Assembly (NCBI RefSeq): GCF_037975245.1
Contig: NC_092582.1
Location: 19,122,577-19,186,576, forward strand
DNA from: Apostichopus japonicus
Taxonomy: Eukaryota; Echinodermata; Holothuroidea; Aspidochirotida; Stichopodidae
Direction of reading: 5' to 3'
Length of the DNA: 64,000 bases
Part shown: positions 1-64,000 of the stretch, piece by piece
How the letters are laid out: every line of letters begins with the position of its first letter
Position numbering within the stretch: the stretch's first letter is position 1
Position numbers and translations under genes: made by a program
The notes under the pieces: generated by a model
Database searches by the model: none
Told to the model about the DNA's origin: nothing
The model's input: only the letters and a program-made list of their open reading frames with translations

Positions 1-42
1 TTCTTTTGGAACTCTGATAGATGGGCAGGTAAACGGGGATTT

Positions 43-131
43 ATATAAGGAGGGATCTCATTGGTGGGATTTCTATAAGGATGGATCTTATTGGTGGGAT
101 TTCTATAAGGATGGATCGTATTGGTGGGATT
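43..131. repeat. Three-copy 30-bp tandem repeat
   Basis: Three adjacent copies of a unit containing TATAAGGATGGATCTTATTG, with few mismatches. It is a small intronic minisatellite with no visible coding or regulatory role. Confidence 0.85.
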
Positions 132-2770
132 AATTCTTAGTAGGTTATAGATTACTACATAATGTGTCATTGATTACTTTGTGTGTTAAGTCAAAGTGTT
201 TCTGTAAGGTTCCAGGAATGGAAGGAAAAAAGCTTTCATATATCCTGAGGCAAATGGAGAAATAATAAAGGATGGGATATTTGGCTGAAAAGTAACAACA
301 AGGGGTTATCTCTTATCTGACTTACTTTTCCTTCAATGTCAAAATTTTAAAATTGCTTTTTAATTTTTTTTTATTATAGAAGATAAGAAATGAGCTGATG
401 TACTTAAAGAACATCTTTGGATATTTTATGTCATCTAAAAAGCATCAGTAGGCCTAATTTTCTGCATGCATTATACATTGTAAAAAGTAGTTCCTCATAG
501 TTTCTGGGCCTTCAAATTGTTCCTAGCTATGAGACAGTGTTGAACTATGTAGACAATTGAATTATGCCACAGTAGATATAAATGAAAATAATTTTAGGGT
601 GGGATGGAATGTTTGTTGAAGTTGAATGAGCATGAGTGACCATAATGTGATAGTATATAGCATGTTTAGAGGCAATAATACTTGATGACCTTAAATGTTA
701 CAGTCAACTCTCTGCCTCACCATCTTTGCACGTATGGTGTGAAGTGTGCACTGTGGCGGCACCAGCCAAGGAAATCTGCAGGGGGGGGGGGTGTGGGGGA
801 AGGGAGGCATATAGTTTTTTTTTGGGGGGGGGGAGAGAGGTTGCACAAAATATAACACTGATATGGGGCAAGGTTCTAAAGGGAGGGGTTTTCCTTTCAA
901 TTTTGGTAATTTTCCTTAAGTCTTAAGTTAAGTGACTTACATGCACAATGGTGCTATCTGCTGACAATTTCTCACACTAATTCATTGCATTGGTGGCTGT
1001 TTCTAATACAAACGATTAGCCTACTTCTTTATATTTTGGATAAGTAGGAAATCTGATTTTGGGACAATTGGGGGTGGGGGGGCGGCAAGGAGAATCTGGG
1101 GGAAGGCAGTTGCCCCATCATGTCCTCCCTCCCCTCTCCCTGTTGTGCTACCACTGTAAGTGCAACAGGCATTGCTATAAGTAGCCATTGGTTTGGGCAA
1201 GGACTCTTGAAGAAGGATGACTTAAAGTTAATAGAAAATTGATTTCAATATGTTGTAAACCGTATGAAACGTTGCAAGCAGGCATGTCATATCTTTACAT
1301 CGCTATAAATTTCTATGAAATGACCTTTTAAACATCAATTAAATGTGGTTGGACAACTTGTAACGGTCTGACACACACATATCACATGGTCAGTTCCTCA
1401 GATGCAACACAAAGCACAATGGGGACAAAGAGAGGACTGTTATGGTCTCAAATAACATGTTTAGATTATATTACGAGTTAGTCCAGCACAAAATGGTGTT
1501 GAAATGTCTTCCAGCAGACTCCAGTGCTCTTTCTTGTCCATTAGAAGTTCAAAGCAAACATTTTTTTATTGAGGTATCAGAATTTATAAAATAGTGGATT
1601 AATGAACACTAACAATGAAGCTTGCAATAAGGAGCCAACATCATCATAACCTCTTTAGTAATTATCCAGAGATAAACCATATTGTATGAGGTGAATATCT
1701 TAACAAATGAAAAAAACAGAACAGCTTTAAGCAACTTTGACCAGCTCTCAACTATTCTTCTTTTCTCGGATTGTGACGATGAAGACTGAAATTCTGACTA
1801 AAAGTCATTCTGTAAATTTCAATCTGGTATCCTATGAAGGCTCTTTGGTGGTTTGGGTCAAGTGTGTGAGAGTGGGGGGGTTGAGGGGGGGTTGAGGGGG
1901 GTGGAGAGAAAGGAATGTTAAAGGGATACTAGCTTCATTGGCCATGAGTAGCTTTAATGATTATTTCAAGACCTGCAGGCCTCCTTTATATCTGTGCATT
2001 TCTACTGTTAGGACTACTGCTGGCATTGGTGATTACTATTATGTACTAATAATAATATTAATAAGCTAACTTGTGTAGTGCAATACGTGATGGCTTCAAA
2101 GTGCTTTAAATACCACCATAAAATGTATAAAAACAACAAACCTTACTGTTAGTATATATACACTCAGACAGATCTCATTAAAACAAATTGATGTCAGAGG
2201 AGAGTATTTAAAATTATATTCTTTTGAAGGAGATGCCCCACCCCCCTCCTCTAAAGACAACAAAGTATTGAATGTTTAGAATGATGTTCACTGTCTCATG
2301 TTGTTATTAGGTAAACATATAAGTATAGACTCACACTCTTAGGTGACCCCAGGGGTCTTGGAAGAGGGAACCAAGGATCAAAACAGTAGTTAGGGAGTTT
2401 AGACAGTGTTTTGTCAAAACTTTGTAATGTTGATGGGACAGTGCAACATGGTTTAATATCATGAATGTATACATGTGAAGACCCAGTCCTGTGAAGTTAG
2501 ACTTAATCTTTTTTTTCAAGATTTTTTTTGTCACAGACAGTTTTTCATTCCAGGTAATTTACAAAATATCTTTTCTTTTCTTCAGCTTTGCTTTCCCTTA
2601 TTTTATGTTATGTGTGTCCCTTCAACATTTTCATTTTCTGAATCTTATAATAGAAAAAATTTGTTCCAGCTTATGGGGTGTGGGATGGGGTGGGGGGGGG
2701 GGTTGGATGGGTGTTATTCACTTAAAGAGATCATTACTGTATGCAGAATAAAACAAGATGCTTATTATCA

Positions 2771-2862
2771 CAATATACCTAAAGTTTAATACCAATCAAT
2801 ATACCTAAAGTTTAATACCATTCAATATACCTACAGTTCAATACCATTCAATATGCCTATAA
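2771..2862. repeat. Three-copy 30-bp tandem repeat just before an exon
   Basis: Three copies of a unit containing ATACCTAAAGTTTAATACCA lie 46 bases upstream of the exon at 2908, in the region where the branch point would be expected. Confidence 0.85.
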
Positions 2863-2907
2863 GGTAGATTAACTTTCTACAATCAATTTCCTTCTGTCTC
2901 ATCACAG

Positions 2908-3093
2908 CCTGTAACTGCAACGGTCAGTCCGAGACCTGCTTCTTCGACCAACGGTTGTACGACAGTACAGGTCACGGAGGTCACTGCACCGACTGCCGGA
3001 GGAACACTGCGGGCGTCAACTGCGAGAGATGCGAGACCAACTACTACGAGGACCGAAACGGAGAGTGCATCGATTGTCAATGTGATCCCATAG
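2908..3093 (+). CDS. LAMC1-like: Laminin gamma exon a: LE repeat 2 and start of LE 3
   Basis: Encodes [13 protein letters not shown], an [11 protein letters not shown] segment and CERC, a complete eight-cysteine LE repeat, then the first cysteines of the next. Acceptor ATCACAG precedes it; donor GTGCGT follows. It begins with the last two bases of a codon and ends with one base over. Confidence 0.95.
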   Translation, partial: PVTATVSPRPASSTNGCTTVQVTEVTAPTAGGTLRASTARDARPTTTRTETESASIVNVIP

Positions 3094-6000
3094 GTGCGTT
3101 GCATTCTCTTTAGTGTGCCTACAATGGCTGACCCTTTCCAAACTGCTTGCATCTCTGTCTGTTTGTTCAAAATTCAATATATCTAGGAATATAAGTGAAG
3201 ATTATGACACAGAAAGTTGGTGACTGTTAAGTAATTTAGTACTGTTGGGTAATACCTTTACGATGCATATTATTGTAAAGCAACAAATCCAACGTGAAAA
3301 ATGATAAAACAAATTTATATACGACCACATGAATCATCCACATTGCTGGGTTAGCACCCAGTGATATTTATCCTGCCCTGGAAACCACTCGGAAAGTAAT
3401 TTCCGATTGCGATAGTGCATCTACTTGTCAAGCTGGTCGGGTTGCATTTTATAAAGACACGATCTGAGAGGAAGTTTAAATGACCCCCTAATTCTTTATA
3501 GATTGTGATCTCGTTTTTGTTGATGTCTGCGAGTTATGAACACCGTTTATTTTCTTTGTATTCTCACATGCATCCTTTTGAGCGATCCATATTTACAGCA
3601 TGGCTGTTTAATAGTCCAGGTTCCTGTGACAACGGTATTCTCAGAAAAGTCATGCAGATTTGTACTTTTAATATGAATTTGTACACAAATGCCAAAAGTA
3701 ATAGAAATGTGAAAAAAGTGTTGGCAACATTCCAACTACACATGTATTTTCTTCATAATTCTCTTACCTGTCTCTCCTATACATAAGCACTCCAGTTTAC
3801 CCTGGCCTAAGAACATTCTTTCACTACACCCCTAGTGTTCCTCTCTGTTCCTCTCTGTCTTCCAAATCGACCATTCAGAAGCCCGACACGGGGCAGCTTC
3901 GAACAGGTTTTTTTGTGTTTTGAATTACGGCTGGTATTACATTATCTGTGGATTGTTATGACCGGCGGGAAATTTTCGTGGTCTTAATTTCAACTTCCAC
4001 AAGTTACTGTATGGGGTGTTCATGAAAGTTTGGTTGTGTTTGTTTTATCCTAGGTTCACTCCATCTACAGTGTGACAGCAGAGGTTCATGCCAGTGCAGA
4101 GATGGTGTTGGTGGTGTCAAGTGTGACCGCTGCTTACCTAATTTCCATGACTTTGGTGTCACTGGTTGCAGGTATTGTACCATTATAGCATCTTATCTGG
4201 CATCAGGGCCGCAACCACCTTTTGCAGGGGGGTGGGGGAGGGGGAGGTATTTTAAATCATCCAGGGATAGGTCTAAAAGTTAAGTCATCAGTTGAGAGGT
4301 CTAAAATGTTAAGTCATCTGGTGAGGGGTCTAAAAAGTCGTCCAGTAGGGGGGGGGGGGTCTAAGGGGTGTTCCTTCCCCTGTGACAAATTTTGGTAAAA
4401 TGGTGGATGGTTTCAGACCTGTGCAAAGTGGGTGCTATACTTTACAAATTTGGAAATAAATGTTGAAGAATTTTCATTCTTTAGGTTTTGCAGCAACTAC
4501 ATGTTGTTTATTAATGAACTGTACAGTAGAAATGTTGATAACATTCTGTCTGCTAGTGGGGGGAAAACAAAGAGATAAGGACAAGAAGCAGACAAAAGTA
4601 ACAAAGTTTGGTTTAATTGTGATCTTCAAGCGTGACAGTTGTAAGTGCTTTAGTTTGAGAATTGTTTCCAACTGGATTTAGCCTTCCTGGAGAGTTGACT
4701 GTTGGAAAGTTCAACTGTCCAAGGCGAACTCTGTGCTTCTTTCTGTGATAGTTATTCAGCCGTTTTCATGTGATCCTTTCTTTGAAGGGGGGGGGGGAGT
4801 TCATGAATATTTATGAGATTCACCCACCCTATTTCACATCCTGCGCTAGGAAACATCCATAGGAAATGTTCTTGTATGTGAAGGATATTTGCGTAGGAAG
4901 TGTGATTTGTTCATGGAGAAAACACTGTATTCACGATATATCCTTACAATTAAACCTAACTGTCATAATGAGGTGTGGGGGGGGGGGGGGTGGGGTCACC
5001 TGCCAAGAACTTAGGTAGAACAAAATGGGCATGTGATTAGTATGGGCTGGTCATAAGAGACCGAGATTTATGCTAATTTGGTCTTTAAATTTGTAAATTA
5101 CAATTTTTAAGTTTCCTCTTTGCCTCTCAGGAGCTGTGATTGTTATGTAGCAGGAAGCATGAACAACCAGCCGGAATGTGACAGTTATACCGGAAGGTGT
5201 AGCTGTAAGGAGAATGTAGAAGGCAAGCAGTGTGAAAGGTGAGAGACTAAACAGTACTTTACCTCTGATCATGTACAGGTACCTCATCATCATCTGAATG
5301 AACAGTGTTATTCTGGGTTTTTGAGCTGATCTCTGGAAAAGTCACAAAATTAGGAGACATCCACCCCGCATGCTACAACAGGTCAAAAGGGCTCTTCTGG
5401 AGTCTGTATAGAGTTTGATGTCAAATCAGTCCCCCCCCTGATGCACTATGATCTGTTCTGTGTAGAGATCTCTGAATTAAATTTAACACAGTCCCGTGAA
5501 AAGCACTCACCGTCATGCGAACACGCCAAAGGAACTTGCAGATGAGGGGTGACCAGTTAAAGGTTCCACTTGTGCAGTTTGGCCGAACGAAGAAAGGGGA
5601 TTTAGAAAACATGAGTCGAGGCGATTTAAACAATTTTTTTGACTTGAAACTTGTAAAATGTTTTGGAAAAGAACTATTTCTGGAATAGTTATGAACAAAG
5701 TTACTCATATGCCACCAGTGACCAACTGACAGTACCGTTATGATCTGCGGTTATTAGGCCACAGCTTGTTTAATGTAGTGGAACTGATACGGTTGATAGG
5801 ACAACACCATGTGGACAGTGTATAGAGTCCCATTAATTTCACAAACCTTACCAAAATGAAATTTGTATTAGTTAATGCCCAATAAATAAATACTTCCCCA
5901 AAGCAGGAGGTTTAAAGAATGAAAATCCAGGATCTGAGTTGATACAAAAATGTTGATGAATGTGATAACATTTTGGACACTTTATTGTGGCGTTAATGTT

Positions 6001-9000
6001 GATGAAGGTGTAGGAAATATATATATTTTTTGGGGCATTTTTACATTTGTTTGTTGGGCAAGATTGTAAAACATTACAGAGGTTATCGCGAATCTTTCAT
6101 TAAGACGAGAATGATGCTCTCTATATTCAAAACATTCTTCTCCATTTGACAAAAGTTAATAAGAAATGATCTTGTGTGTGTATGTTGTAAATGTACTCCA
6201 GTATTTTATTCCTGAGTCCTTCCTTCTCTTCCTCCTCAGATGTAAAGCTGGCTTCTTTAACTTGCAAGAGTCCGACCAGTTTGGTTGCATGGCCTGCTTC
6301 TGCTACGGCCACTCCTCGGACTGTACCTCAGCTCCTGGATTTGAATTAAGCTTTGTAGATGATGATTTCACATCAGGTACTAGAAGTATGCAAACTGGGA
6401 ATTAAAGAAGGAGGGATAGGGAGGAAGGGGGGGGGGCTGTTAACAAACTGTTTATCTACTACAAAAACCCTGTGCAGTTTAATATAAACTCAGTCTAATA
6501 CATTATGTAATCAGAGATTACAAGGCTAAGCAGCAGTTATGAATCTACATATTGAACAGAACAGAGACAATTGATGTAGGGAAGCATTTTTAGATGAGAT
6601 GTCACAAAACCTACCCAAAGTTCTTGTGAACAGTAGAATAATAATAATAATAATAATAACAAAAATTGTATTGAGAAAACAAATGGAGGGAGAAGAAAAA
6701 GCAAGTAGATTACTGAATTCAAGGTGAATTGAAATGATACTGAAAGCAAAGGTGAATTGAAATGATACTGAATTCAAAGGTGTATTGAAATGATACTGAA
6801 TTCAAAGGTGAATTGAAAAGATATTGAATTCAAGGTGAATTGAAAAGATATTGAATTCAGGGTGGATTGAAATGATACTGAATTCAAAGGTGGATTGAAA
6901 TGATATTGAAGTCAAGGTGAATTGAAAAGATATTGAATTCAAGGTAAATTTGAAATGATACTGAATTCAAAGGTGAATTGAAAAAGATATAGAATTCAAG
7001 GTGGATTGAAATGATACTGAATTCAAAGGTGAATTGAAATGATACTGAATTCAAAGGTGAATTTGAAATGATACTGAATTCAAAGGTGAATTGAAATGAT
7101 ATTGAATTAAAGGTGAATTGAAATGATACTGAATTCAAGGTAAATTTGAAATGATACTGAATTCAAGGTGAATTGAAATGATACTGAATTCAAAGGTGAA
7201 TTGAAATGATATCGAAATCAAGGTGTTTTTGAAAAGATATCAACTTTTATGTGAATTTTAAATGATGTTGAATTTTGAAGAAAATGTTTCCTGTAAATAA
7301 TTGAAATAAATATGAAATTGACTTTAAATCTTGTCTCCTTCCATTTCAGGTCTCAATGATTGGATGGTAGAGTACGCCGATGGTAGCGTGGATACCCCTG
7401 TATACAACGCCATCAGGAGAGACATCGCCGTGGCATCAGACGAGGACACTGGGGAAGTTTACTTTGTTGCTCCCGGTAAGATATAAATAACTATGACATC
7501 ACCTACGTTCATCCGAGATGTTGATCGATGTATTCTCACCCCTCTCTTGTTTTCAGAAAAAAATCTCTTTGCGAGAAAAACGAAGGAGAGAGTAATAGAA
7601 ATACTTTCAATACGTTCCAGTGATAATTTATATGTCCCAGAATCTATGAATGTTGAAAATTTGCAAGTGTTTGGTCTGTGTTGAAAAGTTGTTGGGATAC
7701 ATCTAGTTTAATGCTGCTGGTAGTAAGTATGCAACGTTCACATTTCTTAAACGTACATCTTTCTGTCAGTTCTCCCTATTCACCAAACATAGCCTCCAAA
7801 TGTCTGGTTCTATCCTTCACCCCACCCCCCTTCTGGAGAATCCAATGTTTGTAAACAAGATTGTTGTGTGTTGTTTCCAGGGAAGAGACACATAAGAGTA
7901 TTATTTCATACAGTTTAATTTGTTGTTTGGGTTCATTAGACACATCACACTCTTTCATCTTGGGAGTAACCTTTGACTACCAGCAATACAAAAGGCTAGT
8001 CAGGTCAATGTCAGAACAGATGTCTTTATTCTTCACAAAGTTAGTTACTTTTCCAAATAGACATCAACTCATAGTCAAATTTAACCAAACTGTCTAGCAA
8101 ATTGCCTCAGCACGTCTTCTTTGAACGCAAGAATCCGGGCACACATGTTCAAATTGTATTTGAAGTCATGAGGAATAATTATCACCTTCTTGCAACGATA
8201 CGATCGAAAAGAGAGATGTAATTGTGTCGGTTTAGAGCGTCGCTCTCAAGTACGTGGGTGAATTCGAACTGGGGATGTTTGGTTACATACTTTTCTAAAA
8301 GAGATGCAGCCAGATATATTTTCTTCTTATTTTATAGAATTTTTCACTAGTTATGAAAAACAGGTTTCTTTTGTGGTGGGTGGTTGCTTCCTTAGGGAAG
8401 GAAAAAACTTGTTCCATTATTCTTCCATTATTAACATACCCCTTATCAGTACATAAATTTTGGGTCATTATTCAGGCCATATTAATAATTTTCATTTTTC
8501 CCCACACTCAGACAAATATTTAGGAGATAAGCGATCAAGCTACGGCAGGGACTTCAGCTTCCAACTTCGACTGGGGTCTGGTGACATTGTCCTTTCACCC
8601 AAGGGTTTGATATTAGAAGGTGACGGAATAACCATTTATGCACCTATCGTTGCCCAGGGCAACTCTAGACCTGGCATAGTTGCCAAGAAATATACTTTCA
8701 GGTGAGTTGGCCACATGCTATTTTTCTTTTTAGTGGACACTGTCTCAGTTTTAACATTAATTTTTCCTTTCTGTTTGCTCAGATTTGATCAAATGTTCTG
8801 TTCCTAAATTAATGTCTTGCCAAGTTTTAGTTCCAACATACTCTCCACCCAGCCCTCTCCCCACCCAGCCCTCTCCCCACCCAGCCCTCTCCCCAACCAG
8901 CCTTCTTTCTAATCTCAGCCCTCTTTCTAATCTCAGCCCTCTTTCTAATCTCAGCCCTCTTTCTTATCTCAGCCCTCTTTCTAATCTCAGCCCTCTCCCC

Positions 9001-12000
9001 ACCCAGCCCTCTCCCCAACCAGCCCTCTCCCCAACCAGCCCTCTTTCTAATCTCAGCCCTCTTCCAATCTAAGCCCTCTTTCTAATCTCAGCCCTCTTTC
9101 TAATCTCAGCCCTCTTTCTAATCTCAGCCCTCTTTCTAATCTCAGCCCTCTCCCCACCCAACCCTCTTTCTACTCTCAGCCCTCCTGTCACAATTGCCTT
9201 TACTTGTCGCTCCATTTGACTCAAGGAAAATATCCTCTAAACCTCAGATATTTCATTTTGAAGCAAAAACAGCTGTTATTAAATGAGTATTTCTGGTTTC
9301 TTCTCCATCAGTCTGAGGAATGAAAGAGACCTCGGTTGGGTACAGAACCCGACAGCCTATGACGTCCAGAGAGTTCTCTCAAACCTTTCAGGTCTTAAGA
9401 TCAGAGCCACGTATTCCCAAGGAGGTAATCATTAATCGCATTTATGAGATGGCAACATAAATATCTCTTTTCCAAAGTTATGGCAATGTATAGCCTCCAC
9501 CTACACATTTCTGACACCAAAATTGGACTTTTTGGTTAAGTCTAAAATGTCTTAAACTTAGTGTAAAGTGTTTACACAATTTGTTGGCATTTAGAGTTCA
9601 TTTAAGGTCACCAGGGTCAAAATTTGAAATCCCTGTAAACATGCTATCTCCAGATAGGAATATTTATTGGCTCTCATATTTTGCACTGCCTTCCCGATAA
9701 TGGGTAACAAAACCTTGTTGTTTTTGGTGGAGGTCAAAGGTCACACTCTGTAAAGCCCCATAAACACAAACCATGTAAACTTGTTATCTCAAAATAGGTT
9801 ACATCACATAGCTCCTATTTTGGCATGTGTCTTTCTTATAATGAGTACAAGAACCTTATGGGTGGAGGTCAAAGGTCATTTGGGTTCAGCAAATTTCTAA
9901 ATGTCAAAAAATCAGAAGTACTTTATCTTGAGCACTTTACCTTCAAAAGGAGATTATATATGCATGGTAGATTACCCAAATGATAAGTATAGTTGCTCCG
10001 CAATTTGATATAGCTTTGCCTCACTGATGGTCTTTGCTTACATGTCAATTGATGATATTGTTCTTAGATTCTCAGTAACTTTCAGTAAACAGTAAAGCCA
10101 TTCGAAGCGGAGTGGAGGCCATACACTCTTACATTTACGCAAATGTCTCATCCCCTTTGAGAGTTTCTTTTACAGGCAAAACTTACTGAAAGAAAAACTT
10201 CAGATCATCATTAACCTCTTACTTTACAGAGACAAAACATTTGGAATAAATGAACTGACTTTTTAAACACTCTCTCGTTTCTCAGCCGGTCAAGGTTTCC
10301 TAGATAACGTACGACTAGAAACGGTCAGGAGGTCAACTGGACCAGGGGGCGAGTCCATCACGTCCATCGAGCTCTGCCGCTGTCCCGACGGTTACGTGGG
10401 CCAGTTTTGCGAGTCCTGTGCTGCAGGATTCCGCCGCGAGCCTCCAAGTGGCGGCCCCTATGCCATGTGCATACCATGCGAGTGCAACGGCCACTCTGAT
10501 ATCTGTGATGTCGATACAGGTAATGCTCGACTTAATTGATACTTAATGGGGGGGGCTCATTTATACGGAGCCAATAAAAATCAATCAGGGTTCGCACAAT
10601 TAGAACTACCAGTCATACAGTCATGAAGGTTAAAGGGTTGGCCAGATTAACTGATGGTAGTGTTTCTACGAAGCTTCTTTTCATACTCTTGTCAAGTTAT
10701 ATGTATTTAATATTTGAAAACAACGTCAGTGATTTTCTAAAAGATACAATCAGTTGGTATTGTGGTAGTAATTAAATGGTATTGCTTGTCCCCTTCCAGA
10801 GATCAATGGTTGGTGGTAAATGTTTCATGTTATGTACATCCATGATCAAATACGGACACCAGGACTATGATACTTTAGAGCTAAGTTTTGTCGCTGTCCA
10901 GAGGTGCTGTCTAGAAATTAACACTGTGAATGTTTGTCTTTTGAAGTCTTTGCAAGGACCATTACACATATACATCATATGTATATATGTGCGTGTATAT
11001 AAACACAGCAGTTTAACCCTGAATTACGATGAGGGTGCTCAGGTGTAAATATGAATCCTATGTAAGTTGGTTAGCTTCATAAAGTGTTTGGCTTATGTAT
11101 GCAGATGTAATATATATGTCAATTACCATCTTCCATTAGGTGTGTGTATATGCCAACACAATACTCTCGGCGACAACTGTGAATTCTGTCAACCTGGTTA
11201 CTATGGCAATGCCCTGGACGGTACTCCCTTTGACTGTCAACTCTGCCCGTGTCCTGGCGGATCGGAGTGCGTGCAGGATGCCTTCGGGGAGGTCATCTGC
11301 ATCAACTGCCCACCAGGCTATGTCGGTGAGTGGATGAGATATCCTCTTATTCTAGGTGACCGGTATCAAAGTGCTTCACAAATCACGGGGAGAGAAGTCT
11401 TCACGCAGTAATGAATTGCAAAAGAGAGAATGTCCAAAAATGGCTGCACGCACTCGTACAGGTTTTTAGCTACCAAAGGCTTTGTAAATTAGCCAGACCA
11501 CTCTGTGACATGGGCCTGTCTGCTAACCTGTACATCAGAAGGGTGACTATATGTGTCACTAGTGACAGTGAAGTAGTAATGGGACAGACAAGATTACAAT
11601 CTGGCTATGTTGTTGTGCAGTCTGGGGAGGATTTTACTGACAATCTTAAAATATTTATGTGGAGTATAGGTCATGTAAGGTCAAAGTGTTGGAAAGTTCG
11701 TCATCCTTTTTGCAAAATCTTGACCACTGGGGACTTTCAGTTCAGTACATCTTTTTGCAAATTACCTAAAAGTCTATTTGTTTGCTAACATTTATTGTCA
11801 TTTCTTCCAGAGATTTTGAAAAGATAACCTGTGGCAGCTATATATGTATTTGTCAATATTGAAAGGTTAACTGAAATTAAATGTCCTTAATCAACAATCA
11901 AAATATATAATCAGCAATCATGTGTTGTTAAAGAAACATAAGTTTGATAAAAATTTGTCGCCCAGGTGGATAGGTAAATGTCAAACGTTTAAATTTTGGG

Positions 12001-15000
12001 TGATGCTTCCACTGTTTTAATGGTTGAATGTTAAACTATTCAGCAGTGAGTTTTGTTAGTCTGCGCAACGTACGACTTCCTAAACCGAAATGACAGGTAT
12101 GTTTCTGATATCTAGGTCATTGATCTTTGTGTTTAAGCAAAATCTCAGCATTTTCGGGAATACACTTTAGACCTTAATGGTCACTGAGATTATATGAAAC
12201 TTGAGCAACTGTACTGAGAGAGTTGCACTGGAATAAGCTGGTGCCAACATGTAACTTAAGGACAGTACTAAACGGTTGTCAGATACTTCCAGACCGGGTG
12301 AATATTCATAACATGTAGATTAAGGGCAGTACTAAACTGTTGTCAGATACTTCCAGACCGGATGAATATTCATAACATGTAGATTAAGGGCAGTACTAAA
12401 CGGTTGTCAGATACTTCCAGACCGGGTGAATATTCATAACATGTAGATTAAGGGCAGTACTAAACTGTTGTCAGATACTTCCAGACCGGGTGAATATTCA
12501 TAACATGTAGATTAAGGGAAGTACTTAACCGTTGTCAGATACTTCCGGACCGAGTGAATGTTCATAACATGTAGATTAAGGGCAGTACTAAACTGTTGTC
12601 AGATACTTCCAGACCGGGTGAATATTCATAACATGTAGATTAAGGGAAGTACTTAACCGTTGTCAGATACTTCCGGACCGAGTGAATGTTCATAACATGT
12701 AGATTAAGGGCAGTACTAAACGGTTGTCAGATACTTCCAGACCGGGTTAATGTTCATAACATATAGATTAAGGGCAGTACCTAACTGTTGTCAGATACTT
12801 TCGGACCTGGTGAATGTTCATAACATGTAGATTAAGGGCAGTACCTAACCGTTGTCAGATACTTCCGGACCGAGTGAATGTTCATAACATGTAGATTAAG
12901 GGCAGTACTAAACTGTTGTCAGATACTTCCAGACCGGGTGAATATTCATAACATGTAGATTAAGGGAAGTACTTAACCGTTGTCAGATACTTCCGGACCG
13001 AGTGAATGTTCATAACATGTAGATTAAGGGCAGTACTAAACGGTTGTCAGATACTTCCAGACCGGGTTAATGTTCATAACATATAGATTAAGGGCAGTAC
13101 CTAACGGTTGTCAGATACTTTCGGACCTGGTGAATGTTCATTCGAAGACAAGTCAATCATAACATTGGTAAACATTCAGGTAGGGTTGTCGCCGATCTCC
13201 TGTGTTTACTCATTTCATTTATTGACGGTTTGCTTTCACGGCAGGTAATCGTTGTGAGATGTGTGCCGATGGTTTCTATGGTGACCCATACGGTGAATAC
13301 GGCGTCCCTACACCATGTATCAGATGCGACTGCAACGGCAACGTAGATTCCAACGCTGTCGGAAACTGCAACAGGTACAAGCCTTTTAAAGTACTTTTGC
13401 CACATTGTTGAGAGAAGAGTACATCAAGAAAGAGACTGGATTGCTATAAGATATGATAATGCTGTGTGAATGTGTAACATTTATTATGTTATGTGGTATG
13501 ATGTAGGGTGTAATATAATGTAGGGTGTATTATTGTAATTTCTATGTTAAGTTGTGTTGTGTTATGTTATGTAGTTATTATATTATGTGGTATGATGTAG
13601 GGTGTAATATGATGTAGGGTGTGAATCAATGGGAGGTGTGTTATTGTAATTTGTATGATAAGTTGTGTTGTGTAATGTTATGTTATGTAGTTATTATGTC
13701 ATGTAGTAAGGTGTAATGCAGTATAGTATGTATGTATTATGTGGTGTTACATGATGTAGGATGGGAATTGATGTAATTGGTATGTAATTATGTAATCGGT
13801 ATGTTACGTTATGTTGTAAGTCGTGATGCACCGATCAAACCAAATTAATGAAACTTATTTGAAAAGCCTCTCTAAAGACACTAAAATGGGGGTTATCAAC
13901 AAGCGACCCGTTGGTCAATCTGGCCAATGGAAGACTTCATTCCTGCCCATGAGATATCACTTGGCAATCAAGTTAGCACTAGCCAGGCATGTGGGCCCTT
14001 AATAAGGTGTTAGGCTTGAGCACTCTACCCGACTAGCCTGCACATTGCTCACTGTAGGTACAGTGAAAGTTTGGTTCTATGTTGGCTCTTTGCTTCAAGC
14101 AATGTTTTCCTCTGGGGCATTTCAGAAAATCATTTAAAGAACTGCAGTTCTTAAAGAACATACAGAAGTTAGACGTTCCTTTTTCAATTCTCTCTCAGTA
14201 CCACTGGAGAATGCCTCAAATGTGTTTACAACACAGCGGGTTTCTACTGTGATGAGTGTGACGCTGGTTACTATGGTGATGCCCTTGGAGAACCCAAAGG
14301 ACAATGTCAACGTAAGTAGCTCCCTAAATCATGGCCATGGGATTGTAGTTGGAAGTCCTGTCTGTGCCATGTATCACACTTAATTTACACCACTCTTTGA
14401 GAACGTGTTCCAGAAATTGGCAGGGAAGGTCTTTCAAGACAAAAAGCACATTTTAATGTATTTTTTAAACAAAAGAGCAAATGTATTCTTGTGTAGAACA
14501 TGATTTGAACCTGGGATCATGAGGGAAGGCCATGTGCCTTACCAAGTGAGCTGATACAACAGTAACCAGTCAATTTTTTATCCAGATAAACGACCAATTC
14601 TTCTTTTCAGAGGTTGCCCAGGACAACCAGTCGATTTTACATATATCTTCAGATGTGGGCATTTGTCAGACGAATGCATCTACCAATCAGAAAACTCCCA
14701 AGAATTCAGCTGATATGCTAATTTATCTGTGGTTCAATTTGATTTCATCAGCTTGTAATTGTTTTGGGCCTGGCTCGGAGAGCTTTGAGTGCAACCAGCG
14801 TAACGGTCAGTGCGACTGTCTGCCGTTTGTCAAGGGGAGAGACTGCAGCTACTGCCGAAACCGTTACTGGAACATCAAGAGCGGCCGTGGGTGTGAGCCG
14901 TGCGATTGTGACAACGTTGGGACAGTCCAGCCAGACTGTGACGAAGACAGTGGTCAGTGCGAATGTAAACCCGGGGTCGGAGGTCAAACCTGCGACAGAT

Positions 15001-18000
15001 GTCTCTTTGATCACCACGGCTTCTCGGCGGAGGGTTGTACCCGTGAGTATAACGCAGGGTGAATTCGTTATTGTTAAAGGTTCCTTAAGACTAATGATAG
15101 GAAAACTTTCAGATTAAAATGAGGAAGAAAAATAGAGGAGGAGGGGGAAGAGGAGGAGGGGGAGGAGGAGGGGGAGGAGGATTGACAAGCTGGGGTCTTC
15201 GAAGATCTTTTATTGTATTATCTCTAGCTATGAATGTGTCTTAGTTGAGTGTGGATGTGTTACCATCCTCTAATCCCTGCCCCCCCCAACCCCTACCTCT
15301 TGCTCTCCCATACCCACACTCTCATCCCTTCTATTCCACAAGAGCAAAATCAGCATAACTTTGAACATACTCTAGATCTGGGTTGGGCAACCTACGGCTT
15401 GCGGGCCACATGCGGCCTGCCAGTGATTTTTTGCGCCCGTGAGATATCTCGAGAAAAAAAAAAATCAATCTATTTTACATCACCACAAAAAAACGAGCTA
15501 GCTGCTTAGAACTTATCGGCACTAATGATGCTGTCAGGTAGGCCTATTATCCCCATTAATTATCAACTGTACTGTATTGACATTATGTTTTTGTGAATAC
15601 AGATTAAGGACACACACCTATTGCTTGAAAGTCCTCGGAATCAAAGGTTTGAAATCAACAGCAGGTCGTTGGTTAGGTGCGGCCCAGTCAATTTTTCACT
15701 CCTTATATCTGGCCCATTCATTCAAAAAGGTCCCCCCCTGCTCATAGAGTGTCAATATTTATTCATCTAAAGCTCAAATGGTTTCCCAATTCTAATCCTT
15801 TTCAACCTGCTGTTACTGTCATAGCTCAAGGTCATCCCTCTTGCAGGATTCTCGTAATCTGACAATGTCGCATGTCATTTCTTACGAGAAGAAAAATTCA
15901 TTTTGAAAAAAAAAAAGAATGGAAAAACTCAATGCTTTGTGCTATGCTCCTCCTGGTTGTCAAGTTCTTTTTCTTTCCTCTGGCAGCCTGCAATTGCAAC
16001 CCTCAAGGCTCCCGTAGCCTGAACTGTACCTACGATGGTGTCTGCGACTGCCAAGACGGGGTCATAGGAGACAAATGCGACTCCTGCGAAGAGAACTTTT
16101 ACAACATTGCCCTGGGATGTGTCCGTGAGTGAAATTCCAGTCACCATCCCACTAAAATGCTGTATTTTGTGTTCAATTTGCCTCGGTCGTATGGTGCAAT
16201 ACTCTCTATGCTCTAAAGGATAGACAAGTACCCTCCTACCAATGTTTTCTAACCAAAATTGCACCAGAATGTGAAATTGGGAGGTACCAGTTCAAAGGCT
16301 TCCAAAGGAATGAAGGGAAAGAATAAAAATATTACAATGAAAATATTAAGGTGGGTGGGGAAGGTGGGATCTGGTGAATGTATGACTAAGACCTATGGTT
16401 ACAGAAGCTTTGAATATTCTGACTCTTATCTATGTAACCAGTTACCAGACCACATTCAAACATGCTCTAAACTTTCTACTTTCAAAAGTTTACTTAAGAC
16501 CCCTTTTTTCACTTGTTCTTTTGTAAATTTAATTTAATTTCTTTGTAAAGCGCCTTGAGCAGTGACTTTTGTCTACTGATTTAGCTCAATTATGATATTA
16601 TTATGTGACGTGAAAGTTTTTGAATTTTGAATTTCAAGCTTTGGTTCACTCATAAAACATTGATAGGGTGTGGGATAGAGGGGGAGGGTAGTTAGTATGT
16701 GGTCCATAGCCCCCTTAATTTTCCTGTGATCTGCAATTTACAAAATGCAAATTTTTAGATGCCAAACATTAGGCAAGCCAAACTATGAAGGGATGTTTGA
16801 AGAAATGCCAACTTTTCATTCAATTTCATATCCCCTTTTTTTTGGTTCCAATTTTTACTTTTAGTTTTAGACTTTTTTTGACAAAACTGTTTGAGATAAC
16901 AGTAATATCACGTCGTCATGTTACACACGTTATTGTCCCTTTTTCGTATTTAGAATGCCCTGACTGCTACAGCCTTGTGCAGGACAAGGTGAATGCACAC
17001 AGGCAGAAGTTGGAAGACCTGAAAAACCTCTTGCAGAACATCGGAGAAAACCCAGAAGTTGTCAGTGATGTCAACTTTGAGAAACAGCTCAAGGCCTTGG
17101 AAGCCGAGTTGGATGTAGCTGTTGTTGAAGCTGAAAGAGCCATCAGTAAGTGTACAGTAAAACAGGAAGGGTGTTCTGGGGGGTGGGGAAGAAGGGGGAG
17201 ACTGGGGTTGGTCAGGTGGCTGATGGGTAAGTGCAAGAGGAGGGAAAGTAATATTAGAGACTGGAAAGGGGTGCTGGATTCTTGGTGGAGCGAGCAATGG
17301 AAGCGAGGTAAGGGAAACTGGTTCAGCTATCAACAGCAATGAGTAACTCGTAATCGTTTGTTGTTTATGCAAAAATTAACAGTTTTGTTTTAACTGATAT
17401 CCAATGGTGAGATTAGCCATGGGGGGGGGGGGTGTGAGAGGTGAGTTAATGGGGACATAAGATGGATGGATCAAAGTAGTGGTTCTATTGGTTGGTGTAG
17501 AGGGGGTAAGAACATTTTAGAATGCTAATGGGTAGTGAATTGCTATCACATTTGCAAGGACAATAGCAAGAGTTGTGTTCACATCAAAATATTCCCTTGT
17601 TATTTTGTAAGTAATAGAGTGCCCCCCATACACAGCAGTGTGGAAAGCAGTGATTGAAATGATGTCCATCTTCATCACGAAAAGTCCATTTCTTTCCATT
17701 CATCCCTCAGACGAAGACAAGGTCTTGAAATCGGACATGGATGCCATGGAGATGATGTATGACATGCTAATGGATCAGGTCAGGGACATCAGAAATGTCT
17801 TCAAGACTGCAGAAGAAAACACCCAGGGCTCTGAGGATAGTGAGTTTTTGGATTTTTACAGTCTCCATAGCAACAACATATAGTCATGTCAGGATGTCAT
17901 GAGTGTAGTTAGTCTTAATTAAGTAACTCACAGACATAGAATGTAGGATAAATGTAATGTGTTCTATCAATATAAGGCTGGAAAGGAAGAGGTTTATGAT

Positions 18001-21000
18001 AACACAGCTGCACATGGAAGAAATATTTTTGATGTTCCCCTTGTTTTCTGCAAAGTTTTAATGAACTATGTCACTTTCTTGTCTTACCTCTGTCATGAGT
18101 ATTATACTGATGATATTATGATGCCGACGACGACAACGATTATTATGATTATTATGATTACAGTTTAGGGGTGTAACTTAATTCTTTAACTCATCAGTCT
18201 TGTGGATCAGTGTTTGCCTTTCATCCATCTTTCACCATCTTTCAAATGTCAACTGACTGCAAGATTGGTCTCGATGGTTCTAGCAATCCTGGATGATACT
18301 CTGATTCAGACCCTGTACAAAAGACTTTCAGTCGAATAAAGACACAAGGTTGAAACATTACGCAGACAGCTTGGATACCTTGGTTGATAGCACGGAAGTG
18401 TATAAGTTTGGTGGAGAGGAATGCTGGATTCATAAAAAAAGCACACTAGAAAGGCACAGATGTCATTTGAAACAAAGTAGGACTGGGCATTTACAACTCT
18501 CTTCCCACCCCCCTCTCCCCTCCCTCCCTCTGATCATAATTTTTTTTTAAATCACATTTCTCATAGGTCAAGAAGAGACTTTTGAAATCATCGACGACGC
18601 TAAGATGAGACTTGTCGAAGCCCAGCAGTTTTTGGACGGCGAGCTGGACAGACTGAAGAACCAATTCAACGAGACAGCCAAGAACCAATCAGCACAGGAC
18701 AGAATGATGCAACAGCTCGCGGAGGAGGCGAGGACCCTGGTAGTCGAGTAAGTCATTGGATTTTGGAATAGGAGGAGTGGGGCCGGGGGGGGGGCCAGGG
18801 ATTGCAAGTTAGTGGCCCCCAGTGGACAGCAATTGGAACCACCCAGATCAGAAATAGTCAAGGTGGAAGTGACTTCTGTTACAAGACATGTCAATTTACG
18901 GTCTGATGTGGATGTGATGGATTCAATCATTAACTTTGGCGACGTCAAATTTTAAGCAAACGTCTGTCTGTTCATTAGTTCCGTCGATTCAATGATATCT
19001 GTTTTATTTTCTTTACCACCCACATTTAATTCCTTCACAGACAAGGAGAGCAGGCAGAAACCATGGAGCCGGTCGCATCCGAAGCTCTGAATACATCTCT
19101 GGCAGCTTTAGAAGCGGTGAAGAACGTGTCCGACTTTGGAAAGCTGGATGACGGGATTCAGGACCTGGAAGACCGGTGAGAACAAGTTTAAAGCAATAAT
19201 ATACCAGAATCCTCAGAGTTACTGACAGCTGTAAACACATACACACACACACACAGTGGTCACAACAAATCACAGCTGTTAACAGTATCAGAAAGCTCAC
19301 ATGACTTCACTTGAGGGATTGCTAATCAAATTGGAATGAAAAGTTGTATCGCCAGTGGACAGACTAGAAATCGAAAAACTTTTCTTGCGAAGATGGAAAA
19401 CGTGAATATGAAAAGTATTTTTCATGATCGACAAGCATTTAGAGTCAATATGTGAAGAAATGGGAGTGGTCTCAGTCTCACAGATTTTAAATGATGCAAG
19501 GTCATAACTACGTACAGAATAGGAATATTAAAGTATTTCAAAAGTCTTTACAAGTAATCACAAGAACATGGCACTGTGTTCACAATTCTAAGTGTACTCA
19601 AAAGTTGCAGCATTGAGATTTTCTCATTCTAGAGGTGTGTGTTGTCGGATTGGCCGGTGGATAGTAGGGGTGGGGTGAGGGAGGGGAGTATGTTACAGAA
19701 TTTTTTTTGTAACAGTGTGTCCATATGTTCATAGGCTGGCTGTAAACTTTTTGTCCATCCACCTGTGAAGTGCTCTTCAGTCGTACAACATGGATTAAAC
19801 GGTCTGAAGTAGTAGCACCTACCACACACCAGAAAGGAACATGAATTAACATGGAGAAGGATATATCTTTCACATTAATTTCAATGTATGTTATTAATGT
19901 AATATAAATATATTCTTAAAAGGCGCATTACATGTAAAAACATCTCAACGCGTCGTACAACATATAAATTACAAGCAATGCAATAAAATGATCAAATTCA
20001 GTAAAAATTAGAAAAGATACAAGAATAGGAATACAAGGATACAAGGAATAGGAATACAAGAAATAGGAATACAAGGAATACAAGAATCTGATACAAGAAT
20101 AGGAATACTTCGTTAAATATTAGTACATAAACAATTCTGATTAAACATACTCTTCAAAGAGATGAGTCTTCAGTTTCTGTGTTTATGTGTATGATGCCCA
20201 ATTTCAGAAAGGTGATTTAGTTTATTCCAACTCTGTAAAGCCAAGGATGTTTTGTAACCTGATAGACACTGTATTCTTTGCTATCATTCTTACTCATTGC
20301 TCCCAGTATTGGCTTTTAAACAAAGAATTACAAAGAATTACAATTATGTCGTACAACATATAAATTACAAGCAATGCAATAAAATGATCAAATTCAGTAA
20401 AAATTAGAAAAGATACAAGAATAGGAATACAAGGATACAAGGAATAGGAATACAAGAAATAGGAATACAAGGAATACAAGAATCTGATACAAGAATAGGA
20501 ATACTTCGTTAAATATTAGTACATAAACAATTCTGATTAAACATACTCTTCAAAGAGATGAGTCTTCAGTTTCTGTGTTTATGTGTATGATGCCCAATTT
20601 CAGAAAGGTGATTTAGTTTATTCCAACTCTGTAAAGCCAAGGATGTTTTGTAACCTGATAGACACTGTATTCTTTGCTATCATTCTTACTCATTGCTCCC
20701 AGTATTGGCTTTTAAACAAAGAATTACAACACCACAGTTTGGTACTTTGATTCCCAAAGCAATGTCACCGGTCTTGAAAGAACGAGCCGAGCAAGTAACA
20801 ACAAAACAATTTCCGACGATTTATTTACCAAACAAATCAAATCTGTCGTGAGTGTAAAAGTGTTATTCATACTGCACGATCTTAAATCCACTTTTTTAAA
20901 ACTTTTTGCAAATTTGTTTTTTGTTTGTTTTTCGTTGCTTCTTGAAGTTTCCAAATGGCTAACGATGACTTTGAAAAAGCTATGCAGACCGCAACAGATG

Positions 21001-24000
21001 TGAAAGAGATGGGAGAAGATGCCTTGGATGATGCTAATACTTTCCTATCACAGGCCAGACAGCCACTGGTAGATGTGGATGTACCAGCACTCAATAACAG
21101 TGCCAATGACATTAAACTTCAAGTAAGGGCTCTTAAAAACCGTAGCTACGATTTTGGCTCGTGTTTTCCAAAAGGAAGGTTTGCACAACCGCCATTTAAA
21201 AATAGCTATTATGTATACACAGCACATGTGTGTGTATTTAACATGGAAACACAAACCTGATACCGTTTGATAGTCTTGCCCTCGTGAAGGAGTACAAGTT
21301 GAGATTTCTGTCGTTTGAGAATTATGTCTCGACTCTGTTTCTTGGTCGTATGTCAAATCCTGATTAGTAGTACCCGATGTTCAAGTCCTAGAGAACCCTT
21401 CCCTCTCTCTCCCCTGCCTTTTAGATCAGTAGTACCTGATGTTCAAGTCCTAGAGAACCCTTCCCCTCTCTCTCTCTCTTGCTATTTAACAGACATCATG
21501 TCTTTTCTTTTTCTCTAGGCGGATGCCATCTTGAAAGAAGCTGAGATGATTTCCAAACAGAATGAAATGTTGCTGGATCAGATTGAAGCTGATTCGCAGA
21601 AAGCTGCCGATCTTCTCAAGGACAGCATGGGAGTTCAGCAGGTGGAGTGTGCTCTTATGTCAAAGAAAATCTTATCTTTTGCCAAGCAACAGATGCTTAA
21701 TAAAATATATGAAGGGGGGTGTTCAGTGAAAGTAGAAACTGCAGCAAGCTCATGAAATAATTTTAATGTAGAAATTTTTTGTGTGTCAACAGTGAAGAAA
21801 AAAGAAAAACTCTTACAATTACATATTCTTGATCAGTTTAGCCCCAGATGATGATGCTGAGTAATTCCACTTTATCAAAATGAATATTTATGTTATATAC
21901 TGGTTAAACATGATATGACATGAATATGTAAATTACATCGATACGATAAAACCGTCACCTTGCTGAGACGATTGAATGTAAGAGCCTGTAATTTTCAAAT
22001 TTCACCGTTTCAAAATCTGATGTAGCCAACAGCTTTTTGCAAAGCTCCAACGGCTCTCAGCTCTGTGCAAAGTTTTCATTTTGAATTTGCCAATAAGCAG
22101 GTGATAATTTCGTGTAGTTTTTCAAGGCTCTTAGTTTTTGTTTGATATATAAAAAAATACTATGGTTTCTGTGTTAAGAAAACACAAACCAAAATAACAT
22201 GCTATATATCTTTGGACTGGTAGTATAGCATTTTTGACTATTTTTACGTAGCATATTGCGATGACGGATTAGTTATTCTCTGGGTGTTATGCATCTGTGG
22301 TCCATGTATTGCTTCTTCTTTTAATTGTTGTTATTGTTTTGTAACTTTTAACAGGAACTTGACCTATTGCTAGCTAAAGCAGATAAGGCAGACGCCGATG
22401 CTAAAGCAGCCACAAAGAAGGGCAACGAAACTTTGGAAGAAGCTCACGCCATCAAGACCACTCTGGAAAGTAAGAGAGAAAGTTAGATTTGAGTTCAAAC
22501 TATAGATTTCTATATATATATATATCTATATATATATATATCTATATATATATATATCTATATGTTGTGAGTTTTGGTACTTGGTGGACGTTTCAGCATA
22601 TATTACAGGTTTTGTGTGGCTGTAGTCCTGGTCAAAGGGATTAATTATTATTAACAGAAGTGATGGAACAGAAGAAGTTCTGTTAAAGAGTTCTTCCATA
22701 AGTCTGTACCACAAAACTGTTTTGTTAAAACACAAAGCTGTTGTTTTAAATCATCGTTCACTGTTACAATATTGTGGAATTAAATCATACTTTTTTTATA
22801 TCAATTTTGGGGATTATTTTTTCTTTATTTATTTTTTAAAATTTTCCTTCAATATTTGAAATGTAAGGCGATGGCTTGAAATTGTCAATGTTGTAAAAAG
22901 ACAGTATTCCTACTGGTCTTTGGAGCTCCTTTTTAAGGAGTACCAAGATATTTGTGTATGTAACAAGTCCTGTAGTGCACGGCATGACATCTAAGCAAAA
23001 GTGAAGGTTAGGGAGTGATATCTTCTGTGTTCTTCAGCAGTTCTGGCTGGATTCGTAAAAATACTGATTAATTCATCTTTCAATTCATACAGCATTTGAG
23101 GAACAGGTAGACCAAAGCCGAAAGGAGGCGACCGACGCCATGTTAAAGATTGACGAAATCAGAATGAACATTGACATGGCCAACGAAACAGCCCTTAGTG
23201 CCAAGGAAACCATCGACGCAGCACAGGGTGATGCCATGATGGCCAGAGATGTGGCTATCGCAGAAAGGGAGAAAGCCAAGCCTGCATCAGAGGTAACACC
23301 CACTTACACCGATTGGTGGGATATGATTGAATATGCATAATAGAAAAACTGTTAGCTCCGCATCAGAGGTTAAACCCACTTACACCGATTGGTGGAAGAT
23401 GATTGAATATGCATAATGGAAAGGGAAAAAACTGTTAGCTCAGCATCAGAGGTAACACCCACTGGCACCGATTGGTGGGTAAATGATTGAATATGCATAA
23501 AAAACAACAACTGTTAGCTGGTTATTGTCTTTTGACGTACTGGACATTCCTGTACAAAACAATATTGAAAACTGGCGGATGGGAAAGTGGGGGGGGGGGA
23601 GAGTGGTTAGACCAGCAGTAAAGAAAATAGACAGGTTAGCCACACTATTGCACGGAGGGGGATGGTTGCCTTTTCGGTTACAAACTTTGGTAAGAACCCA
23701 TCTTCACATTTGATTCGTTTCAGGCTGCCAAAGACAAATTGGCGGAGGCCGAGGAAGAGAAAGAAGCGGCCCAGTTTGAGAAGGATAGAGCAGATAGCCT
23801 GGCAGTGGACGTCAATAGCACCATGATGAGACTCAACGCCATCGACGGCCAATCAAGAAACGACTCTGCAGCGGCACAGGAGGTAGGACCTTAAAAAGGA
23901 GTTTTAATTTGAAATGACAACTGTCTGTTTCTAGTAGAAGGAAAGTGTGTGGTGGATAGATGATATGTAGAAAGGGTTTCCTTTTGGAAGAAGTGGCTGA

Positions 24001-26610
24001 AACAAGTTTACAGCTAAAAACAAATGATAAGACAACAGCTTGGTGACCCTATCCTCCTCCTCTGGTAGAAGTGTTTTCTGCGCCGTCAGAGTTTCAACCA
24101 GTAAGATGCAGTGATGGAGGGTCGGCATTTGCTCAACAGCCGAGGCCCGGAAATATTACTAGTATTTAAGAAACTGTTCTTCAATGAGGTTTTTCATATG
24201 TAGCGTAAGTAAACATGAAATTACGAAACAATACTAGACCAGAGCAATATACATCCTATCTCTCAGTAGTACAAATGTGGAGAAAAGAACATTTGGAAAT
24301 TATTTCAATCCCTCCCCCCCTCCCCGCCCCCCTCTGCGAATATAAACCAAATTCAACGACATAAACATGGTTGTGAAGTCACAGATTCTATTGTACAGAT
24401 GACCGAGATTACTTTAGAGACCTCATTTGTTGGACCTTGTTTCCAAAACACATTGAAATAAAAAATATGAAAAACACTCCCTAACAACGCAGAACCATTC
24501 CTATCATTCACTCTAATGCATTGTAGGTTTACGGTAGTATCATCAAATAAAAATCGGTTGGCAACAATTGGAGGATCTGATCTGTCTTGTGAGAGTATTT
24601 TTGATATATTTTAATTTGGATCATGAAAGGAATCAAACTACTCGAAATAAAGCGACCTGTTTACTCTGCTCGGAAGATCCTGCCAGCTATTATTTTGATT
24701 CACAACTTCTCCTGTAACTGTCAATCTTTGCTGTGTGTTGCTGTGTGTTTTATATAGGAAATCAAAGTATGAAAAACATCTGAAACTATTCCTTTTAATT
24801 CTCTCTGTAAAGCATCGTTGGTTGTTTATGATAGTGTCATCATCATTCAGGTGGAATCAGTTGTCAACAAGTAAAACGACACGACCAAGAAACCCCTTGT
24901 TTTGTGAGAATTCATATCCACTTATTTTGTATAGTCATATGGAGAGAACATTTCAACAAAACTTATCGCTCATAGTAAAGAAGCAAGCTATTGACTTCAA
25001 TGCTTGACTTACCTGTCTTCGCACAACTTTTGCACTCTTTGCATACAAGTTTGACGTGGATTAGAAAGATCCTGCTAGGATGCATTAGGCTATCAGGGAT
25101 GTGCCCACACTGGGCGTCCCTGCCCAGCACTAAAAATTACCGCCCAGCACTGTCTTAAAAATCGTTAATCCCGCCCAGCACTATTTCCATCTCAAAACCC
25201 TGACATTCCTAACCATATATTCAACATAAATTGGGCCTAGCCTATGCCAAAATCATACAGACTAATGATGCATCAGTTATGCATGCAAGAAACATTACTT
25301 ACGGCTCTCAATCGGTCCCTTGTAAAATCTCTTTGAAACAAACTATAAACTTTTACCAGGTACGTAATATATTTCACTAAAAAAAAAAATTTAAATGTAA
25401 ATTGTTAGCAAAACTAGTACTTGTGTATGTGCTTAAAAGCTACACAAGTGCCAGCATTTGGCATCTGAGCACCTTCAAAAATCGAAAAATTTCTCAAAGG
25501 GGAGGGGGAACCCCTTCCCCCTTAGACCCCTCCCCCGGCCAGGACGGCGACCAGTATACCCGGCACTCAGGAAATCCTGGGCACATCCCTGGGCTATGTA
25601 GCTAATGTTAATTCAAATCTTTTTCCTGTAAGCGTCAATCTATGCCGCGTGTTTTCACTCCCTTCTTCTTCCTTTCTACCGTCTCGGCTCTGTAGGCTCA
25701 GGTGAAAGCAAACGCTGCCGACAAGTCCTCCACGCAAGCTATGGATGCAGTGGACGATGCCATCAGGAGAGTCCAGGCACTCATGGACGCACTGGGTAAC
25801 ATCTCCCATCTATTGTCTCAATCTGATCACTTTGATCATTAACATTATCGGATTGTGTTTTGCTATCGTAGTCATTGTTCAGTATTTTAATTTAACCTGG
25901 TCGATATTCACATCACCTGAAACACTAATGGAAGAAATATCCATGTATTGTGTATTTGGTGACAAGGTTTTAAGTAACCGAGTGGTTGTACCGACGAGTT
26001 ATAATGGGAGGAGAGGCTCTTGAAAGTTCTGCCTCTAGCCTATAGATATGGTATGGTATGGTATCAGTGATGTGTGTGACCTTATGGAAGGGTTATCACT
26101 CATAACCCATAGAAGATGATAGTGAAAAACAAAAGGGTTCAAGGATTTGGGGGTAGCGTCTGCTTTAAAGATGATAATGACAGTGAGGCACAAACTGTAT
26201 TGGAAAGAGTTTCCTCAAACAACCTTCGGTTGCTCCTTGTTAAAGTGACATTAGAGACATTATCTGGCATCAATTGGAAAGTGATGAAACATGGCATCAA
26301 TGTTTTTCTCCTCATTTATCGACTTAATTCATATAAAGGCGATCTGGACGATATCGACGAAGACGCTCTAGAGACGGCCGAAAATAACTTTGCCAACCTC
26401 AACTCCACCTACTGGAATGATCTGGACGTGGACGGGATCATGGAACGGATGCGAGGTCTACAGGAGGTGCAGGAGACGGAGATCAAAAGCCATCAACTCA
26501 GCCTAGAGGAGATTAAGAAACAAGTGCAAAACGTGCAAGATATCAGCGATTCTTTACCAGAGTTCTGTCCGTTCGAGAGATCGTTGGAAAAGGTCAGTTC
26601 TTCTTCTTAA
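2908..26610 (+). CDS. LAMC1-like: Laminin subunit gamma (gamma-1 type), 24 exons, 5' partial
   Basis: Secreted basement-membrane glycoprotein, the gamma chain of the alpha-beta-gamma laminin trimer. The 24 exons listed below join in one frame with GT..AG introns. They encode about 1282 residues, close to human LAMC1 from the same starting point to its end. Domain order: LE repeats 2-4 and the first half of an LE; the laminin IV (L4) globule; six to seven further LE repeats, including the nidogen-binding repeat with NVDSNAV; a CPDC cysteine pair; about 560 residues of coiled coil; and a C-terminal single Cys followed by SLEKVSSSS. The signal peptide, LamNT domain and first LE are missing only because they precede base 1. 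Gamma rather than beta identity rests on the L4 position, the nidogen motif and the tail cysteine. Orthology to gamma-1 rather than gamma-3 is inferred. Exon joins have no transcript support. Confidence 0.93.
4054..4171 (+). CDS. LAMC1-like: Laminin gamma exon b: rest of LE 3
   Basis: Encodes [20 protein letters not shown] and [16 protein letters not shown]. Flanked by TCCTAG and GTATTG. Phase fits both neighbours. Confidence 0.95.
5131..5238 (+). CDS. LAMC1-like: Laminin gamma exon c: first part of LE 4
   Basis: Encodes [20 protein letters not shown] then [17 protein letters not shown], a typical LE half-repeat matching the human GRCVCKDNVEGFNCERC region. Splice signals CTCTCAG and GTGAGA. 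Confidence 0.95.
6240..6376 (+). CDS. LAMC1-like: Laminin gamma exon d: end of LE 4 and split LE before L4
   Basis: Encodes [16 protein letters not shown] and [16 protein letters not shown], the LE segment interrupted by the laminin IV globule, as in LAMC1 (human CFCFGHSSVC). Donor GTACTA follows. Confidence 0.95.
6716..7235. repeat. Degenerate 27-28-bp minisatellite, about 19 copies
   Basis: The unit is close to GGTGAATTGAAATGATACTG plus AATTCAAA. Copies vary by one or two bases in length and at a few sites. It fills most of the intron between 6376 and 7350. The reverse strand gives a repetitive [11 protein letters not shown]-like frame, an artefact of the unit length. Confidence 0.9.
7350..7475 (+). 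CDS. LAMC1-like: Laminin gamma exon e: laminin IV domain, part 1
   Basis: Encodes [16 protein letters not shown] onward to VYFVAPD, the N-terminal part of the L4 globule (human equivalent ends with YFIAPAKFLG). Splice signals TTTCAG and GTAAGA. Confidence 0.93.
8222..8282 (+). ncRNA. tRNA-like remnant, probably SINE-derived
   Basis: Reads GTTTAGAGCGTCGCTCTCAAG then GAATTCGAACTGGGG, resembling tRNA A-box/anticodon-arm and B-box regions (consensus GGTTCGAACCC). No full cloverleaf is formed, so a decayed tRNA-derived SINE is more likely than a working tRNA. Confidence 0.45.
8512..8701 (+). CDS. LAMC1-like: Laminin gamma exon f: laminin IV domain, part 2
   Basis: Encodes [20 protein letters not shown] and later [20 protein letters not shown], closely parallel to human LAMC1 LVLEGAGLRVSVPLIAQGNS. 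Acceptor CACTCAG, donor GTGAGT. Confidence 0.95.
8842..9185. repeat. Pyrimidine-rich tandem repeat of two alternating unit types
   Basis: Mixed array of CAGCCCTCTCCCCACC-type (16 bp) and CAGCCCTCTTTCTAATCT-type (18 bp) units, about 20 in all, nearly all C and T on the + strand. It lies 127 bases upstream of the acceptor of the exon at 9312. It leaves open frames on both strands that are not genes. Confidence 0.9.
9312..9424 (+). CDS. LAMC1-like: Laminin gamma exon g: laminin IV domain, part 3
   Basis: Encodes [20 protein letters not shown] then [18 protein letters not shown], matching the human PFEFQKLLNNLTSIKIRGTY segment. Splice signals CCATCAG and GTAATC. Confidence 0.94.
9605..9882. repeat. 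Two diverged copies of a ~135-bp unit ending in AGGTCAAAGGTCA
   Basis: Both copies carry a TGTAAAC..TTATCTC..ATAGG block, a TAATG.GTA.CAA.AACCTT block and a GGTGGAGGTCAAAGGTCA end. The identical 13-mers are at 9731-9743 and 9866-9878. The unit looks like a decayed repeat family. Confidence 0.75.
10286..10519 (+). CDS. LAMC1-like: Laminin gamma exon h: end of L4 and following LE repeat
   Basis: Encodes [20 protein letters not shown] (C-terminal strand of L4; human AGYLDDVTLASARPGPG), then [19 protein letters not shown] and [15 protein letters not shown]. Splice signals TTCTCAG and GTAATG. Confidence 0.96.
11140..11325 (+). CDS. LAMC1-like: Laminin gamma exon i: LE repeats
   Basis: Encodes [40 protein letters not shown] and [10 protein letters not shown], matching the human PCPGGSSC..EVVCTNCPTG region. 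Acceptor CATTAG, donor GTGAGT. Confidence 0.96.
12249..13138. repeat. 64-bp minisatellite, about 14 copies
   Basis: Unit contains CATGTAGATTAAGGGCAGTA, TTGTCAGATACTTCCAGACC and GTGAATATTCATAA. Variant units (AAGT/CAGT, CCAG/CCGG, AATATT/AATGTT) recur in the same order, suggesting multi-unit duplications. It ends about 107 bases before the nidogen-binding exon at 13245. Confidence 0.93.
13245..13374 (+). CDS. LAMC1-like: Laminin gamma exon j: nidogen-binding LE repeat
   Basis: Encodes [20 protein letters not shown] and [23 protein letters not shown] aligns with human NIDPNAV, whose Asp, Asn and Val contact nidogen; all three are kept and the Pro is Ser. Splice signals GGCAG and GTACAA. Confidence 0.95.
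13480..13805. repeat. Degenerate TTATG/TGTAGGGTG repeat region
   Basis: Irregular repeats of TTATGTGGTATGATGTAGGG and GTTGTGTTGTGTTATGTTAT spaced by roughly 94 bases. A low-complexity intronic array with no other content seen. Confidence 0.75.
14199..14311 (+). CDS. LAMC1-like: Laminin gamma exon k: LE repeat after the nidogen-binding repeat
   Basis: Encodes [20 protein letters not shown] and [18 protein letters not shown], matching human [18 protein letters not shown]. The join creates an N-S-T glycosylation sequon. Splice signals CTCTCAG and GTAAGT. Confidence 0.95.
14478..14562 (-). ncRNA. tRNA-like sequence, probably a SINE head
   Basis: Reverse strand reads ATCAGCTCACTTGGTAAGGC, then about 25 bases on CCCAGGTTCAAATCATG, an A-box and B-box at tRNA spacing. 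There is no perfect acceptor stem, so a tRNA-derived SINE fragment is more likely than an active tRNA gene. Confidence 0.55.
14752..15042 (+). CDS. LAMC1-like: Laminin gamma exon l: two LE repeats
   Basis: Encodes [33 protein letters not shown] and [33 protein letters not shown], two full LE repeats on one exon. Acceptor TTCATCAG, donor GTGAGT. Confidence 0.96.
15121..15183. repeat. Purine-only GGA-rich tract
   Basis: About 60 bases almost wholly G and A (AGGAGGAGGGGGAAGAGG-type) on the transcribed sense strand, starting about 80 bases after the donor at 15043. It could form triplex or G-rich structure; no function is shown. Confidence 0.85.
15375..15750. mobile_element. Decayed hAT/Charlie-like non-autonomous transposon
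   Basis: Left end reads GGGTTGGGCAACCTACGGC then GCGGGCCACATGCGGCC; the right part has GTGCGGCCCAGTCAATT, TCTGGCCCATTCATTC and AAAAAGGTCCCCCCCTG. This GGGCAACCTACGG/GCGGCC arrangement is well known from hAT-Charlie-type elements. No transposase frame is present and no clean target duplication is visible. Confidence 0.6.
15987..16124 (+). CDS. LAMC1-like: Laminin gamma exon m: last LE repeat
   Basis: Encodes [38 protein letters not shown] and ALGCV, the LE repeat before the coiled coil (human CDCHPEGSLSLQCKDDGRC). Splice signals TGGCAG and GTGAGT. Confidence 0.96.
16385..16612 (+). mobile_element. Decayed 3' end of a LINE retrotransposon
   Basis: Translation of 16391-16505 gives [20 protein letters not shown] and [12 protein letters not shown], the C-terminal signature of Jockey/CR1-type reverse transcriptases (TYG.R.F..A...WN.LP...FK..LK..LF). 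It is followed by GTAAAGCGCCTTGAGCA, the 3'-UTR motif that also ends the intact LINE near 51229. Heavily 5'-truncated and mutated. Confidence 0.7.
16954..17145 (+). CDS. LAMC1-like: Laminin gamma exon n: cysteine pair and start of coiled coil
   Basis: Encodes [20 protein letters not shown] and a heptad-rich continuation to [18 protein letters not shown] matches the human CPAC pair that links the chains at the head of the coiled coil. Acceptor ATTTAG, donor GTAAGT. Confidence 0.95.
17711..17839 (+). CDS. LAMC1-like: Laminin gamma exon o: coiled coil
   Basis: Encodes [20 protein letters not shown] and [18 protein letters not shown]. Assigned by frame continuity, heptad pattern and position. 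Splice signals CCCTCAG and GTGAGT. Confidence 0.88.
18567..18747 (+). CDS. LAMC1-like: Laminin gamma exon p: coiled coil
   Basis: Encodes [20 protein letters not shown] and [15 protein letters not shown], the latter aligning with human MTLLAEEARKLAE. Splice signals CATAG and GTAAGT. Confidence 0.92.
19041..19175 (+). CDS. LAMC1-like: Laminin gamma exon q: coiled coil
   Basis: Encodes [20 protein letters not shown] and [13 protein letters not shown], matching human ADDIVRVAKTANDTSTEAYNL in position. Splice signals TTCACAG and GTGAGA. Confidence 0.92.
19952..20347. repeat. Copy 1 of a 396-bp direct tandem duplication
   Basis: Begins GTCGTACAACATATAAATT and ends in CAAAGAATTACAA-type sequence. 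As far as I can read it is identical to the next 396 bases. It contains short TACAAGAATAGGAATACAAG iterations and a GATGAGTCTTCAGTTTCTGT motif seen in repeats of many marine invertebrates, so it is probably transposon-derived. Confidence 0.9.
20348..20743. repeat. Copy 2 of the 396-bp tandem duplication
   Basis: Same sequence as 19952-20347, directly abutting it. The lack of visible differences implies either a recent duplication or an assembly artefact. Confidence 0.9.
20948..21122 (+). CDS. LAMC1-like: Laminin gamma exon r: coiled coil
   Basis: Encodes [20 protein letters not shown] to [13 protein letters not shown], matching human LDSETLENEANNIKME. The acceptor is TTGAAG, weaker than the others but the only AG that keeps the frame. 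Donor GTAAGG. Confidence 0.88.
21519..21641 (+). CDS. LAMC1-like: Laminin gamma exon s: coiled coil
   Basis: 41 codons, phase 0 at both ends: [20 protein letters not shown] to [10 protein letters not shown]. Splice signals CTCTAG and GTGGAG. Confidence 0.92.
22355..22469 (+). CDS. LAMC1-like: Laminin gamma exon t: coiled coil
   Basis: Encodes [20 protein letters not shown] and [18 protein letters not shown], aligning with human DQLLARADAAKALAEEAAKKG. Splice signals TAACAG and GTAAGA. Confidence 0.95.
22508..22562. repeat. TA/TATC microsatellite
   Basis: Runs of (TA)n interrupted by C at regular intervals, starting 39 bases after the exon ending at 22469. Confidence 0.95.
23093..23292 (+). 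CDS. LAMC1-like: Laminin gamma exon u: coiled coil
   Basis: Encodes [20 protein letters not shown] to REKAKPASE. Acceptor CATACAG, donor GTAACA. The last nine exon bases and the donor recur twice in the following intron (see the tandem repeat at 23284). Confidence 0.94.
23284..23521 (+). repeat. Three-copy 76-83-bp repeat that copies an exon end and its splice donor
   Basis: GCATCAGAG|GTAACACCC (23284), GCATCAGAG|GTTAAACCC (23360) and GCATCAGAG|GTAACACCC (23443) each head a unit that continues ACCGATTGGTGG and GATTGAATATGCATAA. The first head is the real 3' end of the exon ending at 23292; the other two are pseudo-donors. Confidence 0.92.
23724..23882 (+). CDS. LAMC1-like: Laminin gamma exon v: coiled coil
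   Basis: 53 codons, phase 0 at both ends: [20 protein letters not shown] to RNDSAAAQE. Splice signals TTTCAG and GTAGGA. Confidence 0.94.
25094..25591. mobile_element. Non-autonomous DNA transposon, CAGGGATGTGCCCA ends
   Basis: Perfect 14-bp terminal inverted repeats CAGGGATGTGCCCA at both ends, flanked on both sides by GGCTAT (25088-25093 and 25592-25597), a 6-bp target duplication. No transposase frame. The inside has GCCCAGCACT repeats and a GGGGGAGGGGTCTAAGGGG block (on the reverse strand) shared with the element at 47323, so they are one family in opposite orientation. The end sequence is hAT-like. Confidence 0.85.
25696..25795 (+). CDS. LAMC1-like: Laminin gamma exon w: coiled coil
   Basis: Encodes [20 protein letters not shown] and [10 protein letters not shown]. 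Acceptor CTGTAG, donor GTAACA. It starts about 100 bases after the transposon ending at 25591. Confidence 0.93.
26339..26610 (+). CDS. LAMC1-like: Laminin gamma exon x: C-terminal end of the coiled coil
   Basis: Encodes [20 protein letters not shown] to [20 protein letters not shown] and a TAA stop. The Cys corresponds to the human tail Cys that bonds the beta chain. LEK aligns with human IEKP, whose Glu is third from the end and is needed for integrin binding; here six residues follow that Glu. AAG|GTCAGT within the tail could be a donor to an unseen last exon. Acceptor ATAAAG. Confidence 0.92.
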
Positions 26611-28373
26611 TGCTTTGTCACAATTCCAGAGTCATTGAGACAGGAGTGTGATTATTTTTGTTTAAAGTAAGTTATTTTTTTTCTCAAAAATATGGTTTTT
26701 ATTTTAAGCATTCATTTAGACATTTAAATTGATCATAAGGTTTTGCTTTTCAAAGCCAGTTTGTGAGTATCTAAACACAGCATATGCGAAAGGAAAATTA
26801 AAAAAAACAACCTTCTCTGCTGGTCAGTATCGTCCCTGATGTTTACTTACATCCCTTTGGTTAATTACCCCCCCCCACCCGGGTGGTCTTGTATCAAATC
26901 TTGTTTCTGATCTAGCAACTAGCATTCTGATCCATGTTGCAACATCTCAGAATTATTAAAACACTAGAGCACCCTGGATTTTAATTCTAATTTTCTCTAA
27001 AAAGCAAATAAAACCTAGTTAAAGTTGATTGCAACTCAGAAAACCCATCCCATCTGTCGTTACCGTTGTGGTTCGCCCAAGAGGAGTAAAACTGGAGATT
27101 AAGAATTGCCAGTGTTCTACAGGAAAGTTTTGTCATGCTCATGAATGTAGACAAACATGAATTTTAAGAACCCATGTTCAAACATTGATTTCAAGAGTTA
27201 CAACCGTTTATTGATTATGTCATCTAAACAATTATTTGATTCTGATAGTTTAAAATTTCAACGACATTTCACCAATCTGTCCGAATAGGGAATTTTACGT
27301 TCGAATGTATGACGTCGCACTCATTCTTTGTTCTTTGGTGTAAAACTTCCCATGTTCTAAATTAGCTTAATTGATATGCTTGCTTTGCTTTCAGCTGTAC
27401 TCAACATTTTGATTTGAATAATAATTTGTAAAGTTTGCTTCTAAAAGGTGATGTCCTCCCCCCCCCCCCCCGCCCCCTCTCTTTACATCATTGACATTGG
27501 CACTAAGCTGAATTGGTATCACTGTTTTGGATGTCTTCTATAAAGTAGTCATGTTAATTTTGGGTGGGCTGTTATGCAATGCACATTTTGTTTGAGAAGT
27601 TGCCAGCACAAAGTCAAGCATGGAAACGTCTTTGATGGGAATTGTCATGATAATAGGTTGGTAAAACCAACAATATTAAACCAATACAGTATGCTCTCAT
27701 AATGTTTGAAACATTGATGTACAGTGAAATTCAGTCCTTGGATTCATAATTCAATTTCTTGATGTCCAAAAGATAGTCAGAATTGGGTTGATTTTTTTGG
27801 AAACCTTTCTTTCTAAAGTGTATCAGCAGCACCTTCTGGTCTTCTTTCAAACATTGAATGCAGACAAAGAAGTATGTGTCCTCTGAGAGAAAGATGTATC
27901 TATGTGTCCTCTGAGAGAAAGATGTATCGATGTGTCCTCTGAAAGAAATACGTATGTGTCCTCTGAGAGAAAGATGTATCTATGTGTCCTCTGAGAGAAA
28001 GATGTATCTATGTGTCCTCTGAGGGAAAGATGTATCTATGTGTCCTCTGAGATAAAGATGTATCTATGTGTCCTCTGAGAGAACGATGAATGTATGTGTC
28101 CTCTGAGAGACAGATGTATCTATGTGTCCTCTGAGAGAAAGATGAACGTATGTGTCCTCTGAGGGCACCTCTCGCCTGGTTTGGGCAATCGTCCTTTTGT
28201 CATAATCCCGGTAGAATAATCAAACTAGAAAGAATAGAGCATTTGTTCCTTGTGGTTGCCTGACCCTTACCTGGTAGAAGGTAGTTCCACTAACCCCCCC
28301 CTCCCCCTGCCCCTCATCACATTGTAAGATTTTGAGATAATCCAAACATGACTTGTGGTCGCTGTTTCTATAT
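26611..28373. other. Laminin 3' flank; no gene seen
   Basis: Probable 3' UTR and intergenic DNA. A first AATAAA is at 27007-27012. It holds a C-run near 27458-27471 and the 28-bp array listed separately. No coding frame with recognisable similarity was found. Confidence 0.5.
27870..28165. repeat. 28-bp minisatellite, about 10 copies
   Basis: Unit GTGTCCTCTGAGAGAAAGATG plus TATCTAT, with a few shortened or mutated copies. Confidence 0.93.
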
Positions 28374-29814
28374 TAGTGTTGCGCAGATATCACCAATATC
28401 GGTTTTGGCCGATATCCGATATTATCATCCCAATATCGGTCCGATACCGATACGATACCGATATTTTTTAACAGACAAAATAAAATGGACGCAGTAAATG
28501 TGAGCCTTAACATCGTACAGACTTACAAGTTGCTTACAGTGTTAACGTATGCTTGCAAAATTGCATCTTAATTAGGTTACGAACTGTCGATCACAATGTA
28601 AAAGTTATAATTTATTGAGTTAATACTCAATGTACAACTTATTCACTTGACCGTATAGAGGAAAAAAAACTGAAAATCAGTAGAGAAATGACCAATTGTG
28701 TACGGAAAGTACGGTGGTACACATTTTCAAATATTACGAAAGATCGAGCAAAACACTTTCGAAAAATTCACGCAAAACTGGCATATCGTACTAAATGCAA
28801 CTAATGTCATGTAAACAAGGCTCTAGTGCATCCATTTATGAATATACCGTAAGACCACATCTGTTAAGCGGGGGGAAAAGAAAGTATTTTCTAGAATTTC
28901 CAAAAATACGGAAAAAATAATATCCTACCATAGTTAAGTGTATAACAAATAGCCTAACCACCTCGGCGGTTACAGATCTCACGTAACTAAAAAGTTCCTT
29001 GGCAACGTGCCAAAAAATGTTAACAAACAGGTGTTACACAGGGGATGAGCTCACAGTGATTGTGAAGGTACTTGGGAAAATTAACAGCACAGGCACCGTG
29101 GTAGTTGGGTATAGGGTTAAACGCAGTTGTAAAAATGTACGCATAGTGCACGCTATTCATTGTTAGGCAGTCTAGAAACAGGGCTTTGCTGAACGTTGTT
29201 TGTTTCATAATATCGGAAGTTTTGTAAGTTGCACTTTTTAAAGATTGAAAGACAGATTAAATCTCTTTTCATTTTATAACATTATATAGGTAATCTAACT
29301 TGTCGTTTTAAAATTTATCAGTTTCGTGACAATTTAAATAAAAAAAGTTGTCAGTATTTTGTGTTCGCGGGAAATTGAACAAGGTTTTCCAACTTTGCTG
29401 AACTGTGCGGTTAAATATCATGTTCAAGGTTTTCACGGAGGCCTTTGAGAAAATGAATGGTTAGTACAGTGTATATATGCTGCACTCATGCTGTGTGTAG
29501 GCCAAGGTTCACGAAGGTCATTGGTTATATTCGCGCGCCGTAGACATGTTTTTAGAGGTTACGGAGGGTCAGGTTTCCATGGATATTAATTGAAAATGAA
29601 TCTGAGTTTAACTGACGCTAAAGAAATGGATCGTCTTAGGCAGATTAACAGATCATTGCAAGTATAAAGAAGTAGCTCTGCTGTTAAAAAGAAAAGTTCA
29701 ATATCGGTTTGCTGTTATCGGCAATTAGGCAAAATTTTACAGATACCGATATGCTGCCGATATTGCAAATATCGGCCGATACCGATATTGAAAACGATTA
29801 TCGTAGCAACACTA
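28374..29814. mobile_element. hAT-type non-autonomous DNA transposon, 1441 bp, perfect 8-bp target duplication
   Basis: Left end TAGTGTTGCGCAGAT, right end (reverse) TAGTGTTGCTACGATAATCG. Both ends continue into arrays of ATATCGGCCGATATCGGT-like palindromic motifs. TTCTATAT flanks it at 28366-28373 and 29815-29822. The 8-bp duplication and TAGTGTTGC termini fit the hAT superfamily. No transposase-length frame, so it depends on an enzyme from elsewhere. Confidence 0.92.
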
Positions 29815-29822
29815 TTCTATAT

Positions 29823-31246
29823 ATTGCTTCAATTGGTTTTATTAAAACCTTGTTTACATGTTTACATGTGATTTTCTTCCACTTTTGCACCGCAAAGTAA
29901 TATCCTCGTTGTTCACCTCCAGGTCTCAAAAGCAGGATGTTACTATCACATTCTTTGTTCCTTGCTCAAGATTTAATATTCTAGAGTTTTTATCACTCAG
30001 GTTATCCTCAATTTGATATCTTGATATTGTTTTAATAAAAAGCAAATCAGTATTTTGAAAATGATTTAATTGCAATATTGATCACTTATTCATTTGACTA
30101 CCAGAGTGTTGAGATAATTCACCTACATTGCTACAGCATGAGATTTTAGCATCCAGACTTGATGAAAATGGACTCAATCAGCCGCTTAAAACACTTAACT
30201 TACGATCTGTGTAACAAAAACAAACTCTTCGGAAAAGAAGAAATATAGTTTTTTACGAAGGTTTGCTACCCAAAAATGGATGTGTAAAGGTGTGCTTTAA
30301 CGGGGCACGGGCATCATCGCTTTCAAGCCCTATTCCCAAAAGCCCCTGCATGTTTAATAGAATTGACCTTTGACCCCACTGGAGGTGAACAATCGTCGTC
30401 CCTCTTGTCATTTCTGATATTTGTTTTGTGACATGTTTCGATGTTAGTGATTGCATTGCTTCATTCCTCGTTGTTGTATCAGGTGTAAAATCCCGTGACC
30501 TGATTTTCTACGGTAAGTCAACACTGTTCACTAGCTGTAAGCAGCTAATGGGTGATGCCACATGTCGAGCTCAGTAAAAACGGGAGACCATCTCATTCTG
30601 ACCGTGGGAATAATGCTCATACATCTAATAACGATTTAACCTCATTAAGAGAAATAACAAACAAACAAAAAATTGAACAACAACAACACAGGGATAAAAC
30701 TGTTGGAAATAATCTCTTGTGGTGATTACCAATTCATTGTTCTTTGATTATTTGTCTGTAGAATGTTTCTCTTGAAGGCTACCCCCCCCCCCCCCCCCCC
30801 CCAAGTGGCAGGTCCTCCATATTGCATGTGATGTGTTTAATCTTGTTTATCAGATATAACAACAGAACTGCAATAATATTGAAAATAGATGTTGAGAGCG
30901 TATAGCGTTCATTTTTGTATTGTCTTGAATTATGAAAGCAGCTACAGTATGTCCTTTGCTCAAATTTCATTCACAAGTTTAGTAGTCACATGACCATTAT
31001 GTTGGAATGATGGATAACCGTGATAAATATAGCATGCACGCTTTGGGGTATGCTGTACTGTAGTTTAGAAATATGTTGTTCTTGGGTAGATGGAGCTGGT
31101 GGTAATTTCATAGTAGTATATAAAATTAAAAAAATTGTAGTAGTTGCATCCAGACAACTGATAATAAACAATAGCCTTTTAATTTCTAAGAGGACCCTCT
31201 TAACAGGATGTGCCCTAATAGGCTTGAATTACCATCTCTTCGTTTA
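29823..31246. other. Intergenic DNA; no gene seen
   Basis: AT-rich, with one outstanding feature: an uninterrupted run of 21 C at 30782-30802. Short frames have no recognisable similarity. Confidence 0.5.
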
Positions 31247-31497
31247 GTTCATTATGTACCTAGACTATAACCAGTTAATACTACCCAAACACCAGGTTGT
31301 CATCCTAACGAGAATTTTGTCTGTGGCATAATTCATTATGTACCAAGTCTATAACCAGTTTATACTCCCCAAACACCAGGTTGTCATCCTAACGAGAGTT
31401 TTGTCTGTGGCATAATTCATTATGTACCAAGTCTATAACCAGTTTATACTGACCAAACACCAGGTTGCCATCCTAACGAGTTTTGTCTGTGGCATCA
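31247..31497. repeat. 84-bp tandem repeat, three copies
   Basis: Three copies starting at CATTATGTACC (31250, 31334, 31418), each with AACACCAGGTTGTCATCCTA and TTTTGTCTGTGGCAT. Confidence 0.93.
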
Positions 31498-33365
31498 TCC
31501 ATTGTTGCGGTATTTGTTCATTGTGATAATATTACATATATGCATATATGTCTGCGTTGAAGAACTACTACTCTAATTGTGTACAGCACCTCTTGTGTAG
31601 CATAACATTTTTCCATCCCAGTATTTTAATCCCAACATTTATGACAACATGAATTGAAGAAAGAAAGACTTCTTGCCTCCTACCCAGTAGAGTTTATTCC
31701 TTGGTTAGCCATTAATTCTGTCCATGTTGCAATCCAAAATGACTCCACCTGGTCACAGAGTTGGGTGTGAGGGGGAGGGGAGGGGTGGACAGATATGGTT
31801 TTACCTCTCTAGTTGACTTTGAAGTAAACTGTCATGATAAAATGCCTTAAGATGAACAACTATCATTATTGAAGGCCAAAATTATCTTGACAGCAACATC
31901 TGAAATATAGCATTCTTTTAATCTTTTGCAATTTGTATTGCTTTGGGATAAAACCGCATAGGTATGGTTGGTGGTGGTGGTGGGGGTAGGCGGGGGGGGG
32001 ATAGGTAGGTTACCCCTCTTCTTCAATCAATGTTTCATTTTGTTTTGACACCCAGTGTTAATCCCTATTCAACTGTTTCCTAATCTGTATTGTCCCTCTT
32101 TAACTGCATATTATGATTATTATTATTATTGTCATAATTATTGTTATTATTGTCATTATACTCATCTTGGTGGTTGTTGCGCACTACGCAAGGGGGTGTG
32201 GTTATACCCCCTGTGGTTTATGAATATGTAAATCACGCGTTTCATAATCTATTACTCTACCTGTATTACTGTGCCGCGACAGTTTATATTCTCATAAATT
32301 ATAACATCAACCTACTTACATAACCAATTTTAAATATAATCTCATCATTGACATCATAAAACACAAACATTATCATATTACATAGCAGGTTTTAAGTGAA
32401 TTTCATCCCCCCAAGAAAGGAGAAATTCACTGCCAAGATGACAAGAAATAGCATTATATCATGACTATCCAAGCAAAGAAGAATTATTTCATTATGAGCA
32501 TGCCTGAAATTTGTGTATTGTCCTTTGATAGTCGAAGGGCCCCGTTCTTCACGATAAATAGGAAGGCCCATAGCCAGGTCACTGCACAAGAGTACTTGCT
32601 CCCCCACCCCTGCAGACCATTGTGCTTCCCCCAGCCCCCTATCTCCTTAAAGTTAAGTAAGAGAGAGAGAGAGAGAGAGAGAGAGTGAGAGTATGACTGA
32701 AATACTCTATCAGGTTTTTACAAAAGTGAGTAGGAGAGACCATCCAAAGAATGGTAGCTGATATCAAATCAGATCAAATGACAAACATTCTCCAAAAAGT
32801 TTACAATAGTATGTCTTCTCTTCTCTAACCAACTATTACCAAGATATTTAAATATCCTGAATAATTATCATATCCTACTAACGATTATGAGCAATTGCTA
32901 ATATTGAGATTAACAAAGGGAGTTTATGTTTCTTCCTTCAAAACAGGTGACTTTTGCTATTAATAAACCACATGAAAATTACACCAATGTTGTACTGAAA
33001 GCAGTATGCATCGTATTAGAGCAGTTGACATTGGTTTGATACACCTATATAGGATCCAACTCTTAACCAACCTCGCCTGTAACTATAAGATTATGATGTT
33101 TTGCAATCTACCTGGCATTACTGCATTTATTTGTGGGATCTATTGGAGAGTGTGAACTCCTTTGTTCCGCTTTGCCCTATTCGGTTCATACCTAAAGCAA
33201 ATGTAACATATTCTCTGCAGGTAAGTACAAACTAATAATGCACAAACTTGAATCGCTGAAACCTCCAGTTAAGCATCACCTTGTTGGTTTGGGCAGCTTT
33301 TTTGTGTTGTCTTTTACAAGTTGTTTTCTGCAATAGAATGCAAAAACGGATATAGCTGTAACAGC
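31498..33365. other. Intergenic DNA with low-complexity tracts
   Basis: Nothing gene-like. Contains a GGTGGTGG/G-run near 31966-32000, TTATTATTAT tracts near 32108-32160 and (GA)13 at 32661-32685. Confidence 0.5.
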
Positions 33366-33602
33366 AGGTAACAAGTGGTTTACCCTAACCAAGTGGTTTA
33401 CCCTAACCAAGTGGTTACCCTAACCAAGTTGTTTACAGTAGTAAGTGGTTTACCCTAACCAAGTGGTTTACCCTAACCAAATGGTTTACCCTAACCAAGT
33501 GGTTTACACTAATAAGTTGTTTACCCTGTCCCTAACCAAGTGGTTTACATTAATAAGTGGTTTACCCTAACCAAGTGATTTACCCTAACCAAGTGGTAAA
33601 CA
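33366..33602. repeat. 18-bp minisatellite, about 13 copies
   Basis: Unit AAGTGGTTTACCCTAACC with variants (AATAAGTGG, AGTTGTTTAC). The CCCTAACC core is reminiscent of telomeric CCCTAA but the unit is not telomeric. Confidence 0.9.
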
Positions 33603-34380
33603 CTATCAGCCTCTAACCTCTTTTAATACAAATGATATTAACCACTTACATTCATTTGTTACTGATCCTATCACTATTGAAATAATGCTGGTTTTGAAAG
33701 TTTTGTTGTATGCCGTCTATAACTGAGGGCAGTGTTCCAGGATGGAAGTGTAACAGATTCTGGTAGATTGAAGTCATTTATTAGACCCAATCGGTCATGA
33801 AATTCTCATACCATCTCAATATCTGGTGGTGAGGGGGGGGGTGGGACATTGTCCTTTTTTCGGGACCATTTTTAAATAGGACAAGTGCAGAGAGCTGAAC
33901 CTTGTACAAACAAATTCAGCCGAGAACCAGGAAAATCAGTTATGGTTCCTTTCCGTTTTGAGTTTGGTGATCTTGTACCTTTTCTTATTTTAGATTGGGT
34001 CTACTGTCAAAATGATACAATTTTGTGAAAGTTTCTTATCTGGTTACAAAGGATGCTGTTTAAGATTTGCTGTGTAGCATATTTACCGCTGCTCATGTAA
34101 ACCAAATCGCCCAATTGATCACTGTTATGTGTGGTTGTCTTGTATGTCAATCTGTGTGTATCACATCCATTTAGTACCATACGTGGACACAATGGTCATT
34201 GTGTGTGCATTTAATGTCCCCTCATTGCTTCTTGTTCTCTCTGTTATATTGCAAAATAAAAATATGCAGCAGACGTGTGCAAATAATACTACAAAATGAA
34301 TAAAAAATATGCAAATCAAACTGGGAATGCTAAAATACAAGAAAATGAGGGAATTAGTTGCATCGATGGTATATGTTTTA

Positions 34381-34622
34381 CATTGTTTACACCTCAAATA
34401 GTCCACTACCATTGTCCACTGCCATCCTATCTAAACAATACTCTATTGTGTTAATGGCAAATATTTACATTGTTATACCTCAAATACTCCACTATACTAT
34501 CATGATCAAAAAATACTCCATTGTGCTAATGGCATATATTTACATTGTTATACCTCAAATACTCCACTATACTATCATTATCAAACAATACTCTCTATTG
34601 TGCTAATGTCTTATGCTACCAT
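34381..34622. repeat. About 75-bp tandem repeat, three diverged copies
   Basis: Shared blocks: ATATTTACATTGTTATACCT, CAAATACTCCACTATACTAT and CAATACTC.ATTGTG.TAATG. Confidence 0.85.
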
Positions 34623-37600
34623 TGTCACACCTCTTATATATAATACCACTACTGTTTGGTATGAATGAAGTGGCTAATTATGATGTTACCAAGTTAAAAC
34701 ATAAATTACAATAAAGCAATATATACATGTGAGATTTTTGAGTTTCTGTAAAAGTAAGAACAGACCTCTTAGAATCCTGGTCGTAATTGTTGATACCACA
34801 CTATCACTGGTCAGCACGTAGGCCCCCCCCGTCCCTTCCAACAGCTTTTATGCCCCCAGGGTATTGGTTTCTTTTCTGGTGCCATTTAGATGGTCTCATA
34901 CTAGAATACTGAGCCTAATTAACCTATTATTAACATGATGCCACCTGAATGAATACGATACCAATGATTTTCCGTTCGTTTTCTCTCTTTTAGACATAAT
35001 TTTACAATCTTTAAAGGAGGAACAGAAGAGAGGCTTGGAGCTGGTATCATAGCAACGTCTTCCATCAAATCATTAACTATGCAGACAGAAAAAGCCTTCA
35101 TGGGATATTAACAATTATGTCTATTTTTTTCTCTCTTTTAAATTAACAAATTTTCATACAAAAAAATAAAACACGTTTTCTGTAGAAGTCACAAACTCTA
35201 TTACAGTTTTACAGTCCTACTTTTTGACCAATGCTCATATTTTGGCCATGGTAGAAGGGATCAAAATAATGAAGACTTTTATTATATCTAGAATCTTGTC
35301 ATAACTTCAAAAAAAATTTCCAACCATGTTGAAAAAGTCATTTTTGAGTTTTTTGTGGAAACATTCATAGTTTTAGCTATATATTTCTCTGTATTTGAAT
35401 ATTAGTTTAATTTAATTAGATCACTGCCAATGGACATGACAATATTTCCTGTTGCTTAAAAGCTGTCGTTTCTTGTCTTTTTTTTTATCATTTTTAAATT
35501 GTTATTATTTGTTGTTTTAGTGTGAGTAAATTCAGGTATAGTTAAACACCTAGAAGAAGAAATGAACTTTGTTTCAAAAATGAAAAGGGAAAAAAATGAT
35601 AATTTTAAACAGGAAAAAATATTTTGATAATGAATGACAGAAGACTACAGTTTCATGTTCAATTTTTCATTTTTTTGGAGATATTGTCAAAAATGAAATA
35701 CTGGCCAGTAGAGATCACAAAACCAGAAATTTGAAACATTGCTGATTTGTGATGCAGACACAGGTCTCACTTTTCCATGAGATATCCAAACTAAACCCCA
35801 AAGGAAACAAAAAAATTCTGTCACAAAAGATGCAAGAGAAAACTCAATAAGTATTTGATAAAGATGGAAAGAAATGCTGCTAATAGGACAAGGTTTAAAA
35901 AAAATTAATCATGGTTTTCTCATTTATAACTTGTTAAAACTTGTAATGGTTAACATATTTGGTATGGAAAAAGGTGAGCTTTTAAAATTATGTAGATACT
36001 TTTGTCCTTCCCTTTATATTTCATTTTATTATTGTTATTATTATTTTTGTTGTTGTAATTTTTTTTCCTTTTTCTTTCCATGTTTATCTTGGAAAACACA
36101 GAATTGGCGATATAGTCTCAAAGTTTAGATCAAAAGTTGAAAACATTTCTTTTGCAATGGAGTGCATTTTAATACTCAGTACTTATTAAAAGCAATTCGG
36201 CTTTTGGTTTGCACTTTGTCCTCCACATTTTGCGTATTATTTATGTATCATATTTCACCCGGTCATGTATTAAAGTACAGGTAGTTTTTATAGCCATATC
36301 ATCTGTTTTATATTTATAGTCGTGTTCTGTCGGTCGTGCTCGTGAGACTTCCCTCTTTTGACTCTATTTATGCTGTGTGAAGAATACAAAAAAAATACAA
36401 AACAGAATCAAATCTGGGGAGGTCTTCAAAAGTTAGATAGGAGGGAATTTCCTGTAACCTTGAGTGGGAAGGTCTTAGAACCCAGATGAGAAGAGAGAGT
36501 CAAGTTGAATTCTTGTTAACTTTACCCCACCTTTTTAACACACCACTGTGATTTTATATTTCTTTTACATTGTGAGTAATATTCATGTGTTATCTGTTTT
36601 ACTCAAAATTAGTCTTTGCCTCTCCCTTCCTTTTCCTTACCTTCCTTAAGTAAAGATCCTTGAGGCACTGACCAGTGAATTATGCTAATCCAAAGATCTT
36701 CATATTTATAATCCAAATGAGATGACTCACTCAAAATGATGCCGTTCCAGGAGTGATTTATCTGAGGTGACTCTCCATCCAGATTCTGTGAGTCGTTCAT
36801 TACCAGTCGAAGATCATCAATGAGTAACTCACCGGTGACTCATGAGTAACGTAGTAGTTCATCTTTGTTTGTCCTAAAGTATGTTATTTTCTTTTATGGA
36901 ATATAGCCTATGCTGCATTATTTGAAATACAGAGACACACTAAATAACCTCCTTTTCTGAGTGTTTTCTTTAATGATTGTCTGATAGAGTTGGCAGACCG
37001 ATTCCTTAACTTTTGGTGGCTGAAGTTTTGATGGCAGCAAACTTTCTGCATCTTTCTGGTTTAAGCACATCCTCATTGTAATTTGCATTTCAAAGTTTTG
37101 ATTCCCTGCCAGAGGTGATGGAGCATGTGGATGCACCCATGGAGCTATTTTCGTTAATTGCTCCATGTTGCTTCATATTGAGTAGAAGAAACTCAGAATG
37201 GTTTCTGTGAAGGTCGAATGTCTACAGAGGTCAAAGTCTGAAACCTTGTTCCCTTTCAAACCATTGCTTTGATGAATGGCTTCTCTATGTCACAGGATCT
37301 GACATTTGTTCTTTTAAACGCTGATAGGGGTTTGCCACTTCCACTAATGACTGTTTTCTGTCTTCAACTTTTAGAAGGGCAGTACCTTTGCAATGATCTG
37401 GCACACTTTTCTGGTGTTCGGTTACTTGACTTCAGGACACATTTTCTTCAGTTGTTCTCTATCACTCAGGTGATTCAATATACAGTATAAACTTATAAGG
37501 CAGCAAGGAATCACTAAGCCTGCTGGCTTTCCTGTATTAAATTTTGGTGATCCACTTCCTGGAGTAATTGCAGGATTAGCCAGTCCAAATAGTTTACATT

Positions 37601-38419
37601 CCATCAAAAATATCTCTTGAGTTAGGGACAAAATATTGACAAGGTGTGGAATATTTTTTCTCCTCAATAGAAGTCTTATATTGACTGCCACCAGGACATC
37701 CTGTAAATATGGTTTTAATATGTGTTTAATCATACACATATACATCGGTTAAGTGTGTCAGACCAATTGGATTTGTAATCCTATGCTCACCTAATCATGA
37801 TCACTTCGAAAGGAAAGATGTAATCTCAGTGGTTGAGACAATTTTTACCAATAAGTGAATTCCTTCACAAAATGCAGACATTCTGACAAAATATTCGGTG
37901 GAGTACATGTGGTGAGGGGGGGGGGATGCATTAATCTACTGGTTGTCTTTTCTCTTTCAAAGCTAGGGTATTTCTAATTGGGGGTACACTGTTATGTGCT
38001 GGTAGAGCAGGGGTACACTAAGGGGAGCCCTAGTGGGTTCCAGGAGAGGAAGTAGGTAATTGCCTCTCAGGTAGTTGCCTCTTGTCAAAAATAATTGGGA
38101 TGGGGGAGGGGAGGCAAATCTGTTATTTTCCTAGGGTTCTACAACTTTCTTGTTTGCATTTCTAAAATCAGAAGACAGGGAGAGAATGATACCCATCCAG
38201 TGGATCAAAGGGTAAATGGGGGTTCCCCTTATCTAGAAGGAGCACATTCCAACTCCAACAATACTTGTGATTGGTTGTGAATGATAGGTTGTAGTATGAC
38301 GTCATTCTGCTTCCCACGTGACGTCATCTTCAATTGATCCGATTAGTGTTGCCTTCCCCCCCCACCCTCCCCCGCACAGAAAAGCTATCTACGCCCATGA
38401 GACGTAAACTTTGCATCAT
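34623..38419. other. Intergenic DNA; no gene seen
   Basis: About 3.8 kb of AT-rich sequence without a coding frame that I recognise, without a clear transposon end and without arrays. The longest open stretch is near 37422-37745 (reverse) and has no family signature. Confidence 0.5.
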
Positions 38420-39645
38420 AGTTTAAACCAAAACCGTCAGATTTCGAGAAGAAATGTGGAGTAAAATTGTTTGGTAAACGGTCAAAATTTTAAGATGAAA
38501 ACTAGGGATGCACCGGATATCCGGTCCGGCCGGACTATCCGGACGGATAGTGAGAAATGTTCCGGTTCCGGCCGGATATTTTTCAAAATCCGGCCGGATC
38601 TTTTTCAAAATCTGGCCTGAATCATCCCTTAAAAAGGTGTTGGTATTAACTTAAATCAATGTAAACTATTTTCCAAAAATTAATAAAAACATTCAAAGTA
38701 AGGAAAAATTAGGTTTAACATGTTTAATTTAATTTTCTCAATGGTCTGACACACTGTTTCTAAAATCAACCAAAACAATACAACTACTGTAATTATATGA
38801 AGCTATATACAACAAATACAGTTTGCAGTGAAATCATTTCTTGCAGCCTTCATCAGTTTAATATTGTAGTTATTTTATTTAAGAATGTAGATTACACCAC
38901 TTCACGTCATATTTAATCTCATAAATGGGGTCTTAATTTCACCTTCTTTATAATATGCATATACCTGACCTAAGATTTGCTCCTTGTTTCATATTTCTAC
39001 TTCTTATTAATGATTTTCTTTTGTGTAATGAAAAAATCCGGTTCCGGCCGGATTTTATCCGGCCGGATTTCACGTACTATCCGGCAAAATCCGGTTCCGG
39101 CCGGATCCAAAAATTTGGATCCGGTGCATCCTCGATGAAAACGTCATTATTTGAGATAAAATGTCAAAATTTCGAGGTGTACTTTCGAAAATGCGAGATA
39201 CAAAATCAGATTGAGATAAAACATCGACGAAATGTCACATTAAGTTGATGGTGAAACTTCAAAAATTGCAAGAAATAATATGAATTGTCTTGAAGTGTCA
39301 GGATGCAACGTCGAAATTAAGAGATAAAACGTTAAATTTTCAAGATGAAATTTAGAGCTAAAACTAAATTTAGACATGAATGGTAAACGCTTTTGTATGA
39401 AAGTCAACAATTCTAGATGAAACGGTCAGAGTGGTAAAAATTTCGAGGTAAAGCGTGATGAAATATAATAATAATAACCAGCAGTTATTTTTACGACGCT
39501 TAAGCGACCACAAATGTTGGAGAAACCCGCAAGGGCTTATGAATTACAACTTATAAAATTTCTTTTCGATAAAACGTCGATGTACCGCCAGTAAATTATA
39601 CTAAAATGTAACAACAATGTCGAAATTTTGAGACTGAAATATAAC
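38420..39645. repeat. Degenerate ~20-bp GATAAAACGTCAAAATTTCGA satellite, split by a transposon
   Basis: Motifs such as GGTCAAAATTTTAAGATGAAA, GAGATAAAATGTCAAAATTT, GAGATAAAACATCGACGAAA and AGATAAAACGTTAAATTTTC recur at about 20-base spacing on both sides of the element at 38503-39134. The array is old and diverged. Confidence 0.6.
38503..39134. mobile_element. hAT-type non-autonomous DNA transposon, 632 bp, perfect 8-bp target duplication
   Basis: Left end TAGGGATGCACCGGATATCC. The right end read in reverse is CGAGGATGCACCGGATCC, the inverted copy with a changed tip. ATGAAAAC flanks it (38495-38502 and 39135-39142). The subterminal parts are packed with CCGGCCGGAT palindromes. No transposase frame. 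Confidence 0.9.
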
Positions 39646-40522
39646 AAGCAGAAATCGCTCAATATACAAGTTCCTTGCAAGCAATCCGTTTTCCTGCAGT
39701 TTCCAGCGTATATAAATATTGGTCTGTCAAACATGGTCAAGACACGTATACCATTACTTATTCAACCTGACAGTCTGGGTTTTCTCGAGATAATAACTTT
39801 TTTTCCATGAATTTTTCCCCCCGACAACCGTCGCTTTTGCCCGACGGAAAAGTTTTAGTCAGGCTTCCTATACCCCTCCCCTGCCCATCTCCATATAGTG
39901 AATCCCATGCTTAGCAAGTGTCAAAAATTGAAAGCACTGGGTACCGTAACGAGAAGTCTCTTTGCTGAGCATTGTCCCCGCATACTCTTCCTTATTCCGT
40001 TCATAGCCTTCTCTTGTCATGAATTAATTAAATAGCCATTTTTTCGTGTTCAAGCTATTAACCTGTATTAACGGCCTTCCATACAAACGTAACAAGGGCA
40101 AAGTTACTGTACTACCAACTATATGAGCTCTGTACAAGATCAGTGCAACCAACATGAAATCTCAACACATGCTTAAATACGCGACCACAAACGTGATGTG
40201 AAGTTCACAAGCAACGTTTCTGTCATGGGTGGATAACAACCTTCACGAATTACGTCCGTGCTTTTCAACTGTAAATAAGGCAAGTGGTTAAAGCTGTTTG
40301 ACGTTTATGCAAGTCTACCTCATAATGCTTTTCATATAGCCTAATGTAGCTACAACTTTTATTCACTCCTACAGTACGTTAGGCCTAACGTTAGGCAATA
40401 TGTTTTGACTATAGATGCCACTGCTGTAGCATAGCTGATAGGAAAGCTTGCGGATTTTAAATTCATAACATTACCTTTAACCACACATAATTGGAACATC
40501 GTAGCTTACACAGGAGTAGGCT

Positions 40523-40742
40523 ACTTTATTTATTTATTTATTTTTTTCATTAACTTTATTCGTAACCAGGGATCCTGTCACTGGTAAACCAGTGTTCTCC
40601 CCAGGATCCCTGCACATATAAAACATACAAAATATAACAAACAGAACACATAAATAAATAAAGAATATAGATATAAAAAAATTAATATAAAAATAAAAAT
40701 CTAATAAAAATACTGCAACATAATGAAACCTAGGTCTAGTTA
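40523..40742 (-). mobile_element. Retroelement 3'-tail-like block
   Basis: Reverse strand reads CAGGGATCCTGGGGAGAACA, CTGGTTTACCAGTGACAGGA, TCCCTGGTTACGAATAAAG and ends in AAATAAATAAATAAA. A hairpin plus short-unit tail is typical of LINE or SINE 3' ends. No coding remnant was found. Confidence 0.4.
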
Positions 40743-40758
40743 ATCATTTGGGTACTAA

Positions 40759-40948
40759 TTTAGAATCCGTACCATTCGACTACCCGACAGGCTAAAAGAG
40801 GGCACACCTATTCACTGACTGTTATTCTATTGATTTGGGAGACAGAAACCAAGCCGATGCGAGCACACACGTTCAGCCGGATTATACAGTTGTTATCCTG
40901 CCGATTCGAAGTAAGCTTCCCATTCATATGACCAGTACGGATTCTAAA
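40759..40948. mobile_element. Possible small inverted-repeat element (MITE-like)
   Basis: TTTAGAATCCGTAC at 40759-40772 and its exact reverse complement at 40935-40948, enclosing about 162 bases. No clear target duplication, so the element status is tentative. Confidence 0.4.
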
Positions 40949-41922
40949 GTTAGGCCATCATTTGTATGGGACAATTCTTATTTTGAAGCACATAACCTTG
41001 GCTAGAAGTAGAATGCTTCCCTCTCAAGTCGAACTTAGGCCGGGGGTCACATCATTCCACTGTTGGTACTTTCCGCCATAGAAAAGGTGCCATTCAGCCA
41101 TGTTACCGCCATGGCAGTAAAGCACTTTTTGTGTGGTCGAAAGAGCACATTATTGTGGGTGCATTGTATATGCACTGACTGTATTAGTGCTGATAGTCTT
41201 AATCGTTAATAGTCGCTATTACACTTTGGAAGTTTGATTAATCGCGCTTAAAAGTAAAACCTAAGTTGCAACTTCTCGACTACAAGCTAGCACTACACCT
41301 AATCTGCTTTTGAAAACTAGCCTAACCTATCAAAAACAAAGCTAAAGCAGTTTGTCAGCAAATATCACAGCTCTGGGGATGAAACCAAGTACTCAGTTTA
41401 CTGTACCTTTGGGAAATGTTTCTAACAGTGCCATCTGAAGATGATGTGAGTAACTAGTTGTCCGTTGGACAATCACCAAAGCTGATTTTGGTCGTCCAAA
41501 CAGAAATTTGGTCTTCTCAGACAGAGCATTAAAAATTTGCACTGTTAAGTAATTCTGTTATACAATAATTCAATCAATAGCACAAAAGACACTACCGAAG
41601 CTAGAGATAATATTAGTTCCCATGGCCATTTTTGGTATGTTCATATTTGGCTTAATTCAGTTGGATATTCAACCCAAAGATATTACATATTGCATACACA
41701 TCTAATTTACTTGTCAAAAAATTCAAGAAAACATTTTCAGTTCCAACAAATCAAACACTATTAAAGAAAAAGATATTTTCAGATCCAGGGAATGAAATAT
41801 TTTTTTGTGTAAAAGAAAACAAATCAAGATGTGAATGTCACATGACCTCGTTATCCATTCTTAGGCCTTCACAGAGATTCCTGATAAAACAAGAGGTAGA
41901 AGCCATTCTTGCTCGTTAGAAA

Positions 41923-42019
41923 ATGGCCCAGCTGAAATTATTCTCAAGACTGAGACCTCAGAGACTGTGCTCTCTCTGTTCCTTTTCCAGCTCACCTGAT
42001 CCTGTGGTTCTTCAACAAG
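41923..42019 (+). CDS. MRPS2: MRPS2 exon 1 (targeting sequence)
   Basis: Start codon at 41923. Encodes [20 protein letters not shown] and on to DPVVLQQ. Donor GTGAGT. Confidence 0.93.
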
Positions 42020-43561
42020 GTGAGTATTTACAGGCCTGTAGTAAAAATTGTCATCTATCTCTGCATGTTAGGATAATGTGAGCTTCAAGAAGGCTCTAAT
42101 AACCAGATTAAAGCAGGGGTTCCCTAACTGGGGTGCATGAACCCCCAGGGGGTGCGTCCATCCCAGGGGGTTTGTGAGACGTTTCTGAAAGTCAAAACTA
42201 GTGTACTTCTTTTTAACTAAAATCTGCTATACAGTATCATATAATTTAGTAATGTACAAAAGTCCTACCTACCGACAAACTCTTATCGCGTTCCATGCAT
42301 ATGTAAACATAGTAAACATGTGATAAATAAATATTTGTTCATTTCTTGTTTTTTTTTCATTACAATACTACACTATGAACTTGATCTTTTCTGAAGCACT
42401 GTAAATGCGTATTAAAGTATAATAATGACTCAGATCGTGTCTCGAAAAGTTGGGTGTTCGTAGACAACTCTGACATCAACAAGGGGTTCACAGGCGGCAT
42501 AAAGTTAGGAAAACCCTGGCTAAGAGTGACCTTGGTTTGGGATAGAAAGACGAAATTTAAAGATAGCCAATAAAGGTGAAAGCATAGAATTGACCCTAGC
42601 AGGCATGATGGAAGGGAAATGCAAGATTTCATCTTTTTCCACAATTCACCACAAAATGTGTATTTTGTGACATGCACCTCGTAACCATCATAAAAGGGTT
42701 TTATTTTGTCTGACAAGAAATGCAATTTTAAAACGATTCATTGCTATCTGTCCCTGTTTCACAAGCCCATCAGGAATCAGAATTTCCACAAATTATTACT
42801 TTCTTTTAACTGTCTCTTTAATTCTTGAAGATTCCTGAGTTTCTAACACCATCATATCTTTAATAGTGGAGTGTTATTAATCTTCATATGATTTTCCATC
42901 AGCTGCTGCTGTTGCTGTGGACAAGAAACAGACAGATCCACTCAGTCACCCTGATTTTTTTGGAGTTAAGGAACTGTTTACCTTGAAAGATCTCTTTGAT
43001 GCCAGGGTTCACCTCGGCCATAAAGATGGACTACTTGATCCTTACATGAAGAAATACCTGTTTGGGATTCGACAGCGGCAATGCATTCTAGACCTGGACA
43101 AGACTGTCCCACATCTACGCTCGGCACTCAACTTTGCCGCTCATGTCGCTTATCGAGATGGAATCATTCTCATGATAAACCGCACCCCCCAATTTTGCCA
43201 TCTGGTTGAGAAAACGGCAGAGGAGTGCGGAGAGTATGCCCACACCCGCGACTGGCAGGGGGGCTGTTTCACTAACGCCTGGATTCAATTTGGTCCGGGT
43301 ACCAGGTTACCAGATCTGGTCATTTTCTTCCACACATTGAATACAGTCTTCCAGGAGCACACCGCGGTGAGAGATTCTGCCAAAATGAACATCCCCACCA
43401 TTGGGATCGTGGATAGCAATTGTAACCCTAACCTGATTACCTACCCTGTGCCTGGTAACGATGATACTCAATCTGCTATGCAACTGTACTGTAGACTATT
43501 CAAGACGGCCATCTTGAGAGGGAAAGACAAACGGAAAGAAATGGAAGGCAAAACTGATTGA
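41923..43561 (+). CDS. MRPS2: Mitochondrial ribosomal protein uS2m (MRPS2), two exons, complete
   Basis: Component of the small subunit of the mitochondrial ribosome. The exons at 41923-42019 and 42903-43561 join in phase 1 to give 251 residues. The first about 30 residues ([16 protein letters not shown]..) are rich in Arg, Leu and Ser with no acidic residue until about 26, a typical mitochondrial targeting sequence. The core carries the uS2 signatures [64 protein letters not shown] and [20 protein letters not shown], nearly identical to vertebrate MRPS2. The protein ends soon after [19 protein letters not shown] and lacks the longer tail of the human protein. The start is the only ATG that precedes a targeting sequence in frame. 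Candidate AATAAA signals are at 44267 and 44721. Confidence 0.97.
42114..42518. mobile_element. hAT-like non-autonomous transposon in the MRPS2 intron, 405 bp
   Basis: Left end CAGGGGTTCCCTAACTGGGG; right end in reverse CAGGGTTTTCCTAACTTTAT. Inside the left end is ATGAACCCCCAGGGGGTGCG and near the right end GGGGTTCACAGGCGGC, as in well-known hAT-type elements. Flanks GATTAAAG and GCTAAGAG share 5 of 8 bases, so any target duplication has decayed. Confidence 0.75.
42903..43561 (+). CDS. MRPS2: MRPS2 exon 2 (uS2 domain)
   Basis: Acceptor CCATCAG. The codon split with exon 1 gives Ala, then [20 protein letters not shown] and the uS2 fold to the TGA at 43559-43561. Confidence 0.97.
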
Positions 43562-43682
43562 TGTCATCCACTGTATGTTAAGACAATTCAACATCATGGA
43601 GGTTAGGCTAATGGTCCCTGAGACATGTTCCATTGTAACTAACATATTGAAACAGTAATGATTTGGACTTTCCAGGACAGTG

Positions 43683-43772
43683 ATAAGAATTCAAGCCTCC
43701 ACCAGGATTTGAACCTGGGCGTCTCGAGTTATATGTTGACACTAACCAAGTAAGCCATGGACACTGATTGAA
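43683..43772 (-). ncRNA. tRNA-like sequence, probably a SINE head
   Basis: Reverse strand reads CCATGGCTTACTTGGTTAG (A-box like) and, about 30 bases on, CCAGGTTCAAATCCTGG (B-box in a perfect 5-bp T-stem). The anticodon arm does not close convincingly, so a tRNA-derived SINE is favoured over a tRNA gene. Confidence 0.55.
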
Positions 43773-46044
43773 TATCCTGATGTTGGAAACCAGTAATGAA
43801 GGTCGTAATTCCACCTGTATCGAACGAAGTTAGTCTAGCTTTGGTGACATATTTTGCCTTTCTCTATTTGCTATTTCAAGGTAACAGAGAAAACATTTGT
43901 TTTACACTGATGTTGATCCCCCCTCCCCCCCCCCATTTAAAGGAAGCATTTTGAGGGTCTCTGGGTGTTTTGTCATTCTGTTTGCAGGCCTGGTCGATGG
44001 CAAATGCTCAGCTTTAGAACACCTCATCCAGAAACAAGCATTTAGTCCTAGATAATAATCCAATGCCAAGATGGGAAGGTAACTGGAAGTCTTTATTATT
44101 TATCACTCATTGCCACATGAAGCTTTTCACATGAATTTCAGGCAATATGAAATTATTCCATGATCTGGGTTGCCCTTATCGGTGAGCCATGCATGAAATT
44201 TACGTTTGCAGTCGTAAAAAATCACATCGTTGGTTCAAACAGAAGGCGAAAACATGTTAAATTGAAAATAAATCAGGGCCTTTTTGCAGGAACTCAAAAA
44301 GGTACATGGTAGATGAACATACTTGATATGTGGATCTTCCTATGAAAGACAAGAAGTCTATTATTTTCTATGGAGGTCAAAACCTGAAAAATTTAGCAAT
44401 CAATGTAATACTTGGATGAACTTCATCCTTGAAGTGTGGGTCCACCTTGTGGAGTACAAGAAATCTAGTCAATACCGGTAAAAGAAAAATGTGGATGGAC
44501 AGCATAAATAAATGTACAGGTCCACATTGAAACCTCGTTGTTGACAATGGCTAACACTTGATAATCTTGTTTTCAGTATTATATGAAAGGTTTTCAAGTT
44601 AAATGTGGCACAGCATTGCAAAGCTTGTTGATTTGTTGGTCTTGTTTATTAATCTGGGATTGAATATGCAAAGGTTGGATACAGTTTTTTGATTTCCAAA
44701 ATTACAATCATTGACAAGGAAATAAAGAAAGCAAATTGTACTCTAAATCTCTTCAAAGTTTGTATTTCATTTTTCTTGGACAAAATCCATTATATATAAT
44801 ATATATACACTCTGTACAGAATTCACTGCATATCATATGGTGAAGATATAATGATAGCACTTTGTTGGTAGGATACAGTTGATATTGAAGGTACAAAACA
44901 TCCTAATGATAAATTTAAATCTGTAAAAAAATGTATGCATAGATTCACCAATTATTCTCAACATTATTCAATTAATGTACGGAAGCACAACACAAAATGG
45001 CACAATGAATTTTCTTGCAAGATATGACCTTTGGAAGCTTACAGTAATATTATAATGCCACATTTGGGCTCGATCCTATGTATAGTAATTACATGTTTGG
45101 TCCAATGGTAGTCGTTATAAATGCACTAGTGTTCTGTATGAAGTTTGTGTCAAGTACTTGACATATCTTCAGAACATTTGTAAACTCTATACAAAAAAGA
45201 AATAACATAACTTAACAACCAGGCATTATGGCTTTAGTCTACAGAAACTTTCCAGATCCTGACTGGATATTAATAATCTCCTACATGATATGGTTTTTAA
45301 AAGAAAAAAATTTGACAAAGTTGTAGTAATTTTTATTGATGAAGATATCGATTTATGGTCTTTAGTGGCAACATACCAGGTAGCTACTGGCATCTCCCTA
45401 AACTTGTTTGAGCCCATGTAACAGTGAAATATTCAATACCAATAAACATTAATACCCTTCATAGTCCATCTAACGTTTTCTAGCCTTCTCCAGATATTTA
45501 TGTTAATGCAAACATTTTCAAAATCTTCCATAAAAAATTCCCAAAAGGAATAAAACTAAGTTTAAATTTTTCCCTTGCCATTACAGACTCAGAAAATGAA
45601 ATTATTCAAAATTTTGAGACAGGATGAATTAGAACATCTATTATTTAAGGGCTGGTAAAAACTTAAGGTTACATTAAGAGTAAAATTACTGATATGACTA
45701 AAAGACTGATTATATTTTTTGAGTAATCATCCAGGAAATGGCTTGGGCTTGGACCAAAGTTGATTTTTTTTATACTCTGTGAAAAATTGTGAAATTTGAA
45801 AACCTGATACATTTGATCACTCAACAATGGAACACATGATGATTGTAGTTGTGCTGAAGCATTAATTACACGATTCTGTAATAGAACTTGAACAAAATGT
45901 TTAAACAAAATTTGTTATTTTTCCTTAATCTGTTATTTTTCCTTAATTTAACAGTTCTATGTTGTTAGTAATTCCTACAAAACAATATTCTCACACACTC
46001 TTAGGAGCCTTGAAATAATACCAAACGATCACTATGTGGTTTTA

Positions 46045-46235
46045 CAGCCCCTCCACCCCAACCCCCTCCCATCATGTCCCTATTGTATGTAGGTGTAATA
46101 GGTATTGTTTGTAACATGAGTCTCAGAGAGTATGACTGCATATCTGTTTACCTACAAAGGAGTGAAATAATGACTAAAGCTATGGCACCTTATGGCTGTT
46201 AACAAAGGCAGAAAAACATCTCTGACAGCCTTCTC
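46045..46235 (-). repeat. Tandem copy of the terminal exon end and 3' UTR of the TTC28-like gene
   Basis: The block with CATCTCTGACAGCCTTCTCC, CTAAAGCTATGGCACCTTA and CCTCCCATCATGTCCCTATT occurs here and again about 167 bases on (46236-46410), where it includes the real stop codon. The downstream copy keeps the [10 protein letters not shown] codons but then shifts frame. Confidence 0.88.
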
Positions 46236-46345
46236 CACCCCCCACCCTACCCCCTCCCATCATGTCCCTATTGTGAGGAGGTGTAATTGGTATTGCTTGT
46301 AACATGAGTCTGTTTACCTACAATGGAGTGGAATAATGACTAAAG

Positions 46346-46679
46346 CTATGGCACCTTACGGCTGTTAACGTAAGGCAGAAAGACATCTCTGACAGCCTTC
46401 TCCTGTCTCCTAGCCACATCCCTGTGTCTCTCTTGTAGTACGTAGTGAGCGTAGTCACGTCTCTGTTCGATAGCCTCCAAGGTCAACGGCGGCTTGTATC
46501 CCAGCGGTACGCGTTGAGAAGACGGCGAACCACCGGGATGGACTTTGACCTTGGTTCGTTTGACTGTTGGTTGTCCTAAACTGTTGAGTGTTTGTAGAGC
46601 TTGAGGGTAAGAGCAGAGTGCGTGCCATTCGTTGGTCACTCGCGTGTTGACCTGTCCATCGGTACGGACTGCCATCAAG
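46346..46679 (-). CDS. TTC28-like: TTC28-like last exon with stop codon
   Basis: Encodes [56 protein letters not shown] and [18 protein letters not shown], then TAG. Acceptor TTTTTAG at 46680-46681; phase fits the exon at 48151. Confidence 0.88.
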
Positions 46680-49600
46680 CTAAAAACCCAATAGCAAGAT
46701 AAATGAATATGCATGATCTCTGATTAATAGAATTACACAAGTTTCTTCACATAAACACTTTGGGGATACTTCTCCAGAACTGAAGCAAGCCAAGATTAAA
46801 AGTAATTTGCTACAGTTCATAGACTTAAAGAAGTATTCCCTGACGTTGAGGAGACATTCTTGTCAAGAATTCAAGTCGCCAAAATGGATTGGAAAAGCAA
46901 TTCTGACCCTATAGCTCAGTTATCACTATTACTGATGGCGGCCTTAAACACAAGAGTGTAGTTAGTACATATCTGTCAATTACTACATAGCTCAGAAATA
47001 AATATTAGCATTGTAAGAATACCAAGACAGTTCTACAGAACTCAATAGTCTTTGGTAAAATCATAAGTTCATTTGTGGTAAAAAGAAAGATCTCCTTTAC
47101 CCCTTGAGATCCTTGTCAATTGACGGTAGTCACATGCCAAATGTTGTTAGTCAAAAAAGGTTATAAAGATATTCTGAATACAATTGTAGGATAAGTTTGA
47201 TGCTAACAAGTAGTCCTTAAAGAGCACCAAACTTGTCCTGACACAACTAGGACCTTTTACTACCTAGAATGATTATTGGATATGGTTTGATGTGAGCAAT
47301 GGAACAATATTTGATAATCTTGCAGGGATGTGCTCAAGAATATTTGAGTGCGAGGCAGATTTTTGCGGTAGTGTGATCCACATCCTGGGGGAGGGGTCTA
47401 AGGGGATGGGGGTATCCCCCTCCACTTTGGAAAGTATGCTTAGATGGCAAATGATTCTACCTTTTTCCCATTCTGGAGTAAACGTCTGTGCCAAGTAGTC
47501 ACCCATATTTTGGTGATGGTAAAATTTGTCAAATTAATCATAACAAATATTGCCGGGCGAAAATCTTTAAAATACTGTTTGTGCTGGGCGGCATTCAGAA
47601 CTGTTGGGTGTGAGCACATCCCTGTTCTTCTGATAACTGTCAACTGGCACACATTGCTTGAAGGTTCTACCTTTGGTCCACATTAGTATTTACATGAACT
47701 TTACTGGTAAAAAGATCTCAACACTGGTTTATATACAGTAACTTGTCATGGTTATGTCCCATGTTATATTTTTTCTATAGTTTTTCTCCTTGTTTTCCCC
47801 GGCCTTTTCTAAAAGAGATACAGTAGTCGTCACTTTGAAGTTACCACCAAACAGGTGTTTAATCATTTAGAAGGGCACTTACAAGGAGAGTCTAGGAGTC
47901 AAATATCTTTCTTACAGATGAAAGATGAACAGATAGCCTTCCTGGTGAAATTTAAAACTCTGCAATCAATCCGAACATGCCATCTTTCAGTATGAAAGTA
48001 GTTGCAGACTTGCGAAGCTGATACAATTTTGTACCGAAGGTGAACTTGAAGCAAACAAGCTGGGTGTGATGTCACAGATGCACATTACCAACTGGTTCCA
48101 TCAGTCATAATACATTTAACCGTTTTAATCATACAGCATTTGACACTCACCTTCTGGATACCTCCATTTTCTCTTTCACCTCTGCTTCATTCTCTGGAAT
48201 AATCCGCCAAGATGTTGAAAATGCCATCTGCAATAAATATGTAGATAATGCACTGTTATGAAATACAGCAACTTTGAGATTAATTTTGAAGGCTGCAATT
48301 TCTAACCTCTGCTTTAACTCCACAACATTATCATTAGTTAGTTTATGACTTGTCAAGTTTTATTGCAAATAATGTAGTTTAATTTTACACATTTTTGAAA
48401 GTTTTCAAAGTATGTTTTACAAACTACATATTGTGAAACATTGACAAGAAACCTTGGGAATCGAAAATTGGGAATCTCGTTGTAACTCCAGAAGTTATCA
48501 AACTACACCACTATTAAATGTAACTCCAGAAGATATCAAACAACACCACTACTAGATGTAACTCCAGAAGTTATCAAACTACACCACTATTAAATGTAAC
48601 TCCAGACGTTATCAAACTACACAACTATTAAATGTAACTCCAGAAGTTATCAAAATACACCACTAACAAATGTAACTCCAGAAGTTATCAAACTACACCA
48701 CTATTAAATGTTACTCCAGAAGTTAACAAACTACACCACTATTAAATGTAACTCCAGAAGTTATCAAACATCACCACTATTTACTATAACTCCAGAATTT
48801 ATCAAACTACACCACTATTAAATGTAACTCCAGAAGTTATCAAAACCACTATTAAATGTAACTCCAGAAGTTATCAAACTACACCACTATTAAATGTAAC
48901 TCCAGAAGTTATCAAACAACACCACTACTAGATGTAACTCCAGAAGTTAACAAACTACACCACTATTAAATGTAACTCCAGAAGTTATCAAAATACACCA
49001 CTAACAAATGTAACTCCAGAAGTTATCAAACTACACCACTATTAAATGTAACTCCAGAAGTTAACAAACTACACCACTAATAAATGTAACTCCAGAAGTT
49101 AACAAACTACACCACTATTAAATGTAACTCCAGAAGTTATCAAACATCACCACTATTAAATGTAACTCCAGAAGTTATCAAACATCACCACTATTTACTA
49201 TAACTCCAGAATTTATCAAACTACTTCAGTATTTAATGTAACTCCAGAAGTTATCAAACTACACCACTAATAAATGTAACTCCAGAAGTTATCAAAATAC
49301 ACTACTATTAAATGTTACTCCAGAAGTTATCAAACATCACCACTATTAAATGTAACTCCAGAAGTTATCAAAAATCACCACTATTTACTTTAACTCCAGA
49401 ATTTATCAAACTACTTCAGTATTTAATGTAACTCCAGAAGTTATCAAACTACACCACTAATAAATGTAACTCCAGAAGTTATCAAAATACACTACTATTA
49501 AATGTTACTCCAGAAGTTAACAAACTACACCACTATTAAATGTAACTCCAGAAGTTATCAAACATCACCACTATTAAATGTAACTCCAGAAGTTAACAAA

Positions 49601-52600
49601 CTACAACACTATTAAATGTAACTCCAGAAGTTATCAAACATCACCACTTTTTACTATAACTCCAGAATTTATCAAACTACACCACTATTAAATGTAACTC
49701 CAGAAGTTATCAAAACAACACCACTACTAGATGTAACTCCAGAAGTTAACAAACTACACCACTATTAAATGTAACTCCAGAAGTTATCAAAATACACCAC
49801 TAACAAATGTAACTCCAGAAGTTATCAAACTACACCACTATTAAATGTAACTCCAGAAGTTAACAAACTACACCACTAATAAATGTAACTCCAGAAGTTA
49901 ACAAACTACACCACTATTAAATGTAACTCCAGAAGTTATCAAACATCACCACTATTTACTATAACTCCAGAATTTATCAAACTACTTCAGTATTTGAAAC
50001 AGCTAAGATTTGGGGTGCCACAAGGATCTGTACTTGGTCCTTTGATATATTGTATGTTTACCCGTCCAGTTGGAGAAATAATTCAGCGCCATAACATCAA
50101 CCATCACTGTTATGCTGATGATACGCAATTGTATTTGGATTTTGGTGCCCTTGAGTCCTGGAATGACGTATCATTAAAGCTCCAAGCATGCCTTTCAGAT
50201 ATAGTCAGGTGGATGCGGGTTAATTGTTTGAAACTTAACCAGGACAAAACTGAGTTCATTGTTTTTTCACCAAAATTTCAGGGTAATGCTATTCAAGACT
50301 TGCATATAAATATGGGACCTAACACCATATGTTCAGTTCCTAAAGTAAAGAATTTAGGTGTTTATCTTGATCACAGTCTTACCATGAATAATCAAGTTGA
50401 CTCTATCTGTAAGTCCTGTTATTGGCAGATCCGGAATATTGGCAAAATTAGAAGGTATATCTCAGATGATGCATGTAAGACTTTAATCCATGCCCTTGTG
50501 ACATCAAAACTGGACTACTGCAATGCACTGCTATATGGCCTGCCTCACAAGCTAACCGATCGCCTTCAGCGAGTTCAGAATCGCGCTGCACGGCTTGTAA
50601 GTCGCACTCGTAGACATGAGCCTATTACACCCATATTACGTGACTTACATTGGTTGCCGATTCATTGCAGGTTCAATTATAAGATTCTGTTATATACATA
50701 TAAGTCACTTAATGGTTTAGCCCCTATCCACCTCTCTGAATTAATGCATAAATACAAGCCTACTCGATCTCTACGCTCAGAATCCAAGTCCTTACTTACC
50801 AAACCTGTCATTAATACTTCTACATACGGAAACAGGCGTTTCGACTACTCATCTGCGACATTATGGAACAGTTTATCGGAGGAAGCTAAGTGTGCCAAAA
50901 ATATAGATGAATTTAAAAAACTAGTCAAAACCTTTCTATTTAGATCTGCATTCCATTAACTGTGTTTTCTATACTATATATTGTCACATTTTACAACGCA
51001 TTTTCCATTTTGCGATTTTGCGTTTATAGCGCTTTTAAATTTAAAAAATTTTCACATTTATATATATTTTAAATTTCAAGAATTTGTTTGTATCATTTTC
51101 GCTTTTACATTTGCAGTTTTTATACAATTTATTGTCAGTTGGTATTTAACAAATTTTCTACCCTTTTTATACCTTACATTATCGATTTATATATTTGTAT
51201 ATCATGATTGTTTGTATTTTACTGTAAAGCGCCTTAGAGCAATTTCTGATTGGATAAGGCGCTATAGAAATTTTGTATAATAATAAATAATAATAAATAA
51301 TAATAATAATATTTAATGTAACTCCAGAAGTTATCAAACTACACCACTAATAAATGTAACTCCAGAAGTTATCAAAATACACTACTATTAAACTCAAATC
51401 AAGTGCTAAAACCTTGTAAACTGCAGATGAAAGTTCATCCATGGTTAGGCTACAGAAATTACCTCAGCAATATATGGAGAAGGTATGCATTAATAAAATA
51501 GGCAATATATATATATATATATAAATGTAACTCCAGAAGTTATCAAACATCACCACTATTTACTATAACTCCAGTACACACCAGTAGAATCACTGTGGTC
51601 GAGTGGTACGGACTTCGGTTTGTGACACAATATTCGGGGGTTCAATTCCTACCTTCGCCTGATGAGTCCCAAAAGGACGAAACCGGTCGTGAAGTGGAAT
51701 TTTTCTGGTGTGTTATTCTTTATTGATTTACTATATATCTGTCATACCACTTGCTACACATTCAATTCTTATATATATATATATATTATATTTAATTTTC
51801 ATGCTACAATGGTCAGGTGGCAGTTACGTAACTAACATGCTGGAAACCAAAGTAGTAAATAACAGCTTAAGTCAAAAGGTTGAGCTCACCTTGCTGTCAG
51901 AAATCAAGACTGGATTTAAGGACGGTAACCGTTTAGGAGGAGGAGGCGGTGGGGGTTGGATGGCTGGACTACGAAGAGCGCTGCTGTGTTTCAACCTAGC
52001 AGATTTGACTGGGGACTGACTCGGTGACTTGCTGAGAACTCTCCTGTTTGCCACTCCTAAGAATTGCGGGTCCAATCTTTCTAGCATGGACACGCCTTTG
52101 TCGCCACACACTGCACATAGGACTTGCAGGACCGCGGAAAGTAGCTTCCTAAATTGAGGTAAAAAGAATAAAACAGAGAGAGTAAAAAGAAAAAAAATAT
52201 ATTGATGATACGTAGAAGTAGTGCAGGATGAAGGAAAGCATACGAAGAGAATGGGCAGAAGATTGATGAAAGGTTGCTTAATCCCCGGAATTGGGTCAGA
52301 AGAAAATAGAAGACTATTACGCCCAACGGTAGTTTCAAGGGATATTTACAAGACATAGCACCCTGCAATTATCAACACCTTCACTCAAAAAATAGCCCTT
52401 TGAGGAGGATGTTTTGCTAAGGATATTTGTTCTTTTGTTAATGGCAATGCACTTTCCATCAGAGATATGGTACAATTAAATTTATGCCTTACTGTGATGT
52501 AAAGGTGGATGGAATAATTGCATACATTTGTGCATATTGCATACATTGTGTACATTGTGTATATTGCATACATTATGTACATTGTGTATATTGGATACAT

Positions 52601-55600
52601 TGTGCACACTGCATGCATTGTGTACATTGCATACATTGTGTATATTAATTGCATATATTGTGTATATTGCATACATTTTGTACATTGCATACATAGCGTA
52701 TATTGCATACATTGTGTAACATTGCATACATTGTGCATACTTTACATACATTGTGCATATATTGCATACATTGTGCATATATTGCATACATTGTGTACAT
52801 TGCATACATTATGTACATTGCATATGTTGTGTACACTGCATACATTGTGTACATTGCATACATTGTGTATATTGCATACATTGTGCATATATTGCAAACA
52901 TTGTGCACATTGCATACATTGTGTCCAATTCTTGTATATTTGTCTCCTTCATTTTTAATATGTTTAATAATTTCCTGATCAGATTTTTCTGGCTATTAAC
53001 ATCCGAGGTAATTTCAAATCTATAAATAATGACTGCTGTGAAACCCCCCCAAAAAAGCTAAAAACTCATTGTGCATGAAATATTAACTCACTTGTTATGC
53101 GAGTTTCCCTCGAACATCAACAGAGTACCGACCTCCGCAAATCCCAGCTTTAACAAAAGCTCGCGATTGACATTCCCTCCCCAAACTGCAGCGACTCCAT
53201 GATCAGCAGATTTCAGCTGAATCTCAGGCATGTGTTTGGTGATAGCAAGCTGTTGGAGAAAAGAACTTCAATGTAATAAAAAAAAAAAAAAAGAAAAAAA
53301 AAAGCAAGAATTGGTGCAGCTTAATCCAGAAGAGATATGGAAGGATTTCAGGCTTATTCTTAATTTTTAATAGCTTTGCAAAATTTCCAAAGTCTCTGGT
53401 CTCTTAAACCTCTAGAGACAAAAGACTCAATATTACTTTAAGGAATTCATTTTCCTTGGATAAAAAATTGTACTTTAAAAAATGGAAAGCAAGTAAGAAA
53501 TGATAAAGCAAATACTATCCTGTCAAACTCACCAAATCGATCACATCCGAATGCACAGCTGAAGACTCGAGCAAAACTTTGGAGAGTGCGTAGCTACAAT
53601 CTGCTTGGTCAGACACGGCTATGTTAAACAGGGAAGAGAAATAAACCATGACTTTACATGAGGTTAGATAGTTTTGTATTATTTATGCAATCTTTCATAG
53701 CAATAAGATATGCACACAAAGTACATAAACATGATATATGTGATCAAAAGTGAACACAAGCCCCTTAATTCAGCCACCCGCAACCCCTACCCTTCCCCAT
53801 TCCTAACATTTACACCAGGTTATGACTGCATTAATCTGCCATGGGAGGGCAAGTAGTGGAACACTATAGAACGTTGCGAGCTGAACAGAACATTTAATGA
53901 ACTAATTTGAACAGAAATCAAATATATGACGAAACAATCTCCTATAGTAAAAATAAATTTGGAAGCTCTATCTTTTAGAGAGGCACAAATTAAAGACACA
54001 TGTATCAATGCTGTTTTATTTGTTCTAGTTTGGCTTACTTGCTATACCCTGTAGTGCCTGAATAGTTAAGTCCATTAACCTATCAGGGTCCCATTGAGGG
54101 TACAGGGCCACAGGTGGCTCAGTAGGGTCAATGCCACCGGCCTGGAAGTGGAACCCGACGAGAGAGAGAAGCTTGACCGCCGGTGTGGAGCTGGTGATAG
54201 AGGTAGAGATCTTCTGAACTGGTGGTTTGCTGTCTCTGGACTGGGTGAGTTCATGATATCCATTCATCTACAGCAAAACAATGGATTTCACATAGATACT
54301 AATTGTTTTTTTTATGAAAGAATGATACTGTCAGGCAGTGTACATTATTTACAATTCCTTTCAGTTATATGCAAGTTACTGAAAATTGCCTTTCAGACAA
54401 GTTAAGTAAGCTATTTTTTAGCCAAAAAATATATGAGAACTTGAAGTCCACAATACTGGGTGTTACTTTTATACAAATGCACAAACCGACTGATTTTATG
54501 CTGATAATTGAAGGGGATTAAGTGACAACGTACTATCAGGCTGACCATTATTACCAGAAATTAGAATGAAAATGTTTTTCAACCATCTGTCGGGGATATG
54601 TTGAACACGATTTTAAACGATTTTAAAAAGTCTAACATCAGTGTTAAAGGAATTGAAGACTCGCCCCAAACCGCGTGCCGCCCTCTGAAAAAAGTTAACT
54701 TTCCGTTGCTTGCAAGTGAAGTTTTCTTCTTGTCCCTACAAAATGTAGACAGTAATGAAACGTGATATTATCTGGACCTGAGATCAGGGACCTCCACACC
54801 AACTCCCTGCTGACATGTCCATCGCTGCTATGTACACTTGTGGTGTCTAACACTTCTGTTACACCTCATTCGAAACTAGGTCGGTATCCCGCATCAGACG
54901 GTTCTTTGTGCGCGAGTCTTTACTCCCTTTAAGTAACCTGCATTTACCATTGTGAAATGGTGATTAGCTTGTGATTACAACTGGTATACTATTAATACAG
55001 TAGTCTATCATCAGTGTTAAGTAACCTGCGTTTACAATGGTGAAATGGTTATTTGCTTGTGATTACAACTGGTATACTATTAATACAGTAGTCTATCATC
55101 AGTGTTAAGTAACCTGCGTTTACAATGGTGAAATGGTTATTTGCTTGTGATTACAACTGGTATACTATTAATAGTCTATCATCAGTGTTTAAGTAACCTG
55201 CGTTTACCATTGTGAAATGGTTATTAGCTTGTGATTACAACTGGTATACTATTAATAGTCTATCATCAGTGTTAAAGTAACCTGCATTTACCATTGTGAA
55301 ATGGTTGTTTGCTTGTGATAACAACTGGTATTCTATTAATAGTCTATCATCAGTGAAAAGTAACCTGCATTTACCATGGTGAAATGGTTGTTTGCTTGTG
55401 ATTACAACTGGTATACTATTAACAGTCTATCATCAGTGTTTAAGTAACCTGCATTTACCATTGTGAAATGGTTATTTGCTTGTGATAACAACTGGTATTC
55501 TATTAATAGTCTATCATCAGTGAAAAGTAACCTGCATTTACCATGGTGAAATGGTTGTTTGCTTGTGATTACAACTGGTATACTATTAATAGTCTATCAT

Positions 55601-58600
55601 CAGTGTTAAAGTAACCTGCATTTACCATGGTGAAATGGTTATTAGCTTGTGATTACAACTGGTATACTATTAATAGCCTATCATCAGTGATAAGTAACCT
55701 GCATTTACCATGGTGAAATGGTTGTTTGCTTGTGATTACAACTGGTATAATAATAGTCTATCATCAGTGTTAAAGTAACCTGCATTTACCATGGTGAAAT
55801 GGTTATTAGCTTGTGATTACAACTGGTATACTATTAATAGTCTATCACCAGTGTTAAGTAACCTGCATTTACCATGGTGAAATGGTTATTAGCTTGTGAT
55901 TACAACTGGTATACTATTAATAGCCTATCATCAGTGATAAGTAACCTGCATTTACCATGGTGAAATGGTTATTAGCTTGTGATTACAACTGGTATACTAT
56001 TAATAGTCGATCATCAGTGTTAAGTAACCTGAGTTTACCATTGTGAAATGGTTATCAGCTTGTGATTACAACTGGTATACTAACCAAAGACACTAAACCA
56101 GGTATGACATCATCGTCACGGTGATCCAACAACAGATCCGATAAATGGAGACATATCTGTCGAATCAATGCATCATGGGAATGCTCTGCCGAAGAAAACA
56201 TCGACACGATCAAACTTTTCATAACTATTAGAAAGTATTTCCATAAAGATCACATATAACAATTATATAGTAAAACACTGAAGGTAAGGAATGCAGTTAT
56301 ATCTGCATACATACATGAAATTCCTGATTTGCAAAATTGGAAACAATTTTTTTTACAAAAACAGAGGTAAGTAGTAGTAAGTTTCAAGTGGATACCTTGG
56401 TCAGATTTTGGAGGTTCATTCAGGACATCCTTGGGTAGATTCTTCAGAACAGTCTGTTCCATCTGAGTGAGGTGTTTATCAAGTATGGCAGTCTTAATTT
56501 GCTTGAGGTCAACCTTGGGGTCGTTACCAAGGAGACAGTAACCTGCCCAATATCTCGGATGTCTAAACCTTTTTAGGAGATGAAAGAGAGAGACAAGAGT
56601 CAATGCATACATCAGGATCGAAAACAAGAACCAAACAAAACATAAATAAAGAAACAGTTATATTTATGCCAATGAAATATTCCCCACATCAAAGAAGGGT
56701 CTAGGTTCACATCCGACCTGCTATAAGAAACAAGTACATGTTTTTAGCTGTGATCTTTCCAATTTAAGAATTGGCAAAATGTTCCACTTTTGCAGATTAA
56801 AACTGAAAGTCTCAGAAAGAGATGAAGTTAGTGGGCAGAGTAGTTGGTAGAGTAACTTGTGAAATGTATTCATAGCAGAAAAAATCAAACGATGCCACTA
56901 AAAATTCATGCATATTAATGAACTCAGTTAAAATGTTACTATTCCAAGAGGTTTACAGAATTACATTGACATTTGGTGTGTGTGTGTGTGCATGAGTGTG
57001 TGTGCAGTTATCATGACATTCCACACAGGCTATTCAGGAATTGTGTGTACAAAACTTCAGAAGGATCTGTCGGCAAGAAGTCGATATCACTTGATGGAAA
57101 TGACTATATAGTTCAGACCAGACGTGCAAACAATTGGCCTGTACATCTGCTATACAAACAGTTGTCCTGACTCAGTCCTGGGTTGGGGAAGGGGGGCAAT
57201 TAGGTCACCAGGCCCCCATTTTGCACTCTATATATTTCCTTCATGAAGAGTGGATGTCTATAAAAGAGATATTTTTGTATGCAATAAATAAGTACCAAAT
57301 TTATATAAATGATACTGGGAAATCAAATTAAACTATGACATTGTAGACCTACTTGTTTTTGCACACTGGTAAATGGGTATGCCTATAGGTATGCCTATCA
57401 TATGCAAAAGCCAGCGAAGCGACCTTTAAGCAGTATAGAGAATTACAATGGTGCAGCTGTAGGATTCCAGAAATATCCATCAAAGCATTTTTTTATCAGA
57501 AATGGTGGCCAGAAATACATCTGGCAATGGGGTCATGCCGGATAAAGGAAACTGGAATTGAGTAGAAGGAATGTCTGACCTGATGACATCTGGCCATGCA
57601 CCTTACCATATATGAGAGGGCGTTGTGGACAAGTGGTTCTGGACTTGTGATCTAAGGATTACAGTTTCGAGTCCTGGCCAGATCATTGCGTTATTTCCTT
57701 GGGTAGGGCATTTTATCTCCATTGCCTCTCTACACCCAGGTGTATTGCAAGGTAACTTGTAAATATAGTTGCGAGCGCCGGTTTGCGGCAGCACCCAATG
57801 GGAAGTCCCCCCTGGGGACACATGGTTGTGGTGCACTGTGGTGTCCCAAGAGATTGATTGAATTGTGCGCACTTTGGTGTGTGGATGTGACAAGTTACCA
57901 ATGACCAGGGTTAAGTTGTAAAGTCGAGTGAGAGGGCCTTGGCCTCGAACAAGACTGTAAACCTAAAATAATCATAATAATAATAATATATAATCTAAGT
58001 TCTTTATCTTACCTTTTATCTTCTCTCACTGATAACTTGGCCTTCCTCAACGCCTCTGTAACATGTATTCCGTCTGCATGGAGGGAATCGTAGAAATGAT
58101 ACCAGAATTTATCTTGAGCAGCTTCGCAGATTGCCCACTGAGGAAGAAGGACCGACTTAGCACCTGGAATAATTACAAGAAAGATACAGAAATAAACACT
58201 TGCAGTCAATTTATGATAATTACAAAATAACAGAGAACACTTCCAGGAATTAAACAAGCATTTGGTTAAGCTTTGACCACCAGAAACTGTCGGGGTGAAT
58301 AATGTATTACATGTATACCCAACTGACAAAATTGTTGACAATAAATAGAGACTAAGAACTGGTCACAAAGAATTTAATGTAAAAACATTCACACCCCTGA
58401 TCAACACTAAAAGCCTTTTTGAGTATATGATGTTATGCAACAAGTGATTGCATATGAGTTGTTAGCATTAATGTATTAACATTCATACCACACATCAATT
58501 AAAGGCGCTGTTAGCATTAATGTATTAACATTCATACCAAACATCAACTAAAGGAGCTGTTAGCATTAATGTATTAACATTCATACCACACATCAATTAA

Positions 58601-61600
58601 AGGCGCTGTTAGCATTAATGTATTAACATTCATACCAAACATCAACTAAAGGAGCTGTTAGCATTAATGTATTAACATTCATACCACACATCAATTAAAG
58701 GAGCTGTTAGCATTAATGTATTAACATTCATACCCCACATCAATTAAAGGAGCTGTTAGCATTAATGTATTAACATTCATACCAAACATCAACTAAAGGA
58801 GCTGTTAGCATTAATGTATTAACATTCATACCGCACATCAATTAAAGGAGCTGTTAGCATTAATGTATTAACATTCATACCAAACATCAACTAAAGGAGC
58901 TGTTAGCATTAATGTATTAACATTCATACCACACATCAATTAAAGGAGCTGTTAGCATTAATGTATTAACATTCATACCCCACATCAATTAAAGGAGCTG
59001 ATAGCATTAATGTATTAACATTCATACCCCACATCAACTAAAGGAGTTGTTAGCATTAATGTATTAACATTCATACCACACATCAATTAAAGGAGCTGTT
59101 AGCATTAATGTATTAACATTCATACCCCACATCAACTAAAGGCGCTGTTAGCCTTAATGTATAAACATTCATACCACACATCAATTAAAGGAGCTGTTAG
59201 CATTAATGTATTAACATTCATACCACACATCAATTAAAGGAGCTGTTAGCATTAATGTATTAACATTCCTACCACACATCAATTAAAGGAGCTGTTAGCA
59301 TTAATGTATAAACATTCATACCAAACATCAACTAAAGGAGCTGTTCACATTAATGTATAAACATTCATACCCCACATCAATTAAAGGAGCTGTTAGCATT
59401 AATGTATTAACATTCATACCAAATATCAATTAAAGGAGCTGTTAGCATTAATGTATTAACATTCATACCACACATCAATTAAAGGAGTTGTTAGCATTAA
59501 TTTATTAACATTCATACCACACATCAATTAAAGGAGCTGTTAGCATTAATGTATTAACATTCATACCCCACACATCAATTAAAGGAGCTGTTAGCATTAA
59601 TGTATGAACATTCACATACCACACATCAATTAAAGGAGCTGTTAGCATTAATGTATTAACATTCATACCACACATCAATTAAAGGAGCTGTTAGCATTAA
59701 TGTATTAACATTCATACCACACATCAATTAAAGGAGCTGTTAGCATTAATGTATTAACATTCATACCCCACATCAACTAAAGGAGCTGTTAGCATTAATG
59801 TATTAACATTCATACCAAACATCAATTAAAGGAGCTGTTAGCATTAATGTATTAACATTCATACCACACATCAATTAAAGGAGTTGTTAGCATTAATTTA
59901 TTAACATTCATACCACACATCAATTAAAGGAGCTGTTAGCATTAATGTATTAACATTCATACCCCACACATCAATTAAAGGAGCTGTTAGCATTAATGTA
60001 TGAACATTCACATACCACACATCAATTAAAGGAGCTGTTAGCATTAATGTATTAACATTCATACCACACATCAATTAAAGGAGCTGTTAGCATTAATGTA
60101 TTAACATTCATACCACACATCAATTAAAGGAGCTGTTAGCATTAATGTATTAACATTCATACCACACATCAATTAAAGGCACTGTTAGCATTAATGTATT
60201 AACATTCATACCACACATCAATTAAAGGAGCTGTTAGCATTAATGTATTAACATTCATACCCCACATCAATTAAAGGAGCTGTTAGCATTAATGTTATAA
60301 CATTCATACCACACATCAATTAAAGGAGCTGTTCACATTAATGTATTAACATTCATACCACACATCAATTAAAGGAGCTGTTAGCATTAATGTATTAACA
60401 TTCATACCCTACATCAATTGAAGGAGTTGTTAGCATTAATGTATTAACATTCATACCCCACATCAATAAAAAGGAGCTGTTTGCATTAATGTATTAACAT
60501 TCATACCACACATCAATTAAAGGAGCTGTTAGCATTAATGTATTCACATTCATACCCCACATCAATTAAAGGAGCTGTTAGCATTAATGTAATAACATTC
60601 ATACACCACATGCATGCCAAATTTCTCACAAACCTGCTACTAAGAACGCTAGGGGTAGCGTCATTGCAATATCTCTGTGCTTGTTTCCGTAACCAAAATT
60701 AAGAACGACGAGGTCGGCAATGAGCTTCAGCTGGGAGACGTCGTTGGAAGTGATGAGGTATCGGTTCTGTGGTGTAGCTCCATCCTCGCCGTGATTGGTC
60801 GAAGGATTTGGAGAACAGACAAACACACCATCATCCCAACAACCGTAGGAAGCTGATGAAGATGAAACAGAATAAAGAAGAGAGTTTTGATGAGCAGGTA
60901 AAAAGAAGTCAGCATTCAGAACAAACATGCATATTTAAATTGATTTGCCTTCTTTCGTAAAAAGAAAAAGAAAACTTCAGGGTTTTCCATTCTTTCCTCA
61001 AGGAAAGGAAGTTCAGAGAATATAAAGTGAATTCATCACTTGAACCACGACAAAGATTTTCAGAAGAGATAATTGATTTGGTCGGGGTGAGAAAAGAGTA
61101 AGAGATATGTAAACAAAGAAAAGAAGTAAGAAAATACATACAAAAAGTTTAAAAACAAATATAAAATCAGAAATAAGGAAAACCTTGAAACTAGCAAACC
61201 AGTTTCAAAGTTGAGATTGTCTGAACTTGGGCCAAGTAAATCGTCCATGGTCAAATCTCTTATCAATTTCTTTTACAACCTGCTCTGAAGTTACCAACAA
61301 AATATTAAGGGTTTACACCTCTTAAATGTATCAAATGTTTGACTGTATAAAAAGCCACAGAATTCTGTCAATTTGGATTGCATAGTTCTCAAGGCAAAGA
61401 AAGTTAATAGTGATACATCTAACGTCACATTACGGGAGAGCAACTTAAAGTGTCAAAAAGTAGTGAAGATGTGTCTAGCATCTAAGTCATGTAAAATATC
61501 TCACCGATGTGTATGATTGTAGATGCGGAGAGCTTGGCAAGGACTGCTTCTTTGGTCATGTGACTCCCTGTGATGGGTTGAGTACTCAGTTGATGTGCAA

Positions 61601-64000
61601 TTTTATGAACCTCTGATTGGGCAGCTAACATGTCTGGAGGAGGGCGCCATACCTGTAGTAAAATTAAGAACAAACAAACAAAACTGATAAGCTGTTCTTT
61701 ACCCAAAAAATGACACACTAGTTCTACCAAAAAATGTCTTTAAAATCTAAGGAACCCAATTAGACCAATTCGTGAGCTATTTATTCCAGAAAAGGGTTTT
61801 GTGAAAATGGCACATCCTCTTGGAAAGGAGAGTAGATTTGGCCATATATTGGTCACTAAATAATGGCTTAATTGGCCACCCTTGATGCCAAACTGTGACA
61901 CATATAACTTCATTGTAGAGGCATTCCAGTTATTGGCTATTCTACCCAAATATACCACAACATATTTTTTTCCAGCTTGATGGAAGCTGATTTTGAGATT
62001 ATCATATAGTCTCACTCGAACTTTTAAAATAATCTTTTAATATTAAATGCAAAAGAAAATAAAGGTACCTTGCTATGCCACATTAGCTCGGCAGGAATCT
62101 TTGGGTTACCCATCACCGAAACACTGGCCATGGGTGCGCGGGGGGAGTACACTTGAACGAAGCTAGCTGTCGCCGATGGTACTTCTGTTCCATTCCAACT
62201 ACTAGAGATCAGCGTGGTGCTTCCAGCACCGGTCCGTTCTGCCAGGTATCGTCTTTCCATCTCTCCTACGAGGTCGGGCTCTACTTTTTGTCGACTGTGA
62301 TGAGATGTATTAAAAGCTACAAAAGCCGGATTTGGACGGTTCGTTGCCATCAGAGGAGCGTTTCTCACGGTCGATCTGATTGGTCGATGAGGTCTATCAC
62401 TTGGAGGAACGACCACTCGTAGCAGTTCGTCTAGATAGATGGGTGCTGTATTGGGCACAGCGTCTCTGGCATTCAGAGGCATTCCTTTGAGACTGCTGAT
62501 TTCTTCATTTTTCCGTGTCTTCCTATCAGCTAGAGATAAAAACTGAAGGCATGGTATCATGTTGATCCTACAAGTGGCTTCTTCTTCCTCAGATATTAAG
62601 GACGATAGGCAATCGAATGGCACTTGTAGCAACAATTCATCGGCGACTATCGTGCATTTCTCACAACTTTGAAGAAAAGTCTCGTACGGTTCGAGAAGGA
62701 GGGAATAGAGAAGTCTGCTCGACTGAAGGGGGTTGTCAACATGTCTTCTTTCCACTGAGCATTCTGCGGCTGGTGGTTCTGCGTTGTCAACTGGGTCCAG
62801 TTTTTTCCTTTTGCCCCTCAGGGAAGCATATTTCTGATGTTTGTGGATGATTTCGGAGTTTTGTAGAGGCAAAGCTCTACATTCCATATCATGTTCAACC
62901 TGATCTCCCTTTCTCAAATCCGACAGAGTGGTCTTGATCAAATCTACATGGTTACCACTTCCGATCTGTCGAAAATCGTGATGAACGAGACCGGATTCTG
63001 GGGTCAGAAACCAGCCGATCACACCGCTCTTCAGGACCGATATATACAAGACTGGATGGCTGCAAGATCTGATCAGACCTCTCAGATCATCTATATTGGG
63101 TTTCGAGTTCGAGATTCCACGTCTCGGCAGAGAATGCGCGGGAGATGCTCTTGCCTGCATCATCTGCAGTTGATTCTTCCGGAAGCTCTCGGATACTTCC
63201 AAGGCTTGGTAAGGACGCTTCAAACCGTAGAGAGCCCTCTGTTGTAAAGCAGAGCACTCTTCTATGTGAGCCTTGTTTTCATCAGAGACCATTCCCCCTT
63301 CATTCACTTTCGCCGTAGCCATGTCTTCGAAATAGGTCAAGGCTGCCCTAACGAGCGACAGCGCTTCAGATAACGAGGCGTCGTCCGATCTTCCGATCAA
63401 TATCCTGGAAAGATTTAGACTAGCGACCATTTTAAGCTCCGTAAGCATCATCCTCTCTGCTAGATTGTAAGCCTCTTCGTAGTAGTGGTATGCCAACGTG
63501 TCGTCCGTCCTACTTGCATAGAAATCTCCGTACCCGAGGAACGCCCGGCACTCGGTCTCAAACTCGTCCAGTTTCCGGCTGGTCCTCAGATACATGCCCA
63601 GATATTTCAGAGTCGCTTCTTGGTCGCCCATATCTTGATGAAGATCTGCCAAGTTCTTCAGGACGGGGGCGAGCATCGTGTAGTACTGGAGTTTCTCGGA
63701 CATGAGCATCTGTTGCTCGTAGTAAGACTTGGCTAACGGCAGGTGGTTAAGTTTGTGATAAATTCGGCCGATGCAGCCGTAACCCCTAGCCATGCTGCCT
63801 CTGTCTTTACTCTGCTTGGAGACTTTCAAGAAATCCTGATAACTGTCCAGAGCTTCCAAATATTGACCGTTTCCCTCTTGTAGAAACCCTATTAACAGAT
63901 GGGCTTTAGAGACAATCTCACGATCTTGTGAATTTGAGTCGATGCTAGAGAGGTAGAGCTCAGCTTGTTCCAAGGCAGTGCCCATATCACCTAGTGCCCT
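46346..64000 (-). CDS. TTC28-like: TTC28-like TPR-CHAT protein, last 12 exons, 5' partial
   Basis: Large TPR protein with a C-terminal CHAT (caspase HetF associated with TPRs) domain. The 12 exons below join in frame into about 1285 residues. The open frame continues past 64000, so the N-terminal TPR array is outside the window. Order: about five TPR-like helix pairs; a CHAT domain from [19 protein letters not shown] through [50 protein letters not shown] and [16 protein letters not shown]; a long tail with a seven-proline run; and a conserved-looking end [19 protein letters not shown]. Both CHAT catalytic positions are changed (His to Tyr, Cys lost), so a scaffold is likelier than a protease. 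Vertebrate TTC28 is described as an Aurora B-associated cytokinesis factor; the assignment here rests on architecture and remembered similarity. A different metazoan TPR-CHAT paralogue is possible. Its introns carry most of the large arrays in the window. Confidence 0.8.
47323..47624. mobile_element. Second copy of the CAGGGATGTGC-family transposon, 302 bp
   Basis: Terminal inverted repeats CAGGGATGTGCTCA, 14 bp perfect. The internal GGGGGAGGGGTCTAAGGGG matches the reverse strand of the element at 25094. Flanks ATCTTG and TTCTTC are not an exact duplication, so it is older. It lies in a TTC28-like intron. Confidence 0.8.
48151..48227 (-). CDS. TTC28-like: TTC28-like exon 11
   Basis: Encodes [25 protein letters not shown]. 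Acceptor TTGCAG, donor GTGAGT. Small but in phase with both neighbours. Confidence 0.82.
48480..49995. repeat. 38-bp minisatellite, about 40 copies (left block)
   Basis: Unit TGTAACTCCAGAAGTTATCA plus AACTACACCACTATTAAA. Variant units (CAACACCACTACTAGA, CATCACCACTATTTACTA, ACTTCAGTATTTAA) recur in runs, showing multi-unit duplication. Each unit has an AACT..AGTT mini-dyad. It lies in an intron of the TTC28-like gene and is interrupted by the LINE at 49996. Confidence 0.95.
49996..51309 (+). mobile_element. 5'-truncated LINE (Jockey/CR1-type) with open reverse transcriptase frame
   Basis: The frame, open to 50959, starts inside the RT at [12 protein letters not shown], has the catalytic [11 protein letters not shown], then [30 protein letters not shown] and [19 protein letters not shown], and ends with TAA. 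The 3' UTR ends with a GCGCCTTA..TAAGGCGC hairpin (51229-51262) and an (AAT)n tail. TATTT flanks it at 49991-49995 and 51310-51314. The missing 5' part of RT, the short-repeat tail and the target duplication are the marks of target-primed reverse transcription. The 321-codon frame without a stop suggests a young copy, but the element cannot move on its own. Confidence 0.93.
51311..51391. repeat. 38-bp minisatellite, two units right of the LINE
   Basis: Continues the left array exactly where the LINE split it (ATTTAATGTAACTCCAGAAG). A further isolated copy and a half lies at 51523-51573. Confidence 0.93.
51523..51573. repeat. Isolated 38-bp units after a TA microsatellite
   Basis: One unit plus ACTATAACTCCAG, preceded by (TA)n at 51505-51523 and cut off by the hammerhead element. 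Confidence 0.9.
51575..51714 (+). mobile_element. Short hammerhead-bearing element with inverted ends
   Basis: About 140 bases bounded by ACACACCAG (51576-51584) and CTGGTGTGT (51705-51713). Inside are a tRNA-like stretch (TGGTCGAGTGGTACGG, then GGTTCAATTCC as A-box and B-box) and the hammerhead ribozyme. It could be a fragment of a Penelope-like element terminus, a retrozyme or a ribozyme-carrying SINE; the sequence alone does not decide. Confidence 0.6.
51644..51701 (+). ncRNA. Type I hammerhead self-cleaving ribozyme with minimal stem III
   Basis: Core CTGATGA at 51659-51665. Stem II is GTCC/GGAC (51666-51669 with 51675-51678) with loop CAAAA. GAAA is at 51679-51682. Stem III is only ACCGGT (51682-51687), self-complementary. 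The cleavage site follows GGTC at 51688. Stem I is formed by CTTCGC (51653-51658) with GTGAAG (51689-51694), then an asymmetric internal loop, then AATTCC (51644-51649) with GGAATT (51696-51701). All invariant hammerhead core bases are present. Hammerheads with palindromic stem III in retroelements are known to act best as dimers. Confidence 0.92.
51890..52148 (-). CDS. TTC28-like: TTC28-like exon 10, with polyproline
   Basis: Encodes [40 protein letters not shown] and [18 protein letters not shown]. The [11 protein letters not shown] run is a plausible SH3, WW or EVH1 ligand. Acceptor TTTAG, donor GTGAGC. Confidence 0.86.
52520..52925. repeat. ATTGCATACATTGTGTAC-type minisatellite
   Basis: About 22 units of 15-21 bases built from TTGCATACATTGTG and TACA/TATA. 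Lack of stop codons in the unit leaves long open frames on both strands ([11 protein letters not shown]-like and [10 protein letters not shown]-like), which are not genes. It lies in a TTC28-like intron. Confidence 0.93.
53092..53249 (-). CDS. TTC28-like: TTC28-like exon 9
   Basis: Encodes [37 protein letters not shown] and [14 protein letters not shown]. Splice signals CAACAG and GTGAGT. Confidence 0.88.
53533..53618 (-). CDS. TTC28-like: TTC28-like exon 8
   Basis: Encodes [28 protein letters not shown]. Acceptor ACATAG, donor GTGAGT; phase fits both neighbours. Confidence 0.87.
54048..54267 (-). CDS. TTC28-like: TTC28-like exon 7
   Basis: Encodes [36 protein letters not shown] and [20 protein letters not shown]. 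Acceptor CTGTAG, donor GTATAG. Confidence 0.88.
54931..56083. repeat. 83-88-bp minisatellite, about 14 copies, abutting a splice donor
   Basis: Unit: GTAACCTGCATTTACCATGG, TGAAATGGTTATTAGCTTGT, GATTACAACTGGTATACTAT, TAATAGTCTATCATCAGTGT. The first two junctions carry an extra ACAGTA. The last unit stops at GGTATACTAACC, which on the reverse strand is the splice donor of the exon ending at 56085. Confidence 0.94.
56085..56185 (-). CDS. TTC28-like: TTC28-like exon 6
   Basis: Encodes [33 protein letters not shown]. Acceptor CGGCAG, donor GTTAGT. The donor and the intron behind it are the first unit of the 84-bp array. Confidence 0.85.
56396..56568 (-). CDS. TTC28-like: TTC28-like exon 5: end of CHAT domain
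   Basis: Encodes [20 protein letters not shown] (the usual CHAT ending of the hP.yWa.f.l.G type), then [17 protein letters not shown]. Acceptor TAAAAAG, donor GTATCC. Confidence 0.9.
57609..57985 (+). mobile_element. tRNA-derived SINE
   Basis: Head TTGTGGACAAGTGGTTCTGG (A-box) with TTTCGAGTCCTGG (B-box). Body has TCATTGCGTTATTTCCTTGG, TAGGGCATTTTATCTCCATT and GCCTCTCTACACCCAGGTGT, a layout common in marine invertebrate SINEs. The tail is ATAATAATAATA. It is in a TTC28-like intron on the opposite strand to the gene. Confidence 0.78.
58013..58163 (-). CDS. TTC28-like: TTC28-like exon 4: CHAT domain
   Basis: Encodes [40 protein letters not shown] and [10 protein letters not shown], the GA.sVl..lW.i....a..f...fY..L..G....eAL..A segment diagnostic of CHAT. 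Splice signals TTCCAG and GTAAGA. Confidence 0.93.
58455..60610. repeat. 49-bp minisatellite, about 44 copies, with higher-order duplication
   Basis: Unit GCTGTTAGCATTAATGTATT plus AACATTCATACCACACATCA plus ATTAAAGGA. Rare variants (AATTTATTAAC; CCCCACACATC; GTATGAACATTCACATACC) occur as an ordered set twice, 397 bases apart, marking a block duplication of eight units. It fills the intron between exons 3 and 4 of the TTC28-like gene. Confidence 0.96.
60634..60852 (-). CDS. TTC28-like: TTC28-like exon 3: CHAT domain with altered catalytic sites
   Basis: Encodes [37 protein letters not shown] and [20 protein letters not shown]. Joined to exon 2 it reads IIHIASYGCW where active CHAT proteases have H.ATHG, and LVVLNFGYG where they have LVVLSAC. 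Acceptor TCATCAG, donor GTTTGT (weak). Confidence 0.9.
61505..61652 (-). CDS. TTC28-like: TTC28-like exon 2: CHAT domain
   Basis: Encodes [40 protein letters not shown] and LSASTIIHI, the A..E...va..L....l.G..atk..vl..l..a..iH segment of CHAT. Acceptor CTACAG, donor GTGAGA. Confidence 0.9.
62069..64000 (-). CDS. TTC28-like: TTC28-like large exon: TPR repeats and first half of CHAT, runs off the window
   Basis: 644 codons without a stop, open to base 64000 (first in-window residues [16 protein letters not shown]). TPR-like helix pairs include [60 protein letters not shown] and [24 protein letters not shown] begins near [35 protein letters not shown] is the CHAT strand-turn before the variable insert. 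The exon ends [17 protein letters not shown] with donor GTACCT. Confidence 0.93.

What the first reader, a model, noticed from the sequence alone, without database searches (positions are those of the whole stretch)
51644..51701. Complete type I hammerhead ribozyme with palindromic minimal stem III
Core CTGATGA, stem II GTCC/GGAC with loop CAAAA, GAAA, ACCGGT and cleavage triplet GTC are all in place. Stem I pairs 6+6 bases around an asymmetric internal loop, the shape that allows loop-loop contacts with stem II. The ACCGGT stem III cannot form a stable hairpin alone, so dimeric action is expected, as described for Penelope-like elements and retrozymes. In the host pre-mRNA (opposite strand) it is antisense, so it should act only when its own element is transcribed.
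Basis: partly seen in the sequence, partly recalled or inferred. Interest (0 to 1): 0.85.

Follow-up and report, generated by a model that had tools for sequence, protein, structure and literature searches.

The report
tRNA-headed hammerhead retroelement with Penelope-type insertions
The hammerhead ribozyme is real, and it belongs to a small jumping DNA element that carries a tRNA-like start and lands in TA repeats in the same peculiar back-to-back way as Penelope retrotransposons of the same genome, which suggests which machinery moves such ribozyme-bearing elements.

Summary
Rfam Hammerhead_1 matches 51653-51694 above its cut-off (38.8 bits against 34, E 2.8e-6), and in the predicted folds the ACCGGU stem III forms between two molecules, not in one. 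The motif is one 5'-truncated copy (about 51576-51770) of a dispersed family whose 25-nt core occurs 238 times exactly in the genome, with a 341-bp unit visible in a tandem copy. Its insertions carry the Penelope (PLE) signature: 3' ends at two points about 36 nt apart next to (TA)n; of 80 insertions 28 are two-ended, all head-to-head, and in the 16 whose two ends could both be classified exactly one end has the longer tail. PLE-B, a PLE family of the same genome, shows the same ends, target and one-tail pattern. Best reading: a tRNA-headed metazoan retrozyme/SINE moved by a PLE, its hammerhead acting as a dimer. Cleavage, expression and mobilisation are untested, and the tail shares no significant sequence with PLE-B.

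The parts
51576..51770 (+). Copy of the retrozyme/SINE family: unit positions u229 to about u80, 5'-truncated, ending at 3' site 2
   Evidence: 200-nt match (51576-51775), 96% identical, to the 341-nt unit of L016; its last bases match only because the flank is TA-rich.
51596..51606 (+). A-box-like TGGTCGAGTGG of the tRNA-like head
   Evidence: Read directly. Head against a tRNA-His gene of the same genome: score 38, 0 of 1000 shuffles as good, for the L016 head; 28, 4 of 1000, for this copy. That the two boxes are polymerase III promoter boxes is recalled knowledge.
51639..51649 (+). B-box-like GGTTCAATTCC (GGTTCGATTCC in most copies aligned), 43 nt from the A box; its 3' half is also part of the outer stem I strand
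51644..51701 (+). Type I hammerhead ribozyme with outer stem I
   Evidence: Rfam RF00163 38.8 bits; folds
51682..51687 (+). Palindromic stem III ACCGGT; cleavage expected after C51688
51700..51704 (+). T5, a possible RNA polymerase III terminator just after the ribozyme
   Evidence: ribozyme end plus T5 kept in 25 of 37 head-selected copies
51689..51770 (+). Tail holding the two 3'-end points: site 1 about 51733-51738, site 2 about 51769
   Evidence: End positions over the family
51770..51786 (+). (TA)n at the 3' junction
   Evidence: family

Best explanation
This is a copy of a small non-autonomous retroelement, a metazoan retrozyme that is at the same time a tRNA-headed SINE. Inferred cycle: (1) the head drives transcription by RNA polymerase III, or the element is read through from outside; (2) transcripts with two or more units let two hammerheads pair through ACCGGU and cut after C, giving 341-nt monomers that a host ligase can close; (3) a resident GIY-YIG Penelope-like element, most likely PLE-B, cuts both strands of a (TA)n tract and primes on the tail at two points about 36 nt apart, each used by one of the two target strands; (4) the two cDNAs, copied back through the ribozyme and head, are joined head to head, or only one is kept, leaving single 5'-truncated copies such as the one in the window. 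Shown here: the family, the head's similarity to tRNA, the ribozyme motif, the two end points, the target, the head-to-head order, the one-tail pattern and the parallel in PLE-B. Inferred: transcription, cleavage, circles, the priming steps and the identity of the enzyme.
For: Ribozyme. Family. Period of exactly 341 nt in a tandem dimer. Head: A/B boxes 43 nt apart; the L016 head scores 38 against a G000 tRNA-His (0 of 1000 shuffles), 34 and 17 against two tRNA-Thr, 18-24 against five tRNA-Lys. Ends: 40 of 109 at site 1, 34 of 109 at site 2, 35 elsewhere. Orientation: of 80 insertions 28 are head-to-head, 0 tail-to-tail, 52 single; in 16 of the 28 both outer ends could be classed, and all 16 have one site-1 and one site-2 end (1/11440 given the margins; 15 of 15 with the narrower classes). 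Target: a (TA)6 or longer run within 60 nt of 19 of 25 left and 19 of 25 right ends of two-ended insertions, against 0.2% of window tiles. PLE-B: of 21 3' ends read, 13 at site 1, 7 at site 2, 1 about 8 nt short of site 1, 20 of 21 in TA repeats; of 16 loci whose 5' side was read 6 are head-to-head; of the 5 with both ends read, 4 have one site-1 and one site-2 end and the fifth has a site-2 end and the short one. Published PLEs show this anatomy (PMC11167929, PMC3846280, read in part).
Against: The retrozyme and PLE-B tails show no significant similarity (global 68 of 500, local 133 of 500 shuffles as good), unlike classical LINE/SINE pairs, and the published trans-mobilised gene in rotifers carried the PLE's own pseudo-LTRs. 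PLE-A also ends in (TA)n. In the anole PLE no difference of start site between target strands was seen in vitro, and the rotifer authors explain head-to-head copies by self-priming instead. The T5 after the ribozyme would stop polymerase III before the tail. No tRNA model hit at E 10 or better; ARAGORN at its default finds no tRNA in 113 segments; an older head (L001) scores no better with tRNA-His (31) than with the best Lys (31) or Thr (31). 87 of 103 aligned pieces run through the cleavage site (partly selection, since many loci were picked by the ribozyme), so nothing shows that cutting is needed. Site 1 lies in TATATAT, so pairing with the target may help to define it. 35 of 109 ends and 12 of 28 two-ended insertions do not fit the two sites fully.
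Confidence: 0.74

Rival explanations
1. A tRNA-headed SINE moved by an ordinary LINE. The hammerhead is a passenger and the (TA)n is a tail made by slippage.
For: tRNA-like head, 5' truncation and a short non-coding body. A reverse-transcriptase frame, probably of a LINE, lies close by at 49889-50956.
Against: (TA)n also flanks the left end of 19 of 25 two-ended insertions. All 28 two-ended insertions are head-to-head, and in 16 of them both arms end in the tail, whereas twin priming by a LINE (recalled) inverts an upstream segment that starts inside the element. The end points and one-tail pattern match PLE-B.
Confidence: 0.12
2. A PLE relic: the hammerhead and tail are a terminal repeat of an unseen PLE that later captured a tRNA.
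For: A hammerhead followed by a tail with two end points is the layout of a PLE terminal repeat. The body has about the size of one (341 nt).
Against: None of the three PLE families read shares the sequence. Only the better-scoring PLE copies were listed, so a fourth family cannot be excluded.
Confidence: 0.1
3. A decayed repeat whose ribozyme motif is inactive and without function, spread by recombination between TA tracts.
For: 13 of 37 head-selected copies have a changed core. Stem III variants are mostly single changes (22 of 24).
Against: 94-97% identity among 39 dispersed long matches, an intact core in 24 of 37 head-selected copies, and ordered ends that recombination would not give.
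Confidence: 0.04

Closest known systems
Metazoan non-LTR retrozymes (Cervera and de la Pena 2020, PMC7229834; parts 1-4 of 6 read)
   Same: Type I hammerhead, small unit (there about 170-400 nt), low G+C, tandem copies, no coding, weak stem III that works better as a dimer in axolotl
   Different: A tRNA-like head and a definable insertion signature. The review PMC7761336 says retrozymes seem to have no promoter, and metazoan ones no motif that tells which element moves them (passages read).
Sm-alpha / Sj-alpha SINE-like elements of schistosomes (via PMC2770079, passages read)
   Same: SINE-like repeats with a hammerhead; SINEs similar to Sm-alpha there derive from tRNA-Gln
   Different: Probably another tRNA (best match His, then a Thr, of the eight compared). 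I saw no account of their insertion ends. A primary paper is not held.
Penelope-like elements (Penelope/Poseidon type)
   Same: Two 3' end points about 30-40 nt apart, AT-rich target, head-to-head inverted copies with an optional tail on one of them, partial tandems, hammerhead upstream of the tail
   Different: No reverse transcriptase or endonuclease; the ribozyme has a canonical stem II and an internal loop in stem I; a tRNA-like head is present.
Rfam Hammerhead_HH9 (RF02275)
   Same: Same layout; aligned over the whole model at E 1.6e-8 in a 701-base search
   Different: 39.6 bits, below its gathering score of 52. That HH9 is an amniote intronic motif is recalled.

Membership tests
Type I hammerhead ribozyme (RF00163) | Covariance-model score over the curated threshold with core CUGANGA...GAAA...UH | tested here: met
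   38.8 against 34 bits; core read directly
Type I hammerhead ribozyme (RF00163) | Self-cleavage | not testable with these tools
   Folds only
Metazoan non-LTR retrozyme | Short non-coding repeat (150-450 bp in PMC7229834) with a type I hammerhead, dispersed and in tandem | tested here: met
   341-nt unit; 18 of 103 aligned pieces longer than one unit, longest 777
Metazoan non-LTR retrozyme | Circular RNA of unit length | not testable with these tools
   No RNA data
tRNA-derived SINE | Internal A and B boxes at tRNA spacing and similarity to a tRNA gene of the host | tested here: met
   Boxes 43 nt apart; tRNA-His score 38, 0 of 1000 shuffles, for the L016 head; 28, 4 of 1000, for the window copy; 27-31, 0-5 of 1000, for three older heads. 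Isotype not resolved.
tRNA-derived SINE | Recognisable tRNA by covariance model or tRNA finder | tested here: not met
   No RF00005 match at E 10 or better; ARAGORN at its default 0 of 113 segments, at 90% of threshold 5 against 0 in shuffles, at 80% 39 against 3 (some of the 113 are chance anchors, not family members). The head is degenerate.
tRNA-derived SINE | Transcription by RNA polymerase III | not testable with these tools
   T5 after the ribozyme would give a short transcript without the tail
Element moved by a PLE | Two 3' ends, AT-rich target, head-to-head copies, one tail | tested here: met
   for the element; for PLE-B
Element moved by a PLE | Tail sequence shared with the PLE | tested here: not met
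Element moved by a PLE | Mobilisation depends on the PLE protein | not testable with these tools
   Needs a biochemical or cell assay
Penelope-like element | RT plus GIY-YIG open frame | tested here: not met
   The whole unit is 341 nt, too short for such a frame

The most novel reading that the evidence does not exclude
A PLE-dependent SINE: a retrozyme whose promoter (tRNA-like head) and whose mobilising enzyme class can both be read from its copies, with a rule that each double-primed insertion uses the two cDNA start points once each, so that exactly one end bears the longer tail.
Probability: 0.55. Interest if true: 0.75.

Novelty: new variant of a known kind. Interest (0 to 1): 0.62.

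Why it matters
Which enzyme moves animal retrozymes, and how they are transcribed, is stated as open in the texts that I could read (PMC7761336, passages; PMC7229834, parts 1-4 of 6). PLEs were proposed there from shared hammerheads, tandem copies and co-occurrence. Here the insertions themselves carry the PLE marks, in a genome with nearly identical PLE copies, and a candidate promoter is present. That makes the question testable with one RNA and one protein, and the one-tail pattern gives a prediction about PLE target priming.

Tried and rejected
A MITE reading (ACACACCAG...CTGGTGTGT inverted ends) was dropped: copies run far beyond both arms. A shared tail between retrozyme and PLE-A, B or C was tested: not significant for A and B; PLE-C gave one local score reached by 10 of 500 shuffles, among ten comparisons, not pursued. 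Covariation in stem III: 24 copies with base 15.3 changed, 2 of them double changes that keep the palindrome (ACGCGT, ACTAGT), 22 single changes; inconclusive. Selection on the ribozyme: in head-selected copies the core differs at 3.9% of positions, stem II at 4.7 and 6.1%, loop II at 7.6%, the tail at 10.7% (inflated by copies that end before it); not settled. Source tRNA: only eight tRNA sequences of three isotypes were compared; the L016 head fits His best (38), but the older L001 head scores 31 with His, Thr and one Lys alike. Host species: not identified. Rows dropped: one search removed repeated end keys and ends near a locus edge; one search removed 9 edge clusters of 77; one search removed 13 duplicates, 5 edge cases, 2 short pieces and pure TA matches; one search left out 3 of 40 head-selected rows as identical or of one array. 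L009 is the window itself and was not counted again. Copies were chosen by the head (L033-L072), by an exact core (L073-L112) or as best search hits (L001-L018), so old copies are under-represented.

Full report
1. The motif. At 51644-51701 (+) the sequence is a complete type I hammerhead. Rfam Hammerhead_1 scores 38.8 bits against a gathering score of 34 (E 2.8e-6 for 64 kb), and it is the only match in the window at or above a gathering score. RNAfold forms stem I as 6+6 pairs around UAC/U, and stem II. Alone, the molecule pairs part of the core with the stem III strand. Two molecules form the double hammerhead through ACCGGU, 4.1 kcal/mol better than two monomers. Compared with shuffles the monomer fold is ordinary (z -1.24, 24 of 200), so the evidence is the covariance model plus the family below.

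2. The family. The window lies in a 671.6-Mb genome of 35 contigs, host not named. The exact 25-nt core occurs 238 times, the pattern read backwards 0. A 171-nt query gives 49 listed matches, of which 39 long ones besides the window itself are 94-97% identical; the search scores only the best candidates, so such counts are lower bounds. In L016 two copies lie in tandem with a period of exactly 341 nt. I number that unit from the first base after the cleavage site (u1-u341). The window copy runs from u229 through the ribozyme to about u80, then (TA)n: a single, 5'-truncated unit. The inverted ends reported by the repeat finder lie inside the body and are not ends of a transposon.

3. The head. 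Upstream of the ribozyme lie TGGTCGAGTGG and GGTTCGATTCC (GGTTCAATTCC in the window copy), 43 nt apart, and the 3' half of the second is also part of the outer strand of stem I, so head and ribozyme are fused. The L016 head aligns to a tRNA-His gene of the same genome with score 38 (0 of 1000 shuffles), to two tRNA-Thr with 34 (0 of 1000) and 17 (363 of 1000), and to five tRNA-Lys with 18-24 (42 to 364 of 1000). The older L001 head does not separate them: His 31, Thr 31 and 16, Lys 20-31. The window head scores 28 with His (4 of 1000). Against a tRNA: cmscan gives none at E 10 or better, and ARAGORN at its default none in 113 segments; at 90% and 80% of the threshold it reports 5 and 39 against 0 and 3 in shuffles. 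It is a degenerate tRNA-like head of unresolved isotype. T5 follows the ribozyme at once (51700-51704), kept in 25 of 37 copies, and would end a polymerase III transcript before the tail.

4. The ends. Over 80 loci (L033-L112) and the window, 109 3' ends after removal of repeats and edges: 40 lie at u41-52 (site 1), 34 at u76-87 (site 2), 35 elsewhere. Merging 101 loci that bear the element, plus the window, gave 92 segments and 80 insertions (13 duplicates, 5 edge cases, 2 short pieces left out): 28 are two-ended in the order inverted-then-direct (head to head), none in the other order, 52 are single. With site classes u40-56 and u73-90, both outer ends fall in a class in 16 of the 28, and all 16 have one of each; given the margins that is 1 in 11440. 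With the narrower classes one drops out and it is 15 of 15. The other 12 have at least one end elsewhere. Of the 52 single insertions 28 end at site 1, 12 at site 2, 12 elsewhere. In the earlier clustering of 68 insertions a run of (TA)6 or longer lies within 60 nt in 19 of 25 left and 19 of 25 right flanks of two-ended insertions, in 26 of 43 3' flanks and 13 of 43 5' flanks of single ones, against 0.2% of window tiles. 87 of 103 aligned pieces run through the cleavage site (many loci were picked by the ribozyme, so this is partly selection) and 18 exceed one unit. Five ends lie within 6 nt of the cut, two of them in one tandem array. The template was therefore mostly uncut or resealed.

5. 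The Penelope elements. GIY-YIG hits led to PLE-A and PLE-B, whose frames carry RVT_1 and GIY-YIG by Pfam; PLE-C is a third family found by about 35% protein identity to PLE-B. Of 21 PLE-B 3' ends read, 13 are at site 1 (about 52 nt after the place that corresponds to the hammerhead cut; its core is degenerate), 7 at site 2 (about 81 nt) and 1 about 8 nt short of site 1; 20 of 21 run into TA repeats. Of 16 PLE-B loci whose 5' side I read, 6 are head to head (in two of these the inverted piece is only a short tail), and in 5 (L165, L167, L169, L171, L172) the 5' flank is a TA tract. Five of the six have both ends read: four have one site-1 and one site-2 end, and the fifth has a site-2 end and the short one. 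PLE-A: of 26 rows, 22 end at one point before TA repeats, 3 are inside tandem arrays, 1 ends elsewhere; PLE-A and PLE-C keep their own hammerhead-like sequences. The retrozyme tail has no significant similarity to the PLE-A or PLE-B tail.

6. Literature, with what I saw. PMC7229834 (parts 1-4 of 6): metazoan retrozymes, dimer action in axolotl, PLEs named as strong candidates. PMC7761336 (passages): no promoters seem present, and metazoan retrozymes show no motif that tells the mobiliser. PMC11167929 (parts 1-2 of 4): an anole PLE cuts and extends both strands of AT-rich DNA, starts cDNA at two internal sites, its tail is the stretch between them, no difference of start site between strands was seen, and hammerhead cleavage was not needed in vitro. 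PMC3846280 (passages): rotifer PLEs have an inverted terminal repeat at the 5' end, an optional 31-bp tail on one of the inverted repeats and mostly head-to-head order, which the authors explain by self-priming; a foreign gene moved in trans carried the PLE's pseudo-LTRs. PMC2770079 (passages): Sm-alpha SINE-like elements carry hammerheads, and SINEs similar to Sm-alpha derive from tRNA-Gln. PMC8490949 (passages): further schistosome repeats with short-stem hammerheads. PMC10886601 (passages): nothing that bears on this. The pairing of a tRNA-like SINE and a hammerhead is therefore not new in itself. In the listings of the searches, which cover open-licence papers only, I saw no report of a retrozyme or SINE with PLE-type ends.

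7. Judgement. The ribozyme motif is certain and its activity likely. Membership as a retrozyme with a tRNA-like head is well supported in anatomy. Mobilisation by a PLE, most likely PLE-B, rests on four shared structural marks (two end points, TA target, head-to-head order, one tail) and lacks shared sequence and any experiment.

Noticed in passing
window 49889-50956 (+): Open frame with a reverse-transcriptase domain (RVT_1, E 4.8e-14), probably a LINE remnant, about 620 bp upstream of the element.
   Followed up: no
window 51315-51574: Three copies of a 51-nt direct repeat (AATGTAACTCCAGAAGTTATCAAAC...) just before the element.
   Followed up: no
L028 (C12:16802200-16809900): Tandem PLE-A copies 3143 bp apart with open 933-aa frames; the full-length PLE-A copies listed are 96-100% identical in protein to the query, so this family looks recently active.
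   Followed up: partly
L153, L154 (C4:3.68 Mb): tRNA-His genes in tandem arrays of about 290-365 bp period; pattern matches suggest further arrays on C4, C5 and C6. tRNA genes crowd at C3:17.76-17.78 Mb; those read from there are, by order of output, tRNA-Lys.
   Followed up: partly
L083, L084: A diverged copy pair (78% identical to the unit) whose 3' end lies exactly at the ribozyme cleavage site, u341, followed by TATATATC: possibly an insertion from a cleaved RNA.
   Followed up: no
window 52385-53025: Low-complexity stretch that reads open in several frames on both strands.
   Followed up: no
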